Source: Bacteroidota bacterium (lineage in GTDB: Bacteria > Bacteroidota > Bacteroidia > Bacteroidales > UBA12481). From it: DNA of 64,000 bases. The position numbers were made by a program, and so were the translations under genes. Positions 1 to 64,000 of the stretch are shown here, in pieces (positions within the stretch are counted from its first letter, which is position 1; each line of letters starts with the position of its first letter). The notes under the pieces were generated by a model. The model searched no databases. It had not been told where the DNA came from and worked only from the letters and a program-made list of their open reading frames with translations. Location: the NCBI GenBank assembly GCA_018669475.1, contig JABHCC010000085.1, forward strand, positions 1 through 64,000, given 5' to 3'.

Positions 1-165
1 GCCCAGCCTGAGTTTGAGGCTGAGCTACTTAAGCTTTATAAGAAGGATCCTAAGAAAGCTATCGAGAAGCTTACTCAATACTCACTTGACGTGGCCAATG
101 CGGCTGTTGAGCGGTATTGGGAGCTGGGGGATGAGCTTTGGGGTAATTATACGAGGTATTTTTAG
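1..165 (+). CDS. C-terminal fragment, probable C69-family dipeptidase (partial)
   Basis: The window opens inside a reading frame in frame 1 that ends at a TAG at 163-165; 54 residues are visible. The segment ends with LTQYSLDVANAAVERYWELGDELWGNYTRY-like text, in which an amphipathic helix is followed by W-x-LGDELW. This resembles the C-terminal helix of peptidase family C69 (Ntn-hydrolase dipeptidases common in Bacteroidota, often secreted), where a 'YS...A...V..W..LG..L...Y' pattern closes the protein. The catalytic N-terminal cysteine lies outside the window, so the assignment rests on the tail only. The gene converges on the cold-shock gene, with a short tandem repeat between them. Confidence 0.5.
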   Translation, partial: AQPEFEAELLKLYKKDPKKAIEKLTQYSLDVANAAVERYWELGDELWGNYTRYF

Positions 166-176
166 GACGGTCGTTA

Positions 177-212
177 GTCCCTGGTCGAGGGTCCCTGGTC
201 GAGGGTCCCTGG
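177..212. repeat. Tandem 14-bp repeat between convergent genes
   Basis: Two full copies and one partial copy of gtccctggtcgagg occupy the gap between the stop codons of the dipeptidase and the cold-shock gene. The 14-bp unit equals two 7-bp periods, the same period as the large arrays near 14.8 kb and 63.2-63.5 kb, so it may belong to the same family. Confidence 0.75.
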
Positions 213-215
213 GCT

Positions 216-668
216 TTATTTATGCTGCTTTACCTTGACAGCTGTAGGGCCTTTGTGTCCCATTTCAACTTCAAAGCTAACGAGATTGCCCTCTTTTATG
301 TCGTCAAGTACATTATTTATATGTACGAAAACACTTTCTTTTGTTTCTGAGTCTCTGATAAATCCGAAACCTTTGGAATCATTAAAGAAGGAAACCGTTC
401 CTTTTCTAATTGGATCGGGCTCATCAGCGGGATCGCGTTTGGGTACGCCAATTTGAATGTCTTCCAATTTAACATCCGTTTTTTTATTCGGATCAGGAGG
501 AGTAGAGGATATCATTCCGTTCTCATCGACATAAGCGATCATGTCATCGAGACCTCCGGATTTTTCATTTTCCTTCCTGGCCAATCTTTTCTTCTCTTTG
601 TCTTTTCTCTTTTTTTCTTTTTTGTTTCTAACTTCTTTTTTGTTGAAAGTTTCTTGTGATCTACCCAT
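216..668 (-). CDS. Cold-shock domain protein with long basic N-terminal extension
   Basis: 150 residues. The C-terminal ~60 residues (from about 88) form a complete cold-shock domain: KGTVSFF start, RNP1-like KGFGFI near 99-104 and RNP2-like VFVHI near 113-117, which bind single-stranded RNA/DNA. The first ~36 residues are almost all Lys, Arg, Glu and Asn, followed by an acidic/proline linker; standard Csp proteins (about 65-70 aa) lack both. The basic arm probably adds RNA or ribosome affinity (inference). A good promoter (708-739) lies just upstream, with a leader of about 33 nt, as expected for a cold-shock transcript. A standard-size Csp is encoded 1.2 kb away on the same strand. Confidence 0.9.
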   Translation of the reverse strand: MGRSQETFNKKEVRNKKEKKRKDKEKKRLARKENEKSGGLDDMIAYVDENGMISSTPPDPNKKTDVKLEDIQIGVPKRDPADEPDPIRKGTVSFFNDSKGFGFIRDSETKESVFVHINNVLDDIKEGNLVSFEVEMGHKGPTAVKVKQHK

Positions 669-707
669 GAATTGTATTTAGTATTTTATGATTAATAATT
701 AATATGT

Positions 708-739
708 TAAAGATACTGGAAGACAGTTAATTCACCAAA
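708..739 (-). promoter_or_regulatory. Bacteroidota-type promoter for the extended cold-shock gene
   Basis: On the minus strand TTTG (736-739) is separated by exactly 20 nt from TATCTTTA (708-715), matching the Bacteroidota consensus TTTG-N19-21-TAnnTTTG with one mismatch. Transcription would start near 700, giving a leader of about 33 nt. Confidence 0.5.
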
Positions 740-749
740 AGCAAAGTTC

Positions 750-1829
750 CTATTTGAATCTTTGTTTTGCTGATTGATATTCTTTTTTCAGTTCAGTAAA
801 GATTTTACTTACTGTGGAAATTTTAGTCACTCTACCTGCATTTGCTCCTGTGAAAGCAAAACCATTTGTAAGATTACCCTGATAAGCTGCCAGCAGTGCT
901 TCGGAAATGCAGTACGATGTAGTTTTCGGATTACACGATTTGATACAATTATTCCTGCAAAACTCTGGTCTTCTTTTTCCTTCATTTGCTTCACTCAGGA
1001 ATTTATTGAAGATTGTTCTGCCGGGCATACCAACAGGACTTTTAATTATCCTAACATCTTCTTCTTTGGCCTGTACAATCGCATTTTTGAATTCAATAGA
1101 TGCATCACACTCTTCGGTAGCTACAAACCGAGTACCCAATTGTACTGCAGCTGCGCCTCTTTCCATAATCTGATACATGTCTTCTCCATCAAAAATACCT
1201 CCGGCAGCAATCACGGGAATATCTTTTCCGTATTTTGCTTTCATATCTTCAGTGACCCGCAAAACATCAGAAACCAGATTTTCGAGTTTATTGTTTTCGT
1301 TATCAAGGTCATGAGCTTTAAAACCTAAATGGCCACCAGCTTTAGGCCCTTCAACAACGAATGCATCCGGCAGGTAATTAAAATTCTGCTTCCACTTTTG
1401 ACACAGCAGAGAAGCTGCCCTGGCAGAAGAGACGATAGGTACAAGTTTCGTTTTGATACCCTCACCAAGATATTTTGGAAGATCAAGAGGCAGTCCTGCT
1501 CCAGAGAATATTACGTCGATCCCTTCCTCAATTGTGGTGCGAACCATATCGGAGAAATTAGTAATAACCGACATGATGTTGACTCCCAGTACTCCTACTG
1601 TTTGCTCACGGGCCTTTCGTATTTCATTTCGAATAGCCTCGATATTCCTATTTCGGTAATTAGCGTTGGTTTGATTACCAATCAAACCAATCCCAACAGT
1701 AGAAATCACTCCGATACCTCCCATATTAGCGACAGCTGATGCCAGCCCGGACAAGGAGATACCTATACCCATTCCCCCTTGAATGATGGGGATGGGTATT
1801 TTTAGATCACCTATGTTTAATGATTTCAA
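750..1829 (-). CDS. Nitronate monooxygenase / NPD-family flavin oxidoreductase
   Basis: 359 residues with a TIM-barrel FMN enzyme signature: PIIQGGMGIG near residue 14, a phosphate-binding AAGGIFDG near 209, and GAAAVQLGTRF just after. The family (2-nitropropane dioxygenase/NMO, with FabK relatives) oxidises alkyl nitronates, or in FabK reduces enoyl-ACP. A cysteine-rich stretch near 293-309 (C-x3-C-x3-C-x7-C) followed by an ISEALLAAYQG helix is typical of the NMO-like subgroup rather than FabK. It is a cytoplasmic protein with no signal peptide. The gene sits between the two cold-shock genes on the same strand, with 11 nt separating it from the upstream Csp stop, so co-transcription with cspA is possible. 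The substrate is unknown. Confidence 0.85.
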   Translation of the reverse strand: MKSLNIGDLKIPIPIIQGGMGIGISLSGLASAVANMGGIGVISTVGIGLIGNQTNANYRNRNIEAIRNEIRKAREQTVGVLGVNIMSVITNFSDMVRTTIEEGIDVIFSGAGLPLDLPKYLGEGIKTKLVPIVSSARAASLLCQKWKQNFNYLPDAFVVEGPKAGGHLGFKAHDLDNENNKLENLVSDVLRVTEDMKAKYGKDIPVIAAGGIFDGEDMYQIMERGAAAVQLGTRFVATEECDASIEFKNAIVQAKEEDVRIIKSPVGMPGRTIFNKFLSEANEGKRRPEFCRNNCIKSCNPKTTSYCISEALLAAYQGNLTNGFAFTGANAGRVTKISTVSKIFTELKKEYQSAKQRFK

Positions 1830-1840
1830 ATTAAGACTGT

Positions 1841-2041
1841 TTAGTTAATTGATTTAACATTGACGGCCATCAAACCTTTGTCACCTTTTTTGGATTCGAA
1901 CTCAACTTTTTGATCTGGTTGTAATCCGTCATAAGGGTTTGATAAACCACTCCGATGAACAAAAATATCTCCACCTTCTTCAGACTCGATGAAACCAAAA
2001 CCTTTAGTTTCATTATACCATTTTACTTTACCTTTTGCCAT
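1841..2041 (-). CDS. cspA: CspA-family cold-shock protein
   Basis: 66 residues, a standard single cold-shock domain: it begins MAKGKVKWYNETKGFGFI (RNP1) and continues with DIFVHRS (RNP2), a GLQPDQKVEFE strand and a C-terminal AVNVK. It should bind single-stranded nucleic acids as an RNA chaperone in the cytoplasm. The open frame extends eight codons upstream, but the start at 2041 matches the family N-terminus exactly and is preferred. A promoter-like pair lies at 2075-2103, giving a short leader. The nitronate monooxygenase gene follows 11 nt after the stop. Confidence 0.95.
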   Translation of the reverse strand: MAKGKVKWYNETKGFGFIESEEGGDIFVHRSGLSNPYDGLQPDQKVEFESKKGDKGLMAVNVKSIN

Positions 2042-2074
2042 AATAGTTATTCGTTTATTGATCAAAATATTTTG

Positions 2075-2103
2075 CGAAGGTAGTCTTTATTTTTTAATGC
2101 AAA
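2075..2103 (-). promoter_or_regulatory. Putative promoter for cspA
   Basis: On the minus strand TTTG (rc of 2100-2103) is followed after 17 nt by TACCTTCG (rc of 2075-2082), one mismatch from TAnnTTTG. The spacer is shorter than usual, so confidence is moderate. It would give a leader of about 27 nt. Confidence 0.35.
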
Positions 2104-2148
2104 AGCTTCATGATACTCATTGGGCTTGTGAACATTGGAAAGGGAGTA

Positions 2149-3300
2149 CTATTCCTGGTTATTTATCCTGATATTGACTATTTCTGATTTTGTACCTATT
2201 CTGATTGGCATCATCGAGGTTCCATATCCGGAGGAAACATAATAGTGGGTATTATTCTTTTTCAGATATCCCCAGTCTTTTTCAAAAATTCTTTTTGTTA
2301 TCAAGCTAAACGGCCATAACTGGCCGCTATGTGTATGTCCTGAGAATTGAAAATCGATTGCAAACTTAGCTGTTTCATGAAGTTTATAGGGTTGATGGTC
2401 GATTAGGAATACAGGCAGACTGAAATCAATTCCTTCGCTTAGTTCGTTTAGAGATTTGCGCTTTTTACCCACTACACTATTAGATTCAATGTCATCCCGG
2501 CCAATAATATAGAACAGATCATCAACTTTGATAGTTTTATCACGTAGCATTTTGATTCCATTGTTCTCAAAACTATCAAGATCTTTATATGCTCTGCTTA
2601 TATATTCATGATTACCAAGACATGAGTACACACCGTATTTTGAATTAATCTCCTTGAAATGTTCCAATAATTTGTAGTGTTTAACGACTTTTATATTGTC
2701 GTCTATAATGTCGCCTCCAATAATTACCAGATCAGGTTTGAGATTATTGATAGTGTTTATCAGTCGTCTTGTTTTTGATTTATTTACTGAAGTTCCAAGG
2801 TGAATATCACTGACAGCAACAATGTTAAGTCCGGACAAAGAAGCTTGATTTTTATCAATATCTATATTCAGATTTGTGATTATTGGAGTTCGGGCATTAA
2901 TATAGCCGAGAATATAGGCAATAGATATTATAAGCAGGGAGATAATTCCAACGACAAGTTTTGTCTTTTGAAAATCGAGGGTGATGAAAGAAGGATAGAA
3001 TGGGATAATGTAGTTAAGCAGACGGATGATGTCGATGAAAACAACAAGGAGAAAGGCATACAGGAAGAATCCAATTCCGATTGAGCCTATTTTTATCAGG
3101 GCATTGCTCAGTTTGCTAACAGAGTAGGCCTCAAATGCTTTTCCTATAAACCAGGAAAGCATTAAGAAAAGATATATAAGCAACAGTATGCCTGAGTTAT
3201 AGGAAAGACCGGAAAGGGCTTGATCGATTCTGGTGTAGACATAGAAGCCGGTAGAACCCAGAATAGTTAGCAAAATGGATAGGAATATTACAGTTCTCAT
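2149..3300 (-). CDS. Membrane-anchored metallophosphoesterase (YaeI/YkuE type)
   Basis: 383 residues. The N-terminal ~140 residues hold four hydrophobic segments (about 4-22, 37-54, 70-90, 112-133). The C-terminal domain has the full calcineurin-like metal signature: DIH (165-167), GGDIIDD (195-201), GNHE (229-232), DH (301-302) and GHTH (321-324), followed by SGQLWP. This arrangement is typical of Bacteroidota homologues of the B. subtilis YkuE/E. coli YaeI phosphodiesterase group, probably acting on lipid or phosphate esters at the membrane; the substrate is not predictable here. All ligand residues are intact. The gene follows the AlkD gene on the same strand, 26 nt downstream of its stop. 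Confidence 0.88.
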   Translation of the reverse strand: MRTVIFLSILLTILGSTGFYVYTRIDQALSGLSYNSGILLLIYLFLMLSWFIGKAFEAYSVSKLSNALIKIGSIGIGFFLYAFLLVVFIDIIRLLNYIIPFYPSFITLDFQKTKLVVGIISLLIISIAYILGYINARTPIITNLNIDIDKNQASLSGLNIVAVSDIHLGTSVNKSKTRRLINTINNLKPDLVIIGGDIIDDNIKVVKHYKLLEHFKEINSKYGVYSCLGNHEYISRAYKDLDSFENNGIKMLRDKTIKVDDLFYIIGRDDIESNSVVGKKRKSLNELSEGIDFSLPVFLIDHQPYKLHETAKFAIDFQFSGHTHSGQLWPFSLITKRIFEKDWGYLKKNNTHYYVSSGYGTSMMPIRIGTKSEIVNIRINNQE

Positions 3301-3326
3301 TCGTTCAGATTAGATAAAAGTCAAGG

Positions 3327-3998
3327 CTAATCTTTTATGAGGCGGAGAGCTTCTTTTCTGCTCAGGTTTGCCAGATTAGTATTATTAGCAAAATCTCTAA
3401 CCCAATCAGGATTAGTTCTGCTATATTGTCTTAACATCCATCCAATCGCTTTGTTTATGAAAAACTCTTTGGAACCGAGAAGGTAGTTGATTGAGGAAGC
3501 AAGTAATGCCGTGTCAAGGTTTTCTTTGTAGTGTAGTTGAAACAGAATAGAAGATCGTTGAAGCCAGATGTTTCCTGAAGCCAGCCATTTATTTACATGG
3601 GGTGTAATTTGTTCAGGATAAAGCTTGAAATACTCGGCCATCAATTTGGGTGAAATAAAATCAATTGTGTCCCACCATGAATTATGGATCACCATATATT
3701 CGAAAAGTTCAATATCAGCTTTTTCGAATTGCTTTAAATATTTATAGCAGAATTCCTGCGCGAAATAATGATACTCCCGCTCGGGTTTGGCCCAAAAAGT
3801 TTTCACAATAGATTCGACTTGTGACTTTGGTGGCAGGTATTGCTTTTGTAAAAATGGCTTTTGAATTTCTCTTCGGAGGGGTGAGGAAATACCAAGAAAC
3901 TCAAAATGGTTTTTCATATAAGCCTTTTGTCCGGCTGCATTTTGCGGATTGGCGAATTTCTGAAATTCAGTTTCAAGTGTTTCTACAAATTCCTGCAT
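3327..3998 (-). CDS. DNA alkylation repair glycosylase, AlkD family
   Basis: 223 residues, an all-helical ALK/HEAT-repeat protein. The residues that cradle and activate the lesion in Bacillus cereus AlkD (Trp109, Asp113, Trp187) occur here at the same positions: SWWDTID gives W109 and D113, and AIGWMLR gives W187. This strongly supports an active N3-/N7-alkylpurine DNA glycosylase acting in base excision repair without base flipping. No signal peptide is present, so the protein is cytoplasmic. It is encoded just upstream of the metallophosphoesterase and may be co-transcribed; no Ada or AlkA gene is visible in the window. Confidence 0.9.
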   Translation of the reverse strand: MQEFVETLETEFQKFANPQNAAGQKAYMKNHFEFLGISSPLRREIQKPFLQKQYLPPKSQVESIVKTFWAKPEREYHYFAQEFCYKYLKQFEKADIELFEYMVIHNSWWDTIDFISPKLMAEYFKLYPEQITPHVNKWLASGNIWLQRSSILFQLHYKENLDTALLASSINYLLGSKEFFINKAIGWMLRQYSRTNPDWVRDFANNTNLANLSRKEALRLIKD

Positions 3999-4035
3999 TT
4001 TTGATCTGAACTTTGGCGTGAAAGATAATCATTGC

Positions 4036-4233
4036 TTACTTTTTTTCTTTCAGTTGTTTCTTAATTTTTATAAGGTAGCTCAGGTTCAAAACCAGAGAGA
4101 AGCCAAATAGTACAGATGTAATAATTGATATAAACACATTGTTGTTTAAGTACAGGTAGTTGAGTAGATAACTCATGAGTCCCAGTACTATGGCAAGCTG
4201 TCCGAATACTAAAAGTAAATGTGTTGTTTTCAT
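4036..4233 (-). CDS. Small two-helix membrane protein, unknown function
   Basis: 65 residues with two clear hydrophobic helices (about 5-28 and 33-52) and a Lys/Glu-rich tail, and no family I recognise. Its ATG overlaps the stop of the upstream aldolase gene by four bases (ATGA), so the two are probably translationally coupled and the small protein is genuine. The role is unknown; a small membrane partner of a transporter is one possibility, but no transporter is adjacent. Confidence 0.65.
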   Translation of the reverse strand: MKTTHLLLVFGQLAIVLGLMSYLLNYLYLNNNVFISIITSVLFGFSLVLNLSYLIKIKKQLKEKK

Positions 4234-5126
4234 TTCTCTAATGATCTGATGTTATTCTCAGACAGGATTTCAACAAGTTGTTTCTTGATTTCTTGTTTAA
4301 TACTGAGGATTGGTTTTCTTGCGACACCACCATATAAACCGATATGGTCCATTGCTTCTTTCAGAGCAGGAACTCCCCATTTGCTGGTAATAGCTGCGTT
4401 TACGGCTATCATTTTGTGTTGTGTTTCCCGGGCCTTTTGCAAGTCTCCAGCCATATAATCTTTATATATTTTGATACATTGCTTCGGGGCAATATTCGCT
4501 AAGGCAAGGATACCACCTATTGCGCCAATACTAAGTGCAGGAAGAAGAAATCCGGCAGAACCCGCAAGGATTTGAAATTCGGGCTTCACCCTGTTCCTGA
4601 TATCTCCCATCTTGACAATGTTACCTCCGGAGTCTTTCATTCCAATTATGTTCTGATGAGCTGATATCTCCACAATTGTATCGGCATTCATGTCTAATCC
4701 TGAATTGGCAGGCATATTATAGACAATGACTGGTAGAGGAGAGGCATCGGCCACCGCAAAATAATGTCCGGTCAATGCTTCTTTTGTCATCAATCCTCTA
4801 TAGTAGCTTGGATTCAAAACAAGAACGGCATCAGCACCTGATTTTGCAGCTGCGTTTGTCAGGTGAATCGTTTCTCTGGTTGATTGACAGCCCGTACCCG
4901 CAAGCATAATTTTATCAGCAGGAATAGCTTCTCTGGTGGCTTCGAAAACTTCCTGTTTTTCTTTATCAGATAGATTTACCAATTCACCATTTGATCCAAG
5001 TACAAGAAATCCTGTAAGATCGAACTGCGACAACTTTGTGATATTGTCACACATCTTATCGAGAGCCAGGTTTTCATTATTGTCAAATGAGCAGGGTAAT
5101 GGAGGGAAGATTCCGTTTAGTTTCAT
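4230..5126 (-). CDS. Dihydrodipicolinate synthase/N-acetylneuraminate lyase-family aldolase
   Basis: 298 residues, a class I aldolase TIM barrel. The Schiff-base lysine is in IGMKDS (K164), the catalytic tyrosine in VIVYNMP (Y136), and the pyruvate-carboxylate loop reads GSNGE (44-48) instead of the GTTGE of true DapA. GSNGE and YNMP resemble 4-hydroxy-2-oxoglutarate aldolase-like members, so a pyruvate-releasing catabolic aldolase is more likely than lysine synthesis; NanA function is also possible given sialate genes elsewhere in the window. The start codon is embedded in a cggATGaaa motif of the repeated upstream element (5124-5173). It overlaps the following small membrane gene by 4 bp. 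Confidence 0.82.
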   Translation of the reverse strand: MKLNGIFPPLPCSFDNNENLALDKMCDNITKLSQFDLTGFLVLGSNGELVNLSDKEKQEVFEATREAIPADKIMLAGTGCQSTRETIHLTNAAAKSGADAVLVLNPSYYRGLMTKEALTGHYFAVADASPLPVIVYNMPANSGLDMNADTIVEISAHQNIIGMKDSGGNIVKMGDIRNRVKPEFQILAGSAGFLLPALSIGAIGGILALANIAPKQCIKIYKDYMAGDLQKARETQHKMIAVNAAITSKWGVPALKEAMDHIGLYGGVARKPILSIKQEIKKQLVEILSENNIRSLEK

Positions 5127-5173
5127 CCGCGTGTGTGTAAAGGTATTTTTCCTTTTGTCATGCTCGGTTCATC
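5124..5173 (-). promoter_or_regulatory. Upstream element unit 2, copy D, ending at the start codon
   Basis: Read on the minus strand this 50-bp segment runs from gatgaaccgagc to cgcggATG, the aldolase start. It is closely similar to the segment at 43451-43501 upstream of the Gfo/Idh gene. It includes TACCTTTA, one mismatch from a Bacteroidota -7 box, and a four-codon open frame ATG AAC CGA GCA TGA. Function is inferred only from repetition and position. Confidence 0.6.
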
Positions 5174-5253
5174 ATATTGAATGCTATTACCATTACACCA
5201 GAATTATTCCCGGGTGCAGAACACTTATAATAAATGGATCAGTAGCTTAAGCC

Positions 5254-5358
5254 CTACCTCTTTGCAGCACGTTTAGCAGCTTTTTCAGCCCTTTTCTCTT
5301 TCAAACTCTTTGTCGCCTCTTTCTTAACGTTCTTTTTTGCATCCTGTGATTTTGCCAT
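5254..5358 (-). CDS. 34-residue Lys/Ala-rich peptide
   Basis: This short gene starts at an ATG at 5358 and ends with TAG at 5254-5256. The peptide begins MAKSQDAKKNVKKEATKS and continues with K/E/A/R repeats to a KRAAKR end; it has 12 Lys, 4 Arg and no aromatic residue, predicting a soluble, strongly basic helix. Similar tiny MAKSQxAKK-type proteins occur in Bacteroidota as conserved hypotheticals (from memory, not searched). It probably contacts nucleic acid or ribosomes (inference). It stands alone between the M1 peptidase stop and the aldolase upstream region. Confidence 0.65.
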   Translation of the reverse strand: MAKSQDAKKNVKKEATKSLKEKRAEKAAKRAAKR

Positions 5359-5442
5359 GGCTATTGTTTAGTATTGTTTTAATATTCTAAGCGTAAAGGT
5401 AAGGATTGTTTGGGAACATGGTTTAATTGTTACTAAGCTCAA

Positions 5443-7608
5443 CTAATAAGCCAGTGCTTTTCGGGGAATTATTTTGGCCTCAACTTTCGGAGCTGAGCCT
5501 TTGTACTTTAGTTTATAGCTTAAAGGAGAGTTAATTACCGGAAACATTCCCTTCAGAGTATTTGTTGCATCGTCGCCTTCAAAAGCCAGATACCCATATT
5601 TGCCATAGTGCATTAGTTTTGTAGCCAGACTCTTTAAAGCCACAGGATTATTTGTTGCCAGAAAGCCTAAAGTAAATTCTTTATTATTGGGATTCGATAA
5701 TGTATAAACCAATGAGCCGCTTTTTCTTGCGGTGTTAAAATTCACCATTACATCCTCTGAGAAATGATCATTATATTCATCTGAAATCTGAACTTTTTCT
5801 GCGAACTTATTCTCAAAACCAAATATCCAAGCTGGTTTATCACCAGGTATAGACTCAATATCAGTATCGTACACTATTTTTAGCGTATTTCCCTGAGCCT
5901 TTTGAATTTGACTCCACATTTTTCCAAGATCTTCATATTCTTTCAGGTTTGAGCTTTTACCCGGAAGAATTACAATTCCATTTTTGCTTCCCATTACTTG
6001 TGACAAGCTGGTCGGAACTTCGTTTCTGTCCAGTCTTCTGAAAATATTGAACTGAGGATCGATTTCTATTTTTAAAGGTTTCTTATCAGATGTGAGAGTA
6101 AAAAACTCTTCTCGTTTGTTGAAGTTGATGTTTTCAAGCTGCACTTCTGTTTCACCTTCGCAGTACAAAACAACCGGTACAAGCAAATCAAATACATCCT
6201 CATTCTGAGTTTGTGACAATTTTATCCGGCTAATGTATTTCCCCTTTTTTTCTTTTACAGATACTTCAGACAGTTCAAGTGTGGGAGCACCGGTTCGGCC
6301 GATCCATTGCTTAAAGAATGCCTGTAAATCTTCACCACTTACTTCTTCAAAACACTTTTGGATATCATTGAATGAGGCCTTCCTGTATTTATTCTCTTCA
6401 TAGAATTTGCGGTATGATTTCTTAAACACCTCATCACCAAATTTATATCGCAACATCTCATTGAACATCATGGATTTACCGTAGCCAATAGCTTCTTCAG
6501 CAGAGTTATTACGGGAGAGGAATTCAGCTACTGGAAAGTCATTCTCAAGATTAACATAGTCAGTGTATTTTTGCAAAGTATTACGACGATAATCTCCGGC
6601 AATTCCTTGTTTTTCTTTTATCAGATGGTCGGCCATATATACAGTGATTCCTTCGCACCAATTTCCGGTTTCATAATCAACAAAGACACTATTGCCCCAA
6701 TAGTTATGTAACAGTTCATGCGGATAAGATGAATGAAGTATCCATGGAAATCTGATTACTTTCTCACCCAGCAGAGTGAAAGAAGGCATACCATAACCTG
6801 TTTCCCAGAAGTTCTCAACCAAAGCAAATTTGGTGTAAGGATAATCGCCTAATAAATCCTGATACAATCTGATATAATCGGCAGTTACTTTTATATACCG
6901 TTGTGCTAAGGCTTCATCCGGTGTGCGTAAAAATGCCTGCACCAAAACATTTTCAAATTGTTCTGAATATTCCGTCCATTTGGCTGCAATAAGATATATC
7001 TCATCCATTGGCTCAGGTGACTCATATTTTATGGTCATCTTATTGCCAACAAGTTCATTTCTAACTCTCTTGCCTTGCGACACAACAGCCCAGTCCTCAT
7101 CAATTTTCACAGTCAGTTCAAAAGATGACATTTCTGAAGCTTCAAAACGGGGAACCCAATATGTTGATCCTGCCAAATACACACCCTTATCGAAAATTAT
7201 TCCACTGGTTTCACTAAAACCGCGAGCATACTCAACAGCTCCTTCAACAATTTCATGTTTGATTATACCGCTATACTGAACAGGTATTTTCAGTAATTTT
7301 TTATCTGTCGATGGAACCTGGATGCTATATTTTGCAAGGGTAACGGCTCTGGAGCTATCAGAATCTTCATTGTCAAACCTGACAATTTTTATCTGCTTTG
7401 ATAATGATTTTAGCTTTAGATTATTATTCAGATAGAATACTGCTTCATCTGAATTATTAAGTAATTCCACAGGTATGATTATGTTGTCAATTACATCAAT
7501 AGTATTCGACTGTATGTCTATATCTACAATAAGCTTATGATGTAATGTCTGTGAATATGAGTAATTTGCGAACAATAAAGCCACAAGTATCAAAAATAGG
7601 TTCTTCAT
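5443..7608 (-). CDS. Secreted M1-family aminopeptidase-like zinc metallopeptidase
   Basis: 721 residues with a signal peptide (1-20, ending SYSQ). Residues 30-220 form the M1 N-terminal beta domain. The substrate-facing loop VENFWETGYGMPSF (264-277) replaces GAMEN, as in Bacteroidota/proteobacterial variants. The zinc site is HELLH (297-301) with the third ligand Glu319 in GNWCEG, one residue closer than the classical HEXXH-X18-E, as usual for this subgroup. The C-terminal 250 residues lack the ERAP-like helical superhelix; they read as a beta domain plus an extra domain of unknown role. Likely a periplasmic or exported peptidase. A strong promoter lies at 7647-7681, and the gene is divergent from the GT2 gene. 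Confidence 0.88.
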   Translation of the reverse strand: MKNLFLILVALLFANYSYSQTLHHKLIVDIDIQSNTIDVIDNIIIPVELLNNSDEAVFYLNNNLKLKSLSKQIKIVRFDNEDSDSSRAVTLAKYSIQVPSTDKKLLKIPVQYSGIIKHEIVEGAVEYARGFSETSGIIFDKGVYLAGSTYWVPRFEASEMSSFELTVKIDEDWAVVSQGKRVRNELVGNKMTIKYESPEPMDEIYLIAAKWTEYSEQFENVLVQAFLRTPDEALAQRYIKVTADYIRLYQDLLGDYPYTKFALVENFWETGYGMPSFTLLGEKVIRFPWILHSSYPHELLHNYWGNSVFVDYETGNWCEGITVYMADHLIKEKQGIAGDYRRNTLQKYTDYVNLENDFPVAEFLSRNNSAEEAIGYGKSMMFNEMLRYKFGDEVFKKSYRKFYEENKYRKASFNDIQKCFEEVSGEDLQAFFKQWIGRTGAPTLELSEVSVKEKKGKYISRIKLSQTQNEDVFDLLVPVVLYCEGETEVQLENINFNKREEFFTLTSDKKPLKIEIDPQFNIFRRLDRNEVPTSLSQVMGSKNGIVILPGKSSNLKEYEDLGKMWSQIQKAQGNTLKIVYDTDIESIPGDKPAWIFGFENKFAEKVQISDEYNDHFSEDVMVNFNTARKSGSLVYTLSNPNNKEFTLGFLATNNPVALKSLATKLMHYGKYGYLAFEGDDATNTLKGMFPVINSPLSYKLKYKGSAPKVEAKIIPRKALAY

Positions 7609-7646
7609 AAATATATCTTTGTTTTTATTAACTACTTTCAGAAAGA

Positions 7647-7681
7647 CAAAAGTATAGTATTTTGCCTATTTTCGATACAAA
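7647..7681 (-). promoter_or_regulatory. Promoter for the M1 peptidase gene
   Basis: On the minus strand TTTG (rc of 7678-7681) and a perfect -7 box TACTTTTG (rc of 7647-7654) are separated by 23 nt, slightly long for TTTG-N19-21-TAnnTTTG. The predicted leader is about 30 nt. It lies in the 85-bp divergent gap shared with the GT2 gene. Confidence 0.45.
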
Positions 7682-7693
7682 TTTCAAATTTGA

Positions 7694-8707
7694 ATGTTTA
7701 GTGTAAAACCTGAAGTTTCTGTAATTCTGCCCTTTTATAATGCCTGTACCACACTTAGCAGGGCTATCGGGAGTATTGCAGCTCAAGGTTTGAGGAGCTT
7801 TGAATGTATTCTTATCAATAATAACTCTTCGGATGGGAGTGTTGACATAGCCCGTGAACAATGTAATAAAGATAGCCGGTTCAGGCTCATTCACGAGGAG
7901 AGGCAAGGAGTTATGTTTGCATCAAATGCAGGATCTGAAAATGCCAGGGGGAGGTATATCACCCGCATGGATGCAGACGACCGGGCATACCCCAATCGCC
8001 TGCAATTGCAGGTCGAATTCCTGGATGCCAACCCTGATTACGGAGCTGTTGCAGGTTTAGTTAAGCATATCAGCCATTCTGAATACACAAAAGGTTTTGC
8101 CCGCTATGTAGGCTGGGTAAATTCTGTTCGGTCATACCAGGAGATTTTGAACAGCCAGTTTATCGAATCTCCTGTTGTGAATCCATCCGCCATGTGGCGC
8201 AGAGAAATTGCTGAAGAGCACGGAATGTACAAATCAGGAGATTTTCCAGAAGATTATGAGATGTGGTTGCGCTGGTTGAGCAAAGGAGTAAAAATCAGGA
8301 AACTTGATGAGACAATACTTGACTGGCATGATTCTGATACACGGCTAACCCGATGCGATTCAATATACAGCGACGCATCTTTCTACCGGATAAAATCAAA
8401 ATACCTGGCCGCCTGGCTTGAAAAGAATAATCCCTTTCATCCCCGAATTGCTGTATGGGGTGCCAGTAGAATATCACGTCGTCGGGCTCGATTATTGAGA
8501 CAGTATGGTGTTGAAATTGAGTGTTTCATCGATATAAGGAGAAATCGGCAGCTTGATCAGGAATTGGTGTATTACAAAGACATCCCGGCTCCCGGAAAAA
8601 TGTTTATTCTCACATATATTAAGCAGATGAATGCCAGAGATGAGATCCAGGTATTTCTTCACGACAGGGCTTATCAGGAGGGAAAAAACTACCTTTTGAT
8701 ATCCTGA
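7694..8707 (+). CDS. Family 2 glycosyltransferase with C-terminal Rossmann-like domain
   Basis: 337 residues. The N-terminal GT-A domain starts VSVILPFYNA and has the nucleotide-sugar DADD motif (93-96), the PSAMWRR region and the general base pair ED in FPEDYEMW (186-187). From about 245 a second domain begins IAVWGASRISRRRARLL, a Rossmann-like GxGxxS-type start with a FIDI strand and a YYKDIP segment, seen as a C-terminal appendage in some Bacteroidota GT2 proteins. The enzyme is cytoplasmic with no membrane segment; donor and acceptor are not predictable. It is divergent from the M1 peptidase and convergent with the DksA-type gene; a lone GT2, not within a polysaccharide cluster. Confidence 0.88.
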   Translation: MFSVKPEVSVILPFYNACTTLSRAIGSIAAQGLRSFECILINNNSSDGSVDIAREQCNKDSRFRLIHEERQGVMFASNAGSENARGRYITRMDADDRAYPNRLQLQVEFLDANPDYGAVAGLVKHISHSEYTKGFARYVGWVNSVRSYQEILNSQFIESPVVNPSAMWRREIAEEHGMYKSGDFPEDYEMWLRWLSKGVKIRKLDETILDWHDSDTRLTRCDSIYSDASFYRIKSKYLAAWLEKNNPFHPRIAVWGASRISRRRARLLRQYGVEIECFIDIRRNRQLDQELVYYKDIPAPGKMFILTYIKQMNARDEIQVFLHDRAYQEGKNYLLIS

Positions 8708-8715
8708 TTAAGATT

Positions 8716-9039
8716 CTATTGAGCACAGTTTACACAGAACAGGCTTTCGGGTCGGAATAATATCCTGCCAATCGGAATAGGCTGCTTGCACTTCATACAT
8801 AGTCCGAATTCTTTGGTGCCTAGTTGAGCAGATACCCGCTGCAGGCTTTTTAGTTTGCCTCTTGCCTGCCTGAGTGATGCTTCAGTAACGCTTCTATTAT
8901 TAATGGCATCCATACGCGAAACCCGCCCGATGGCACAATCAGGAGCCTCCGGTTTTGTCATTTCCTTATATTCTTCAATTTGGAGTTCGGTTCTCCTTAT
9001 CTCTGACAGTATCTTTTGTTTTATCTCTTCGCTTTCCAT
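8716..9039 (-). CDS. TraR/DksA-type C4 zinc-finger protein
   Basis: 107 residues: a long N-terminal helical hairpin (about 1-75) followed by a zinc finger with C81, C84, C102 and C105 (CMKC ... CVNC). This is the DksA/TraR architecture; DksA-type proteins insert a coiled coil into the RNA polymerase secondary channel. The hairpin tip carries DCAIGRVSRMDA, with an Asp, compatible with but not identical to the DxxDxA tip. It is shorter than E. coli DksA (151 aa) and closer to TraR/YbiI types. It lies 6 nt after the hypothetical gene 9046-9522 on the same strand, a probable two-gene operon. Confidence 0.8.
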   Translation of the reverse strand: MESEEIKQKILSEIRRTELQIEEYKEMTKPEAPDCAIGRVSRMDAINNRSVTEASLRQARGKLKSLQRVSAQLGTKEFGLCMKCKQPIPIGRILFRPESLFCVNCAQ

Positions 9040-9045
9040 TGCATC

Positions 9046-9522
9046 TCATTTTAATATTTCATCCAGTTCATCCCCATAATCAAATTGCAAATCTTCATGC
9101 AGGCTTGAAATGCATTTCTTAATTTGGCTTACCTGCCGGATAAAAATATTTGTCAGGCTTACATTATGTCCAATAGCGGGCTTCATCTTTTTTAATTTGG
9201 CGCAAAAGTAAATCAGCAATTCCACTTCTGTCTCCTTTTTCTTAGAATACCTGATATACTTCTTGATATTACGCAATATCTTTCTAACGCTTTTTTTAAT
9301 GAAATAGTAGCTGCGTATGTTTATTTCAGCAAAATCATTATCGATTTCTTTTTTAACACTTTCAATATAGGATGCTTCATCAGATGCTTCGAATAAGAGG
9401 TAAGTCAGTAACTCTTTGTTTTCTTTTTTGAATTTTGCGAGTTGCAGACAAAGGTTGAGCAGCTCCTTTGCTTGTTGGGTGCTTAGCTCATCTTTTAGTT
9501 CCTTTATCGATGCTGGCTTCAT
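9046..9522 (-). CDS. Conserved-looking all-helical protein, unknown function
   Basis: 158 residues, rich in Lys, Glu and Leu, predicted all-helical and cytoplasmic. It begins MKPASIKELKDEL and contains KENKELLTYLLFEASDE near residue 34 and a basic FIKKSVRKILRNIKKYIRYSKKK segment (described, about 75-97) that could bind nucleic acid. I recognise it only as a Bacteroidota-type hypothetical. The stop is 6 nt before the DksA-type start, implying co-transcription. The start codon lies immediately next to an 8-bp tandem repeat (9532-9562) that also encodes the end of the GH20 enzyme. Confidence 0.7.
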   Translation of the reverse strand: MKPASIKELKDELSTQQAKELLNLCLQLAKFKKENKELLTYLLFEASDEASYIESVKKEIDNDFAEINIRSYYFIKKSVRKILRNIKKYIRYSKKKETEVELLIYFCAKLKKMKPAIGHNVSLTNIFIRQVSQIKKCISSLHEDLQFDYGDELDEILK

Positions 9523-9531
9523 AGGGGGGGA

Positions 9532-9562
9532 TCGGTTACTCGGTTACTCCGTTACTCGGTAC
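9532..9562. repeat. 8-bp tandem repeat at the GH20 stop codon
   Basis: Units tcggttac, tcggttac, tccgttac and tcggtac run in tandem. The GH20 stop codon (9544-9546) lies inside a unit, so the last residues (RVTE) are repeat-encoded. The array fills the gap between two minus-strand genes. Confidence 0.7.
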
Positions 9563-11619
9563 TTGGATTTTAGTTTTTTTATTAATAGGATTTCGGCTTG
9601 GAATTGCCAGTCGAATGATCTGGTTTGGTTGGCCAGATGTGAGTGGTGATCCTGGTCGAGGATGTAATTATCGGGTTTATTCAGGATGCGGGTTTTGGAA
9701 TAAACTGCTTCCAGGGTTTTTCTTAGTTCAAGAAATTCATCTGGTAACTGCCGGATATGCTTCAGGGCTGTTGCCTCATCTTCATTGCTTTCAGCCATAT
9801 CGTAGTCTTTTAAAGCCAGCAGGATTTTGGGAGTGAATTGAGCCAGTTTGTTGACTTGTTCGTACACCTCCAGGGTGTGGATATTTCTGATAGCATGAGA
9901 TTTCATGATGGCAATTTTCTGAGCAACAGAGTCGCAGGTTTGTGACGTCAATAATGCTTTTTCAAGTCGTTTTTCATGCATCTCGGTCCACTTTCCTTTT
10001 TGTTTTTCATCCGGCAGGATAATTAGTGCTTTCTCAATTGCATTATCTCTTTTGACTAAATAATTGCGCAAATTACCTGTCAGGAGGGCATTTTTGTAAA
10101 AGGCGACCGGGCCTTCGAGTTGATCAACAAAGGCATATTCTTCACCTGATAAAGTGCTTGAAAATTCCCGGTGCCGGTAGGCGGCCTTAATTTCTTCTTT
10201 ACTACGGCGATCACCCGCCCAGGTGTACTCAGCAAATGCAATTATTCCACGTTTATACAATTCAAAATGTGGCGAATCATCATCCCAGAGGGTCAATAGC
10301 AGTCCGCTTAAGCCACTTTCGATTGAGCTTTTTGCAAAGGCCCTGATATTATTCATATTGCTCTCGCTCTGAGGCATCAGAACCCAGCGTGTTTGTCCGG
10401 CTGTGGCGCCCATAACCTGCAGACCTTTAGAGCGGAACCACTCCATAGCTTTTGCATTCCCCACGGCTTCAGCTGCCCGATAGTTCCATCTCATGTAAAT
10501 ACAATTCTTTGGAAAACGATCGAGAAATTCAACAAGCTTATGTTCATTTTCTGCCCAAATGCTGTCAACCTCTTTTTCAGTAAGCTCAGTGTTGAACATG
10601 GGGCGATAAACACCAGCATGTTTCAAAGGCATATCATCCCAAAAAATGGGTATCCTGCCTTGTTCTTCTGCAAACTTACAAACCTTATCCAGCCAAATCA
10701 GTTGTAATTCAAGGGCAGATTTTCCGCTGCCTCGCCCTGTTGTATGCACCTCATCACCGCCAACATGCAGGTATTTGCCATGAGGGGTGGCTTCAATGGC
10801 ATCGAGGTAGAGATCAAACTGCAGGTCATAGGTTTTAGGATCCAGGGGATTGAAGGCCCAGTCATTAGTAGGATCATCACGTAAATCTTTGTATTCCTCA
10901 TGTTTTAATACGAAAGAGGCATGTCCGAGTCCTTGAATCAGCGGACTGATTTCAATATTTCTTTCCTGGGCATAATCGCAAAGTTTTTTCCACTCATCAA
11001 TACTTAAAGCATCGGCTGATCCCACTGCTGGCCGTCGCTCATACTGAATTTTGTCCTCCATCTCAGCAATTATTCCATTCACTTTGTACTTAGCCAGCTT
11101 ATTGATCAGGTCGTAATAATATTCTGTTCTTTCCAGGTGGTGTTTAATGTCGAGATGGATGGCCCGGTATGCTAATTCGGGATAATCTTTGATAGTGCAT
11201 TTTGGCAAGGGAATATCTTGTTCTCTGGCATCTTCAAGCAGTTGATCAAGGCTCATGAAGGCGTATAGCAAACCAGCCTTATCCTTGGCTGTCAGCTCTA
11301 TTTGCTTCTTTGTAATATTAAGATAATATCCTTCGGATGGGAGATCAGCAGATTCATCCAGTATGCAAATTATTTGAGCTTCTGACTTGTCATTTAGTCT
11401 TTCGATTCTTCTTAATACATCTCCTGTTTGTGGAAGAGAAAGTTCTGAATCAAAATAGAAGTACAAAACATCATCAAATTCCAAGGCACTTTGGCCTGTG
11501 AATTCAATTTCCTGAGGATAGGGCAGAATGTTAAACTCACCTGAGATGTTGGTTTGTAACTCACAAGATGACAGCATGATGATGCATCCAATTAGAGATA
11601 ATGCCAGTAATTTCTTCAT
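9544..11619 (-). CDS. GH20 beta-N-acetylhexosaminidase, lipoprotein
   Basis: 691 residues. The N-terminus is a lipoprotein signal with a lipobox ending at LSSC19. Residues 25-145 form the GH20b alpha/beta domain (LPYPQEIEF). The catalytic barrel follows, with the characteristic HVGGDE (285-290): D289 orients the 2-acetamido group and E290 is the acid/base. It should release terminal GlcNAc or GalNAc from glycoconjugates by substrate-assisted catalysis at the cell envelope. The C-terminal ~200 residues are helical and outside the usual catalytic fold. It lies 4 nt downstream of the radical SAM gene. No transporter is adjacent. Confidence 0.88.
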   Translation of the reverse strand: MKKLLALSLIGCIIMLSSCELQTNISGEFNILPYPQEIEFTGQSALEFDDVLYFYFDSELSLPQTGDVLRRIERLNDKSEAQIICILDESADLPSEGYYLNITKKQIELTAKDKAGLLYAFMSLDQLLEDAREQDIPLPKCTIKDYPELAYRAIHLDIKHHLERTEYYYDLINKLAKYKVNGIIAEMEDKIQYERRPAVGSADALSIDEWKKLCDYAQERNIEISPLIQGLGHASFVLKHEEYKDLRDDPTNDWAFNPLDPKTYDLQFDLYLDAIEATPHGKYLHVGGDEVHTTGRGSGKSALELQLIWLDKVCKFAEEQGRIPIFWDDMPLKHAGVYRPMFNTELTEKEVDSIWAENEHKLVEFLDRFPKNCIYMRWNYRAAEAVGNAKAMEWFRSKGLQVMGATAGQTRWVLMPQSESNMNNIRAFAKSSIESGLSGLLLTLWDDDSPHFELYKRGIIAFAEYTWAGDRRSKEEIKAAYRHREFSSTLSGEEYAFVDQLEGPVAFYKNALLTGNLRNYLVKRDNAIEKALIILPDEKQKGKWTEMHEKRLEKALLTSQTCDSVAQKIAIMKSHAIRNIHTLEVYEQVNKLAQFTPKILLALKDYDMAESNEDEATALKHIRQLPDEFLELRKTLEAVYSKTRILNKPDNYILDQDHHSHLANQTRSFDWQFQAEILLIKKLKSKYRVTE

Positions 11620-11623
11620 GATT

Positions 11624-13108
11624 TTATTTAGTTAAGCGGTATACTTTTCTAAAATGATATCCACTGATGGTAAACATGATAGCATCCAAAAATAAGCGAG
11701 GACGATTCCACACTGTCCAGAAAATAAATTTCCAGAATTCACCACGGCCTTTACTTTGGATTCCAATAATAAGTAAAGATTTAATAAATGCTTTGAAATA
11801 GTGTCGTTCAATTTTTATTGGTCTTCTGTGGGCCTGTTTGTAATTGACGAGAAACTGTCGCATACGGGTGTAGTATGGTTTTACCGAATAGATATTTTCA
11901 ATTATTGATTTGTATCCTTTTTGTAATTCCTCGGCATCCATTTTTGGAATAAAATTCATGGAGTAATCGGTATTACTTCCGGTGGCTTCAGTTGTTAATC
12001 TGTTTTCTGCCTTCAATCGTTCGTAGAGTTTGGTGTTTTTTGGAGCATTCAGCAATCCCACCATGGCCCAGACGATTCCACTTTGCTGAATAAAATCAAT
12101 TTGCTCTTGAAAAACCTTTACTGAATCGCTGTCAAATCCCACTATAAAACCACCAGATACCTGCATCCCGGATGCCTGGATCTCTTTTACACTCAGGAGC
12201 ATATCGCGGTTTTGATTTTGAAGCTTATTACTCTCATAAAGAGATTGTTCTGACGGAGTTTCAATTCCGATAAACGTAGAATTAATACCGGCTTGAATCA
12301 TCAGAGAAATTAACTCCTTATCATCGGCGAGATCTATTGAGGTTTGTATGTTAAAAATAAAAGGATACTTGTGCCTCCGCATCCATTCGATTATAGCAGG
12401 TAAGAGCTCATTTTTAATTTGCCTTTTATTCCCGATAAAATTATCATCTGTAATTGATACATTTCCTCTCCATTTCAAATGGAAAAGGGCATCAAGTTCT
12501 CTGATTACCTGATCGGTCTGTTTCATTCTTACCTTATGGCCAAGGAGGGATGATATTTCACAGAAATCACAGGCAAACGGACAGCCCCGGGAGATCTGGA
12601 TATTCATTGAGGCATAGGCTTTTCGATCAAGAAGATGAAACTCAGGGGTAGGGGAGCTGATGATATCAGCGTAAGCAGCAGTTTCATATAGCTTTTGAGG
12701 AGGAATCCCCTTTGCCAGATTATTCAGGAAGGGAGCCAGTGTAATTTCAGCTTCGTTCAGGATGAAATGATCAATTTGAGGGTAATTTTTGTGTTCCTGA
12801 TTGAAGAGGGGCCCGCCTGCAACTATTTTCACCTCATGTTTTCTGCACTCTTCGATGACATTGTTCACTGATTCTTTCTGGATATACATGGCACTGATGA
12901 ACACATAGTCGGCCCACTCCAAATCCTCTGGAAGCAGATCTGTGACATTCATGTCGAGCAGTTTCTTTTGCCAGTTTTCAGGCAGTAATGCTGAAACAGT
13001 GATTAATCCGAGAGGAGGGATAGCTGCTTTTTTTGATATAAAGTGCAAAGCATGAGTGAAGCTGAAAAAGGTATCAGGATATTTCGGGTATATCAGTAAT
13101 ACGTTCAT
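11624..13108 (-). CDS. B12-binding radical SAM protein (DUF4070-type)
   Basis: About 494 residues from the third of three tandem ATGs. Residues 1-130 read as a cobalamin-binding-like Rossmann domain (NVLLIYPKYPDTF; no DxHxxG is visible). The radical SAM core contains C-x3-C-x2-C in SRGCPFACDFC, binding the [4Fe-4S] cluster that cleaves SAM. The C-terminal ~130 residues are basic and match the DUF4070 pattern seen with hopanoid/lipid-type or unknown radical SAM methylases. Family members start M-x-VLLVYPKYPDTF, so 13108 is preferred over ATGs at 13117 and 13126. It forms a likely operon with the CvfB-methyltransferase gene upstream and GH20 downstream. Confidence 0.82.
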   Translation of the reverse strand: MNVLLIYPKYPDTFFSFTHALHFISKKAAIPPLGLITVSALLPENWQKKLLDMNVTDLLPEDLEWADYVFISAMYIQKESVNNVIEECRKHEVKIVAGGPLFNQEHKNYPQIDHFILNEAEITLAPFLNNLAKGIPPQKLYETAAYADIISSPTPEFHLLDRKAYASMNIQISRGCPFACDFCEISSLLGHKVRMKQTDQVIRELDALFHLKWRGNVSITDDNFIGNKRQIKNELLPAIIEWMRRHKYPFIFNIQTSIDLADDKELISLMIQAGINSTFIGIETPSEQSLYESNKLQNQNRDMLLSVKEIQASGMQVSGGFIVGFDSDSVKVFQEQIDFIQQSGIVWAMVGLLNAPKNTKLYERLKAENRLTTEATGSNTDYSMNFIPKMDAEELQKGYKSIIENIYSVKPYYTRMRQFLVNYKQAHRRPIKIERHYFKAFIKSLLIIGIQSKGRGEFWKFIFWTVWNRPRLFLDAIMFTISGYHFRKVYRLTK

Positions 13109-13126
13109 GCCATTCATGCCGTTCAT
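13102..13126. repeat. 9-bp tandem repeat creating three in-frame start codons
   Basis: On the minus strand atgaacggc, atgaatggc and atgaacg follow one another, encoding MNGMNGMN. Each unit provides an ATG in the same frame at 13126, 13117 and 13108. Because the unit is a multiple of three, copy-number change would not shift the frame. Confidence 0.75.
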
Positions 13127-13144
13127 TCTCGGTTCAGCCTCTTT

Positions 13145-14671
13145 CTAGTTCCTCTGAAATAATACATATATGTATGCCCGGGTATCACCTGATGGCATAT
13201 CATGCATGTAGTCGAAAGATTCTTTTAGTTTAAATTCTTTGCCAATTTTGGCTTGCAACATAGTTTTGTTGTATCTGTGCACCGGAAGTCCGCAGCATGT
13301 TTGTGCTCCATCTAAATTATATGCTGCAATGATAACAAAGCCATCAGGCTTAACCAGTTTTCTGATTAAATTGAAATAACTGTCCTGGTCAGCCTTATCA
13401 TTAAAAAAGTGCAGAACGGCCCGGTCTTGCCACAAATCGATTAATGGCATTTTTTCGAGTGCCTTTGCTTGTGTCACATCATCTAAAATCCATTCTACCT
13501 GACTACTTTCAGCGCCCAGTCGTTCCTTTAGTTTATCCAAAGCTGTTGAGCTGATATCGTTCGCAATAATGTTTTCAAACCCATCCGACAGGAGATCATC
13601 AATAAAAGTAGACGCACCAGCTCCGATTGATAAAATACGGGCATCTGCTTCGAGCTCAGTTTGATTAATTAGCAGCATTGTTGGTCCGGCTGAATCCTCA
13701 TACCAACCAAGCTTCTCGACAGGTGATTTTTCATAAGCTTTATTCCAATATGAGGAGTAGTCTGTTACATCAGGCTTTTTGGTTTCACACGAGGAGGCCA
13801 TAACTTTTTCAGCAGGTGGGACTGGCTCCTCTGATTCCTCAGCAATTTTTATTCCATCGGCCAGTAATTCAATTTTTCTAAGCTTGTATAATGCCCCTAT
13901 GGCTTTTTTAAATGCTTTTTTACTGATGCCAAAAAATGAAGAGATCTCTTCAGGCGAACTTTTATCGGTAATAGCCAGATAGCCCTGATTTTCTTGCAAC
14001 AAGTTATATATCAGCTGTGTATTGGGGTCATTAGATTTTAAATATCCGATTGCCTGTAAAGAAATATCCAGTTTATTATCCTCCCGGATGGATTTTACAT
14101 ATCCTTTTAGCTTATCACCAACTTTAAGAGTTTTGAATATTTCATTTTCAAAAACTAATCCTTTATGCTGATTATTGACTATAACAGAGAATCCAAGATC
14201 GGTTTTTTGCATAACGATCAGATCAACTTTATCTCCTTCCTCAACTGATAATTCCTCGTTTTGAAGATGTTTTTCTATTTTATTGCTGGCGTACAGGCGG
14301 TCGGTTTTTGTGTCGAGATCCATGTACACGATATACCAACGACCCTCTTCCATTTTTTGTCGCTGCTCTTTGAAAGGAACCAGGAGATCCTTTTCCAGTC
14401 CCCAATCTAAAAAGGCACCTACTTCTGAAACTGCAGAGACTTTCAGAATGGCGAACTCGTTTATGAAAATCAGAGGGGTAAGGTTTGTGGCGATTTTTCT
14501 GTCGGCATAATCGCGGTATACAAATACGACAATCTCTTCATCCTGTTTATATTCCTCAGGACAGTATTTATTGGGCAGAAGCATATCTTCATCCTCATCA
14601 TCTCCTAAATACAAACCAACACTTGTTTCTCTTAAAATTTTCAGGGTATTGTATTTGCCGACTTCAATCAT
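13145..14671 (-). CDS. CvfB-like S1 RNA-binding protein fused to a SAM methyltransferase
   Basis: 508 residues in two parts. Residues 1-275 match the CvfB/YitL layout: OB/S1-type domains around 1-60, 70-130 and 145-207 (DKVDLIVMQKTDLGFSVIVNN; KLKGYVKSIREDNKLDISLQ) and a winged helix 215-275 (EEISSFFGISKKAFKKAIGAL). After a Pro/Glu linker (279-300), residues 305-508 are a class I methyltransferase: YWNKAYEKSP start, motif I ILSIGAGAS (346-354), DDVT and a VLHFF strand. CvfB proteins influence RNA/virulence regulation in Gram-positives; the fused methyltransferase is unusual. An internal ATG at residue 291 could yield the methyltransferase alone. A perfect -7 box precedes it (14688-14695). Confidence 0.85.
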   Translation of the reverse strand: MIEVGKYNTLKILRETSVGLYLGDDEDEDMLLPNKYCPEEYKQDEEIVVFVYRDYADRKIATNLTPLIFINEFAILKVSAVSEVGAFLDWGLEKDLLVPFKEQRQKMEEGRWYIVYMDLDTKTDRLYASNKIEKHLQNEELSVEEGDKVDLIVMQKTDLGFSVIVNNQHKGLVFENEIFKTLKVGDKLKGYVKSIREDNKLDISLQAIGYLKSNDPNTQLIYNLLQENQGYLAITDKSSPEEISSFFGISKKAFKKAIGALYKLRKIELLADGIKIAEESEEPVPPAEKVMASSCETKKPDVTDYSSYWNKAYEKSPVEKLGWYEDSAGPTMLLINQTELEADARILSIGAGASTFIDDLLSDGFENIIANDISSTALDKLKERLGAESSQVEWILDDVTQAKALEKMPLIDLWQDRAVLHFFNDKADQDSYFNLIRKLVKPDGFVIIAAYNLDGAQTCCGLPVHRYNKTMLQAKIGKEFKLKESFDYMHDMPSGDTRAYIYVLFQRN

Positions 14672-14687
14672 AGCTACAAAGTTTTTA

Positions 14688-14695
14688 CAAATGTA
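14688..14695 (-). promoter_or_regulatory. -7 box TACATTTG upstream of the CvfB fusion gene
   Basis: A perfect TAnnTTTG on the minus strand, 17 nt upstream of the start codon, which would leave a leader of about 10 nt. No TTTG is found at the expected -33 position; instead the composite repeat array begins about 45 bp further upstream. Confidence 0.35.
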
Positions 14696-14737
14696 GTCAG
14701 GCTTTTACAGGATTCATAAAATCGGGAGGAAATCTAT

Positions 14738-14948
14738 ATCGGGAGTCGGGAATCGGGAGTCGGGAATCGGGAGTCGGGAATCGGGAATCGGGAATCGGGG
14801 CACGCGGGAATCGGGGGATAGGGAAAGGTGACGCCATCGTGACGCCGTCGTGACGCCGTCGTGACGCCATCGTGACGCCATTTCGTGACGCCGGACTTCG
14901 GATGCCGGACCTCGGACCTCGGACTGCGGACCCCCGGACCCCGGACCC
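14738..14948. repeat. Composite low-complexity array (GGGAATC, GTGACGCC, GGACCTC modules)
   Basis: Three modules in order on the plus strand. (1) Nine contiguous heptamers atcggga/gtcggga (14738-14800) with degenerate continuation to 14826. (2) Six gtgacgcc units, mostly spaced 11 bp by atc/gtc (about 14828-14892). (3) About eight ggacctc-like heptamers (14893-14948). It fills the gap between the ribokinase stop and the CvfB-fusion promoter. Modules 1 and 2 recur in the same order at 63229-63330, and module 3 recurs in reverse complement inside the last methyltransferase gene. No spacers of CRISPR type and no transposase are present. Confidence 0.9.
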
Positions 14949-14956
14949 AAATCTCT

Positions 14957-15871
14957 TTACTTCGTTGCCATATATTCTACAATTTCGGTGAGATTTGGAA
15001 CTGAGGGTTGTGCTCCTTTTCGCGTAACTGAAATGGCTGCTGCTGCGCTGGCAAATTGGATGGCCTGTTCGAATGGTTTTTCATTTGCCAATGCCACTGC
15101 CAGGGAGCCGTTGAAAACATCACCGGCTGCTGTAGTGTCGATAGCTTTTTCTTTATAAGCACTGAAGTGTTGATGGCCATTTTCGTTGCACAACAGGCAA
15201 CCTTTTTCGCCCAGAGTAACAATAATATTTTGAATGCCTTTTTCAAGGAGTTTTTTCGCTGCTACCCTGACAGAGCCTATATCGCTAAGTTTTTCGCCTG
15301 TCAGGATTTCCGTTTCTGATTCATTCGGAGTCAGGAGCCAGGTTTTGCTGAGGAGCTCATCTGGTAAGGTCTGAGCCGGAGCAGGGTTGATAATAACTCT
15401 TGTATTATGTTGATGTGCGATATCCACAATTGTTATAATGGTTTCAAGTGGAATTTCAAGCTGCACTAAAACATATTCAGCCTCAGAAATGGTTTTCTCA
15501 AATAATCGGATATCAGAGACTGACAAGCTCATGTTGGCTCCTGGAGCCACAGCGATTGAGTTTTCACCTTTCTCAGATACAAATATCTGTGCTATTCCAG
15601 TTGGTTCATCTTCATCATAGAGAATGAAATCAGTATTGAATCCTTCATTCTCAAAATGAGACAGCATATTTTCTCCGAAGATATCTTTTCCAATTTTGCT
15701 TATAAAGCAGATATTTCCTCCTGCACGTGAAGCTGCGACTGCCTGATTTGCTCCTTTTCCGCCAAATACCGTAGATGATTTACCCCCTAAAATTGTTTCA
15801 CCCACTGCCGGAATTCTGGGAAGATAAATAACCAAATCCATATTTGAACTTCCGATCACTACCAAATTCAT
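14957..15871 (-). CDS. rbsK: Ribokinase-family (PfkB) sugar kinase
   Basis: 304 residues from the chosen start, matching the usual ribokinase length; the open frame extends 16 codons upstream, but MNLVVIGSSNMDLV is the family N-terminus. The substrate signature GGKGANQAVAA and the C-terminal PfkB signature with DTTAAGDVFNG (catalytic Asp in AAGD) are both present, as is the ATP-binding VTLGEKG. It would phosphorylate D-ribose (or deoxyribose) at O5 in the cytoplasm. It is preceded by a membrane permease on the same strand, 40 nt upstream, so uptake and phosphorylation of ribose or a nucleoside-derived sugar is likely. Confidence 0.88.
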   Translation of the reverse strand: MNLVVIGSSNMDLVIYLPRIPAVGETILGGKSSTVFGGKGANQAVAASRAGGNICFISKIGKDIFGENMLSHFENEGFNTDFILYDEDEPTGIAQIFVSEKGENSIAVAPGANMSLSVSDIRLFEKTISEAEYVLVQLEIPLETIITIVDIAHQHNTRVIINPAPAQTLPDELLSKTWLLTPNESETEILTGEKLSDIGSVRVAAKKLLEKGIQNIIVTLGEKGCLLCNENGHQHFSAYKEKAIDTTAAGDVFNGSLAVALANEKPFEQAIQFASAAAAISVTRKGAQPSVPNLTEIVEYMATK

Positions 15872-15911
15872 AAAATAAAATATTAGTTGTTTAGTCAGCT
15901 GTATTAAAAAA

Positions 15912-16916
15912 TCAGGCAATTCTGGAATAAATAATGAGTCCTAAGCCAAGGATAAAGCATATGAACATGAGAATGATCAACCAGTTTTTTGATTTGGGCA
16001 GGTCTTTAAGTTCTTTCCAGATAAAGACACCCCATATTGCCGCTATCATTGTTGCTCCTTGTCCGAGGCCATATGCTATTGCCGGACCGGCTTGCTCGGA
16101 TGCAATAATACTGAAAGACATGCCTATTCCCCAGATGATTCCACCCAGCAGACCGATGAGGTGAAGTTTTGGGGATCCGAGTTTAATGTAGTCTTTATAT
16201 TTAACTGCTTTACCGCTTATGGGCTTATACATATTCACTGTGTTGAACAGAAAGTTTGACGCTAGCAGGCCCACGGCAAAAATCACCAATGCGGTATATG
16301 GTGTAAGTTTACCTACTTCGGGAGAGACAAAATCAAGTGACATTGATTGAGCGATATATTTATAGAAAAAGCCCATTGCAATACCTGCAAGCAGAGATAT
16401 GATGATTCCTTTGAGGGGCTTTTGTTTAGACTTTTTGAGTATGTTTTTATATGCCAGTGCATCGAATATTACGGCGATAGCAATCAGTAGCACACCGGCA
16501 AAAAGTATAGTCGGATTCCCTTCGGGATTGTCGATATAATTCGTGATTACTCCCAGTACGAGGGCAATCCCGATACCGATTGGGAAAGCAATTGCCATAC
16601 CGGCAATGTCGATAGCAATTACCAATAGCAGATTAGCAAAATTGAAAATTATTCCACTCACGAGAGCTGAAGCAATGAATTTTCCCTGGGCCTGTTTAAT
16701 ATCGAGCAGAAAGCTTCGTCCCTCATCTCCATATGATCCAAGGGTAAAAGCCAGTAGGAGGGTGACAATTAGAATCCCTAATGCATAATCCCAATAGAAC
16801 AACTGAAAGGGCCATTTTTTACTTGACAGTTTCTGGGTATTTGCCCAGGATCCCCAGCAAAGCATGGTGATGATACAGAAAAGCACCGCAACAAAATAGC
16901 TACTGATTATATACAT
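15912..16916 (-). CDS. GRP/RhaT/ureide-permease-like sugar transporter (DMT superfamily)
   Basis: 334 residues with ten hydrophobic helices. The N-terminal LCWGSWANTQKLSSKKWPFQLFYWDYALG and the conserved DIAGMAIAFPIGIGIALVLG segment (described; near residue 100) match the glucose/ribose porter (GRP), rhamnose symporter and plant ureide permease group of the DMT superfamily. It probably imports a sugar or nucleobase-like compound across the inner membrane with protons. The ribokinase gene follows directly on the same strand, pointing to ribose or a nucleoside sugar. An isolated copy of the cggatgaaccga motif lies about 115 bp upstream (17030-17041). Confidence 0.8.
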   Translation of the reverse strand: MYIISSYFVAVLFCIITMLCWGSWANTQKLSSKKWPFQLFYWDYALGILIVTLLLAFTLGSYGDEGRSFLLDIKQAQGKFIASALVSGIIFNFANLLLVIAIDIAGMAIAFPIGIGIALVLGVITNYIDNPEGNPTILFAGVLLIAIAVIFDALAYKNILKKSKQKPLKGIIISLLAGIAMGFFYKYIAQSMSLDFVSPEVGKLTPYTALVIFAVGLLASNFLFNTVNMYKPISGKAVKYKDYIKLGSPKLHLIGLLGGIIWGIGMSFSIIASEQAGPAIAYGLGQGATMIAAIWGVFIWKELKDLPKSKNWLIILMFICFILGLGLIIYSRIA

Positions 16917-17029
16917 GTTTTTTAGGAAATATGATTATTTGCATCAAGGTAGTTTATTTTCTTCCACTGGCCCCAGGATTCTGCATATATATTAATATTG
17001 GAAGGAATTGGTTTCTACGTTTATTACCA

Positions 17030-17043
17030 ATCGGTTCATCCGT
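17030..17043 (-). repeat. Short match to the repeated upstream element (copy E)
   Basis: Read on the minus strand this contains cggatgaaccga, the 12-bp core also present in unit 2 at 43490-43501 and (as gatgaaccga) at 5164-5173. It lies upstream of the permease gene and shows no further similarity, so it may be a remnant or chance. Confidence 0.3.
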
Positions 17044-17111
17044 TTAAAAATGAAGCAGGATGAGGATGACACGCGTTTTCCACTGGTTTGTTACTCAACA
17101 ATACGAGAAAA

Positions 17112-17143
17112 TTTGCATTCGATGCAGATCTGGTGTATATTTA
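17112..17143 (+). promoter_or_regulatory. Promoter for parDE
   Basis: TTTG (17112-17115), 20 nt, TATATTTA (17136-17143): one mismatch from the Bacteroidota consensus and the same spacing as the promoter at 708-739. Transcription would start about 12 nt before the parD ATG. Confidence 0.5.
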
Positions 17144-17161
17144 CATCAAGAGCAAAATATT

Positions 17162-17407
17162 ATGACAAGACAAAGTATATCGTTCACAAAACCAAATGAT
17201 GATTGGTTAAAAGCACAAGTAAATAATGAAGAATACACTAGCAAAAGCGAACTAATCAATGACTTGATTAGACAGGCTAGAAAACAGCAAGTTCAAGTAG
17301 ATTTTATTAGAGCTAAATTGGATAAATCTGAAAGTAGTGGATTTACTGAAGATACAAAAGATCAAATTTTAGAACAATCAAAGTCTTTACTTAATGGCCA
17401 AATATAG
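17162..17407 (+). CDS. parD: ParD-like antitoxin
   Basis: 81 residues. The start at 17162 (MTRQSISFTKPNDDWLK) matches the ParD/CopG ribbon-helix-helix N-terminus; the longer open frame upstream is not used because it would add unrelated sequence and include the promoter. The N-terminal half binds DNA as a dimer, while the acidic, disordered C-terminal half (KSESSGFTEDTKDQ) wraps the toxin. The frame overlaps parE by 14 bp, typical of coupled toxin-antitoxin genes. It marks the left edge of an AT-rich accessory island. Confidence 0.88.
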   Translation: MTRQSISFTKPNDDWLKAQVNNEEYTSKSELINDLIRQARKQQVQVDFIRAKLDKSESSGFTEDTKDQILEQSKSLLNGQI

Positions 17408-17681
17408 ATTAAGTAATGAAGCTAAAGAAGACTTGATACGAATTCATCATTGCGGCATCGAAAAGTTTGGAGTGACTCAAGCTGATAAATACATTGATTC
17501 ATTTTTTGGGTATTTTGACATCATTGCCCAACGACCCTTTTCATTTGAATCGGTCGATTATATAAAAGCTGGTTATAGGCGTTGTGTTTGCGGACCTGAT
17601 AGTATCTTTTACCGAATAAACAATGGAGCAATTGAAATAATGGCAATAATTGGAAGACAAGATTTGAATAAGATTCTATAA
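17394..17681 (+). CDS. parE: ParE-like toxin (RelE/ParE superfamily)
   Basis: 95 residues. It starts MAKYRLSNEAKEDLIRIHHCGIEKFG and ends with AIEIMAIIGRQD, the ParE fold with a YRRCVCGPDSIFYRI beta-hairpin core. ParE toxins inhibit DNA gyrase; the RelE-type RNase residues are not present. It overlaps parD by 14 bp and is transcribed with it. The gene appears intact. The repeated 5' element copy A begins 59 bp after its stop. Confidence 0.88.
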   Translation: MAKYRLSNEAKEDLIRIHHCGIEKFGVTQADKYIDSFFGYFDIIAQRPFSFESVDYIKAGYRRCVCGPDSIFYRINNGAIEIMAIIGRQDLNKIL

Positions 17682-17739
17682 TTATTCTGAACATATATGC
17701 CGTGTTCAACAACACCCTCGAAATTTGGTATAGATATAT

Positions 17740-17801
17740 CAGATGATTATTTTTTGTTATGTGAGCTCCATCCTACAAATAAAATTGAATATATGCGGAT
17801 G
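17740..17801 (+). promoter_or_regulatory. Start-codon element, copy A
   Basis: 62 bp ending at the ATG of the esterase gene; about 80 percent identical by eye to copies at 43396-43456 (minus) and 48409-48469. The three hexamer arms read cagatg, catcct and cggATG, more degenerate than in the other copies. The frame through the element (FLLCELHPT...) is open and in phase with the gene. Confidence 0.65.
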
Positions 17802-18965
17802 AAAACAAACTACATAGTATTAAAAAGGAGCCTAACTGTATTGTTAATAATGTTCACGTCAATATATTCTTATGCCCAATATGATAGTTTTCCTTTTGGA
17901 GGCTATAATCGAACATTCTTGATGCACTTACCAATTGGATATAATGGAACAAGCGATATTCCACTGATTGTTGTGATGCACGGAGGGTTTGGAAATGCCT
18001 ATAATATTGAAAACCAATCACAGTTAAGTGCAAAAGCAGATGCAGAAAACTTTATAGTTGTATCTCCTGAGGGAGTTAAAGGAGGTGCTTTTAATATTAG
18101 TTCCTGGAATGCAGGCGGGTGTTGTGGTTTTGCAAGTAGCTCAAATGTAGATGATGTAGGCTTTATAGATGCATTATTAGATACTTTATTAAGTCAATAT
18201 GCTATTGATTCAAATCGTATTTATGCCACAGGTATGTCAAACGGAGGTTTTATGTCATACAGATTAGCTTGTGAATTATCAGACAGAATTGCAGCTATTG
18301 CCCCAGTGGCTGCCTCAATGAGTATGGTAGCTTGCAATCCTGTTCGTCCTGTCCCTGTCATAGCTTTTCATTCCTATTTAGACACAAATGTGCCTTATTT
18401 GGGAGGTGTAGGGAGTGGTCCATCAGGTCACAATAATTCACCTCAAGATTCTGTTTTAAATGTCTGGGCAGGCATGAATAATTGTATGAATTTGAATGAT
18501 ACAATTATTGATAATAATGAATACACTTTGATTAAATGGACATCAGGTGATTGTGCATCTGAAGTTCATCATTATGCTACACAAGATGGCGGACATTCTT
18601 GGCCTGGGGGAGTTCAAACAGTAATTGGTGACCCTGTGTCAAGTTTCATTAATGCAACTGATTTGATGTGGTCGTTTTTTCAGCAACATACGCTTAATTG
18701 TAGTCCTTTATCGGCATTTAACAAAGGGTTAGAAAAAAACAAAACTGAAATATATCCAAATCCTACAAACGGACAATTAAAAATTCATTCAGAAATTATC
18801 TACACAAAACTCGAAATTTCAGTTTATAGTTTAACAGGACAAAAAATATTAACAGTTAAGGACCAAACAGAAATTGATATAAGCCACTTAACAAAAGGAG
18901 CATATTTTATTAAAGTCAAAATGGACGGAGCAATAAGGATGGAAAAAATAATAAAAATAGAATAG
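17799..18965 (+). CDS. T9SS-secreted esterase, PHB-depolymerase/feruloyl-esterase type
   Basis: 388 residues from the ATG in cggATGaaa; a frame open 34 codons further upstream runs through the repeated element and is not used because MKTNYIVLKRSLTVLLIMFTS begins a clear signal peptide ending SYAQ. The hydrolase domain has VVMHGG (oxyanion region), GMSNGG (nucleophile Ser), an Asp in FHSYLDTNVP and a His in GGHSWPGG, the LpqC/PhaZ/feruloyl-esterase layout (CE1). The last ~80 residues (YPNPTNGQLK ... ITKGAYFIKV-like) are a type IX secretion sorting domain, so the enzyme is exported to the surface or medium. Substrate: a polyester or a feruloyl/acetyl-substituted polysaccharide. Confidence 0.85.
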   Translation: MKTNYIVLKRSLTVLLIMFTSIYSYAQYDSFPFGGYNRTFLMHLPIGYNGTSDIPLIVVMHGGFGNAYNIENQSQLSAKADAENFIVVSPEGVKGGAFNISSWNAGGCCGFASSSNVDDVGFIDALLDTLLSQYAIDSNRIYATGMSNGGFMSYRLACELSDRIAAIAPVAASMSMVACNPVRPVPVIAFHSYLDTNVPYLGGVGSGPSGHNNSPQDSVLNVWAGMNNCMNLNDTIIDNNEYTLIKWTSGDCASEVHHYATQDGGHSWPGGVQTVIGDPVSSFINATDLMWSFFQQHTLNCSPLSAFNKGLEKNKTEIYPNPTNGQLKIHSEIIYTKLEISVYSLTGQKILTVKDQTEIDISHLTKGAYFIKVKMDGAIRMEKIIKIE

Positions 18966-19009
18966 CCAGGATAAATTCCAGAAGGATGACAGGACATATC
19001 AATCTTGTT

Positions 19010-20245
19010 TCATCTTTCAATCAAAATCCAATTCAGGATAGTCTCAAATGCCAATCCTAAATTTCCAACCTGGCAATGATTCTGACCATGTTCTTTTTCG
19101 GTAAAAATATGTCCGGTAAGCGATTGAGCGTTGTTTAAGGCTTCCATTTGCATGTGGTGCATTTTCACAGGTACCATGTGGTCTTCTTCTCCGGTAAGAA
19201 TCAGAACATCCTGGGTAACAAGATCAGAATGAAGATTCTCCTCGTTTATGGTAGTAAGTACTTTGAAAGCTTCAATAGGAATATCTTTATCTGTAACATA
19301 CATAAGATGGTTGGCAAACCATGCATAGCTGAGATCCTTTTCCATTTGCTTTAACATCGTTTTATTAGTGAAGCGGGGTAGTTTATTTAGCATGAAGCGA
19401 GCCATTGCCTGTCCAAACTTGTTAGCATATTGGTTCACATCAAAGGATACACTTGATGCAACTACTCGCTTAATGCGAGGTTCGAAAGCTGCTGCTCTTA
19501 AACTGAGCCATCCTCCCATCGATATTCCAATTAAAGTCACATTATCCAGGTTGAAGTAATCCAGAATGGCTCCAACTGGTTTTTCCCATTCAATATCAAA
19601 GCCCATATCCTTTTTATTCCTTGATGATCCCATCCAGGGCGATTCAAATGTAATCACATCATAGCCATGTTGTTGAAAAAAGATCATCATTGAAAATAAT
19701 TCCTCTTTATAGGAATCATACCCGCCATGAATCACAATGCTGCCTTTTTTCTTTCCGTTAAGTGCTTTTAGTCGTATGGATTGAATCGTTGTTTCTCCAT
19801 ACGGAACTTCGATAATCTCTAAGTCATAGCTCTCAACTGCCCCATAAAAGACATCAATGAATTTCTTATATAATTGTTCCTTCGTTGGTGCGTTAACTTG
19901 GTCGCTTTCTGCCTCATGAAAAAGGAAAAGCTCTGCAGCCCGATAGTAGAAAGCTGCATTTAGCAAGCGTTTATCAGCTTCAGCCTTCTCAGCAAGGACA
20001 AGCATGCTTTTTGTCCAATCATCAAATGATTTTATTGAGGGCCCAACTTCCATAAAATCCTCATATCTGGCATAGCCCATCGACAGCCATCTGTTCATCT
20101 GAAAATTAAATCCTGCATCTTCGTTAAAATCATGATATCCTATCGGATAAGTAATTTCTTGGGCTGATGTTTGTTGGATGTCAATTGAGATTAATACTCC
20201 TATTACAAGAATGATGATGAAATTCGACCGTATCATATCAGGCAA
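19010..20245 (-). CDS. Secreted alpha/beta hydrolase
   Basis: 411 residues. An N-terminal hydrophobic signal ends near QTSAQE, indicating export to the periplasm. Residues 25-170 are a helical domain of no known role; the alpha/beta hydrolase domain follows with VIHGGYD, the nucleophile elbow GISMGG, an Asp in LTGEEDHMVP and a His in EHGQNHC. The layout resembles FrsA/YqiA-like or serine-peptidase-like hydrolases with an N-terminal helical extension. The substrate is unknown. It is convergent with the T9SS esterase gene (44 nt between stops). An ATG three codons inside is an alternative start. Confidence 0.8.
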   Translation of the reverse strand: MPDMIRSNFIIILVIGVLISIDIQQTSAQEITYPIGYHDFNEDAGFNFQMNRWLSMGYARYEDFMEVGPSIKSFDDWTKSMLVLAEKAEADKRLLNAAFYYRAAELFLFHEAESDQVNAPTKEQLYKKFIDVFYGAVESYDLEIIEVPYGETTIQSIRLKALNGKKKGSIVIHGGYDSYKEELFSMMIFFQQHGYDVITFESPWMGSSRNKKDMGFDIEWEKPVGAILDYFNLDNVTLIGISMGGWLSLRAAAFEPRIKRVVASSVSFDVNQYANKFGQAMARFMLNKLPRFTNKTMLKQMEKDLSYAWFANHLMYVTDKDIPIEAFKVLTTINEENLHSDLVTQDVLILTGEEDHMVPVKMHHMQMEALNNAQSLTGHIFTEKEHGQNHCQVGNLGLAFETILNWILIER

Positions 20246-20385
20246 TTTGATTTAATATAAATGTATTAAAACTGAGGAATAATTAATGAATAAATCGATC
20301 AATTAATGAACAGGATTTACAGCTTAGTTTGAATCGGTAAGAGGTACTGAATACACCGGATTGTTTAATTAACAATACGATGCAG

Positions 20386-20544
20386 CTTCTATATCTTTCA
20401 ATCTTTGAGTTTATTGAAAGCTGGTACAACAAGAGAAGAAGGCATTCAGCTTTAGGATATAAACGCTAAATGAAGCAAGCCAAAGGCGAGCTCGGCATAG
20501 CCAATTTGAAAAAATAAATTGTAATTTTAGCAAACAGCATTAAC
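20386..20544 (+). pseudogene. IS3-family transposase remnant (C-terminus, frameshifted)
   Basis: Frame 1 from 20401 reads IFEFIESWYNKRRRHSALGYK and then stops at 20467; reading continues in another frame as TLNEASQRRARHSQFEKIN. Together these match the C-terminal end of IS3-group OrfB integrases, where 'IE.WYN..RRHSALGY.TP.E' closes the DDE domain. A single frameshift near 20461 and the lack of any upstream catalytic domain make it a dead relic. The following stretch (tccatttaattgtggtaagtcca at 20550-20572, described) resembles an IS3-type terminal region. Confidence 0.75.
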
Positions 20545-20578
20545 TCAGCGTCCATTTAATTGTGGTAAGTCCAATACT

Positions 20579-20809
20579 CTTACAACAAAGGGGTTAAATT
20601 TAGGATACAAAGGTTCGTATGTGAACTATTATATTGCAAATAGTAAGGTTTTAGTGCCAAATTATAATGACCCAAACGATGCGACAGCACATACCATAAT
20701 TCAGACTTTATATCGAAATAGAGCAGTGGTTGGTATCGATGTCAGAAATTTATATGAAAATGGAGGAATGGTTCATTGTGTAACTCAACAGCAAGCGATG
20801 GAACGATAA
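20579..20809 (+). pseudogene. Agmatine deiminase/peptidyl-arginine deiminase C-terminal fragment
   Basis: The frame reads GSYVNYYIANSKVLVPNYND, then PNDATAHTIIQTLYRNRAVVGIDVRNLYENGGMVHCVTQQQ (described). This is the C-terminal end of the PPAD/agmatine deiminase family: 'NFYI.N..V..P...DPND.A' and the catalytic-cysteine motif GG-x-HC-x-TQQ, here GGMVHCVTQQQ. About three quarters of the protein, including the other catalytic Asp/His residues, is missing. The fragment abuts the IS3 remnant, suggesting the IS insertion or a deletion destroyed the gene. Confidence 0.8.
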
Positions 20810-21011
20810 TAAGGCCACAAGAACAATGAAATCAGGCTGATTGATTTTCTATAACTCGAATGCCTAATTTCGTTTTTTTAATAAAGAAACCAGGGTATGG
20901 ATTAAAGGACTTCCCTTAAAATGCCAACGTCCCCATATTCAAAACTTTGGTAAACATTAAGAAAGGAAGGCAATTAGACCTTTTTGTAAAAATATCAAAT
21001 AGAAAAATATT

Positions 21012-22025
21012 ATGATGAGAAAATTAATTATTTTATTAGGTCTAATGTCATTAATTAATAATATTTACGCTCAGTATCCAAACAACGAAGATGGTCAATA
21101 TGAGGATATGTTAACGCCTGAATACTATAATACACCAAATGGAGGCGCATTCAGACTTGAAGTAAACAAATTTGTGCACTATGCCAGACAACAACCTTTT
21201 CAGCACCCATTTAAGGATTCTTCGGGGCAGATACCGACATACACAATTCATAGAGGTTTTGGAGATGGAATTGGACCCGGAGGAACAGGTAGTCACCACC
21301 CTGCATTAGATTACTATGTTGGGAACTCAACACAAGTGAATATTTATGCTGCTCACGAAGGCATTGTCGCTATTAGCAGGGATATTGCCAGATATAGGCA
21401 TTACCTTTCTGTAACTACTGATATACATGATAGTTTAGGTAACATAATTGGGGAAATGGCAACTTTATACGCACATATTGACCTCGACCTTGATTCTGCG
21501 GCCAATCTCAATTTAGATGGACAATACGTAAGCAAAGGCGATCTAGTTTCAATGCACTTATATTCAGGAACAATGGGCGGTCCACATCTGCATTTTGAAA
21601 TAAGGTACTACCGAACTACTGATGCCGGTATTGAAGATTTTTATGGTGGAAATGTAAGAGGAAATACCTCTCCATCTTCAGGAAGTTGGACGTACGGTTT
21701 TTGGAATCCCAATACTGGTTATGGATTTGCCGACCCACTAAACCAAATTAATTCAGAGTCTTTAAATGTTGTAGAGAATAATTTCCAAAACCAAATTGCA
21801 ATATACCCCAATCCGACTAAAAATATTTTGTCGATAGAAATTGATGGAATGATTGAAAACGCTATCATTGAATTATTGAATTTGCAAGGCCAAATAATAG
21901 AAAGATATGAGGTAGATATAAATAGTACAGTAATTATTGATTTAAGTAATTATCCTTCAGGGTTATACTTTTCACGCATCTCTAATGGCAAAAAATATTA
22001 TATTGCAAAAGTTTTTAAAGAATAG
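21012..22025 (+). CDS. T9SS-secreted M23 metallopeptidase (LytM-like)
   Basis: 337 residues. A signal peptide ends at IYAQ (about 20). The M23 core is intact: H96-x3-D100 (HHPALDYY), YAHID with H155, and HLHFE with H192/H194, the zinc ligands and catalytic histidine of lysostaphin/LytM-type endopeptidases that cut peptidoglycan or Gly-rich peptides. From about 262 the tail (IAIYPNPTKN ... YPSGLYFSRI) is a type IX secretion sorting domain. A secreted M23 enzyme with a T9SS tail would act outside the cell, for example on other bacteria or on collagen-like proteins (inference). It lies in the AT-rich island beside pseudogenes. Confidence 0.85.
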   Translation: MMRKLIILLGLMSLINNIYAQYPNNEDGQYEDMLTPEYYNTPNGGAFRLEVNKFVHYARQQPFQHPFKDSSGQIPTYTIHRGFGDGIGPGGTGSHHPALDYYVGNSTQVNIYAAHEGIVAISRDIARYRHYLSVTTDIHDSLGNIIGEMATLYAHIDLDLDSAANLNLDGQYVSKGDLVSMHLYSGTMGGPHLHFEIRYYRTTDAGIEDFYGGNVRGNTSPSSGSWTYGFWNPNTGYGFADPLNQINSESLNVVENNFQNQIAIYPNPTKNILSIEIDGMIENAIIELLNLQGQIIERYEVDINSTVIIDLSNYPSGLYFSRISNGKKYYIAKVFKE

Positions 22026-22194
22026 CGATTTACCATACACTTAAGTATCCTTTTGAGGCAGAGCCGAAATAGGTCCTTTTTGTTGGACTAAACCACGCAT
22101 TCAGAGAGATAGGAAATGTGATTTCAAAAAATCCGGCATCAGTCGTTTACTCGACTATATAGCGTTATTGTTTTTCTCAATTGAATTTGTCTAA

Positions 22195-22422
22195 TTATTT
22201 AGCAGGGTATTTATATGGCAATATAATTGTATCCTTAAAGGTATCACATAATTCGGAATAGACATTCCTGTCATGCTTTCTGGCTGTTGACACAAAACCT
22301 TCTATGCGGGCATAGATTTTAGCACCAATGAACGTGCGAAAACAATTTGATATTTTCTGTTTGACCATAGCTGGTCTGATATCTCTTTCAGCCCATGTTG
22401 TAGAAAAAACATGGCACAGCAT
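22195..22422 (-). pseudogene. IS66-family transposase C-terminal remnant
   Basis: On the minus strand the frame contains AERDIRPAMVKQKISNCFRT, followed by FIGAKIYARIEGFVSTARKHDRNVY, the signature end of IS66 TnpC ('NN.AER.IRP...K...CFRT..GA...ARI.GFISTARKH'). The catalytic core upstream is absent; homology stops near 22392, where sequence unrelated to IS66 (reading a glycosidase-like fragment on the other strand) begins. It is a truncated, inactive element. Confidence 0.8.
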
Positions 22423-22680
22423 TTCTATTTGACTTATGACGAAAAATGCACTAATATATACTACCCTTTTGTAAAAGGTGCGGCTGCTTTTTGGGATAAT
22501 TACCTACGTTTTGAGGACGGGAGTCCTGAACAATATTATCCTGAAGAAACCGATTGGTCAAGGTCCAGATATGCTTGTTTTTGTGGCATGGATGCATTGG
22601 TAGATGTTTTAGGGTATGATAGCGGATACCCATTTGTTACAATGGCTAGCAGACAGGCAGGAACTGTCGATAAGAAGTAA
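22411..22680 (+). pseudogene. Glycosidase-like gene fragment (GH95/DUF5703-like)
   Basis: An 89-codon frame starts MAQHFYLTYDEKCTNIYYPF, then VKGAAAFWDNYL. This resembles the (alpha/alpha)6-barrel segment 'AQHFY..Y....FL...YPF.KGAA.FW..YL' of GH95/DUF5703-type enzymes. The remaining ~50 residues (DWSRSRYACFCGMDALVDV) are not recognised. There is no signal peptide and the expected ~650 other residues are absent, so I treat it as a decayed fragment abutting the IS66 relic. Assignment from memory of the family pattern only. Confidence 0.4.
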
Positions 22681-22888
22681 TTGACTGAATTATCTTCAAG
22701 TCTGGCTTATAGCTGATCTTTTTTCATTCATTTGAGAGGCAAACGGTTTATCATTTGAAATTGCTACCTCTATGAGAGGGCTTGGGATATAAACCCCCAG
22801 AAAGAGAACATAAACAAAATCCACTATAGGGTGTTTTCCTGAAGTGCTTCAGCAACTGACACGTTAGACTTCAATAAATGCTTAAATT

Positions 22889-23548
22889 ATGATTCCATTC
22901 TTTAGAAGAATTCGAAAAAAACTAGCAGACGATAACAAACCAATAAAATATTTAAGGTATGCCATTGGCGAAATTGTACTTGTAGTTATTGGTATCCTGA
23001 TTGCAATTCAGATTAACAATTGGAATGAAGCAAATAAAAGACGTGAAAAAGAGTTGCACTATTTGACAAATATCAAGACAGACCTCTATTTGAATATTAA
23101 ACAGATAGATAGCTATATTACTAAAAGGAATGAGCAAATAGAGTCGGCGTCTACTATGCTTCAACATATGGAAGGAATGCCAATTATGGATATTAATGTA
23201 TTGAATGCACATGCTCTCAATATATATACCTGGCAGAGGTTTTTCCAAATCAATAATACATTCCAGGAACTTACCAATTCTGGGAATCTCACGCTTATCA
23301 CTAACGATTCAATAAAGAATGCCTTACTTGATATAGATTCCCAGTACAAAAAGCTAAAAGCAGAAGAGGACCATTTTCGATTTGATACAGAAACTCTTTT
23401 GTATAAGCCTCTGTACAGGATATTGGATTTAAATCCTGCGGTAATAAATTACACTTTCCACGCTTCAAATGGCCAGGCCGGAGAGAATATTAAACTCAAT
23501 GAAGCGCAATATGAAATTCAAAATCTTCTGATAGGAAACATAATATAA
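22889..23548 (+). CDS. DUF6090-family membrane-anchored protein
   Basis: 219 residues. The N-terminus MIPFFRRIRKKLADDNKP is followed by KYLRYAIGEIVLVVIGILIAIQINNWNE, the hallmark of the Bacteroidota DUF6090 family: a basic segment, one transmembrane helix (about 27-46) with a GEI-x-L-x2-IGI motif, then an extracytoplasmic helical domain. The function of the family is unknown; copies are often multiplied in one genome. The C-terminus ends early and its last 53 bp overlap the convergent lipoprotein gene, so slight truncation is possible. Confidence 0.8.
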   Translation: MIPFFRRIRKKLADDNKPIKYLRYAIGEIVLVVIGILIAIQINNWNEANKRREKELHYLTNIKTDLYLNIKQIDSYITKRNEQIESASTMLQHMEGMPIMDINVLNAHALNIYTWQRFFQINNTFQELTNSGNLTLITNDSIKNALLDIDSQYKKLKAEEDHFRFDTETLLYKPLYRILDLNPAVINYTFHASNGQAGENIKLNEAQYEIQNLLIGNII

Positions 23549-24194
23549 CCTGCCCATTATGATTGAGCCATAAATCACTGTTTTCTTCACCACCCTTGCA
23601 TGGGATACCATTTATTTCGAAGTTTTTAGACAAGTAGCAAGACCTGAGGCTTCCATCCTGATATAAGCCAACAGCTCTGTTTTTTTTAGTGCCATTACAA
23701 GGGATACTATCTATGATAATATCTTTAGCCAGTTGGAAATTCAGTAAAGAACCATCATTCTGAAAAAGCACATTGTTCTCCTTAAATGGCCAGGTTTCTT
23801 TATGATAAACAGGAAAACCCTGAATGCTTATGTCCTTTGATAAAGTAATCATATAATCATCGTCTGAATACCTGTTGTACCAACTTCCTTCTGGTATGAG
23901 TGTTCCATTAAACACATGATCTTCAGCTAAAGTAAATCCATAAAGTATACCTTCAGAATTAACCCTGAATCGACCTGTTACAGGAATAGATTGTATTACT
24001 TTGGGTTTCTTTAATTTGTAAAAATAGTAAGTACCCATATTGTTTGAGAATTCTTCAAACCAGACCTTTTTGTAATCATCAGTTACTTCCAATGGAAATT
24101 CGTCATAGGATTTAGACTGCCTGTTTTGTGAATTACATGAAATAGATAATAAAAAGAAAAGGAAGCATATACGATATTTAAGTTTTGCGTTCAT
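23496..24194 (-). CDS. Lipoprotein with MORN-like degenerate repeats, unknown function
   Basis: 232 residues. The signal peptide ends in a lipobox LLSISC (about residue 20). From residue 85 onward a ~45-residue motif repeats: L-x-L-x-D/K-(I/F)-x-I-x-G-I-P-C-x-G, then a 'Q/H-x-(D/N)-G-x-L/V' turn (QDGSLRSCYLSKNFEINGIPC; HNGQVILCFLSEDFEF). Similar beta-rich repeats occur in Bacteroidota surface lipoproteins; no function is known to me. The last repeat runs into the end of the convergent DUF6090 gene (53-bp overlap), which suggests one of the two 3' ends arose by fusion or deletion. Confidence 0.65.
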   Translation of the reverse strand: MNAKLKYRICFLFFLLSISCNSQNRQSKSYDEFPLEVTDDYKKVWFEEFSNNMGTYYFYKLKKPKVIQSIPVTGRFRVNSEGILYGFTLAEDHVFNGTLIPEGSWYNRYSDDDYMITLSKDISIQGFPVYHKETWPFKENNVLFQNDGSLLNFQLAKDIIIDSIPCNGTKKNRAVGLYQDGSLRSCYLSKNFEINGIPCKGGEENSDLWLNHNGQVILCFLSEDFEFHIALH

Positions 24195-24341
24195 AATGGC
24201 GGCTTGTATATTTTACTTTAAGTTACGGCATTACGAATCTGAAATCAAATTATTTTTACAGAGGAGAGTGAATTCCTGACTGAATAAAATGCTTTAGCAT
24301 CAATAAGATTTTGTTTTTTGTTATTCCCGGTTCATCTGATT

Positions 24342-25370
24342 TTAATAATCTCTCGGATCATCATCAACGATGGCATACATGAAACCATTGAGCCATTTAC
24401 CTCTTATCGGTAATATTTTTCGTCTAAGTCCTTCTTTAGTCATCCCAACTTTTTCCAGTACCCGGATTGACCTGTGATTTGGTGCGGCAACTCCGGCTTC
24501 TACTTTGTGTAGCTTGAATCGCTCAAAACCCATCAGAATCAATTTACGGGCAGTTTCAGTCGCATATCCTTTTCCCCAGAATTCAGGATTAAATTTGTAG
24601 TAGATCTCTCCAAGTCTGTACTTATCATTTGACAGACTCATGCCAGCCAATCCGATGAATTGGTCTGTCTCTTTTAATACGATAGTCCAGTTATATTGCT
24701 TACGTGGAAAATCTGTTTTGCCTTCAATTTCGGGTTTGATCAGCGCTTTGGTTTCGTCAATGGATGCAGGCAGACCAAGGGTGTTAAATTCATCCACTTC
24801 AGGAATGGAGTGAAGTTGATGAACCTGATCCAGGTCATCCCAGCTCATTTCTTTAAATACTAATCGATCTGATTCAAAGTTGCATTCAGATTTTTCATAA
24901 AGCATCTTCCAGTTACCAGATTGTTTGCCACATAACTCCTTGATAGTCAATTTTAAAATGACCATTGCATCCACATGTTTATCTCCATATTCAAGCTTAC
25001 CGCTTGCTCCATGATGCCTCATGATTATATCAAGACCTTTGATTTTTTGAGAGGAATCACTAATAACTTCAAGCTCTCCTGAACCCACAAGCGACCTGAA
25101 TGTGGTTGACCATTTACAGGCACTTTCATGAGTTATCAAGCTCACCGAATCATCAATTTCAAAGCCAACCTTTGGATTTATTCTCAGCAGATCCAATTTT
25201 TTACCTTTTGTGGCGGAGTGGATATAGAGACAATTTTCCTCATAGCCATAATTAAATGCTAAAACATAGGCTTGGTCACCGTCCATCATTGCAATTCTAC
25301 AAATGTGAGATTTCTTAATAATCTCGTCAACAATGGCCAGGTCGCCTATTTCCTGATTAGTTTTTCTCAT
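24342..25370 (-). CDS. Pyridoxamine-phosphate-oxidase-like domain fused to GNAT acetyltransferase
   Basis: 342 residues in two domains. Residues 1-155 form a flavin/PNPOx-like split barrel of the NimA type (HICRIAMMDGDQAYVLAFNYGY; YIHSATKGKKLDLL; WSTTFRSLVGSGE). Residues 165-340 are a RimJ/RimL-type GNAT: FESDRLVFKEMSWDDLDQ, GLAGMSL, the acetyl-CoA loop WGKGYATETARKLI and ANHRSIRVLEKVGM. NimA-like proteins bind FMN or heme and may reduce nitro-compounds; RimJ-like GNATs acetylate protein N-termini or small amines. The two activities fused suggest detoxification or modification (inference). The gene is monocistronic or loosely linked to the cyclophilin gene upstream (58 nt). Confidence 0.85.
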   Translation of the reverse strand: MRKTNQEIGDLAIVDEIIKKSHICRIAMMDGDQAYVLAFNYGYEENCLYIHSATKGKKLDLLRINPKVGFEIDDSVSLITHESACKWSTTFRSLVGSGELEVISDSSQKIKGLDIIMRHHGASGKLEYGDKHVDAMVILKLTIKELCGKQSGNWKMLYEKSECNFESDRLVFKEMSWDDLDQVHQLHSIPEVDEFNTLGLPASIDETKALIKPEIEGKTDFPRKQYNWTIVLKETDQFIGLAGMSLSNDKYRLGEIYYKFNPEFWGKGYATETARKLILMGFERFKLHKVEAGVAAPNHRSIRVLEKVGMTKEGLRRKILPIRGKWLNGFMYAIVDDDPRDY

Positions 25371-25428
25371 TGAATCAAATTGTTTTTGTTGCTGCCGGGG
25401 GTCGTATTCTACAGCTTTGAACTGATAA

Positions 25429-26013
25429 CTATTTACTTACATGATAGCCATATTCATCGAGTTCTTTTGCAGACAAATTAATGACATTTATGTTTAAGGT
25501 CACATCAATGAGTGGCTTGTTACTTTTATCGCAATCAACTTTGGCAATCTCATCCAGAACATCCAGCCCTTTGAATATTTGACCAAATATCATGTAGTCG
25601 CCATCCAGACGTGGCAAGCCCTCTTTAGCATGAACGATATATAACTGGCAGCCTGCTGATATTTTATCCGGATTGTTATCCCTCCCAGCACCAACTGCTC
25701 CATAAATATGTTTAATACTGTCGTTAAATTCGGGCTCAATCAGGTAGGGTGAATTACTAAAACCTTCACGCGTATCGGGGCATCCTCCCTGAACAACAAA
25801 GTTTTCAATCACCCGGTTCATAGTTAAGGAATCCCAGTAGTTCTCATTAGCCAATGTGATAAAACTGGTTTTGTGCAGGGGCGTTTCATCATAAAGCCAA
25901 AAAAGCATCTCGCCCTGCGGAGTTATTATTTGTCCTACCGGATAGGTTTCTTTTTTGCAACTTGCTCCGGCTAATATCAGGAACAAACAGGACAGGACGG
26001 TTAATTTGTTCAT
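25429..26013 (-). CDS. Peptidyl-prolyl cis-trans isomerase, cyclophilin-type lipoprotein
   Basis: 194 residues. A lipobox LAGASC near residue 19 indicates an envelope-anchored lipoprotein. The cyclophilin fold is visible: MLFWLYDETPLHKTSFITLANENYWDSLTMNRVIENFVVQGG (described), CQLYIVHAKEG and YMIFGQIFKGLDVLDEIAKV near the end. Family residues are modified (the catalytic F/R motif FHRVI reads MNRVI), so activity may be weak. It would assist folding in the periplasm. It is encoded 32 nt downstream of cydB on the same strand. Confidence 0.85.
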   Translation of the reverse strand: MNKLTVLSCLFLILAGASCKKETYPVGQIITPQGEMLFWLYDETPLHKTSFITLANENYWDSLTMNRVIENFVVQGGCPDTREGFSNSPYLIEPEFNDSIKHIYGAVGAGRDNNPDKISAGCQLYIVHAKEGLPRLDGDYMIFGQIFKGLDVLDEIAKVDCDKSNKPLIDVTLNINVINLSAKELDEYGYHVSK

Positions 26014-26045
26014 CTACTCATGGTTTAGGATTGTTCCCTATCGGA

Positions 26046-27083
26046 TTAATAACTGGTTTCATCGAGTCTAACTTTTCCTTTGAAGGTACGATAAACAAAA
26101 AAAGTATATCCTAAAACCAGAGGAGCACCGATAGCCACAATAGTCAGTATTGTACGCATTGCTTTAGTGGAAGCAGCAGCGTTATAAATATCGATATTGT
26201 ATTTTGGATCGATCGTTGAGAGTAAAAGGTTGGGATACAGTTCTATTGCTACCAAAATCAATAGCAGGCTTATCGTGAAAGAAGAAAAGATGAATGCCTT
26301 TAAATATTTCTGTTTGCTTGCTAAACGTGGCACATTGGCGATACTCAGGAAGGTAAGTGCCGGAATAATAAACAGGAGAGGATTGGCTTTAAAATTATCC
26401 GACAGGTGAGGGATAAAAAACAGGGTATAAAGTGTAGTGATTACAAAAGCGATCATAAAAAATATGACAGCTCGTTTGAGCAGTACAGTGAGCCTGGTAT
26501 AGAGGCGACCTTCGGTTTTCAGAATTAAATATATGGCACCATGCATCATGAAAAGGCTCAGAGTGGATAAGCCTACCATCAGAGCATAGGGATTCAGGAA
26601 TTCAAAAAAACCTTTGCCTTTATACAGATAGTCTTCCCCGATCGCAATTCCCTGCAAAACATTACCTAAAACAACACCAAGCAGAAAAGCAAGCATTATG
26701 CTTGAGACACTATAACAAATATCCCATGTTTTTCTCCACAGTTTTCCATCTTCTTTACTTCTGAATTCGATGGCTATTGCTCTGAAAATGATGCTTACCA
26801 GAAAGAGCATAAAGGGAATGTAAAGAGATGAAAAAAAGGCAGCATACATCACTGGAAAACCGGCAAACAATGCACCTCCACCAATCACCAGCCAAACTTC
26901 ATTACCGTCCCATACTGGTCCGACCGCATTTAAGGCTATTCTGCGACTTTGTTCTTTCTTCAGAAAGAGATGCCAGGCCCCGGCTCCGAAATCAAAACCA
27001 TCAAGGATAGCGTAACCTGAGAAGAGTGCTCCAACTACTAAAAACCACCAGGTGGGATAGTCAATACCTAATAGTGTTTCCAT
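26046..27083 (-). CDS. cydB: Cytochrome bd ubiquinol/menaquinol oxidase subunit II
   Basis: 345 residues with about nine transmembrane helices. Diagnostic segments: GYAILDGFDFGAGAWH near residue 23 and PVWDGNEVWLVIGGGALFAGFP near 51, both conserved in CydB. It supports heme arrangement in CydA and completes the high-affinity terminal oxidase that reduces O2 to water without pumping protons. The start follows one base after the cydA stop, so the two are co-translated. No cydX or cydDC genes are visible here. Confidence 0.95.
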   Translation of the reverse strand: METLLGIDYPTWWFLVVGALFSGYAILDGFDFGAGAWHLFLKKEQSRRIALNAVGPVWDGNEVWLVIGGGALFAGFPVMYAAFFSSLYIPFMLFLVSIIFRAIAIEFRSKEDGKLWRKTWDICYSVSSIMLAFLLGVVLGNVLQGIAIGEDYLYKGKGFFEFLNPYALMVGLSTLSLFMMHGAIYLILKTEGRLYTRLTVLLKRAVIFFMIAFVITTLYTLFFIPHLSDNFKANPLLFIIPALTFLSIANVPRLASKQKYLKAFIFSSFTISLLLILVAIELYPNLLLSTIDPKYNIDIYNAAASTKAMRTILTIVAIGAPLVLGYTFFVYRTFKGKVRLDETSY

Positions 27084-27084
27084 A

Positions 27085-28464
27085 TTATTTTGTTGTCAGA
27101 ATGTCTGAAATGTTTTTTGTGAGTGGTCTTGAATCGGATAGTTCTTCATCCTCAGGCCCCAGTTGAATTTTCTTGTTCAGGAGATACAGGAACAAGACGA
27201 GCAAGATAGCATACACTACAAAGAATAGTATGAGTGAAAAGAGTATTTGATTATCGGTCACTGATTGAGAAAAGGCTTCCGAAGTGCGCAGTAAACCGTA
27301 AACTACCCATGGTTGCCTGCCCATTTCAGCGGCAAACCACCCTGTCTGATTTGCAATTTGTGGCAGGAAAACTGCAAAGACAAATATCCGGAGCAGCCAG
27401 GGTTTGTTATACAATTTGCCTCTCCAAAGCATGAAACTACCGAAAAGTGTCACTGCAATTAATGTCATGCCTATTATAATCATAATATGATAAAACTGAA
27501 ATACCGCATTAACCTGACCGGGGCGTTCATCTTCAGGAAAAGCATTTAATCCGGTAACCGGGGCTTTGAAATCATAGTATATTAGGAATGATAAGCCTCC
27601 CGGGATTTTTAGTCCGCTTACTTTCTGTTTCTCTTTGTTTACCCATCCGAAGAGATACATATCTGCAGGTTCATTATCGGCAAAATGACCTTCAAGAGCA
27701 GCTAATTTGGCGGGTTGATTTTCAGCCACTCCGTCAGCAGAACTATGTCCGCTGATCAACTGACTCATTGAAAATATTGTAGCTACGAGGAGGGCAATTT
27801 TGAATGCTTTTTTCGATATTTCTATATGCCTGCCCTTTAACAGATAATAGGCATGCACACTTAATACCAGAAATGTTCCGGCCAGGATAGCCCCCAGCCA
27901 GACATGCATTATGCGGTCAAGTGAGGACGGGTTGAAAACCATAGCCCAGAAATCTGTTATCTCAGCCCGTACATTAATTCCCTCTCCTACAATGTGATAA
28001 CCGGCCGGTGTTTGTTGCCAGCTGTTAGCCACCACAATCCAGACGGCTGAGAACATGGAGCCAATAAAAACACCTATAGTTGAGACTAAATGTACCCATG
28101 GCTTGACCCGGTTCCATCCGAAGAGCAAAACGCCCAGAAAACCACTTTCCAGAGCAAAGGCAAAAATGCCTTCTGCTGCAAGGGCACTACCAAAAATATC
28201 ACCCACATAGCGAGAATAGACTGCCCAATTGGTGCCAAACTCAAACTCCATGACAATACCTGTAGCCACCCCAATGCCAAAGGTGAGGGCGAATATTTTT
28301 GTCCAGAACTTTGCAAGTTTATGATAGAGTTTGTTTTTAGTACGGATGTAGATGCTTTCGAAAATGACCATTAGAAATCCTAATCCGATACTTAATGGGG
28401 GATATATATAATGAAAGGCGATAGTAAAAGCGAATTGTATGCGTGCCAGAATTTCTGTTTCCAT
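27085..28464 (-). CDS. cydA: Cytochrome bd oxidase subunit I
   Basis: 459 residues from the ATG at 28464 (a GTG one codon earlier is less likely). CydA hallmarks: RIQFAFTIAFHYIYPPLSIGLG at the N-terminus with the heme b595/d ligand His, WQQTPAGYHIVGEGINVRAEITDFW, GHSSADGVAENQPAKLAALEGHF, and GWFAAEMGRQPWVVYGLLRT close to the end. The Q-loop between helices 6 and 7 is short, as in non-enterobacterial forms. It carries the quinol site and all three hemes. Operon: DEAD-box helicase, cydA, cydB, cyclophilin; the helicase stop abuts the cydA start. Confidence 0.95.
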   Translation of the reverse strand: METEILARIQFAFTIAFHYIYPPLSIGLGFLMVIFESIYIRTKNKLYHKLAKFWTKIFALTFGIGVATGIVMEFEFGTNWAVYSRYVGDIFGSALAAEGIFAFALESGFLGVLLFGWNRVKPWVHLVSTIGVFIGSMFSAVWIVVANSWQQTPAGYHIVGEGINVRAEITDFWAMVFNPSSLDRIMHVWLGAILAGTFLVLSVHAYYLLKGRHIEISKKAFKIALLVATIFSMSQLISGHSSADGVAENQPAKLAALEGHFADNEPADMYLFGWVNKEKQKVSGLKIPGGLSFLIYYDFKAPVTGLNAFPEDERPGQVNAVFQFYHIMIIIGMTLIAVTLFGSFMLWRGKLYNKPWLLRIFVFAVFLPQIANQTGWFAAEMGRQPWVVYGLLRTSEAFSQSVTDNQILFSLILFFVVYAILLVLFLYLLNKKIQLGPEDEELSDSRPLTKNISDILTTK

Positions 28465-28467
28465 CAC

Positions 28468-29820
28468 TTATTTTTTCTTATTTCTTCGGTTAAAATTCTT
28501 ATCTCCCTTGGTCTGGGGTTTCTTATACGTTTTCCTTTTTCTGAGGTATGATCCTCCCTGATTGGTTTTCTTATTCTTATCTTTTTTCTCGTGGAAAGCT
28601 CCTCCTCCCGATAGCTGTGATTTTGTATTTCTATTCGGGTTTTTAGTGATTTCTTTTGGTCGTTCTTCAGCGATTAATTCTCTTGAAACCTCCACTTCAG
28701 CAGGGAATTCAATTTGAGGAATTTTATAGTCCATCAGATCTTCAATAGCTTGCATTGCCTCTTCTTCAGCAGGGGTGTAAAACAAGATGGATTTACCTTC
28801 CTGCTCAGCTCTACCCGTTCTCCCAATCCGGTGCATGTAATTTTCAGGGAATCCCGGGGTGTCGAAATTGATAACGTGGGTAACCATTTCCAGGTCTATA
28901 CCACGGGCAATAACATCTGTTGCAATCAGAATTCTTGTTACTCCTTTATCAAATTTATTAACTGTCCTGATTCGGTTATTCTGAGATTTATTTGAATGGA
29001 TAATACCGGTTTCTTCTCCAAATTGCTCTTCTAATGCTTCGAATAATTTGTCTGCATTTTTCTTATGTGAGACAAAAACCAATACCTTCTGATAAAGCTC
29101 TTTATCATTAAGCAGGTGAGACAGGAGATTGACTTTGGTAAAAAAATTACGAACCGAATAGCATTGTTGAGCAATATTATCCAGCGGTGTACCACTGATG
29201 GCGACAGAGACTTTTACCGGCGCGATAAAAAAATCATCAATCAGGGCATCAACTTCCTCGGTCATGGTTGCAGAAAACATAATATTTTGTCTGCGTTCAG
29301 GGAGAAAGTCAAAGATGTTTGTCAACTGAAAGCGAAAACCCAGATCCAGCATGACATCAACCTCATCGATCACTAGTTTTTTTACGCTCTTCAGAATTAT
29401 GGCTCTGTTTACAAGTAAATCATATAATCGTCCGGGTGTGGCCACCAGAATATCCATGCCTTCAGCCACAGCGAACATTTGGGTGTTGATATTGACTCCG
29501 CCATATACGCCTAAAGCGCGAACATTCAAGTATTTAGACAGGCTTTTCGCTTGCTCTACTACCTGAATAACCAATTCACGGGTAGGAACCATGATTAATA
29601 CTCTGGGATTCACCTGCTTTGAGTATTTCAAATCCCTAAGTATGGGCAAGAGATAGGCAAATGTTTTACCAGTACCGGTTTGGGCTATACCCACCACATC
29701 TTTTCCAGATAGCACAACAGGACAGGCTTTCTCCTGAATTGGGGTAGGCTTATCAAATCCCAGTTCCTCAACGGCCCGGTACAACTGATTGGAAAGGTTT
29801 AAAATTTCAAAATCATTCAT
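28468..29820 (-). CDS. DEAD-box ATP-dependent RNA helicase
   Basis: 450 residues. Motifs: Q-motif PTPIQEKA, I AQTGTGKT, Ia PTRELVIQ, II DEVD (Val replaces Ala of DEAD), III SAT, IV LVFVSHKK, V ATDVIARGIDL and VI HRIGRTGRAE. The C-terminal ~75 residues form a basic tail rich in Lys, Asn and Arg (KNPNRNTKSQ..., KKNKKT, KGDKNFNRRNKKK) for RNA binding. RhlE/CsdA-like roles in ribosome assembly or cold adaptation are likely. A perfect -7 box TACCTTTG lies 16 nt upstream. The stop is 3 nt from the cydA ATG, implying co-transcription with the oxidase. Confidence 0.92.
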   Translation of the reverse strand: MNDFEILNLSNQLYRAVEELGFDKPTPIQEKACPVVLSGKDVVGIAQTGTGKTFAYLLPILRDLKYSKQVNPRVLIMVPTRELVIQVVEQAKSLSKYLNVRALGVYGGVNINTQMFAVAEGMDILVATPGRLYDLLVNRAIILKSVKKLVIDEVDVMLDLGFRFQLTNIFDFLPERRQNIMFSATMTEEVDALIDDFFIAPVKVSVAISGTPLDNIAQQCYSVRNFFTKVNLLSHLLNDKELYQKVLVFVSHKKNADKLFEALEEQFGEETGIIHSNKSQNNRIRTVNKFDKGVTRILIATDVIARGIDLEMVTHVINFDTPGFPENYMHRIGRTGRAEQEGKSILFYTPAEEEAMQAIEDLMDYKIPQIEFPAEVEVSRELIAEERPKEITKNPNRNTKSQLSGGGAFHEKKDKNKKTNQGGSYLRKRKTYKKPQTKGDKNFNRRNKKK

Positions 29821-29835
29821 TCAGGAAATTTTTCA

Positions 29836-29843
29836 CAAAGGTA
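29836..29843 (-). promoter_or_regulatory. -7 box TACCTTTG upstream of the helicase-cydAB genes
   Basis: A perfect TAnnTTTG on the minus strand, leaving a leader of about 10 nt. The region expected to hold the -33 box reads tttataa and overlaps an AT-rich inverted repeat (29849-29869). Confidence 0.4.
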
Positions 29844-29848
29844 TAGCA

Positions 29849-29869
29849 TATAATGATCAGACCATTATA
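29849..29869. promoter_or_regulatory. Inverted repeat between glpD stop and helicase promoter
   Basis: tataatg, 7 nt, cattata: a 7-bp inverted repeat. It lies at the -20 to -33 region of the helicase promoter and 18 bp after the glpD stop codon, so it could be an operator or a weak terminator for glpD. It is all A/T except for one G-C pair. Confidence 0.3.
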
Positions 29870-29886
29870 AACCAGAAATGTTTTAT

Positions 29887-31455
29887 TTATCCTTCCAGAT
29901 AGTATCCTTGAGCAAGGGATGTAAACTCTTCTATTTGTCTCACTTGCCAGTCTTCATCTTCACCCAGTTCACGGGCCATAATTGCGGCCACTTTGGGAGC
30001 CATCTCAATTGCTGCACGTGCATCCAGATAGAGAGCACGCACTCTTCTAGCCAGTACATCGTCGAGCGTAATTGCCATTTCTTCTCTACAGGCCCACACA
30101 ACCTCAGCTACAGTAAAATCCATTTGATCATGTAGTTGTTCAGCCATTTCGGGATGGTCGATCATCATGTCTTTAATGGCTTTGGCATCAGATCCGTAAA
30201 CATAGAGGTGATCATCCATATCCATATTTTTCAAAAAGCCATGAAGGGGAAGATTTTCTGTGATACAGTCACGGTCGTCCAATCCACCTACGAGAGAAGC
30301 TTTGTCAATAGTATCCTGGCCCATCTTACGGTATGTGGTCCATTTTCCACCTGTGATAGTGACCAGTCCGGAGAGTGAAACCATTACTTTATGGCTTCGA
30401 GAAATTTCTTTGGTTTTTTTATCATCTCCTTCAGGGGCAGCCAGGGGTCTGAGTCCGGCAAAAATACTACGTACATCACTCCGTTTTGGAGGACGTGTGA
30501 GGTAGCGACCCGCAGTGTTCAGGACAAACTCAATTTCTGATTCCAGTGCCCGGGGTTCAAGGCTGGCTTCCTCGATCAGGGTATCTGTTGTACCTACCAC
30601 CACTTTGCCTCTCCATGGCACAGCAAATAGCACTCTCCCGTCATCAGTTTTTGGAATCATGATAGCATGATCACCCTGTAAAAAGTCATGATCAAGTACC
30701 AGATGAATACCCTGACTCGGTACAACCCTGGGACTTATCCCCGGTTCATCCATTTGAAGGATATCATCGGTAAATACTCCTGTGGCATTCACCACCGATT
30801 TGGTTTTAAACCTATATTCCTTACCGCTTACAGTATCAATTGCCATTACTCCATCAACCAACTGATCCTCTCCTTTGGTAAGGCCACTTACCTTCATGTA
30901 GTTCAGAGCCACACCGTTATAATCAATAATTGTCTGTGCCAGATTAACCGAAAGGCGGGCATCATCGAATTGACCGTCGTGATAAATTACACCTCCGGTT
31001 AATCCATCCTGCCGGATGGTTGGGAGGGCCTCCAGTGTAGCTTCTTTAGACAGATGGATGGATGGGCCAAGACCTAGTTTCCCGGCCATCATATCGTAGA
31101 CTTTTAGTCCGACAGTATAAAATGGTCCTCCCCACCACTCATAATTAGGAATGATAAAGGATTGGTTTTTTACAAGATGGGGGGCATTTTTTCGCATCAG
31201 TCCTCTTTCTCTCAAAGCTTCAAGCACAAGTGAGATATCTCCTTGGGCCAGGTAACGAACTCCACCATGTACCAGTTTGGTGCTCCGGCTTGAGGTTCCT
31301 TTAGCAAAATCAGACATTTCGAGAAGCAGGGTTTTGTATTTTCGTGTAGCAGCTTCTAGTGCAGCCCCCAGCCCAGTCGCTCCTCCACCAATGACGATCA
31401 CATCCCATTCGCCTTGAAAATCTACTGCTTTCTTAAGTTGTTTATCCCTTTTCAC
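29887..31455 (-). CDS. glpD: Glycerol-3-phosphate dehydrogenase, FAD-dependent
   Basis: 522 residues. The FAD-binding motif VIGGGATGLGAALEAATR is near residue 20, followed by TSSRSTKLVHGGVRYL, the GlpD signature; SQGIHLVLDHDF, LFAVPWRGKVVVGTTDT and IRSIFAGLRPL-like (SIFAGLRPLAAP) segments are also conserved. The C-terminal DAO_C domain (from about 400) is present. It oxidises sn-glycerol-3-phosphate to dihydroxyacetone phosphate at the inner membrane, delivering electrons to quinone. It follows glpK by 34 nt on the same strand, forming a glpKD unit. No glpF or glpR is in the window. Confidence 0.95.
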   Translation of the reverse strand: MKRDKQLKKAVDFQGEWDVIVIGGGATGLGAALEAATRKYKTLLLEMSDFAKGTSSRSTKLVHGGVRYLAQGDISLVLEALRERGLMRKNAPHLVKNQSFIIPNYEWWGGPFYTVGLKVYDMMAGKLGLGPSIHLSKEATLEALPTIRQDGLTGGVIYHDGQFDDARLSVNLAQTIIDYNGVALNYMKVSGLTKGEDQLVDGVMAIDTVSGKEYRFKTKSVVNATGVFTDDILQMDEPGISPRVVPSQGIHLVLDHDFLQGDHAIMIPKTDDGRVLFAVPWRGKVVVGTTDTLIEEASLEPRALESEIEFVLNTAGRYLTRPPKRSDVRSIFAGLRPLAAPEGDDKKTKEISRSHKVMVSLSGLVTITGGKWTTYRKMGQDTIDKASLVGGLDDRDCITENLPLHGFLKNMDMDDHLYVYGSDAKAIKDMMIDHPEMAEQLHDQMDFTVAEVVWACREEMAITLDDVLARRVRALYLDARAAIEMAPKVAAIMARELGEDEDWQVRQIEEFTSLAQGYYLEG

Positions 31456-31489
31456 TGTAAATAGGTTTTAAAGTTGCACGAAGCCTTTC

Positions 31490-32992
31490 TTATTCATCTT
31501 CTTCATCAATCCAGGATTTGGCCTTGTCGAGGGCGCGTGTCCATTTCCTGACCATTACTGCCATATCATCTGCTTTTATCTCCTGATCGAATTGCTTTTC
31601 TTTTTGCCATTGTGACTGCAGGTCATCCATGTCTTTCCAGTATCCAACAGCTAATCCGGCCAGATACGCTGCTCCGAGGGCAGTTGTTTCAAGTTGTTTT
31701 GGACGGATCACCGGTGCCTGCAGGCAATCAGACTGGAATTGCATTAGCAGATTATTTGCTGCAGCTCCTCCATCGACACGAAGTTCCAGGATTTCAATTC
31801 CTGAATCGGCTTCCATGGATTTAAGTACATCCCTCACCTGAAAAGCTATTCCCTCGAGGGTAGCTCTGGCAAAATGTCCTTTATTTGATCCACGTGTAAT
31901 ACCAAGCACTGTTCCCCTGGCATAAGGATCCCAATGTGGAGCTCCGAGCCCCGAAAGTGCAGGTACAAAATAAACACCACCATTGTCATCAACAGTTTTA
32001 GCCAGTTCTTCAATCTCCGGGGCAGTTTTTATTAATCCCAGCTGATCACGCAACCATTGCACAGCCGCACCAGCTATAAAAATTGATCCCTCAAGAGCAT
32101 AGTGAACCTGATCTCCGATTTTCCATGCCACGGTAGTTAGAAGGTTATTCTCTGACTTTATAGCTTTGGAGCCAGTATTCATAAGCATAAAACAGCCTGT
32201 TCCGTAAGTGTTTTTGGCCATTCCGGGCTGAGTACATTGCTGACCAAATAAAGCGGCCTGTTGATCACCCGCAATCCCTGCGATAGGTATTTCATGAGCA
32301 AAAAGTGTAGTCTTGGTATGAGCCATAATTTCACTGGATGCTACCACTTCAGGCAACATGCTTTTCGGGATGCTCAGCATATCCAGCAGTTCATCATCCC
32401 ATTCACAAGTATGGATGTTGAACATCATTGTTCTGCTGGCATTGGTAATGTCGGTAATATGGCGACTACCCTGTGTTAATTTCCAAACCAACCATGAATC
32501 TACTGTTCCGAAAGCCAGCTGTCCTTTTTCTGCTTTCTCACGGGCTCCTTCAACATGATCTAAAATCCATTTCACTTTTGTGCCTGAGAAATAGGCATCG
32601 ATTACTAATCCGGTTTTATCCTTCACCTTATTCTCAAAGCCATTTTGCTTCAGAGTCTCACAGGTTTTGGCAGTTCGCCTGTCTTGCCACACAATGGCAT
32701 TATAAACCGGATCACCGCTTATTCTATCCCATACAATGGTGGTTTCACGCTGGTTGGTTATCCCGATAGCAGCGAGGTTTTTTCCGTTTATTCCAATTTT
32801 ACTTATTGCCTCTGCGACTACTGCAGCCTGAGAAGACCATATCTCATTCGGATCGTGTTCAACCCATCCTGGTTTTGGGAATATTTGTTCAAATTCTTTC
32901 TGAGCGAGAGATTTTATGGCTCCATCATGATCAAAAACTATGGCCCTGGAACTGGTAGTTCCCTGATCTAAGGCAAGAATGTACTTTTGCAT
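31490..32992 (-). CDS. glpK: Glycerol kinase
   Basis: 500 residues, the usual GlpK length. N-terminal [21 protein letters not shown] is the FGGY-kinase phosphate-1 motif; the glycerol-binding [10 protein letters not shown] and the FGGY signature [10 protein letters not shown] and VDGGAAANN (adenosine site) are all intact. It phosphorylates glycerol to glycerol-3-phosphate in the cytoplasm. The next gene, glpD, completes catabolism to dihydroxyacetone phosphate. The helicase-cydAB genes lie downstream in the same direction, linking glycerol oxidation with a quinol oxidase spatially, not necessarily transcriptionally. Confidence 0.96.
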
Positions 32993-33266
32993 TGGTTTTT
33001 TCTGTTTCTATAAAGATACCAAAGTCCTTTAGATTATCAGATTTTCTTTGGTTCAAGAAGTGCTGTTAAAGCCAAACCAAGGGAGAGGTATTTCATAATA
33101 GAACCAATCGGCATGAATCTCTACCCCTACCTGAAATATGTCCTTATATTTGTGGAATCCCACCATCATCTTACAGGCTAAAACTGGAATTATAGCAGTT
33201 AATTTGGGAATAATTTAGACTATATTCTAATTTGTTTGATACATAGGACTATATCCTGGAGGTCGA

Positions 33267-33758
33267 TTAATCATCATAAAATTTCAAACCACACTTTGAA
33301 CAATATCTTATATTAAAGACATCACCTAAAAGACTATTACAACCCGGACATCTCCATGTGAGACCAATTAATATAAGATCTGCAAAAAAGAAAAGATAGA
33401 TGAATGGAGCCCAAATACGTTTTGGTATTCCAGAGAAAAGCAACAATAAGGTGGAAGCTAACAAAACAACCACTACACCAAAAGTAAAAAAGCGGATTCG
33501 TTTTCTCTTCTCAAAAACAAGCATGATTTTCTTCATTTGATCACTATCACTATCACTATTATCATTCTCTATCAGCCTTACACCTAATACCTCACTTAGA
33601 ATTCTAAGAGTATAAAGTCTGGGTGTAACTTCGTCGTTTTCAATTCGTTGAATAGTGCGAATGTTTAGTCTGCATTTATTTGCAAATTCTGCTTGTGATA
33701 ACCTTTGCTCCTGTCTTGCAACCTTTATTTGCTTCCCTATTGAAAGCTGCTGTACCAT
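33267..33758 (-). CDS. XRE-type HTH protein with two membrane helices and a zinc ribbon
   Basis: 163 residues from the ATG at 33758, which fits the HTH N-terminus; the frame extends 19 codons upstream without motif. Residues 5-60 are a Cro/CI helix-turn-helix (SIGKQIKVARQEQRLSQAEFA; NIRTIQRIENDEVTP). A Ser/Asp linker (SDSDSD) is encoded by an atcact hexamer repeat. Two hydrophobic helices follow (about 92-109 and 115-131), then a C4 zinc ribbon CPGC ... CSKC at the C-terminus. A membrane-tethered DNA-binding protein with a cytoplasmic zinc finger; target unknown. Confidence 0.8.
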   Translation of the reverse strand: MVQQLSIGKQIKVARQEQRLSQAEFANKCRLNIRTIQRIENDEVTPRLYTLRILSEVLGVRLIENDNSDSDSDQMKKIMLVFEKRKRIRFFTFGVVVVLLASTLLLLFSGIPKRIWAPFIYLFFFADLILIGLTWRCPGCNSLLGDVFNIRYCSKCGLKFYDD

Positions 33759-33905
33759 AGTTTGCTTTTTAATAATACTTGCATAAATATAGTAATCTAA
33801 TAGCTTAATAATCAAATTATTCCCACGACTTTTCTACGGCATTTTACTTTGTCCAAAGAATTCTTATAGATTACCAATTTCACTCCTATTTACTACAAAA
33901 CATCA

Positions 33906-34619
33906 CTATGGTTTCTCCAATTTTTTTAGAACTGCAGTTTTATAGCTACGGCTGACCGGGATCTCCTTTTCATTAATCTCTACCGATTCACTTGTGAAAG
34001 ACTGGACGCTTCCTAATGATACAATAAAGGAGCGATGCACTCTGAGAAAATCTTTTTGCGGGAGTTTTGCTTCTATATTTGAAATTGTTTCCCGTGTTAC
34101 AATCACTTTCTCTGACAAATGAATCTTTATATAGTCACTGAGGCTTTCAATATAATTGATATCTGAGAATCTGATTCTGACCATTTTGCGATCAGAGCGT
34201 ACAAAAATAGAATCACTTTTCTCAGGTATTATCTCTTCGGATTGGGTAAGAAAGGTTTGGTTTTCATCAAGATATTTATTGATCCCCTGAAGCAGTCGTT
34301 CAAATGAGATTGGTTTTAGCAGGTAATCCACCGCCTGTAGGTCGAAGCCATCAACTGCGTAGTCACGGTAAGCGGTTGTGAAAATTACTTTGATGTCTTT
34401 GGTCATCGATTTAGCAAATGACAAACCTGATATTTCAGGCATATTTATATCAAGGAATACCAAGTCTATTTTTGCCCTGTTAATCGCCGTGAAAGCTTCC
34501 ATTGCATTCTTGCATTGGGCCACAACATGAATTGAATCAATCTTACCCAGGTAACTGGATAATATATCCCTGGCAACGGGTTCATCATCGACAATAATGC
34601 ATTGAATAATTTTAGACAT
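33906..34619 (-). CDS. LytTR-family response regulator
   Basis: 237 residues. The receiver domain (1-120) has the DDE acidic pocket (IVDDEP), the phospho-acceptor Asp in VFLDINMP and Lys in LLKPIS. The LytTR DNA-binding domain (about 140-237) reads VRSDRKMVRIRFSDINYIESL, with the FLRVHRSFIVSLG core. It should act as a transcription regulator for the upstream-encoded kinase. The start at 34619 overlaps the kinase stop by 8 bp; an ATG at 34631 is the alternative. The target genes are unknown. Confidence 0.9.
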   Translation of the reverse strand: MSKIIQCIIVDDEPVARDILSSYLGKIDSIHVVAQCKNAMEAFTAINRAKIDLVFLDINMPEISGLSFAKSMTKDIKVIFTTAYRDYAVDGFDLQAVDYLLKPISFERLLQGINKYLDENQTFLTQSEEIIPEKSDSIFVRSDRKMVRIRFSDINYIESLSDYIKIHLSEKVIVTRETISNIEAKLPQKDFLRVHRSFIVSLGSVQSFTSESVEINEKEIPVSRSYKTAVLKKLEKP

Positions 34620-35679
34620 TGCTGATGGCATTTAGATTCAAGATCCTTAATTTGACGGAGAACCAATGCTCATCCGTCTTGATTTCGAGTTTGTACTTTT
34701 CTTTGTAATGAAGGTCAAGTCTTTTTCTTATATTTTCAAGACCAATACCCTGCAGTTCATTATTGTCATCTGTCTGTAAGATCGTATTTCTGATTTTGAA
34801 ATCAAGGAGGTTATTTCTGGCTTCTATCTCTATTTCAAGTTGTAAAAAGCCATCTTTAATATCTCCATGTTTAAAAGCGTTTTCAACAAATGGGATCAAC
34901 AACATGGGAGGAACCTGTATGTCATCATCAATCTCATTTGTGTCGAAGGTGACTTTCAGGGTATCCTGAAACCTGATTTTCTCAAGCTCAACATATTCTT
35001 TGATATGCATTACTTCTTCTTTCAGATTAACCTTTGGTTTATTTATTTGGTACAGAATATAATCCAGGAGATTCGAAAGTTTCAGAATGATGTCAGGAGT
35101 GTGTTTCGATTGCTTTAATGCGAAACCATAGATGGTATTCAATGTGTTAAACAGGAAGTGTGGGTGGATCTGCCTTTTTAAGTAGTGTAATTCCTGTTCT
35201 TTGATCTGGAGTTGGGTGGCTAGTATCTTATTTTGCAGCTCTTTATTTCTTGAATCTGTTTTGAAATTATGGTTCAAAACGCTTACAAAACTCACCAGAA
35301 CCACAATCAGGTAAACTAATATCAGGATGAATAAGAAGTTCTTACTCATTGGTGGCATGATTGCGATATTAAAATCAAGTAAAAATATCAGACAGGCGTA
35401 TATGGCGAGAACTATGAAATATGAAGAAAACACGAGAGTATAAAAACTATACAGGAAGAACTTCAGATATTTTCTGGTAAGAAGAAATCCTGGAATTAAT
35501 TTATAAACCACGTAATAAGTCAGCATAATCGTGAGCGGTAGCAGGCAAGACGAGAACCATATTGCGTAGGCCGTATCAACTGAATTATAGCTGAAGAAAT
35601 AGACAAAGAAAAACCATACTGCTGTCCAAAACAGTGCATGAAAAAGTAGAACTCTGATTTGCTTAAATCTCAGTCTCAT
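34612..35679 (-). CDS. LytS-like sensor histidine kinase
   Basis: 355 residues from the ATG at 35679, chosen because it begins directly before a hydrophobic stretch. Four transmembrane helices (about 8-27, 37-58, 72-95, 112-133) are followed by a coiled coil and the His_kinase (PF06580) domain: QIHPHFLFNTLN with the phosphorylated His, then the HATPase with PPMLLIPFVENAFKHG and GIGLENIRKRL. Unlike classical kinases it lacks HisKA. It forms a pair with the following LytTR regulator, translationally coupled. No extracellular sensor domain is present, so it probably senses a membrane-associated cue. Confidence 0.9.
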   Translation of the reverse strand: MRLRFKQIRVLLFHALFWTAVWFFFVYFFSYNSVDTAYAIWFSSCLLPLTIMLTYYVVYKLIPGFLLTRKYLKFFLYSFYTLVFSSYFIVLAIYACLIFLLDFNIAIMPPMSKNFLFILILVYLIVVLVSFVSVLNHNFKTDSRNKELQNKILATQLQIKEQELHYLKRQIHPHFLFNTLNTIYGFALKQSKHTPDIILKLSNLLDYILYQINKPKVNLKEEVMHIKEYVELEKIRFQDTLKVTFDTNEIDDDIQVPPMLLIPFVENAFKHGDIKDGFLQLEIEIEARNNLLDFKIRNTILQTDDNNELQGIGLENIRKRLDLHYKEKYKLEIKTDEHWFSVKLRILNLNAISNV

Positions 35680-35890
35680 AATAGCAATATTACAAAATCT
35701 CTGATTGCTGACCCCGAAAAAATAGACTAATAACCGATTTAGCACTGGTTTTTGCAGAAAAGAAGAATATTAAGCAATTTGCATAAGTAATCGGGTAGAA
35801 AAGGGAAGGGCAGTCTCTATCCGTCGCAAATAAAATTATTCGATTGAATATGCCCCTACCTTTCGGGTAGTATTCATTAAACAGATTATT

Positions 35891-36265
35891 ATGAGTTCAT
35901 TTTTCGAAAAACTAAACGAGGGCGGACCCTTTTTCACCTATCCAATCATTGTGTTTCTTATCATTATTATTGCTCTGTTTGTTAAGGGATACATCCGGAA
36001 GGAAAATAATAAGAAGATCATATCACTTATTGCGTCCATCGCATGGTTTGCTGTGGCCTGGGGGTTTCTTGGTCGTACTTTCGGATTAATAGTTGCATTT
36101 GATAATATTGCTGCTGCCGGAGAATTAACCCCCCCTCTCATGGCTGAAGGACTTAAAATGGCGATTCTAAATCCTTTGTTGGGGATAAGTGTTTTTCTTA
36201 TTGCCCGTCTGGGTATTATTATTCTTACACTGTTACAAAAAGAAAATGTGGAAAGGGTAGAGTAG
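35891..36265 (+). CDS. Short MotA/TolQ/ExbB-like membrane protein
   Basis: 124 residues with three hydrophobic helices (about 15-33, 46-68, 92-115). The segment WGFLGRTFGLIVAFDNIAAAGELTPPLMAEGLKMAILNPLLGISVFLIARLGII (described) resembles the C-terminal half of MotA/TolQ/ExbB proton-channel proteins, where 'G.LGT..G...AF..i...g.i.p..ia.Gi..AL..T..Gl...i' is conserved. No ExbD/TolR partner is adjacent. A small hairpin ctacctttcgggtag lies 20-35 bp before the start. Its function is unknown; it is divergent from the LytS kinase. Confidence 0.6.
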   Translation: MSSFFEKLNEGGPFFTYPIIVFLIIIIALFVKGYIRKENNKKIISLIASIAWFAVAWGFLGRTFGLIVAFDNIAAAGELTPPLMAEGLKMAILNPLLGISVFLIARLGIIILTLLQKENVERVE

Positions 36266-36372
36266 TCAGGTTTCCTTCGGATTGCTGACTTTCATTGTTA
36301 TTGTCAATTGGTATTCTCCTGATTTGCAAAGTTTTTAGTATCTTAAGCAATCAATACCAAAACAAGCTAAGG

Positions 36373-37959
36373 ATGAGAAAAATATTATTTGCTTGGGCAT
36401 TATTAAGCCTGCCAGTTATGATGCTGGCTCAAAAGCCGGGAACACTCGATCAGGATTTTGCCAATGGCGGACATTACAGTTTTGCAGTTACAGGAAGTCA
36501 GGCTTGGCTTAATTTTATGACCTATCGTTATGAGAGTAATGCCAGTGAGCCCGGTTGGGCGCTATTGCTTGGAGGAAATATTTATAAAAACTACGTGTAT
36601 GATGGTATTTTCACCACTGAAATCACTCAAGATGGTGAGCTTAATCAATGGGCAGGAAAACCAGCTACTGATCTGACAGATATCCAGGATGCTATTTATC
36701 TTCCGGGTGGTGGTTTCATGGCAGTCGGGAGTGCCGATATCGGAGGGAATCACAATGCGAAAGTTTCACAGTTTAACGGTCCGGGGGAAGTAAATTCAAA
36801 TTTTGGAGTATCTGGCTCTATTACTCTCGACAATCAGACGGGTGCTGACTATGCCCATGATATTTGTTATAACAATTCTGATCCTGACAATCCTTTTTAT
36901 ATGGTGGTTGGATCAACAATGAATGCTGGTAATATGCAAAAAACTGCCTGGTGGATGCTTGGTCCGGATGGTCAGTTGAACAATGATTTCGGGGCAAATG
37001 GGATGTATGTACCAGCAACAGGAGGAGAAACCGCCTGGCTGAATGATGTTGTTAGTTTTGGTAACAAGGTTGTGGCAGCCGGAACTATCGATTATCTGGC
37101 TTATATAAAGATACTCGATCCAAATACTATGATTTCAGGTTCTTTATTGTTTCCATCAAGCAGTGATCCTGACCATATATACGAGTATTTTTCTGTCATT
37201 CCTGAAGGAGATCACTTTTTTGCTTCCGGATATCATTACGATATGGGGAGCTATAAGTCTAACGAATTTGTAAGAGGGGTGGATTCAGAACCTTTTGCTT
37301 TTAATGATGGGATAAGTGACATTCTAAATACCGGTGTAAGTAATGTTGAATCTCAGGTAAATGGTTTTTCTACGGGCATACATTCAGTTTTTCCAGCCCA
37401 GGCAGGTCCGGGGGGGATGAAGACTGATGGACCTTCACCTATGGTTATCATAGGCTCAATAATTATTGGCAGTGAGGAGGAGACAAGTTTTGTTGCAGCA
37501 ATAAATGCAGACGGGTCTTTGGCTGATGATTTTGGAACAAATGGTGTTTATGTGATCGACCTTGAAGAGGGTAATTGGCCGGTCGATGTTGTTTTATCTG
37601 AGGACGGCAGTTTATTCGTAGGCGTGAATGCAGTTGGTGTTGCCCATGTTTACAAGCTATATGCCTACTTTGACCGTAGTGGGATAGAAGACCCAAATCA
37701 GAATATCAACAAGGTTACAATATATCCGAATCCTGTTAGCCATACAGCTCATCTGGAGCTGAGCTTGTCTCAGGCTCAGGAGCTTGAATGGAGCATTTAT
37801 AATAGTATTGGCCAGGCTGTCTTGTCACAAACTGAATCTGTTACAGTATCGGGAGTATATCAAATTGACATTGACATAAGCGGATGGGCATCAGGAGTAT
37901 ACCACTTTAAAGCCTTTGCCCGGAATGGTGAATTATCAAGTAAATTCAGCATCCATTAG
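36373..37959 (+). CDS. T9SS-secreted protein with delta-60 repeats
   Basis: 528 residues from the ATG at 36373, where a signal peptide starts (MRKILFAWALLSLP, ending MLAQ); the open frame extends 26 codons upstream without a signal. The body contains delta-60-type repeats of about 50-60 residues: 'DQDFANGG', 'VNSNFGVSGSI', 'LNNDFGANGMYV', 'LADDFGTNGVYVIDL', each followed by a D-V/I-x-x-(P/S)-(D/G)-G-x-x-x-V/A-x-G strand. The last 80 residues (VTIYPNPVSHTAHLE ... ASGVYHFKAF) are a type IX sorting domain. Probably a surface beta-propeller-like or adhesive protein. A strong terminator follows. Confidence 0.85.
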   Translation: MRKILFAWALLSLPVMMLAQKPGTLDQDFANGGHYSFAVTGSQAWLNFMTYRYESNASEPGWALLLGGNIYKNYVYDGIFTTEITQDGELNQWAGKPATDLTDIQDAIYLPGGGFMAVGSADIGGNHNAKVSQFNGPGEVNSNFGVSGSITLDNQTGADYAHDICYNNSDPDNPFYMVVGSTMNAGNMQKTAWWMLGPDGQLNNDFGANGMYVPATGGETAWLNDVVSFGNKVVAAGTIDYLAYIKILDPNTMISGSLLFPSSSDPDHIYEYFSVIPEGDHFFASGYHYDMGSYKSNEFVRGVDSEPFAFNDGISDILNTGVSNVESQVNGFSTGIHSVFPAQAGPGGMKTDGPSPMVIIGSIIIGSEEETSFVAAINADGSLADDFGTNGVYVIDLEEGNWPVDVVLSEDGSLFVGVNAVGVAHVYKLYAYFDRSGIEDPNQNINKVTIYPNPVSHTAHLELSLSQAQELEWSIYNSIGQAVLSQTESVTVSGVYQIDIDISGWASGVYHFKAFARNGELSSKFSIH

Positions 37960-37974
37960 AATGACATTAGAATG

Positions 37975-38017
37975 ATAGTTATGCAGTGCCCATGCAACTG
38001 CATAACTATTCTTTTTT
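37975..38017 (+). terminator. Rho-independent terminator after the delta-60 gene
   Basis: A perfect 13-bp stem (atagttatgcagt / actgcataactat), a 9-nt loop (37988-37996) and a following tctttttt tract. It begins 16 nt after the stop codon at 37959 and separates this gene from GH92. Confidence 0.9.
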
Positions 38018-38071
38018 ATTGTAATTTTCAACAAGTACCTTGCACTCTTTATTGATTTCAAAAACAAATAA

Positions 38072-40387
38072 ATGAGATTTCAAGTTTGGAGATTTGTTGC
38101 GCTAGTGGCAATCAGTGTTTGTATTTATTCATGTGGGCTAAACAATCAAAATCAGATCAAGCCCGAGTTGGTAGATTATGTAAATCCTTTAATGGGAAGC
38201 GATTCCAAGTATTCACTTTCAAATGGCAATACATATCCGGCAATTGCAAGGCCCTGGGGCATGAATTTTTGGACACCAATGACCTCCCGGATGGGGGATG
38301 GCTGGACTTACAAGTACAACGAGAATAAAATCAGGGGTATTAAGCAGACTCATCAGCCAAGTCCATGGATAAATGATTATGCAGCCTTTTCTTTAATGGC
38401 TGTAACGGGAGAATTAAAATATGAGGAGAATGAACGCGAATCCTGGTTTTCTCATAAAGCAGAGACCGTAAGGCCATATCATTACAAAACATATCTGGCA
38501 GATTATGATGTTGTTGCAGAAGTTGCACCAACTGAGAGGGCTGCACATTTCAAGTTTACCTTTCCTGAATCTGAAGAATCATATATTTTGTTGGATGGAT
38601 TTTTTAAGGGATCAATGGTGACCATTCTTCCTCAGGAACGAAAAATCACAGGCTATTGCCGAAATAATAGTGGTGGTGTTCCTGACAATTTTCATAATTA
38701 TTTCGTAGCCCAGTTTGATAAGGATTTTGAGATAACACATACATGGGGAGACGATTGGGAACTGCAGGAAGAATCATTGCATAGCGAGGGAGAGCATGTT
38801 GGTGCGATTATTGGATTTTCATCCAAAAGAGGTGAAGTCGTGCATGTAAAAGTTGCTTCATCATTTATCAGTCCTGAACAAGCCGAACTTAATCTGTCAA
38901 GAGAAATTGGAAAAGATTCATTTGATAAGACCCGCGAGGAGGCAAAAGCTGCCTGGGAGAAAGAACTGAGCAGAATAGTAGTGGAGGATAGCAATACTGA
39001 TAACATTGAAACTTTCTATTCCTGTTTATACCGTGTTCTGTTATTTCCGCGTAAGTTTTATGAGTTCAATGAGAAAAATGAGATTGTTCACTACAGCCCT
39101 TATAATGGTGAGGTATTACCTGGATATATGTTCACCGATAATGGTTTTTGGGATACTTTCAGAGCTGTATTCCCCTTTTTCAATATGATGTATCCTGAGC
39201 TTAACGGAAAAATAATGAAGGGACTGGCCAATACATATAAAGAATCAGGTTGGTTACCTGAATGGGCTAGTCCGGGGCACAGGGATTGTATGATAGGCTC
39301 AAATTCTGCCCCAAATATTGCTGATGCCTTTTTAAAAGGGGCAATTGATAGTGCTGATGATGCCGAGCTGCTTTTCGAGGCTATATTGAAGAACGCAACA
39401 GTTGAAGAAGGCCGTCCAGCACGGTCGGTAGGTAGAGAAGGTCTCAATTATTATAATACCCTTGGATATGTCCCTTATGATGTGGGAGTAAATGAGAATG
39501 CTGCACGAACATTAGAGTATGCCTATGCAGATTTCACTATTGCAAAAATGGCTGAAAAGCTGGGAAAAACTGAAATTGCTGATAAGTATTACAAGCAATC
39601 GATGAACTATAAGAAGCTATTTGATCCGTCAACAAAGCTGATGAGAGGAAAGAATGAAGATGGCAGTTTTCAGTCTCCTTTTAATCCATTGAAATGGGGT
39701 GATGCTTTTACTGAAGGGAATAGTTTGCACTATACATGGTCAGTTTTTCATGATATTCATGGTTTGATTGATTTGATGGGGGGAAATGAGGAATTTATTG
39801 GACAACTGGATAATGTATTTGAGATGCCTCCGGATTATGATGATTCTTACTATGGACATACTATTCATGAGATCAGAGAAATGCAAATAGTAAATATGGG
39901 GAATTATGCTCATGGTAATCAACCCGTTCAGCATATGATTTATCTCTATAATTATGCAGGGGCTCCATACAAAACACAAAAAAGAATAAGGGAAGTGCTG
40001 ACTACACTTTATGCTGCAACACCCGATGGTTACTGTGGGGACGAAGATAATGGGCAAACCTCTGCCTGGTATGTGTTCAGTTCCCTGGGATTTTACCCGG
40101 TAACGCCCGGAGCTGATCAATATGTTATAGGGAGTCCGCTATTCAACAAAGCAACTCTGAACCTTGAAAACGGGAATAGCTTCGTCATTACTGCTGAGAA
40201 AAATTCAGAGAGGAACTTCTACATACAATCGACCAATATGAACGGTAAGAAATACACGGCGAACTATATTTATTATCAGGATATTCAAGATGGTGGAGAG
40301 TTTAATTTTGATTTAGGATCTTCGCCAAACAAAAAGTGGGGGAGCAAGGCTGGAGATAGCCCCTATTCTTTAAGCAGGGAAAGATAA
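38072..40387 (+). CDS. GH92 alpha-mannosidase, lipoprotein
   Basis: 771 residues. A lipobox ends at IYSC (about residue 21), anchoring it to the envelope. The GH92 signature runs throughout: VDYVNPLMGSDSKYSLSNGNTYPAIARPWGMNFW near 33, then FLDNGFWDTFRA-like (FTDNGFWDTF), NEPVHHM-like GNQPVQHMIYLYNYAG, and the catalytic-region GYCGDEDNGQTSAWYVFSSLGFYPVTPG. GH92 enzymes are Ca2+-dependent, inverting exo-mannosidases acting on alpha-1,2/1,3/1,6-mannose of N-glycans and similar. It is followed 57 nt later by a GH29 fucosidase on the same strand, so both probably trim glycoprotein glycans. Confidence 0.93.
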   Translation: MRFQVWRFVALVAISVCIYSCGLNNQNQIKPELVDYVNPLMGSDSKYSLSNGNTYPAIARPWGMNFWTPMTSRMGDGWTYKYNENKIRGIKQTHQPSPWINDYAAFSLMAVTGELKYEENERESWFSHKAETVRPYHYKTYLADYDVVAEVAPTERAAHFKFTFPESEESYILLDGFFKGSMVTILPQERKITGYCRNNSGGVPDNFHNYFVAQFDKDFEITHTWGDDWELQEESLHSEGEHVGAIIGFSSKRGEVVHVKVASSFISPEQAELNLSREIGKDSFDKTREEAKAAWEKELSRIVVEDSNTDNIETFYSCLYRVLLFPRKFYEFNEKNEIVHYSPYNGEVLPGYMFTDNGFWDTFRAVFPFFNMMYPELNGKIMKGLANTYKESGWLPEWASPGHRDCMIGSNSAPNIADAFLKGAIDSADDAELLFEAILKNATVEEGRPARSVGREGLNYYNTLGYVPYDVGVNENAARTLEYAYADFTIAKMAEKLGKTEIADKYYKQSMNYKKLFDPSTKLMRGKNEDGSFQSPFNPLKWGDAFTEGNSLHYTWSVFHDIHGLIDLMGGNEEFIGQLDNVFEMPPDYDDSYYGHTIHEIREMQIVNMGNYAHGNQPVQHMIYLYNYAGAPYKTQKRIREVLTTLYAATPDGYCGDEDNGQTSAWYVFSSLGFYPVTPGADQYVIGSPLFNKATLNLENGNSFVITAEKNSERNFYIQSTNMNGKKYTANYIYYQDIQDGGEFNFDLGSSPNKKWGSKAGDSPYSLSRER

Positions 40388-40443
40388 ACTATCTGCATTC
40401 ATGATTTATTTATTGCTAAATTCAGAACTTAAATACATAAGAT

Positions 40444-41874
40444 ATGACTAAGACTTTGAAATGCTTTTTCGTACCATTTATCTGCCTGATGGCAGTGCTA
40501 TCAATCAAAGCACCCGCCCAAACCGATGAAGAAAGTTATTCATGGCCAAAGGATCCGGCAGTAATGGAGAATCTTAAGGACTGGCAGGGGTATAAATTCG
40601 GATTATTGATCCACATGGGGCTCTATTCTGAGTTGGGTACAGTGGAGTCATGGGGCTTATGTCCTGAAGACTGGGTTGGAAGGCCTGGCTACGATGATTA
40701 TTATGATTACGCCCGGGATTACCGTAATGCCAGTTTGAGATTTAATCCGATAAAGTTTGATCCTGAGAAATGGGCCAAAGCATTTAAAGGTTCAGGTGCA
40801 AAGTACATGATATACAGCACAAAGCATCATGATGGTTTTTGTCTGTATGATACTAAGTATACTGATTTCAAGGTAACAAATCCTGAATTTCCATTTGCTT
40901 CAAATCCCAGGTCGGATGTATACGGTGAAATTATGGAAGCCTGTCGCAATGAGGGTATGGTTGTGGGAGCCTATTTTTCAAAACCCGACTGGACATCTCC
41001 ATATTTTTGGTGGCCTTATTACCCACCAAAAGACAGAAATCCAACTTACGACATCACCAAACATCCGGATAGGTGGAAGAGCTTCGTTGATTATACCCAT
41101 AAGCAGATTGATGAGATCACCACTAAGTATGGAAAAGTGGATATATTATGGCTTGACGGATGCTGGGTTATGCCAAAATCGGCCGTGACAGAGAAAGTAT
41201 CAGATTTTTGTAAGTATCCCCATGATATGGATTTAGATATGAAAACCATAGCAGACAGGGCACGTAAAACTCAGCCCGGAATGCTGGTGGTTGATCGATG
41301 GGTTCAGGGAGATTATGAAAACTACCTTACACCTGAGCAGAAGATTCCTGAGAAACCCTTGTCGGTTCCCTGGGAGAGTTGTATCACTATGGGTCATGCA
41401 TGGGGATGGGTGGCAAATGATCATTATAAATCATCACGGGAGCTTGTTCAACTGCTGATCGGCATTGTGGCCAAAGGCGGTAATCTCTTGCTGGGCGTAG
41501 GCCCGAAAGGAAATGGTGAATTTGAACCTGCTGTTTATGAGAATCTGGCGCAACTAGGTAAGTGGCTGGATGCAAATGGCGAGGCAATTTATGAAACTAC
41601 ACCAGTTGAACCATTCCAAGTTGAAAAGATTGCCTACACGGCCGGGGATGAAAATACAGTTTATGCATTATATATGCCAGCCAAAGATGAGGAGGAACTG
41701 CCCGAAACCCTCAGCATCCAAACTCAGTTATCCGGCAGGCTTAGCTTTACTTTATTAGCATCAGGCAAAAAGCTCAAAGCCAGGAAAAAGGACAATGCAT
41801 GGGATGTGTCAATCCCAAAATCGCTAAGATCAGAATTGGCCAAACAAGAGGCCGTTGTGATCAGAGTAAGATAA
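40444..41874 (+). CDS. GH29 alpha-L-fucosidase
   Basis: 476 residues with a signal peptide ending near APAQ. GH29 motifs: WGLCPEDWVGRPGYDDYYDYA near 80, AKYMIYSTKHHDGFCLYDTKYTDF with the substrate-binding HHDGF, and KVDILWLDGCW near 236, where the Asp of LWLDG is the retaining nucleophile. The region KGGNLLLGVGPKGNGEF is also family-typical. The C-terminal ~90 residues are a small beta domain. It would release terminal L-fucose from glycoconjugates in the periplasm or outside. It is directly downstream of GH92 and may be co-transcribed; the Gfo/Idh gene is convergent. Confidence 0.93.
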   Translation: MTKTLKCFFVPFICLMAVLSIKAPAQTDEESYSWPKDPAVMENLKDWQGYKFGLLIHMGLYSELGTVESWGLCPEDWVGRPGYDDYYDYARDYRNASLRFNPIKFDPEKWAKAFKGSGAKYMIYSTKHHDGFCLYDTKYTDFKVTNPEFPFASNPRSDVYGEIMEACRNEGMVVGAYFSKPDWTSPYFWWPYYPPKDRNPTYDITKHPDRWKSFVDYTHKQIDEITTKYGKVDILWLDGCWVMPKSAVTEKVSDFCKYPHDMDLDMKTIADRARKTQPGMLVVDRWVQGDYENYLTPEQKIPEKPLSVPWESCITMGHAWGWVANDHYKSSRELVQLLIGIVAKGGNLLLGVGPKGNGEFEPAVYENLAQLGKWLDANGEAIYETTPVEPFQVEKIAYTAGDENTVYALYMPAKDEEELPETLSIQTQLSGRLSFTLLASGKKLKARKKDNAWDVSIPKSLRSELAKQEAVVIRVR

Positions 41875-41916
41875 GTAGCAAAAGAGCTAATCAGATCTGA
41901 TCAAAGATTTGCAATG

Positions 41917-43398
41917 CTATAGCTTATAAAATTCTTCCCAGCCTTTACGTGGAGGGTTTCCAACCAGCATTTGATTGGCAAACTTGTTATTAGTGATTTG
42001 TTTTGTTTTTCTGTCGAAAATTATTCTTGAACTCAATCGTTGTGCAACAACACCCAAAGTAAAGACCTGACTTAATGGTCCGGAAATGTCAAATGATGAG
42101 CGACATTTTTCTTCTCCTTTACAGGCTAAGAGAAAGTTTGCAAAATGGTTTGATGGACTTACAGGAACATCCGGCAACTTCTTCTCCATCTTCTGAGCTT
42201 TCTTTTCAGGAATTATTGAAAGAGTTCCACCATGGGTTCCTCCCTTGAAAGTCAAGTCCTTGCTGTAAATAATTTTGCCAGGGTTTAGTTTAGCTGGTTG
42301 TAAAGCCCCGTTACTTGGAGGCGGGACATTAGGATCAATTTCTGAAACCCCATATCCTTTTGGAACAGAAGGGATATTATCCAGTCCATCGTACCAGGTG
42401 ATATCAAGAGGAGGCATATTGCTACGCTCAGGAAATTTGAAAACCAGGGTAGATGAGAATGGGAAGAAAAATGAGTTGTGACCACTAAGCCTCAATGGGT
42501 TAACCTCGTAGGGTAAGCCAAGCTCCAGGAATTCATGTGCGGTGTCCATGATGTGTGCTCCCCAATCACCCAGAGCTCCCATTCCAAAGTCGTACCAGCA
42601 TCGCCATTGACCATGGTGATAATCTTTGTTATAATCGTGATGCTGAGCAGTGTTCAGCCATACGTCCCAATCCATAGTTGCAGGTAATGCCTGTTTCTCA
42701 GGGAATTTTGTAATGCCAGGATCAAATCCATGCCAGCGCCGTGCACTATTCATATGTGCAGTCATGGCTGTAACATCCTTAATAATGCCAGCTTCTTTCC
42801 ATGCTTTGAACTGGAAATAATTAGCACCTGAGTGACCCTGATTACCCATTTGAGTGGATACATTGTATTTTTTGGCAGCCGCCATCATCAGTTCTATCTC
42901 ATTAAAAGTACGGGCCATTGGTTTCTCGACATAAACATGCTTACCCAAGGACATGGCCAGCATGGTGATAGGGAAATGTGAAAAATCTGGTGTGCCAACA
43001 CTTACAGCTTCAATTTTGTTCCCCATTTTATCAAACATCTTTCTGAAATCCTTAAATCGAGGAACATCAGGAAACATCTCGAGTACTCCCAAAGTATGTT
43101 CAGCTCCCAAGTCTGCATCACACAAGGCAACAATATTGGCTAATCCTGTTGCATGTAATGATTTCAAAATTTGCCCACCTCTGTGGCCAATACCAACACA
43201 TGCAAGATTGACTTTCTCACTCGGCAGGAATGAACTTTTTTGATAAGATTGCGTGTTCTCATCCCACATCTTGTTTCCAGCAAAGATCACGTTACCAGGA
43301 AGTATCGACATTCCACCAAATGCCAGAAGTCCTTTTTTTAAAAAATTACGTCTTTGATTCGAATCAACGAATAGTGTATTATCCAATTGCCTTTTCAT
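41917..43398 (-). CDS. Gfo/Idh/MocA-family oxidoreductase with Tat signal
   Basis: 493 residues from the ATG in cggATGaaa at 43398. The N-terminus has a twin-arginine signal (NQRRNFLKKGLLAFGG). The Rossmann domain follows: NLACVGIGHRGGQILKSL, LCDADLG, then VYVEKPMARTFNE with the EKP loop typical of the family. The second domain has the H/W-rich HHGQWRCWYDFGMGALGDWGAHIMDTAHE. These Tat-exported members often act on sugars in the periplasm with tightly bound NAD; some relatives are GH109. It is convergent with the fucosidase and preceded by two units of the repeated upstream element. Confidence 0.88.
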   Translation of the reverse strand: MKRQLDNTLFVDSNQRRNFLKKGLLAFGGMSILPGNVIFAGNKMWDENTQSYQKSSFLPSEKVNLACVGIGHRGGQILKSLHATGLANIVALCDADLGAEHTLGVLEMFPDVPRFKDFRKMFDKMGNKIEAVSVGTPDFSHFPITMLAMSLGKHVYVEKPMARTFNEIELMMAAAKKYNVSTQMGNQGHSGANYFQFKAWKEAGIIKDVTAMTAHMNSARRWHGFDPGITKFPEKQALPATMDWDVWLNTAQHHDYNKDYHHGQWRCWYDFGMGALGDWGAHIMDTAHEFLELGLPYEVNPLRLSGHNSFFFPFSSTLVFKFPERSNMPPLDITWYDGLDNIPSVPKGYGVSEIDPNVPPPSNGALQPAKLNPGKIIYSKDLTFKGGTHGGTLSIIPEKKAQKMEKKLPDVPVSPSNHFANFLLACKGEEKCRSSFDISGPLSQVFTLGVVAQRLSSRIIFDRKTKQITNNKFANQMLVGNPPRKGWEEFYKL

Positions 43399-43456
43399 CC
43401 GCTTATATTTAATTTTAATTGTCGGATGCAGCTCGCACAACAAAAACAATCATCCG
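43396..43456 (-). promoter_or_regulatory. Start-codon element, copy B
   Basis: 61 bp on the minus strand: cggatg (arm 1), 22 nt, catccg (arm 2), 21 nt, cggATG (arm 3, the start codon). Arm 2 can pair with either arm 1 or arm 3. Directly upstream lies unit 2 (43451-43501), which itself starts with aaatataagcggatgaa, the same 17 bp that ends this element. Confidence 0.7.
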
Positions 43457-43501
43457 CGTGTTTGTTAAAATATTGTTCGTTTTGTCACGCTCGGTTCATC
43501 C
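43451..43501 (-). repeat. Upstream element unit 2, second copy
   Basis: Read on the minus strand it runs from cggatgaaccgagcgtgac to cgcggatg and matches 5124-5173 nearly base for base outside a short central stretch. Both copies contain ATG AAC CGA GCN TGA, with only the third base of the Ala codon different. It joins copy B head to tail. Confidence 0.65.
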
Positions 43502-43666
43502 GCTTATATTTGAGATGTGAATGTAAGAATCTTCTGCATTACTTTATTAATATGTGCACGCTTTATTTCGTGATATATTTTGATTGTTTGCTATCTGATA
43601 AGACAGTTTTCTTACAAGTATAAATAATTTGAGAAGTTTTTTTACCTACCGGATGGTAGAGTGAGT

Positions 43667-43674
43667 TATCTTTG
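43667..43674 (+). promoter_or_regulatory. -7 box TATCTTTG close to the start codon of the nucleoid-protein gene
   Basis: Perfect TAnnTTTG ending 4 nt before the ATG at 43679, so the transcript would be leaderless or nearly so. A small inverted repeat ctaccggatggtag (43647-43660) lies just upstream. No good -33 box is seen at the usual spacing. Confidence 0.25.
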
Positions 43675-43678
43675 GAGT

Positions 43679-44722
43679 ATGATTAATACAGAAGAAACCC
43701 GTATCGAAGCCATCGTTTTGCATAAGGTGGGAAATAAGTCAGCTGGCGATGGATTGCAGCTGTCGAAAGAGGTGTTGCAAACTGACGAGGCTATCCGGCA
43801 GCTGTTATTGCATTATTTTGTCACCCCCTTTAAAGTAGAAGAATACTTTCATTTTCATCATGACTCGGGTCTGCATATGAATGAGGTGTATAGCTTTGTG
43901 TCTTCGATTTTTGAAGATTCCGATGCTTTTCTCGATCAGTCAATCGATCTGGCTAAACACCTGTATGAGATGTCGACCCATCCGAAAATTAAGGCAGGGG
44001 AGTTTTATGTGGTGTATTTTAAAGACCTGATTCTCGATGGTGAATTGATTGATGCCATTGGTTTGTTTAAATCTGAAAATAAAGAGACCTATCTGAAAGT
44101 GTACCCATCCGGAGGGAGTTATGAGATTCAAAGTGATGATGGAATCAATATTAATAAGCTCGATAAGGGTTGTTTGATTTTTAATAGCGAGGCCGATGAT
44201 GGATACCTGGTGGCTGCAGTGGATAATCTTAATCGCAATGCAGATGCTCGCTTCTGGTTTGATGATTTTTTACAGATCAGGCAGAAAGAAGATGCATATT
44301 TTCATACTGAGAATGCTATCACTATGTGTAAATCTTTTGTTGCACAAAAACTGCCCGAAGAATTTGAAACTGATCGTCCTGATCAGGCTGAGATGCTGAA
44401 TGACTCAGCTGCATATTTCAAGGAGAATGAGAATTTCGATCTGAATGATTTTGCTGAACAGGTGATGCGTCAACCAGATCTTATAGAGAGCTTTAAGGAA
44501 TATAAGAATGAATTTGAAGAGAATAATGACCTCGAACTGGCGGAGGCTTTTGATATATCACAACCTGCGGTGAAAAAGAAAGCACGCTTTTTTAAATCTG
44601 TGATCAAGCTCGACAAGAATTTCCATATCTATATCCATGGCAAGCGGGAATATGTGCGCAAAGGAACTGATCCGGAGACCGGCTTGAATTTTTATCAATT
44701 ACTATTTGAATCAGAGGCCTGA
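43679..44722 (+). CDS. Nucleoid-associated protein, YejK/NdpA family
   Basis: 347 residues from the ATG at 43679; the frame is open from a GTG six codons earlier, but MINTEETRIEAIVLHKVGNK matches the family start. Conserved text includes SYFVTPFKVEEYFHFHH-like (LLLHYFVTPFKVEEYFHF), AGEFYVVYFKDLILDGELIDAIGLFKSENKETYLKV and KSFVAQKLPEEFETDRPDQAEMLN. E. coli YejK is a nucleoid-associated protein of unclear role that interacts with topoisomerases. The protein is cytoplasmic and acidic. It is convergent with the SBP-Cache lipoprotein gene, with 4 bp between stops. Confidence 0.88.
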   Translation: MINTEETRIEAIVLHKVGNKSAGDGLQLSKEVLQTDEAIRQLLLHYFVTPFKVEEYFHFHHDSGLHMNEVYSFVSSIFEDSDAFLDQSIDLAKHLYEMSTHPKIKAGEFYVVYFKDLILDGELIDAIGLFKSENKETYLKVYPSGGSYEIQSDDGININKLDKGCLIFNSEADDGYLVAAVDNLNRNADARFWFDDFLQIRQKEDAYFHTENAITMCKSFVAQKLPEEFETDRPDQAEMLNDSAAYFKENENFDLNDFAEQVMRQPDLIESFKEYKNEFEENNDLELAEAFDISQPAVKKKARFFKSVIKLDKNFHIYIHGKREYVRKGTDPETGLNFYQLLFESEA

Positions 44723-44726
44723 TTGG

Positions 44727-45971
44727 TTATTTATATCTCCCGGCACAAACAATATACTGTTTACCATCGCTACCGGTAGTGAGTGTGAAATAAGTAGTTT
44801 TAAGATATAATCCGCTTTGGTCGGGCTTAGTGTAAATATAATCTACCCATCCGGAGCCTTCCTCCAAAGCTCCGGCAAGAATTTCATCTCTGAATAATTT
44901 GCCTGTCACATCAGGTTTTCCTTTAAAATTGAGTCCTATTATATTGACATTGGCTGCATGTGCTACAATGGTTAAATCTGTATCATAGGCAAAACAATAT
45001 AAAGCAGTATTCTCGCTATCGCGGTATGGTGCCTGTTGCTCATTCATTTTAGTAATTGTTCCGCTTGCATCAAGTACAAAATCAGCAACGGTCTGATCAA
45101 CCAGGGTAGTTACCATATCATTTGTAATCGAGTCATTGCCACTTAGAATCACTGAATATTTCTGCAGAATTTTTTCATGTGTGCTGCTACCATCTGCCTC
45201 TTTATCATTCTTGATCAGGTCAAGCTTCTCCTGGAATAAGTTGATCAGACTATTAGAAACTGATTGATTGAATGCATAATACAGTTGGTCGACGTTAATG
45301 GTGTAGACGGGTAGGAAATCTTCGGGAAGATATCCCAATCCGACAGGAATAAGTAAATTGGCCTGTTCACTGTATGAGATACATTGAACCTCACCATCAA
45401 TCATAGCCTGGTATAGCTCTGTTGAACCAGGATACTCGATAATTTTTCCCGGATCAACTCCTCTGTCACGAAGAAGATTATAGCTGCTGTAACCATTAAC
45501 CACTCCAAAGTGGTAATGAGTCAGGTCTGCATCTGTTACAATCTTGATTCCGGTACCCGCAGGTGCAATAATTACTTCTTTGTGAGGAGCAATCGGACCC
45601 ACCCATTTGAACATATTTTCACGATCGGGTGAGCGAACCATTGAAAAGAGAACGGTACCCTCATTGTCCTGGACTGCCTTATAAGCATTTGTCCAATCTG
45701 TTAAGCTTATATCAGCCTGGCTGAGATTGACCTCCATTTGGTCAAACATAGTTTCAAGCACTTCAACAGCTACTCCGTTCAGGCTGCCGGTTTGGCCATA
45801 ATTGTATGGGGGGAAATTTTCGGTGAGCCATGTTAGTGACCCGGCCTCTTCAATTAGCTTTGCATCAGAATCAAAAATATTCAATCTGCTGCATGAGAAT
45901 AACAATAGCATCGAGGCTATCAGAAAGATCACAATTGAACGAAATAAGCATCCTGGACCCATGATAATCAA
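44727..45971 (-). CDS. Lipoprotein fusing an SBP3-type substrate-binding domain with a Cache domain
   Basis: 414 residues. A hydrophobic signal ends in a lipobox LLFSC near residue 27. Residues 45-265 form a family-3 (amino-acid-type) periplasmic binding domain: LTWLTENFPPYNYGQ, NEGTVLFSMVRSPDRENMFKWVGPI, HFGVVNGYSSYNLLRDRG. Residues 290-414 resemble a single Cache sensor domain (YCFAYDTDLTIVAHAANVNIIGLN; WVDYIYTKPDQSGLYLKTTYF). No transmembrane helix or kinase/MCP output follows, so it may be a soluble, lipid-anchored ligand receptor or a partner of a separate sensor. No ABC permease is adjacent. An ATG three codons inside is an alternative start. Confidence 0.78.
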   Translation of the reverse strand: MIIMGPGCLFRSIVIFLIASMLLLFSCSRLNIFDSDAKLIEEAGSLTWLTENFPPYNYGQTGSLNGVAVEVLETMFDQMEVNLSQADISLTDWTNAYKAVQDNEGTVLFSMVRSPDRENMFKWVGPIAPHKEVIIAPAGTGIKIVTDADLTHYHFGVVNGYSSYNLLRDRGVDPGKIIEYPGSTELYQAMIDGEVQCISYSEQANLLIPVGLGYLPEDFLPVYTINVDQLYYAFNQSVSNSLINLFQEKLDLIKNDKEADGSSTHEKILQKYSVILSGNDSITNDMVTTLVDQTVADFVLDASGTITKMNEQQAPYRDSENTALYCFAYDTDLTIVAHAANVNIIGLNFKGKPDVTGKLFRDEILAGALEEGSGWVDYIYTKPDQSGLYLKTTYFTLTTGSDGKQYIVCAGRYK

Positions 45972-46062
45972 AATTTAGCGGTGAATTTATTATGCCATAT
46001 AAAGGTAGCTATTTTACAAGTAAGCTGAGAACACCTTTTTAAAAATGAAGGTGGGGAGCCTT

Positions 46063-46106
46063 AATGAAAAATGTCCGGCAGCAGCTGCTACCGAACATTT
46101 TTCATT
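46063..46106 (-). terminator. Long hairpin after the ECF operon
   Basis: The arms aatgaaaaatgt and acatttttcatt (12 bp) enclose a second stem (cgg-agcagctgct-ccg). It lies 34 bp beyond the stop codon of the last gene of the ECF operon (46141) and 92 bp upstream of the SBP-Cache start. The T-rich 3' arm could terminate transcription from either side. Confidence 0.65.
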
Positions 46107-46140
46107 TTTGTCGAAATCTTATTGAGAAGCGACTTTGGAA

Positions 46141-46653
46141 TTAGCGATTTATTCCCCTTCCAACTCCTTGTCCGGCAGCACGCCCTGCTCCACGACCAAC
46201 TCCACGCCCTGCTCCTCCACGCCCTGCTCCACGACCAAAGCCAAGATTGTTGCTCCGTCCTCGTCCTTGTCCGGCAAATCCTTGCCCACGACCTGTTCCT
46301 TGCTTGAGATTCAGGCTTTTGCCTCTTGACGCAGGTATCAGTGTCCAAATTTCCTCCTGATGTTTGGCTTTAAGGGCATTCATCTGTGCTCTCATCTGAT
46401 TTTTAACATCCCAGTCACGTGTTCCCTGCAATTTATTTCGCAGTGGAGTCATTGCCTCCTGGTGAGCTTTCTGCATCTGGCTTATTTTAGCCTGTTGATC
46501 AGCAGTGAGGTCAATACCGGTGAGGCAGTAACCATAATCGCTTTGATTTTGAGCTTGTACAAATCCCCGTCCCTGACGGTTTTGTGCGTCAAGCTGCATA
46601 CTGAGCCCCATAACAAGGCTGATGATTAGTAATGAAGTTATTTTCTTTTTCAT
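46141..46653 (-). CDS. Spy/CpxP-like periplasmic protein with Gly/Arg-rich tail
   Basis: 170 residues. The signal peptide ends around LDAQ. The middle (50-110) is helical with LTADQQAKISQMQKAHQEAMTPLRNKL and KHQEEIWTLIP, an LTxxQ-type Spy/CpxP motif set. From residue 115 the tail is dominated by Gly and Arg (GRGQGFAGQGRGRS; GRGAGRGGAGRGVGRGAGR), encoded by imperfect tandem repeats. Spy-like proteins are periplasmic chaperones or stress sensors; the tail is unusual and could bind nucleic acid, polyanions or metal (inference). It is the last gene of the ECF sigma operon. Confidence 0.78.
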   Translation of the reverse strand: MKKKITSLLIISLVMGLSMQLDAQNRQGRGFVQAQNQSDYGYCLTGIDLTADQQAKISQMQKAHQEAMTPLRNKLQGTRDWDVKNQMRAQMNALKAKHQEEIWTLIPASRGKSLNLKQGTGRGQGFAGQGRGRSNNLGFGRGAGRGGAGRGVGRGAGRAAGQGVGRGINR

Positions 46654-46700
46654 GATTAATTTTTTATGATTATTTGAATATTATATTTTTAATTGTTTTG

Positions 46701-47243
46701 TTAATTTTTTTGTCGACCATATCCTCTGCCTCCTGATCCTCTGCCCCTTGGTGTGCCCAGCTCATTTTCTTCGTTCAGCAGACCTTTGAAGAGATTAAAG
46801 AGGATAACTTTTTGTTCAGCAGAACATACTGCTTTCATGCCCAGATAGAAATCTGTTGTAAGCATTTTCAATTCAGCGTGCAAGCCTCCAATTTCTTTCG
46901 AAAGTGTATGTAGATTCACTGTGTCAGGGTTCGATCTTCCCATCTCGTCAACGAGATCTATCCGACTATGTGACAGATCACGATAAATCTGATTTGCGGT
47001 TTGGTTATACTCCCGGTTCAATTCTCTGAAAACCAGTTGTTGATCATCATCAAGATTGAGCTCATCAGAGAAGAATTTTGTTCGATGGCTACCTGCAACT
47101 TCTTCTCCTGAAACAGATTCAATTGTCTCACTTTTATGCTGACCGATAAACCGTATAACTGAAAGTACAGTAACAATGTTAATTACCAGCAGTAGAATTA
47201 CCAGTGCATATAATATCTGACGTGACAGGCTTAGCTTTTTCAT
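46701..47243 (-). CDS. Membrane-anchored metal-sensor/Spy-like protein with Gly/Arg tail
   Basis: 180 residues. One N-terminal transmembrane helix (about 9-31) is followed by a helical domain (FFSDELNLDDDQQLVFRELNREYNQTANQIYRDLSHSR; described) of the heavy-metal-sensor/Metal_resist type, including ELKMLTTDFYLGMKAVCSAEQK. It ends in GTPRGRGSGGRGYGRQ, a shorter version of the next gene's Gly/Arg tail. Its ATG overlaps the anti-sigma stop (ATGA), so it is translationally coupled with the anti-sigma factor. It probably senses envelope stress with its neighbours. Confidence 0.78.
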   Translation of the reverse strand: MKKLSLSRQILYALVILLLVINIVTVLSVIRFIGQHKSETIESVSGEEVAGSHRTKFFSDELNLDDDQQLVFRELNREYNQTANQIYRDLSHSRIDLVDEMGRSNPDTVNLHTLSKEIGGLHAELKMLTTDFYLGMKAVCSAEQKVILFNLFKGLLNEENELGTPRGRGSGGRGYGRQKN

Positions 47244-47692
47244 TGGGCAGGTGTATTTAAGTTAAATAGCATCTGCTCCAGGGGTTCATGGTTTAATTCA
47301 TTCACCAGCGATGAGATTTCAGGATGATCGGCCTGACTGGAGGATAAGCCTGAAGTGATTCGATTTCCGATTTCCAGACCACCAAATATGCCTGCTACAA
47401 CCAGAACGGCAATGGCGGCTGCAGCAGTCAGCTTTGAAAAGTGCCTGCGGTGCAACTGACTTGGAGTATCCGACTGCAACACCATTGTTTCAACAATCCT
47501 GTTACTGAGGAAAGGATTGACATTGGGTTTCTTTTCTGTATGCATCAGAATATTGAACTGCTGCAATTCGGTAAAGAATCCACGGCAAACATCGCAGCCT
47601 GACAAGTGCTTTTCCACATTGGCTGTGTTTTTTTGATCCAGATTACCATCGATGAAATCCAGAAGTTTTAGTCGTGTTTTGCTACAATTCAT
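47240..47692 (-). CDS. Anti-sigma factor with zinc-finger (ZAS) domain
   Basis: 150 residues. N-terminal MNCSKTRLKLLDFIDGNLDQ is followed by the H-x3-C-x2-C zinc-binding motif in VEKHLSGCDVCRGFF (near 27-41), the anti-sigma domain that grips ECF sigma factors. One transmembrane helix (about 90-107; AAAAIAVLVVAGIFGG) places the C-terminus in the periplasm. Cleavage or a conformational change would release the sigma factor encoded just upstream. It is 48 nt downstream of the sigma gene and overlaps the next gene by 4 bp, forming a four-gene operon. Confidence 0.88.
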   Translation of the reverse strand: MNCSKTRLKLLDFIDGNLDQKNTANVEKHLSGCDVCRGFFTELQQFNILMHTEKKPNVNPFLSNRIVETMVLQSDTPSQLHRRHFSKLTAAAAIAVLVVAGIFGGLEIGNRITSGLSSSQADHPEISSLVNELNHEPLEQMLFNLNTPAQ

Positions 47693-47740
47693 ATTCTGTT
47701 GCTCTAATGGTTTGACAATCGCATTGGGAAAAACTTGCGC

Positions 47741-48280
47741 TCATACCCGTGAATTTTTATACCACTCCCATAATTTTTTTTGTAAATTCTTGCGAGCTCT
47801 GAAGATTAGTGATTCTACCGAGGAAATTGATCTCTGCATTATTTGGGCAATCTGCTTATAAGACAGATCCTCATAATTATGCAGGGTGAATGCTATTTGT
47901 TGATTTTTTGGCAAACTACTTATTGCCAAATGAAGAATTTTTTTTCTATCTGCATCTTCAAGGGGATCGGAAGTCTCCTCACGAATATCAGTTTCCACCA
48001 CAATTTGGTCCTTATGGCGCTTTTCTCTCCTGATATGATTAAGCGAGCGAGTGATTGTGATTCGGTATATCCAGGTAGAAAGTGATGAATCGGCTCTGAA
48101 AGAATTTATCGAACGATAAATCTCAATGAATACATCCTGTGTGATGTCATGAGCATCATCAAGATTCCCAACGAAGCCCAGGGCGGTGCCAATAATCATT
48201 TGCTGATAGTTCTCCACCAGCTCATGAAAGGCTTTTTCATCACCTTTTTTTACTGCCTTTATCAGGTCATGATCATTCAT
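47741..48280 (-). CDS. ECF-type RNA polymerase sigma factor
   Basis: 179 residues. Region 2 reads FHELVENYQQMIIGTALGFVGNLDDAHDITQDVFIEIYRSINSF (described), including the DAHDITQDVF -10 recognition helix; region 4 reads LPKNQQIAFTLHNYEDLSYKQIAQIMQRSISSVESLIFRARKNL (described), the -35 recognition HTH. It belongs to the RpoE/Bacteroidota-type ECF group with the YEDLSYKQIA motif. It is followed by an anti-sigma factor and two Spy/metal-sensor-like envelope proteins, so an envelope stress regulon is likely. The promoter was not identified. Confidence 0.93.
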   Translation of the reverse strand: MNDHDLIKAVKKGDEKAFHELVENYQQMIIGTALGFVGNLDDAHDITQDVFIEIYRSINSFRADSSLSTWIYRITITRSLNHIRREKRHKDQIVVETDIREETSDPLEDADRKKILHLAISSLPKNQQIAFTLHNYEDLSYKQIAQIMQRSISSVESLIFRARKNLQKKLWEWYKNSRV

Positions 48281-48408
48281 TGCAAAATCGAAATACTATA
48301 TTTTCTTTTGTCTATTTGACACCTCTCGCCAAAATTTCTTGTGCCTTGAGATAAAATTATTAATATTTATACTGTTTTACGAGAAAAGGAAAAATACTTT
48401 AACACACT

Positions 48409-48469
48409 CGGATGGTTGTTTTTGTTGTGCGAGCTCCATCCGACAAATAAAATTAAATATAAACGGATG
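48409..48469 (+). promoter_or_regulatory. Start-codon element, copy C
   Basis: cggatg(g), 20-22 nt, (c)catccg, 21 nt, cggATG: three alternating complementary arms, the last containing the start codon of the acetylesterase gene. Upstream, gaaaaggaaaaatac resembles the first unit of copy D. The frame encoding FLLCELHPTNKIKYKR is open and in phase with the gene. Confidence 0.75.
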
Positions 48470-50095
48470 AAATTCATGCTTCACAAAAACCTGCAAATTG
48501 TTGTATTAATTGGCATTCTTACTTCACTTTCAAGTATTCTTCAGGCCCAGCTCAAGGTGCATCATATCTTTGATAACCACATGGTTTTGCAACGCGAGAA
48601 GGCTGTGAAAGTATGGGGGTGGGGAGAACCTGCTAAGAAGGTGACACTCGAATTTGCAGGTCAGGAGAAAGAGGCAGTGATTGATGAAGATGGTAATTGG
48701 GAACTCGTCCTCGATCCGCTGGCAATGAGTAAAGAAGGCCAGATGTTCAAGGTAACATCTGAGCAAGAGGCCATTATATACCAGGATGTACTCGTTGGCG
48801 ATGTGTGGATCCTCACAGGCCAATCAAACATGGAGTTTGATCTGGCAAGAATTTATCATGGTGATGAAGAAATTGCTTCGGCCAATTTTCCCCTTATCCG
48901 CCTCATGACAATTCCCGCGAAAGCGAGTCCCGACCCGGTAAAGAATTTTGATCGTCTGAATGAATGGGATGGCTGGTATGGCCGATTCGACCTTAAGGGA
49001 TTCTGGATGGTTTGTTCACCTCAGACAAGCCCAACTTTCTCGGGGATGGGATACATTTTTGGTCGCCGTATACACATGGCCACCCAGATACCCATAGGAT
49101 TGGTTGATGCTTCATGGGGAGGCACCACTATTGAGGGTTGGACTAGCCGTGATCAGCTAATGAAAGTGCCTGAAAATAAGGGTCTGCTTGAGCTTTGGGA
49201 TGAACGAATTAGAAAAGATCCTGGCAAAGCAGAAGATCGTAATAACCCCGGTGCTGCTTACAATGGCATGATGGGGGTTTTTGGAGGAGCAACTGTAAAA
49301 GGTATAATTTTCCATCAGGGCTTCAACAATGCTTTGGGCGATTCACGTCCGAAATTATACACCAAAAACCTGCAGTTGATGATTCAGGAATGGCGTCATA
49401 CATTCAATGATATGCATCTTCCATTTGGAATTATAGAGCTGAGTGCGGGTGGTCAGCCTCAGACCATAGAAAATTATACCCTCCGGATGGTGGATGCAGG
49501 CTGTTTCATCCGGGAGGCCCAATTGCAGGCATATATCGACCTGCCGGATATGGGCTTTGTTGCTGCTTATGATGAGCAGGTCAATTGGTACCATCCTCAG
49601 AAAAAAGTAGAATTAGGTGAACGGATGGCCCGCTGGGCCCTGGGATCACAGTACGGATATGATTTTGGCTGGAAACCAGCCTTGCTGGTGTCATCAAACA
49701 TCCGGGAGGGAGAAATTATTATTGAATTTGATCGGGAAGTAATTACTCATGACGGACGCCCGATTGAAGGTATTGCAATGGCCGGAAAAGACAAGAAATT
49801 CTATCCGGCCCAGGCTGAGTTTTTTGTTAGTGGTAAGAATGATAAAGGAAAAGATATTCTTGATCGCACAAAACTTGTTGTAAGCTGCAAAAAGCTCAGA
49901 AAACCTGTGGCTGTACGTTATGCCTGGGCACGAAATCCCCTGGGTAACCTCGTAAATGCAGTTCACCATGAGAGGGTAATACCAGTTCCCTCATTCAGAA
50001 CCGACAAATGGGATTGGCCGGAAGCTCCATTTGCCGAGAATAAAGATCCTGTTTTTCAGGAGCATAGGGAGAAGATCAGAGCAATGCGGAAGTAG
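48467..50095 (+). CDS. Sialate O-acetylesterase (SGNH family)
   Basis: 542 residues from the ATG in cggATGaaa; the frame reaches 17 codons further upstream through the repeated element without a better start. A signal peptide ends near LQAQ. The N-terminal domain (KVHHIFDNHMVLQREKAVKVWGWGEPAKKVTLEF; described) and the nucleophile motif WILTGQSNMEFDL (Ser in GQSN), with GHGD-like later blocks, mark the sialate 9-O-acetylesterase family (SASA/SGNH). It would remove O-acetyl groups from sialic acids or other acetylated glycans outside the cytoplasm. It is divergent from the ECF sigma gene and convergent with the sensor kinase. Confidence 0.88.
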   Translation: MKFMLHKNLQIVVLIGILTSLSSILQAQLKVHHIFDNHMVLQREKAVKVWGWGEPAKKVTLEFAGQEKEAVIDEDGNWELVLDPLAMSKEGQMFKVTSEQEAIIYQDVLVGDVWILTGQSNMEFDLARIYHGDEEIASANFPLIRLMTIPAKASPDPVKNFDRLNEWDGWYGRFDLKGFWMVCSPQTSPTFSGMGYIFGRRIHMATQIPIGLVDASWGGTTIEGWTSRDQLMKVPENKGLLELWDERIRKDPGKAEDRNNPGAAYNGMMGVFGGATVKGIIFHQGFNNALGDSRPKLYTKNLQLMIQEWRHTFNDMHLPFGIIELSAGGQPQTIENYTLRMVDAGCFIREAQLQAYIDLPDMGFVAAYDEQVNWYHPQKKVELGERMARWALGSQYGYDFGWKPALLVSSNIREGEIIIEFDREVITHDGRPIEGIAMAGKDKKFYPAQAEFFVSGKNDKGKDILDRTKLVVSCKKLRKPVAVRYAWARNPLGNLVNAVHHERVIPVPSFRTDKWDWPEAPFAENKDPVFQEHREKIRAMRK

Positions 50096-50120
50096 GGGAC
50101 AGGGGAAATTCAGGGGAGGG

Positions 50121-53100
50121 TCAGGAATCTTCTTTTAATGTAAAACAGAATGTACTGCCTCCTTCCGGGCTTGAAATAACTGTTAATTCTCCACCTAAAA
50201 GCTGTACAAATTCCTTGCATACAATGAGTCCCAATCCGGTTCCCTTTTCGCCTTGGGTGCCTTTTTTCAAAGATTGTTGATTCATTGAGAATAAATGAGA
50301 CAAAACTTCCTCATTCATACCCACCCCTGTATCTTTAACACAACAGGTAACCATAGAATCTTCTACTGAAGCAGATATTTGAATCTGCCCGTTCGTTGGA
50401 GTAAATTTAATTGCATTCGAGACCAGATTACGGAATAAAGTACTCACCATGAAGGCATCGGCAAAGGCTTTATGACTACCCGGGACGAAGTTGCTTATCA
50501 TGATATTTTTGTTTGCCGCTTCCGGACCGACTTCAACTATGACTTTTTCTACCAATAAAAACAGGTCAATATTATCAAATACCGGTTTGATAATTCCTCT
50601 TTGCAGCCTTGACCAGTCTAATAGATTGATTAATAGCCGGTAAGTGTTTTCAAGGTTTTTGCGGATAAGAGATACAAATTCAAGTTTCTTACTTTCAGAA
50701 TATTCATCCCATTCCTGATTCAGAATGCTAGTTATGCCTAAAAGTGAACTGAAGGGACTGCGTAGATCATGGGCAATAATTGAGAAGAACTTGTCTTTTG
50801 TCGAATTGGCATCAAGAAGTTGTTGCTCTGTTTGTTTGCGTTGCTCAATTTCTTTGATGAGTTCTGTTCCTTTCTGTTCTAACTCAAGAGTACGTGAATT
50901 GAACAGTAAGTTTAAACGGTTTTTTTGTTGCCTTAGGAACACAAATCTCAAATATATGATCAACAAGATGAAAAAAGTGAGTATACCAATAATCAGTATT
51001 TTAAAGGCTGTTGTTTCAGGGAATTCAGCTTTAATGTTTAGCTTGAGTGGATGTGGAGAACTGATCCAATCTATCTGGTTGACAGAAGCTCTTATTTCAA
51101 TTGTATAGATACCATGTTTCTGATCTCCTAATTGAAAAATGTTATTCTGACCTAAATCAATCCATTTTCCTGATTTTTCCGGGATCCTGTATTGAAAGTA
51201 CTCCTTTTCTGTATAGAGATAATTCATGCCAGATAACTCAAAAATAATGAAGTTTTGATCAGGCTTAATTTCCAAACTTCTTTTATAGGGTAATAAGGTA
51301 TCGGTTTGCAGGATTTGATTATTAACCCGGCAATTTACCAAAATGGGTTTGAGCCGTGGTAATTCCCAGTCCAGATCCTCAGGTGTAAAGGATACCATCC
51401 CATCATATCCGCAAAAATAAATAGTTCCGGAATCTGATTTATATGTAGATCCTCTGTGATACTGATTACCTGGTAATCCCTGATGCTTTGTATAGACTCT
51501 GAAGTTTTCAGTTTTCGTGTTGAAACAGGCAATTCCATTATTAGTGCTTACCCAGATATTTCCTTCTAAATCATCTACAACACCACATACCAGATCATTT
51601 GGCAAGCCATCTTGCAGAGAATAGTGTTTATGCTTTTTACTTACAGGGTTAAAAAATACCAATCCGGTATTTGTACCAAACCAGAAATTGCTGTTTTGAT
51701 CCTGATTAATGCAGTTAACACCATCTGAGAGATCGGGTGCACCAGGATAAATTGCCTTTATTGGAGAAAATGTAAGGTCAGACTCATTAAGAATCATAAA
51801 ACCTTTTTTGCGTGATCCAACCCAAATATTATTCTCCTGATCTCTGAACAGTGTTTTTATCTCACCATCAACCAGGCTATTTGGATTCCCCGGTTCATGT
51901 TCAAGTATCAAACCTTCTTTCGGTTTGTATATATCAATTATCATCAGGCCTTTGATACAGGCCATCAGGTAGGTGTTCTCCGTGAGGTGCATAATATCAA
52001 AAATATGTTCACCCTTATATGACTTGCCTGACTGATTAGTCACTTCAATATATATTCTCGATAACTCTTCTGTTTTTTTGTTATACAGATAATGATAGGT
52101 CCCTTCAACCCCCAGAATCAATAAGTCCTTGTTGTTTTCAACCTGGCACTGAGTATAAATTGGGATTCCATCCAGATGAAAGGACCTTGAACCAGTTAGG
52201 GTGTTAATCTTGTTAAAGCCCAAATAGCCACCAATATATAGCCACTCTTTATCTGTAGAAACAGATCTGACACTTTCAAAATCAAGTTTATAATGAGACT
52301 TCAATTCGGAGGAAAAAGACTTGAATTGTTGATTTATGGGAGTATGATAATTGATGCCTTTCCCATTCGTTCCAAGCCACAGTATATTCTCCTGTCCACG
52401 ATAAAGGGTGTTAATTGAATTATAGTTTATTCCTCCGGGGTATTCTTCGATAGAAATGAGTTCTAGGGAATCTTTTGGGATATGATATAAATGAAGACCG
52501 CACATAATAGTTCCAATCCACAAAGAATCCTTCCCCTGTCGTAAAAGAGCAGGGCATGAAGCTAAATGGTGTTTTTTACTAGGTGCCGTACGTATATATT
52601 CAGACTCACCTGTTTTGGTATTGAGTTTATGTAAATGTTGATCATGCGTAGCTAATATCAGAAAGGGAAAATCCAGAGGGGTGATTTTGATAGTTGTTTC
52701 ATAGTTTACTTCAGGTTCTTCACTGGAATTATTATAATGCTGTACTACAGCCTCTCCTGGTTTTACCCCCACGATGCCTGCATTTTTGGTAGCCAGCCAA
52801 ATTGTTCCATGCTGATAGGCAATACTATTAATTATCAGTTCATGGCCTGGTTTTTCAGGATATTCAACTTCAAAGACCTGATTCTCATCATTATGCAGGT
52901 TGTGCATAAGCCAAGCGGAATTCTCAAAACTTGCATATAAGAAATGGTCAATAATGCTTATACCAGTTATTTTGGAATTGCCATATTTCTCCCTGAATTC
53001 CATTGGTAATTCAAGTGCTTCAAATTTTTGCAATCGGGGATCCAGACGGTATAAACCGGCATTCCAGGTACCGATCCAAATTTTACCATCTGGGGCTTTT

Positions 53101-53390
53101 TGAAGGCAGGTGATGTGATTTGAACCTATCGGATAGGGAATGGAATCAGATTTACGATAGTTGATAAACTTGCTACCATCATAACGATTTAGTCCATCCA
53201 GAGTTCCAAACCACATAAAGCCGAAATCATCCTGGGTGATGGCAGTCACAACACCATGAGTCAAACCATCATCAACTGTTAGTGATTTGAAATAATATTG
53301 TGTACTGTTTTGTCCAAAGCCTACAGCACTGCAGAGCGATGCTATCACTGTTGCGATAGCAAATACCAATGTAATTAATGATCTGCGCAT
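50121..53390 (-). CDS. Hybrid-type sensor histidine kinase with periplasmic beta-propeller and Y_Y_Y domain
   Basis: 1089 residues. The signal peptide is followed by a ~670-residue periplasmic region built of two seven-bladed-propeller-like sets with repeating DGLNRYDG, IWIGTW, WLGTNGKGIN and 'NIWVSTNNGIACF' blades, then a Y_Y_Y domain (about 690-765). A transmembrane helix (about 780-800) leads to a coiled coil and the HisKA domain (FFSIIAHDLRSPFSSLLG, phospho-His) and HATPase_c (RNLVSNAIKFTPTNGQI; DTGVGM; GTGLGLIVCKEF). Unlike the common hybrid two-component systems (HTCS), it stops here, lacking the receiver and AraC output. It probably senses a glycan fragment and needs a separate regulator. 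Confidence 0.92.
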   Translation of the reverse strand: MRRSLITLVFAIATVIASLCSAVGFGQNSTQYYFKSLTVDDGLTHGVVTAITQDDFGFMWFGTLDGLNRYDGSKFINYRKSDSIPYPIGSNHITCLQKAPDGKIWIGTWNAGLYRLDPRLQKFEALELPMEFREKYGNSKITGISIIDHFLYASFENSAWLMHNLHNDENQVFEVEYPEKPGHELIINSIAYQHGTIWLATKNAGIVGVKPGEAVVQHYNNSSEEPEVNYETTIKITPLDFPFLILATHDQHLHKLNTKTGESEYIRTAPSKKHHLASCPALLRQGKDSLWIGTIMCGLHLYHIPKDSLELISIEEYPGGINYNSINTLYRGQENILWLGTNGKGINYHTPINQQFKSFSSELKSHYKLDFESVRSVSTDKEWLYIGGYLGFNKINTLTGSRSFHLDGIPIYTQCQVENNKDLLILGVEGTYHYLYNKKTEELSRIYIEVTNQSGKSYKGEHIFDIMHLTENTYLMACIKGLMIIDIYKPKEGLILEHEPGNPNSLVDGEIKTLFRDQENNIWVGSRKKGFMILNESDLTFSPIKAIYPGAPDLSDGVNCINQDQNSNFWFGTNTGLVFFNPVSKKHKHYSLQDGLPNDLVCGVVDDLEGNIWVSTNNGIACFNTKTENFRVYTKHQGLPGNQYHRGSTYKSDSGTIYFCGYDGMVSFTPEDLDWELPRLKPILVNCRVNNQILQTDTLLPYKRSLEIKPDQNFIIFELSGMNYLYTEKEYFQYRIPEKSGKWIDLGQNNIFQLGDQKHGIYTIEIRASVNQIDWISSPHPLKLNIKAEFPETTAFKILIIGILTFFILLIIYLRFVFLRQQKNRLNLLFNSRTLELEQKGTELIKEIEQRKQTEQQLLDANSTKDKFFSIIAHDLRSPFSSLLGITSILNQEWDEYSESKKLEFVSLIRKNLENTYRLLINLLDWSRLQRGIIKPVFDNIDLFLLVEKVIVEVGPEAANKNIMISNFVPGSHKAFADAFMVSTLFRNLVSNAIKFTPTNGQIQISASVEDSMVTCCVKDTGVGMNEEVLSHLFSMNQQSLKKGTQGEKGTGLGLIVCKEFVQLLGGELTVISSPEGGSTFCFTLKEDS

Positions 53391-53412
53391 TAAACCGATT
53401 TCATTCGAAAGA

Positions 53413-53444
53413 CGAAAGTAGGGAATCTTTATTTCGGTATCAAC
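53413..53444 (-). promoter_or_regulatory. Putative promoter for the hybrid-type sensor gene
   Basis: On the minus strand gttg (rc of 53441-53444) is 20 nt from TACTTTCG (rc of 53413-53420), matching TTG and one mismatch from TAnnTTTG. It sits in the short gap between the sensor and the TonB receptor gene and would give a leader of about 16 nt. Confidence 0.35.
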
Positions 53445-53470
53445 ACCCGAAAAGTTTGTTCGTCAAAAAG

Positions 53471-55819
53471 TTAGAAGTTTATTCTATACAAGAACATCGG
53501 CGTGAAAGATGACTGGTAATTATGTTTCACGGTTCCGCTTGCCACATCAAAATACTGACTGTAGATATTTTTGTGATTGGTGAGATTCTGGAAGTCAATT
53601 GCCCATTCCTGTGAGAATTTTTTCATCGACATTTTGAAACTTAATCTAAGGTCAGTCCTGAAATAAGGATCAGCACGTTGTTCATAAGCCGTTACAGGAT
53701 CATAAACCGGATACCCCCATTGTTTTGATGCTTCAATATCAATAGAAGGAAATCTTTTTCCGCCTGCATAGACAGTTCTAAGATCAATTCCAATCAGGTT
53801 TTTTCCAATTTTAAGCTCGTAGCCTGTCAGAACATTGGTTATGAAATTTCCATTGAATTGTGTATTTCTCCACGGTTCTTCCAGGGTTTTGTATTTCGAT
53901 TGGTAAAGTGTTCCGGTTAAGAGAAAATAAAATCCGTCATTTAAATACCGTTCAAGAGTTAATTCCACACCATAATTCTTTCCAAGGCCTTCATTGACCA
54001 GATTGTCAACTCTATCCTGATGAAAGCTTGCCCCATAATTTGCCAAACTGAATGAAGAGGCTTCCGATTCAACAGGGATATCATACAAATACTGGTAGTA
54101 GGTTTCAATTTTTGTTCGGAAGTTCTCGCTGATCATCCAATTGTAATTCAGAGCAAACTGATGGCTTTTTGTCATGCCCAGATTGGTATTTGTTGTTATT
54201 TTGCTTCCATCATCCTCATAGCTCTGAGTGAAGTAAACCAGCAATGGTTGGATCTGGCTGTGAAGTCCATAGCCCAGGCCGAAGGTGTGAACAGGATTAG
54301 GTTCCCATTTTAAGCTGACCCGGGGCTCGAAAGATTTGGATTTGTTGAGATCAAGATACTGAAAATGGATTCCTCCTGTTGCAGTAATTTCATCTGAAAT
54401 GAAATGGTTTATTTGTGCAAAGCCTTCGGTGAGAAGGAGCTGTTCAGAATTTGATTCAGTTAGTAATTTGTAATTGTCTTTTTCGATGGCTACACTGTCG
54501 AGATAATCTGCCTGTATGGCCAGCATCCTGATACCAGCTTCAGCATATGTCTTTTGGCTGAATCGATGTTTTAAGGTAGATTTAATCTGAGTGTTAATTT
54601 CCTGATTGTCTTCACCATAATAGATCCACATTTCATCAGTATCCAGGTTGATAGAATCAATTTGAGTGTGAACCTGATGGCCGCTAAACCCGATCTGCGA
54701 CCTTATACGGGTATTCTTGGAGAAGAAATAGGTGTGGTTTAATCCCAGAGTAGCCATTTTTGAGCCATTCCGGGTGTTGAAACCTGCGGCATTATTATAG
54801 TTATTTTCGTTGTCATCCTGCTGTTCATAAAAAATCTCACTTAGGCCTCCTAATCCATAGAGTTGAAAGCGTCCGGCATTCTCTGTTGGCAAATCAATTT
54901 TGAAAGATATATCCTGATAGTCAGGTACTGCTCCCCCCGCAATATCAAAACCTAATTTATCTATTACTCCGAGAGTGCTGTATCTGTAATTCACCAGGTA
55001 GCTGGCTTGTCCGCCTTTTTTAAATGGTCCTTCTGTTCCCAGCTCAAAACCATTGAAGCCAACCTGAAACATTGTTTGTCTGTTTTGTTTGTTCCCGCTT
55101 CGCATCCGGAGGTCAAAAACACCTGAAATGGCATTGCCAAATTCTGCCGGGAAAGCACCAGTGTAAAAATCACTTCTGGCCAGGAGGTTGTTGTTAAGCA
55201 TACTTACGGGCCCACCCGTGCTTCCTGCTGCACCAAAATGGTTCGGATTGGGAATTGGTAAGCCATCAAGCCTCCAAAGCAATCCTGATGGTGCGTTTCC
55301 ACGAATTACAATATCATTGCGTTGATCACCGGCCATCAGTACACCTGCATAATTTTGGGCCATGCGAGCCGGATCGCCAAGACTACCGGCATATTTCTCT
55401 GTCTGCTCCACAGAAAAAGATCGAACACTTACTGAGGCCATCTGGTTTAGCGGAGTATCACGGCGGTTTCTGCCTGAGATAATAACTTCAGCCACTTCGG
55501 TAATATTTGCTTTGAGTTGAATGATCAATTGGGCATCCTTGCCTGCTTTAACCAAAATATTGGGAATTGTTTGAGATTCATATCCAATGAAACTGATACT
55601 TATGCTGTGTCGTCCCGGAGCCAGATTATTCAATGTAAACTGTCCGTTTTCATCACTGATTGATCCCTTGTTCGAATCAGATGAAATTATAACAACAGTG
55701 GCACCAGGTAAGGAGGTTTCCATTTCTTTATCCATAACCGTTCCGGTGATGTTTTGACCGATGCTTCCCAGAGTTATGGTAAGCAGAATTGCGATTGTTA
55801 ATGCGATTTGTTTTCTCAT
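53471..55819 (-). CDS. TonB-dependent outer-membrane receptor
   Basis: 782 residues. A signal peptide (ending SIGQ) is followed by a CarboxypepD_reg-like domain (NITGTVMDKEMETSLPGATV; IGYESQTIPNILVKAG), then a plug domain (TEVAEVIISGRNRRDTP; DIVIRGNAPSGLLWRLDGLPIPNPNHFG) and a beta-barrel ending in RINF, with a terminal aromatic residue as needed for outer-membrane assembly. It is shorter than SusC (~1000 aa) and no SusD gene follows, so it more likely imports a metal complex, vitamin or small glycan. It lies downstream of a membrane LytTR protein on the same strand, which may regulate it. Confidence 0.92.
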   Translation of the reverse strand: MRKQIALTIAILLTITLGSIGQNITGTVMDKEMETSLPGATVVIISSDSNKGSISDENGQFTLNNLAPGRHSISISFIGYESQTIPNILVKAGKDAQLIIQLKANITEVAEVIISGRNRRDTPLNQMASVSVRSFSVEQTEKYAGSLGDPARMAQNYAGVLMAGDQRNDIVIRGNAPSGLLWRLDGLPIPNPNHFGAAGSTGGPVSMLNNNLLARSDFYTGAFPAEFGNAISGVFDLRMRSGNKQNRQTMFQVGFNGFELGTEGPFKKGGQASYLVNYRYSTLGVIDKLGFDIAGGAVPDYQDISFKIDLPTENAGRFQLYGLGGLSEIFYEQQDDNENNYNNAAGFNTRNGSKMATLGLNHTYFFSKNTRIRSQIGFSGHQVHTQIDSINLDTDEMWIYYGEDNQEINTQIKSTLKHRFSQKTYAEAGIRMLAIQADYLDSVAIEKDNYKLLTESNSEQLLLTEGFAQINHFISDEITATGGIHFQYLDLNKSKSFEPRVSLKWEPNPVHTFGLGYGLHSQIQPLLVYFTQSYEDDGSKITTNTNLGMTKSHQFALNYNWMISENFRTKIETYYQYLYDIPVESEASSFSLANYGASFHQDRVDNLVNEGLGKNYGVELTLERYLNDGFYFLLTGTLYQSKYKTLEEPWRNTQFNGNFITNVLTGYELKIGKNLIGIDLRTVYAGGKRFPSIDIEASKQWGYPVYDPVTAYEQRADPYFRTDLRLSFKMSMKKFSQEWAIDFQNLTNHKNIYSQYFDVASGTVKHNYQSSFTPMFLYRINF

Positions 55820-55838
55820 GTTTATTTTCTGTTTAGGG

Positions 55839-55846
55839 CAAATCTA
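55839..55846 (-). promoter_or_regulatory. -7 box TAGATTTG upstream of the TonB receptor
   Basis: Perfect TAnnTTTG on the minus strand, 20 nt before the start codon. No TTTG was found at the usual -33 position, though T-rich sequence is present there. If real, the receptor can be transcribed independently of the LytTR gene. Confidence 0.35.
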
Positions 55847-55927
55847 AACTGTGAAAATGACATGAAAAAGTTTATGTGACCTTCAGGAAAGAATTGGGAT
55901 ATTCAGGAATGAATTGGTACTATTGGG

Positions 55928-56785
55928 CTAAAACGGGGATAATTGGGAAACCTCAAATTGTCGACTAACTGGCACCTGAGTGTCAAGGTTTTTGAGATCA
56001 AGCAAGTAACCTCTGGCATTCCCTGATATATTTTCAAGGAGTTGTTTATTGATTATGTACGACTGATGGCATCTGACGAATTGTGCTTGATCAGAGAGCT
56101 GCTCCTCAAAGGCTTTTAATGAACCACGTAGAACTTCTCTTTTAGTGCTTTCTCCTGATCGGTGAAAAACGGCCACATAATTACCCTCACTCTTTATACA
56201 AATCAGCCCAGATGATTGAAGGAGTATTGTGTCAGTTTTTCCTTCACCATATAGTTGAATCTCTACATTGTTAATTGTGTGAGGACCTTCTGTCATCTTA
56301 CCTGAAATGCTTTCTGCCCTGGTAGAATACCGGATGAAATAGATACGTTCAAACCAAAATAGTAATATTATCACTGGAAATATTCCGACTGATAGGGTTA
56401 CACCAAGAAAATAGAGTAAACTCCTGGTTTCTTCTGCATGAAAAGTAGCATATCGGTAGAAAAGCCAATTGGCAATGGCAATGATGCTGATATTCCAAAC
56501 ACTTGTCAGCAAGGCACTTCCAATAGTGTATTTGTCTGACTCAAATTGTGTCTTGAAAAGGATAGCAAGCAGAGCAAAGTTCATAATCATCACAATAGCT
56601 GTGATTAGCCCGTATCCGGCAGAGGTCAGCCAAAGATGTGATTCTGAATCCTGGCTTGGAAACGGTCTGAAAATAACCAGGAAGCTAAAAATAAAAATGC
56701 CAAATAGAATTGAAATCAGAGAATTCTGACCAAGTCGGTTCCCGATCGGGAAAGGACGTTGCAACCATTTAAGTAATCCGGTCAT
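55928..56785 (-). CDS. Membrane-anchored LytTR-family transcriptional regulator
   Basis: 285 residues from the ATG at 56785; the frame is open for another ~107 codons but this would overlap the divergent oxidoreductase gene and adds nothing recognisable. Four transmembrane helices (about 25-45, 55-78, 92-110, 125-147) are followed by a LytTR DNA-binding domain (about 185-285): LQSSGLICIKSEGNYVAVFHRSGE and FVRCHQSYIINKQLLENI. No receiver domain is present, so DNA binding is probably controlled by the membrane part directly. It is encoded upstream of the TonB receptor on the same strand, 108 nt away. Confidence 0.85.
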   Translation of the reverse strand: MTGLLKWLQRPFPIGNRLGQNSLISILFGIFIFSFLVIFRPFPSQDSESHLWLTSAGYGLITAIVMIMNFALLAILFKTQFESDKYTIGSALLTSVWNISIIAIANWLFYRYATFHAEETRSLLYFLGVTLSVGIFPVIILLFWFERIYFIRYSTRAESISGKMTEGPHTINNVEIQLYGEGKTDTILLQSSGLICIKSEGNYVAVFHRSGESTKREVLRGSLKAFEEQLSDQAQFVRCHQSYIINKQLLENISGNARGYLLDLKNLDTQVPVSRQFEVSQLSPF

Positions 56786-56873
56786 ATCCACAAAGATATT
56801 ATTAATTTTCCCTTCATTATAACAGAAAGAGATCGGCTGCTTAACTTTATTACCTTTGAAAAAACTAATCCCC

Positions 56874-58139
56874 ATGCAAAGAAGAAATTTCCTTAAATCA
56901 ACAGCTGCAGTATCCACCTTTACTATTGTGCAGCCTTCAATAGCCTTTGGTTCAAAAATTAATTCAGCAATTAAAATTGGTATAATTGGTTGTGGCAACA
57001 GGGGGAGTAGTGTAATAGCTTCGATGTCGCGACACACAAATATCCATATCGCAGCAATGGCCGATCTTTTCAGTGATAAACTTGATATTGCCAGACCGAG
57101 GCTCAATAAGTTAAATACCGATAAGGGATTAGCAAAAATTTCTCAGTCAAAAATTTATTCCGGAAAAAATGCCTACCTCGAACTGATTAATGATCCCGAT
57201 CTCGATGCTGTTTTAATCTCATCACCAGCATACACCCATCCTGAATTTTTATCTGAAGCAATAAAAGCCGGTAAGCATGCATATTGTGAAAAACCTATGG
57301 CTGTTGATGCAGCGGGATGCAGTCGGATTGTAAGACTGGGGCAGGAGATTGATGGTAAACTCAGTGTGGTAATTGGATTCCAGATCAGACACGCTTCACC
57401 CTATATGGAAATGGTTAAAAGAGTGAAACGGGGAGATATTGGCAAAGTCATTAATGCCCAGTTGTACTATTTCTCATCCGGAACCCCCGTACGGCCATAT
57501 CCTCAGGCTTCATGGGATGAGCAGCGAATAAGGAATCAATATAAATTCAGGGCTTTATCCGGAGGAATATTACTTGATCAGGGAATTCATATGCTGGATG
57601 TATGTAATTGGACACTCGGAGCACATCCTATTGATGCCATCGGAAGAGGGGGAAGAAATGAAGCACCTGATTTTGGGGATGGATGGAATAATTTCCAGGT
57701 GATATATCAGTATCCTGATGATATAAGTGTGAGCTTGCATTCCACACAGTTTGGCCCTCATTTTGGCGATGTGTGTGCCCGATTTACCGGAACCAAAGGA
57801 ATAGCCGAGGCACATTATACTAGAGGAGTTTTTATCACCGGTGATAATGCCTGGGATTCAGGTATGCTGCGTGATAATCGTAAGCCAATAACTCCGGAGC
57901 AACGCTCATCAGGTGTATTTCCATCTGCCCTTCATGATGCCGATGCTAATAAGGAAAAGGCCTTCATCAATAGTATTGAAAGCGGAAATTTCCTAAACGA
58001 AACCCAATCAGGAGCTAACTCAACATTGTCGGCAATTCTGGGAAGAGAAGCCGCAACAAAAGGCGAACAGTACACCTGGGATGAAATGAAATTTGAGAAT
58101 AAAAAAATCCCGCATGACCTGAAAAATGTAGGATGGTAA
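56874..58139 (+). CDS. Gfo/Idh/MocA-family oxidoreductase with Tat signal
   Basis: 421 residues from the ATG at 56874; a TTG six codons earlier is less likely. The Tat signal MQRRNFLKSTAAVST is followed by a Rossmann fold (KIGIIGCGNRGSSVI; AMADLFSDKLD) and the AYCEKPMAVDA loop. The second domain holds the active-site region GILLDQGIHMLDVCNWTLG, with Asp and His likely catalytic. It is an exported NAD-dependent sugar or polyol oxidoreductase of unknown substrate, related to but distinct from the enzyme at 41917-43398. It is divergent from the LytTR membrane regulator and convergent with the second LytTR response regulator. Confidence 0.87.
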   Translation: MQRRNFLKSTAAVSTFTIVQPSIAFGSKINSAIKIGIIGCGNRGSSVIASMSRHTNIHIAAMADLFSDKLDIARPRLNKLNTDKGLAKISQSKIYSGKNAYLELINDPDLDAVLISSPAYTHPEFLSEAIKAGKHAYCEKPMAVDAAGCSRIVRLGQEIDGKLSVVIGFQIRHASPYMEMVKRVKRGDIGKVINAQLYYFSSGTPVRPYPQASWDEQRIRNQYKFRALSGGILLDQGIHMLDVCNWTLGAHPIDAIGRGGRNEAPDFGDGWNNFQVIYQYPDDISVSLHSTQFGPHFGDVCARFTGTKGIAEAHYTRGVFITGDNAWDSGMLRDNRKPITPEQRSSGVFPSALHDADANKEKAFINSIESGNFLNETQSGANSTLSAILGREAATKGEQYTWDEMKFENKKIPHDLKNVGW

Positions 58140-58148
58140 TTTTCCTCC

Positions 58149-58898
58149 TTAACGTTCCATAAGCCGCAGCTGTACTTCCTCTTTTCGCGATCGGGAAACC
58201 GGAACCATGCTGTTGTCAGACATTTGCAGGTATCCCCCGTCGCGACGTACAAAAGCAAGCACTTCTGAAAGGTTAACCAGATGAGACTGATGAACCCTGA
58301 TGAACCCCATGGGTGTCAGGGCTTTTTCGTATTCTTTCAGGGTTTTACAAATAATGAGTTTTTTACCTCCTTTAAGATAAAACTCAGTATAACTGCGATC
58401 ACTCTGGCAATGAATGATGTTTTTTACCGGTACAAATTCTACTTTGTCTTCAGTAGGCAGAGGCAGACGCTTTTCGGCAAAGGTCAGCTGCTGATTTGAC
58501 ACCAGATTTTTCAATAATATGTTTTCTTCAGCAAGATTGATTTTCATCTGTACTTTCTCCACCGCCTGCCTGAGTTCAGATATGTCAATTGGTTTGAGAA
58601 GAAAATCAACAGCATTGAAACGAAAAGCCTGGAAAGCATATTGATCGTATGCTGTAATGAAAATGATTTCGAAGTCAACCTTATCAAGCTGAGCCAGCAA
58701 ATCAAAGGCATCGCCACCTGGCATTCGAACATCAAGGAAAATCAGATCGGGTAGGAGAGACTGAATGCGCTCCTGGGCTGAAAAAATCTCAGCAGCCTCC
58801 CCAATGACCTCAATCTCAGGGCAATGCTTCTTAAGCAAAGCCTTAAGATTCTCCCGGTTCGATTGTTCATCGTCTACAATGAGTGCCCTGATTGTCAT
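58149..58898 (-). CDS. LytTR-family response regulator (second)
   Basis: 249 residues. The receiver domain begins IRALIVDDEQSNRENLKALL, with the phospho-acceptor Asp in LIFLDVRMPGGDAF and the Lys in FLLKPIDI. The LytTR domain (about 150-249) reads EFVPVKNIIHCQSDRSYTEFYLKGGK and FIRVHQSHLVNLSEVLAFVRRDGGYL. The ATG lies 2 nt after the stop of the large kinase, so the two form a tightly coupled pair. It is convergent with the Gfo/Idh gene (9 nt between stops). DNA targets are unknown; LytTR domains bind direct-repeat sites upstream of regulated genes. Confidence 0.92.
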   Translation of the reverse strand: MTIRALIVDDEQSNRENLKALLKKHCPEIEVIGEAAEIFSAQERIQSLLPDLIFLDVRMPGGDAFDLLAQLDKVDFEIIFITAYDQYAFQAFRFNAVDFLLKPIDISELRQAVEKVQMKINLAEENILLKNLVSNQQLTFAEKRLPLPTEDKVEFVPVKNIIHCQSDRSYTEFYLKGGKKLIICKTLKEYEKALTPMGFIRVHQSHLVNLSEVLAFVRRDGGYLQMSDNSMVPVSRSRKEEVQLRLMER

Positions 58899-58900
58899 TC

Positions 58901-61900
58901 TTATTCCATTGGCAGAACAAATTGAACAGTAGTGCCTTGCTTGTTCGGGTTTTCGATAATATCTACTTTAATTCTTCCTTCGAAACTCTGATTCAATAAA
59001 TCTACACGCTGACGGGTCAGCTTCCATCCTTGTCCGAGTCCGTTCGATTCTAAATGTCGTGATTTTTTTAATCCTATCCCATTATCACTTACCTGTACAA
59101 TCAAATTTTCCTTGTCTCCGGTGAAAGAGATGTCAATTTCTCCTTTATTTTGCAATCCGGCTATCCCATGTATCAGAGCATTTTCCACATGCGGTTGTAT
59201 CATCAGTGGAGGGATCTCGATAGCATCTGTATCAAGTTTCGGATCGATATTCATCCGGCAGGTAAATACTTGTCTTAAACCCTCGAGTTGAAGATAGGTT
59301 TGTAAAGTTTCAATCTCTTCGGATAAGCTAATCCGTTTCTGTGTGGAATGTTCTAATATCCTTCGGATGAGTTTTGCGAATTTGGCGAGATAGGTATTGG
59401 CTTTGTCAATTTCATTGTGATTGATCAAGTTTTGGATGCTCGTGAGGGCATTGAATAAAAAATGTGGATTCATTCTCGAGCGAACAGCATCGAGCTCTAA
59501 TTCTGCCATTTTACGTTTGAGTACCTGACGGGCTTCACGGCGGATATTTCTTCGTCGTATCACGAGAAAAATGAACATGGCGATAAATACCACAGCGGTG
59601 AGTATGGCCCAGAATAACCTGGTGTTTATTGTTTTTGGCGGCTCAGGGGCTTGCTCCATTTGTGGCCATGAAAGAAGATTCGTTGGTGTGATATTATTAT
59701 TAGGATACCGATAATAATGAGCAATTTGTAAATCCCGGTCAATGTCAAGCCTCAAGTCGGTTCTGCCGGCAAAGTGTTCAACAATTCTGTCAACGGATTC
59801 CTGATCAGTAACATAAATTCTGTTTTGCGTCTTGAGTGAATCCAGAATGTTTTGTGATATTGCTTCCTCCCCTGTATAGAACAATATGCTAACAAGGCCT
59901 TCCTGAAGTTTGTCTTCCGCTTTTCGGCTGGCTTCCATCAGCTTAGTGTATAATTCCTGCTCTTTAACATTGACCAAATCATTTTGTAGCTGAGTAAAAC
60001 GATTTGTGAAGACCGGGGGTTTTGTGAACGGACCCAGGTGAATAACTTTTCCCCGAAAATCTTCAATTTGATGAACCTTGTTATTTACATCCTTGAAACT
60101 GAGATTGAGAACTTTTTGTCCGGGCAGTATTTTTGCATATCGCTGCCATTTTTCCTCCAGGTAATTACCATATTCTGAACCCCGATAATGGGTGATGAAG
60201 TAGCGATAGTACTTTTCAGCCACTGATGAGTAGAAAAGGTTCATCCTGGCATCGGTGAGTGTGGCTAAGACGTAATACTTGTCCCAACCTTTTAATATGG
60301 CCCCAACTGTTTCAAGCATGTAGCTAAAATAATAATCTCCAACACCAACACCTTGGTTAGTTGCAGTAAATGCAGTTACAATTCTGGTTATAAAGCGCTT
60401 ATATGAGGCAGATTTATAGCCATTAAAATTATTCAGATACTTATAAAATGAGTTCAAACTGTCGGCCGGATTGAAATCTATTGAGTTGATATTTGGCCCC
60501 ATTATCTCATTTAAGCGGTATTCAAGCTCCTCATATTGCGATTCAAGCTCAAACCACTCCCTGAATTCTGCGCAATAGAGATTTTTCTCTTGCTCATACC
60601 TTTTTTGCGCCTGGGCCAATTCTTGAAGTGTTATATTTGGATGGAGGTTGGAATAGCCAAGTATGTAAGAATTTAACAGGGCTTGTTCTTGCCATGTTGA
60701 TCCAAAAAATCCAATATCCTGTCCGAACCGCCTAAGATCAAGAGAAAACTTAACTGTATCGCCCGGTCTGACAAATATCCTTATTTGCCTTGGATCGCTT
60801 TCATATGATTGATATAATTTGTAATCCTCAGGAAAATAAACTGTGATCACATCCGGACCCGCAGGGAGATCTCCTGAAAAACTAAGAGACTGGCCGGTTT
60901 CATCAATATCAAATACCCGTATGTCAGATTTCAAGCCTGATGATGGAAATTTAACTACCACCTTACAGGAGTCACAGCCCCGAATGTCACCAATAATCAG
61001 AGCCGGTTTATTGACTGTTGAGAGATTTTTGATTTTATGTATACTGGTTTTCCCGGTGAAGCGGATTTTGCGTGGTTCAATGTTATAGTAGGGGACATTG
61101 AACCAATAGTTTATGTTCCAGATTTCAGAAAACATTTTTATTCGGTCGATCCCATCGTAGTTGAAAGAATCCACACAGTGGTTTTGCTGATCCCAAAACA
61201 GTTGACCATCCTGATCCAATAAGAATGATTCTTTTGAATCCGGATTTTTTGGCCGGGTAAGATGGAAATCAGTAATAAGCTCAAAGGGTTTTTCATTACC
61301 ACCTGTAGGAGTGGTCCATTTCATGTTTGAAACCAGCTCTAAGTCACTTATGCTCCAGGGATAACTTTTCAAAGGCTCACCAGAATTCAGGGCATGCAAG
61401 TTGGGAAAAACATCATTGATCAGTTTGGTATAATACTCCTCACTTATCCGGGTAGTTATGTAACCATATGATAATCGTGATTTAAGAGCATTCCGCTTAC
61501 GTTTATGAATGCTCATCGCCACTTCATCCCTGAATTCCTGAATACCATCTATTTTCAAAACCTTCCCCCAGGCATCCATCTCAAACCTGATCTTCCTCCC
61601 CTGATCAGCTAAGTTTACCAGGGTATTGGCAGTTGAATCGAAAGAGGTAACAAAACGATCCATCTTGTTTTCAAAGCCCTCTAAAAAGCTCGTTTTTTCG
61701 AACGATGATGTAAGCTCAAGCTGCATGTCGTATTTATTTCTTCCCAGCTTCAGTACTTCAAATTCCAGAATTTTAATGTCTTGCCGCTGTACCACTTTTC
61801 CCCTTGTGGTATCGTTAACCTCAAAGCGATGTTCATACTGAATAATCTGACCCTTATCAAAAAGGTATTTCAAGTCTGATTTCTGTGCGGTCACAGATGA

Positions 61901-61954
61901 ACTGATGAAGAAAAAAATAATTAGCCTAAGCAGAAAAAGACTTGAACGGTGCAT
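58901..61954 (-). CDS. LytS-type histidine kinase with large exported N-terminal region including a thioredoxin-like domain
   Basis: 1017 residues. After a signal peptide (ending VTAQ), about 740 residues lie outside the cytoplasm: a beta-rich part (25-340), helical segments and, from about 620, a thioredoxin/TlpA-like domain (GQKVLNLSFKDVNNKVHQIEDFRGKVIHLGPFTKPP; described) with no CxxC motif. One transmembrane helix (about 785-805) is followed by a short coiled coil and the His_kinase/HATPase module: RMNPHFLFNALTSIQNLI with the phospho-His and PPLMIQPHVENALIHG. It pairs with the following LytTR regulator. The exported part is far longer than in typical LytS kinases. Confidence 0.88.
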   Translation of the reverse strand: MHRSSLFLLRLIIFFFISSSVTAQKSDLKYLFDKGQIIQYEHRFEVNDTTRGKVVQRQDIKILEFEVLKLGRNKYDMQLELTSSFEKTSFLEGFENKMDRFVTSFDSTANTLVNLADQGRKIRFEMDAWGKVLKIDGIQEFRDEVAMSIHKRKRNALKSRLSYGYITTRISEEYYTKLINDVFPNLHALNSGEPLKSYPWSISDLELVSNMKWTTPTGGNEKPFELITDFHLTRPKNPDSKESFLLDQDGQLFWDQQNHCVDSFNYDGIDRIKMFSEIWNINYWFNVPYYNIEPRKIRFTGKTSIHKIKNLSTVNKPALIIGDIRGCDSCKVVVKFPSSGLKSDIRVFDIDETGQSLSFSGDLPAGPDVITVYFPEDYKLYQSYESDPRQIRIFVRPGDTVKFSLDLRRFGQDIGFFGSTWQEQALLNSYILGYSNLHPNITLQELAQAQKRYEQEKNLYCAEFREWFELESQYEELEYRLNEIMGPNINSIDFNPADSLNSFYKYLNNFNGYKSASYKRFITRIVTAFTATNQGVGVGDYYFSYMLETVGAILKGWDKYYVLATLTDARMNLFYSSVAEKYYRYFITHYRGSEYGNYLEEKWQRYAKILPGQKVLNLSFKDVNNKVHQIEDFRGKVIHLGPFTKPPVFTNRFTQLQNDLVNVKEQELYTKLMEASRKAEDKLQEGLVSILFYTGEEAISQNILDSLKTQNRIYVTDQESVDRIVEHFAGRTDLRLDIDRDLQIAHYYRYPNNNITPTNLLSWPQMEQAPEPPKTINTRLFWAILTAVVFIAMFIFLVIRRRNIRREARQVLKRKMAELELDAVRSRMNPHFLFNALTSIQNLINHNEIDKANTYLAKFAKLIRRILEHSTQKRISLSEEIETLQTYLQLEGLRQVFTCRMNIDPKLDTDAIEIPPLMIQPHVENALIHGIAGLQNKGEIDISFTGDKENLIVQVSDNGIGLKKSRHLESNGLGQGWKLTRQRVDLLNQSFEGRIKVDIIENPNKQGTTVQFVLPME

Positions 61955-62111
61955 ATTTGTGGTGTTTAATTATGAATAAAAATATTATTCTCCCGGATGG
62001 TATACAAGAGGCATTTAACACCTGACCGTTTTGGCAAAACATTTGGTAAGTAAACGAAGAGATGCAATAGTAAGTATTTTGTTAAATTCGCAATATAACT
62101 TACATACCGCT

Positions 62112-63227
62112 ATGACTTCAAAAGAACGCCTATTACTAGCTCTGAACCGTGAAAAACCTGATCGTTTGCCTGCTTCACTCCATCAATGGCAGGGCTATCA
62201 TCTCGATACTTTTATGGGAGGGATTACTGATTTGGAAGCTTTTAAGGCCGTCGGACTTGATGCCCAGATCCAGTATTTTGAGGAAATGGCCCAGTTTTGG
62301 TTGGTGGATGCTGATTTTACCCGTTTCAATAACAAAAACTGGAAAGATATTCCAACAGTAATTAGTAATAATCCTGACAAGCGTTTGGTTCATCATACAG
62401 TTGAAACGCCCGAAGGGAACCTGACTTATAAAACTGCGGGTGACAGAAAGACCACCTGGATCAATGAGTATATTATAAAAAATGATGAGGATATCCATTT
62501 GATTGACAAGTACATGCCAGTTCCGACATTGAGCCTTGATCCAATTAAGAAGCGATATGATGAGGTGGGCGACGATGGTATTCTGAGAGGATTTGTATGG
62601 GGCGATCAGGCAGGCTGCTGGCAACATGCTGCCTGTATGTTTGACATTACTGAACTTATTATTGCAACTTTCGAAAAGCCCGATTGGGTTCATGAATTGC
62701 TGAAAATTCTGATGAGAAAGAAGCTGCAATTCATTGAATCAATGAAGGGTGCAAAATTTGATCTGGTTGAGACAGGTGGTGGATCATCATCATCTACTCT
62801 TATTTCACCCGATCTTCATCGCGAGTTCTGCCTGCCCTATGACAGAGAAATGCACGATGCCTTACATGCTGTGGGACAAAAAATTACCTACCATACTTGC
62901 GGAGGCACATTCGGTATTGAGGATATGATTGTTGACAACCACTGTGATGCATCTGAAACCATGGCTCCACCGAGCGTAGGCGGCAATCAGGAACCATGGG
63001 TTTTTAAAGAAAAAATTGGTAATCGTATTGCTCTGATAGGCGGAATAGATCAGTTCAATATACTTACAGAAGGTCCCGAAGAAAAAATAAGAACAAAGGT
63101 TCATGAGCTATTCGAAAAAGTAGGCTACGAAGGAGGATTTATCTGCTCAGCCTCTGATCACTTCTTCGAAACCCCGGTGAAGTACCTGAAGGCTTTTGCC
63201 GAGGCAGCGAAGGAGTGCAGGTACTAG
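62112..63227 (+). CDS. URO-D-family protein, probable zinc/corrinoid-dependent methyltransferase type
   Basis: 371 residues from the ATG at 62112, where MTSKERLLLALNREKPDRLP matches the family start; the frame is open 27 codons further upstream. The uroporphyrinogen decarboxylase fold is present, but instead of the HemE residues it carries the HxC...C zinc site of MtaA/MtbA/CmuA-type methyltransferases: THTCGG-like YHTCGG near 258 and FICSASDHFFETP near the C-terminus, with the second Cys. Such proteins transfer methyl groups from corrinoid proteins to thiols. No corrinoid protein gene is adjacent. HemE function is unlikely. The gene is separated from the next methyltransferase by the composite repeat array. 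Confidence 0.8.
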   Translation: MTSKERLLLALNREKPDRLPASLHQWQGYHLDTFMGGITDLEAFKAVGLDAQIQYFEEMAQFWLVDADFTRFNNKNWKDIPTVISNNPDKRLVHHTVETPEGNLTYKTAGDRKTTWINEYIIKNDEDIHLIDKYMPVPTLSLDPIKKRYDEVGDDGILRGFVWGDQAGCWQHAACMFDITELIIATFEKPDWVHELLKILMRKKLQFIESMKGAKFDLVETGGGSSSSTLISPDLHREFCLPYDREMHDALHAVGQKITYHTCGGTFGIEDMIVDNHCDASETMAPPSVGGNQEPWVFKEKIGNRIALIGGIDQFNILTEGPEEKIRTKVHELFEKVGYEGGFICSASDHFFETPVKYLKAFAEAAKECRY

Positions 63228-63228
63228 C

Positions 63229-63416
63229 GGGAGTAGGGAGTAGGGAATCGAGGAAAAGGTGACGCCAACTCGTGACGCCGAAAAGGCAATGGTGACGCCA
63301 AAACGTGACGCCGAAAAGGTGACGCCTTGGGACTGACGACTTTTCCCTGCTGATGACTGAAAACTGATGACTGACGACTTTTTTCTGATAACTGAAAACT
63401 GAAGACTGAAAACTTA
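63229..63416. repeat. Second composite low-complexity array (GGGAGTA, GTGACGCC, GACTGA modules)
   Basis: Module 1: gggagta, gggagta, gggaatc heptamers (63229-63250). Module 2: five gtgacgcc units spaced 12-20 bp by short variable linkers (63258-63327). Module 3: gatgactgaaaact / gataactgaaaact / gaagactgaaaact units of period 14 (two times seven; 63330-63416). The first two modules match the array at 14738-14892 in sequence and order. The array fills the gap between the URO-D stop and the methyltransferase start. Confidence 0.9.
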
Positions 63417-63420
63417 ATAT

Positions 63421-64000
63421 ATGAATTTCTATACTAGTATTGCTGAATTATATGACGAGATATTTCCTTATAAACCGGTTCAAAAGAGGTTTGTTGAGGG
63501 AGTTATGGGCAAAGGTCCGGGGTCCGATGTTCGGGGTCCGGGGTCCAGGGGATTGGGTTTGGGTTTGGATACGAGGGAGAGTAGTTTGCTTGATGTTGGT
63601 TGTGGTACGGGTAGTTTGGTTTTGAACCTGTCGGATCTTTTGGATACTGTGATCGGAATTGATCCGGATAAGGAGATGCTGCAGCTTGCAAATTTGAAGG
63701 CCATGAAATATAAGGCTGATCGACGTGATGAGCTGGAGGATTTAGGGAAATGGGTTTTTGTTCAAAAAGGGATGTTGGACCTTACTAATGAATTTGTCTC
63801 TGACTCTTTTAATTCAGTTATCTGTTTTGGAAATACCCTTGTGCATTTATCCACAATTGACGAGGTGAAAGAATTCATCCGGCAGGCATTTGAAATATTA
63901 AAACCTGGCGGATATCTGATGATACAGATTATCAATTATGATCGAATTATTGATCAGAAGCTAAGGGGGCTACCAACAATTGAAAATGAGAATCAGAAGT
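63421..64000 (+). CDS. Class I SAM-dependent methyltransferase (partial, runs off the window)
   Basis: The frame opens with ATG at 63421 and stays open to the window end (193 residues visible). N-terminal FYTSIAELYDEIFPYKPVQ leads to motif I LLDVGCGTGSL (56-66), IGIDPDKEML (motif II), VICFGNTLVHL and LKPGGYLMIQI (motif III region), a small-molecule methyltransferase pattern. Residues about 31-50 (GKGPGSDVRGPGSRGLGLGL) are Gly/Pro/Arg-rich and are encoded by a GGTCCGG heptamer array (63514-63548), a probable insertion in a loop before motif I. Substrate unknown. The frame is preserved despite the repeat. Confidence 0.85.
   Translation, partial: MNFYTSIAELYDEIFPYKPVQKRFVEGVMGKGPGSDVRGPGSRGLGLGLDTRESSLLDVGCGTGSLVLNLSDLLDTVIGIDPDKEMLQLANLKAMKYKADRRDELEDLGKWVFVQKGMLDLTNEFVSDSFNSVICFGNTLVHLSTIDEVKEFIRQAFEILKPGGYLMIQIINYDRIIDQKLRGLPTIENENQK
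63514..63548. repeat. GGTCCGG heptamer array inside the methyltransferase gene
   Basis: Five tandem 7-bp units (ggtccgg, ggtccga, tgttcgg, ggtccgg, ggtccag) at the position encoding residues about 32-43. The unit is the reverse complement of module 3 of the array at 14893-14948. It is followed by a g/t-rich stretch (ggattgggtttgggtttgg) that is also low in complexity. Confidence 0.9.

Follow-up and report, generated by a model that had tools for sequence, protein, structure and literature searches.

The array and its host gene

The stretch of 64,000 nucleotides analysed here (the window) ends within a gene for a class I SAM-dependent methyltransferase, whose reading frame opens at 63421 and closes at contig position 64245 to give a protein of 274 residues. 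The assignment is consistent with both Pfam matches and the predicted fold. The protein contains motif I (LLDVGCGTG, residues 56-64) and a predicted Rossmann-like fold, and in a fold search with the predicted structure the nearest solved structures were class I SAM methyltransferases such as 3d2l, 7pd7, 4hh4 and 1wzn. Close to its 5' end the gene is read, without a stop, through a tandem array for which TRF reports a period of 7, 5.3 copies, 76% matches and the consensus GGTCCGG. The array is degenerate, with at most about two adjacent units being identical, and is followed directly by a run of GGGTTT hexamers; Pfam methyltransferase domains start just 3' of the array (Methyltransf_25, for example, from residue 57). 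The preliminary description of this DNA had placed an in-frame GGTCCGG array at this point, immediately before motif I. TRF, the pattern search and the open frame agree that the array is real, and the Pfam boundaries and the position of motif I bear out its placement.

The pattern GGTCCGGGGTCCGG, a pair of GGTCCGG units, has five matches in the window when up to two mismatches are allowed, against 0.06 expected from shuffles. All five fall either in 63514-63548 on the plus strand or in 14905-14947 on the minus strand, confirming the earlier report of the same unit in reverse complement near 14893-14948. The latter matches belong to an intergenic composite array whose GGACCCC unit is the reverse complement of GGTCCGG. 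TRF also reports tandem arrays elsewhere in the window, at 177-212 (period 14, GTCCCTGGTCGAGG) and at 46179-46233 (period 12-15, CACGCCCTGCTC). On the sense strand of the methyltransferase gene G is in excess over C at 63546-63635, motif I codons included (skew 0.68), which places this segment among the most extreme 90-nt stretches in the window; the G-rich repeat may have caused this skew through an effect on mutation.

Table 1. Repeat features and the host gene in the window (positions are those of the window unless marked contig).
Feature	Position	Strand	Evidence
Intergenic composite array of GGGAATC-type, GTGACGCC-type and GGACCCC-type units	14738..14948	+	TRF, pattern search
Composite repeat region: GGGAGTA heptamers, GTGACGCC octamers with spacers, then CTGATAA/CTGAAAA heptamers	63229..63420	+	TRF
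Left arm of inverted repeat, 71 nt, 96% complementary	63314..63384	+	Repeat search; right arm at contig 64301-64371
Class I SAM-dependent methyltransferase gene, 274 aa	63421..64000, on to contig 64245	+	ORF, Pfam, fold search
In-frame array of about 5 degenerate GGTCCGG heptamers	63514..63550	+	TRF, pattern search
Insertion of 19 residues (57 nt), ends ambiguous by a few codons	63514..63573 (approximate)	+	Alignments, low-confidence model residues 33-51
Putative G-quadruplex motif, GGGGTCCGGGGTCCAGGGGATTGGGTTTGGG	63533..63563	+ (sense)	Motif scan, RNA folding
GGGTTT hexamer run, prolonging the inserted segment	63549..63568	+	TRF

Comparison with homologues and predicted structure

In an alignment with 80 homologues from public genomes, the spacing between F15 and D58 is 42 residues in this methyltransferase, compared with 21-27 (mode 23) in the other proteins (21 residues in one, 22 in 19, 23 in 50, 24 in nine and 27 in one). 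The closest relative, encoded by a Bacteroidales MAG of the same genus (JAGLDP010000088.1; protein 69% identical), has KSFVESFKVHGPNSTLLDVGCGTG at the site where this methyltransferase has KRFVEGVMGKGPGSDVRGPGSRGLGLGLDTRESSLLDVGCGTG. The protein thus contains 19 lineage-specific residues that are extra with respect to both the closest homologue and the mode of the 80, in good agreement with the 'about 20' added residues of the preliminary description, although the insertion event is deduced from homologues at most 69% identical and not from near-identical flanks. The same description had allowed that the segment would be an ordinary part of the protein if close homologues had an equally long loop; the segment is absent from all 80. 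Loops before motif I do differ in sequence among relatives, as they would if this were an ordinary loop that displays a heptamer pattern by chance. The ordinary loop is, however, ruled out by its length, 42 residues where none of the 80 homologues exceeds 27, and the pattern exceeds expectation in the window and recurs throughout the genome (see below), such that we give this explanation practically no credence.

An AlphaFold model of the methyltransferase (26 sequences) has a mean pLDDT of 89.3. Residues 33-51 are the only run in which pLDDT falls below 50, and are located between the helix formed by residues 19-30 and the first strand (residues 55-59), consistent with the tolerant loop that had been proposed as the site of the array. 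In the SAM methyltransferase fold, the residues leading into strand 1 are placed at the far end of the sheet from the SAM site. Across the 26 proteins, this methyltransferase included, 29 alignment columns are invariant, most of motif I among them; together with the stop-free frame, this means that nothing points to a pseudogene. The effect of the insertion on the predicted enzyme is probably near neutral.

Calculated effects of changes in array length

The preliminary description suggested that the gene would be phase-variable if copy number changed by units of 7 bp. By calculation, loss or gain of 7 nt would truncate the product to 65 or 56 residues, respectively, and loss or gain of 14 nt to 49 or 72 residues, while a change by three units (21 nt) would keep the frame and give proteins of 267 or 281 residues. 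A unit change would therefore shift the frame and truncate the product, as in a switch that turns the methyltransferase off and on through the gain or loss of single heptamers, but this is a matter of arithmetic and does not show that switching takes place. Being short and degenerate, the array does not form a long run of near-identical units, and similar arrays are located in housekeeping genes (MnmE, CoaBC), where switching would be harmful. Phase variability is thus unsupported, and we regard a switch at this locus as very improbable.

Heptamer families in the genome

Pairs of the GGTCCGG unit (GGTCCGGGGTCCGG, one mismatch allowed) occur at 103 sites in the 5.56-Mb genome, compared with one site for the reversed control. 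No such pair was found in the sister species, the genome of which is 62% complete, and at most four in other members of the family. Elsewhere in the genome, the window array and its flanks have 33 matches, with identities of 83-94%. These data uphold the view that the methyltransferase segment is made of a repeat unit found genome-wide. Two further repeats are similarly amplified: GGGAATC pairs number 135 in this genome vs 0-7 in 40 relatives, and GTGACGCC pairs number 159 vs none for the reversed control. The GTGACGCC octamers, which are separated by spacers of 1-12 nt, constitute a second repeat class that is represented in the window at 14828-14892 and 63259-63326; the spacers are similar inside one array and unlike between arrays.

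A lag scan of 838 kb showed a prominent signal at lag 7, which was echoed at lags 14 and 21, and few arrays at other lags; lag-7 periodicity identified 44 arrays in this sequence and none in random sequence. In 1.54 Mb we found 99 heptamer arrays, a count biased upward as the sample was drawn partly from contigs with known GGTCCGG matches. The commonest unit, ACCCCGG, is the GGTCCGG unit on the other strand and accounts for at least 22 of the 99 arrays, followed by CTGA-type and CGGGAAT-type units. The genome thus contains dispersed heptamers, in the sense of 7-nt tandem units present at many loci.

Arrays in other genes

Because 7 leaves a remainder of 1 when divided by 3, all three frames on a given strand of a heptamer array encode one and the same repeating heptapeptide. 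GGTCCGG arrays encode GPGSGVR on one strand and TPDPGPR on the other, and GGGAATC arrays encode NRESGIG and PDSRFPI, in both cases without stops, while CTGATAA-type arrays contain stops on one strand only. Translation can therefore pass through a GGTCCGG array at any site, provided that the insertion as a whole amounts to an integral number of codons. In 14 of the 99 cases the array lies in frame and stop-free in a credible gene, while ORFs of at least 150 residues cover ∼89% of the 1.54 Mb; both figures rest on crude gene calls, and they are consistent with a preference for intergenic regions.

Among the genes that carry arrays are those for MnmE (in two loops), a 2-oxo acid dehydrogenase E2 (in the linker), CoaBC, PBP1C, a GltD-like protein, a membrane-anchored PQQ/BamB-like protein, an AraB-like protein (C-terminus) and two other proteins. 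Homologues from five genomes of the family were compared for MnmE, the E2, CoaBC, PBP1C and the GltD-like protein. The array segment of CoaBC comprises 15-19 residues that are missing from three homologues, and that of PBP1C about 30 residues that are missing from one. At the N-terminal site MnmE has 18 residues more than the sister protein and about 35-39 more than three others, while its G-domain loop is less markedly extended, by 6-8 residues. From these alignments, the further insertions that are supported are those at the CoaBC, PBP1C and MnmE sites only. Comparison of the GltD-like protein with that of the sister did not confirm an insertion. The E2 linker was not counted as a clear insertion, as linker length varies among relatives, and an array in the neighbouring β-hexosaminidase gene (contig 64839-64878) was rejected as a second clear case because the sister protein is equally long there. 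ORFs overlapping arrays only at a doubtful 5' start (RecN, for example) and small ORFs composed of arrays were set aside.

A putative G-quadruplex in the inserted segment

The sense strand of the inserted segment carries a canonical quadruplex motif (Table 1); the window contains only two more such motifs, and shuffled sequences contain none. When quadruplexes were allowed, RNA folding gave −28.9 vs −22.1 kcal/mol. A putative quadruplex motif of G tracts is also present at 14741-14823, and the related GGGAATC repeats form quadruplexes in vitro (PMC4692102). The G-rich segment may thus have been retained as a putative quadruplex, in mRNA or DNA, that would tune translation or transcription of the methyltransferase. 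In several gene arrays (E2, PBP1C), however, the G-rich strand is the template, so that there is no common orientation, and such a role is improbable.

Flanking repeats and the origin of the array

The methyltransferase gene is preceded by a composite repeat region, the CTGATAA/CTGAAAA heptamers of which stop just 5' of the start codon, and is flanked by inverted arms of 71 nt, one on each side, with the right arm beyond the window. Homologous recombination between the arms could invert the gene. The upstream composite region has 44 matches in the genome, itself counted, and the 71-nt inverted composite includes a non-heptameric junction. The recurrence of composite blocks with such junctions argues for the copying of blocks, not slippage alone.

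We consider it likely that a G-rich heptamer array belonging to a genome-wide family has gone to fixation in the methyltransferase gene, in frame and at a position that encodes a surface loop. New sites would be occupied chiefly by copies of existing arrays, made through recombination or template switching; the copies would then lengthen, shorten and degenerate by slippage, and those that break the frame or the fold would be eliminated by selection. Alternatively, replication slippage may have expanded a short GGTCC-like seed that was already present in the gene, with no transfer from other arrays; the occurrence of one unit at many sites would then be due to a preference of the whole genome for the GGTCCGG heptamer. 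The sister has GGACCCAATTCT (encoding GPNS) where the array begins, and the array itself resembles two 21-nt near-copies, the loss of one of which would keep the frame; a seed of this kind and such near-copies make local growth possible. That a single unit family is common to at least 22 of the 99 arrays, and that blocks with unique junctions recur, which would not be expected from independent slippage, nevertheless lead us to doubt it. The earlier view that a repeat had invaded the gene therefore stands to the extent that the segment is lineage-specific and lies in a gene whose relatives have none, whether it arose by copying or by local growth.

Unit turnover between species

In this genome both MnmE loops contain GGTCCGG-type arrays. 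The sister MnmE also has heptamers at the same two loops, built from other units (AAAGACC in the first; AGCTCAG, TTATCAG and TACTCAG in the second). In a methyltransferase homologue from another genus it is a different loop that carries heptamers, namely four to five GGCTCAA units coding for SRLKAQGSRLK, and the sister homologue has a heptamer-coded C-terminal tail. The order of the methyltransferase and hexosaminidase genes is kept in both relatives; the gap between them measures about 300 nt in this genome, more than in the relatives, and the heptamers within it differ from one species to the next. Comparison of the three genomes thus suggests that array positions persist while units are replaced. 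It is conceivable, though we hold it to be rather unlikely, that this extends across the bacterial family, with tolerant gene and intergenic positions persisting and units being swapped wholesale in each lineage by a genome-wide homogenising process. If so, such a process would keep rewriting the loops and linkers of conserved proteins.

Comparison with known repeat systems

A literature search for in-frame heptamer insertions in Bacteroidota found nothing beyond three reports (PMC4692102, PMC4679880 and PMC2229807). The locus provides a homologue-checked case of simple-sequence DNA turned into protein and tolerated in conserved, even housekeeping, genes, and accounts for heptapeptide-repeat linkers in such genomes. 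It amounts to a natural experiment in the tolerance of different protein loops to inserted segments, and is relevant to the way in which heptamer families disperse and alter among closely related species.

The heptameric, quadruplex-forming GGGNATC and GGGGA(C/T)T repeats of Xanthomonas and Nostoc (Rehm et al. 2015, PMC4692102) are likewise G-rich, genome-wide, mostly intergenic and composed of degenerate units, and the GGGAATC family itself is amplified here. The present arrays differ in that the in-gene unit is GGTCCGG and several families are mixed in composite blocks. That report also gives intragenic repeats as rare (7-11%) and, in the part available, contains no description of insertion relative to homologues, whereas here long in-frame segments occur in conserved enzymes and were checked against homologues.

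TAACTGA heptamer repeats have been described in Beggiatoaceae, Cyanobacteria and Bacteroidetes (MacGregor 2015, PMC4679880). They share with the present arrays a location close 5' of start codons; indeed, the CTGATAA/CTGAAAA array in front of the methyltransferase is a rotation of TAACTGA at the position described in that work. Reverse TAACTGA arrays are also found inside ORFs, where they encode LSVISYQ peptides. Read forward, the TAACTGA unit contains stops, and most of the arrays that it forms in genes are at the ends of the proteins (PMC4679880), whereas the GGTCCGG unit, stop-free on both strands, is found within conserved domains.

Rickettsia palindromic elements (RPE; Ogata et al. 2000, reviewed in Delihas 2007, PMC2229807) are also dispersed repeats that occur in frame within genes for conserved proteins, where they seem to be tolerated, a property that the present arrays share, given the 80 homologues without the segment and the CoaBC, PBP1C and MnmE sites. 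RPEs, however, measure 105-146 bp and have terminal inverted repeats and long stem-loops, while the arrays here are tandem heptamers of variable length, the methyltransferase insert consisting of ∼57 nt of tandem heptamers and hexamers with no unit of the RPE type. With phase-variable coding simple sequence repeats the arrays have in common a tandem unit within coding sequence, the length of which is not a multiple of 3, but their units are degenerate and they occur in housekeeping genes. Heptamer repeats and in-frame selfish repeats are each already known separately, and what is new is their combination and extent here; the novelty lies in the stop-free unit, the extent within one genome and the apparent turnover between species.
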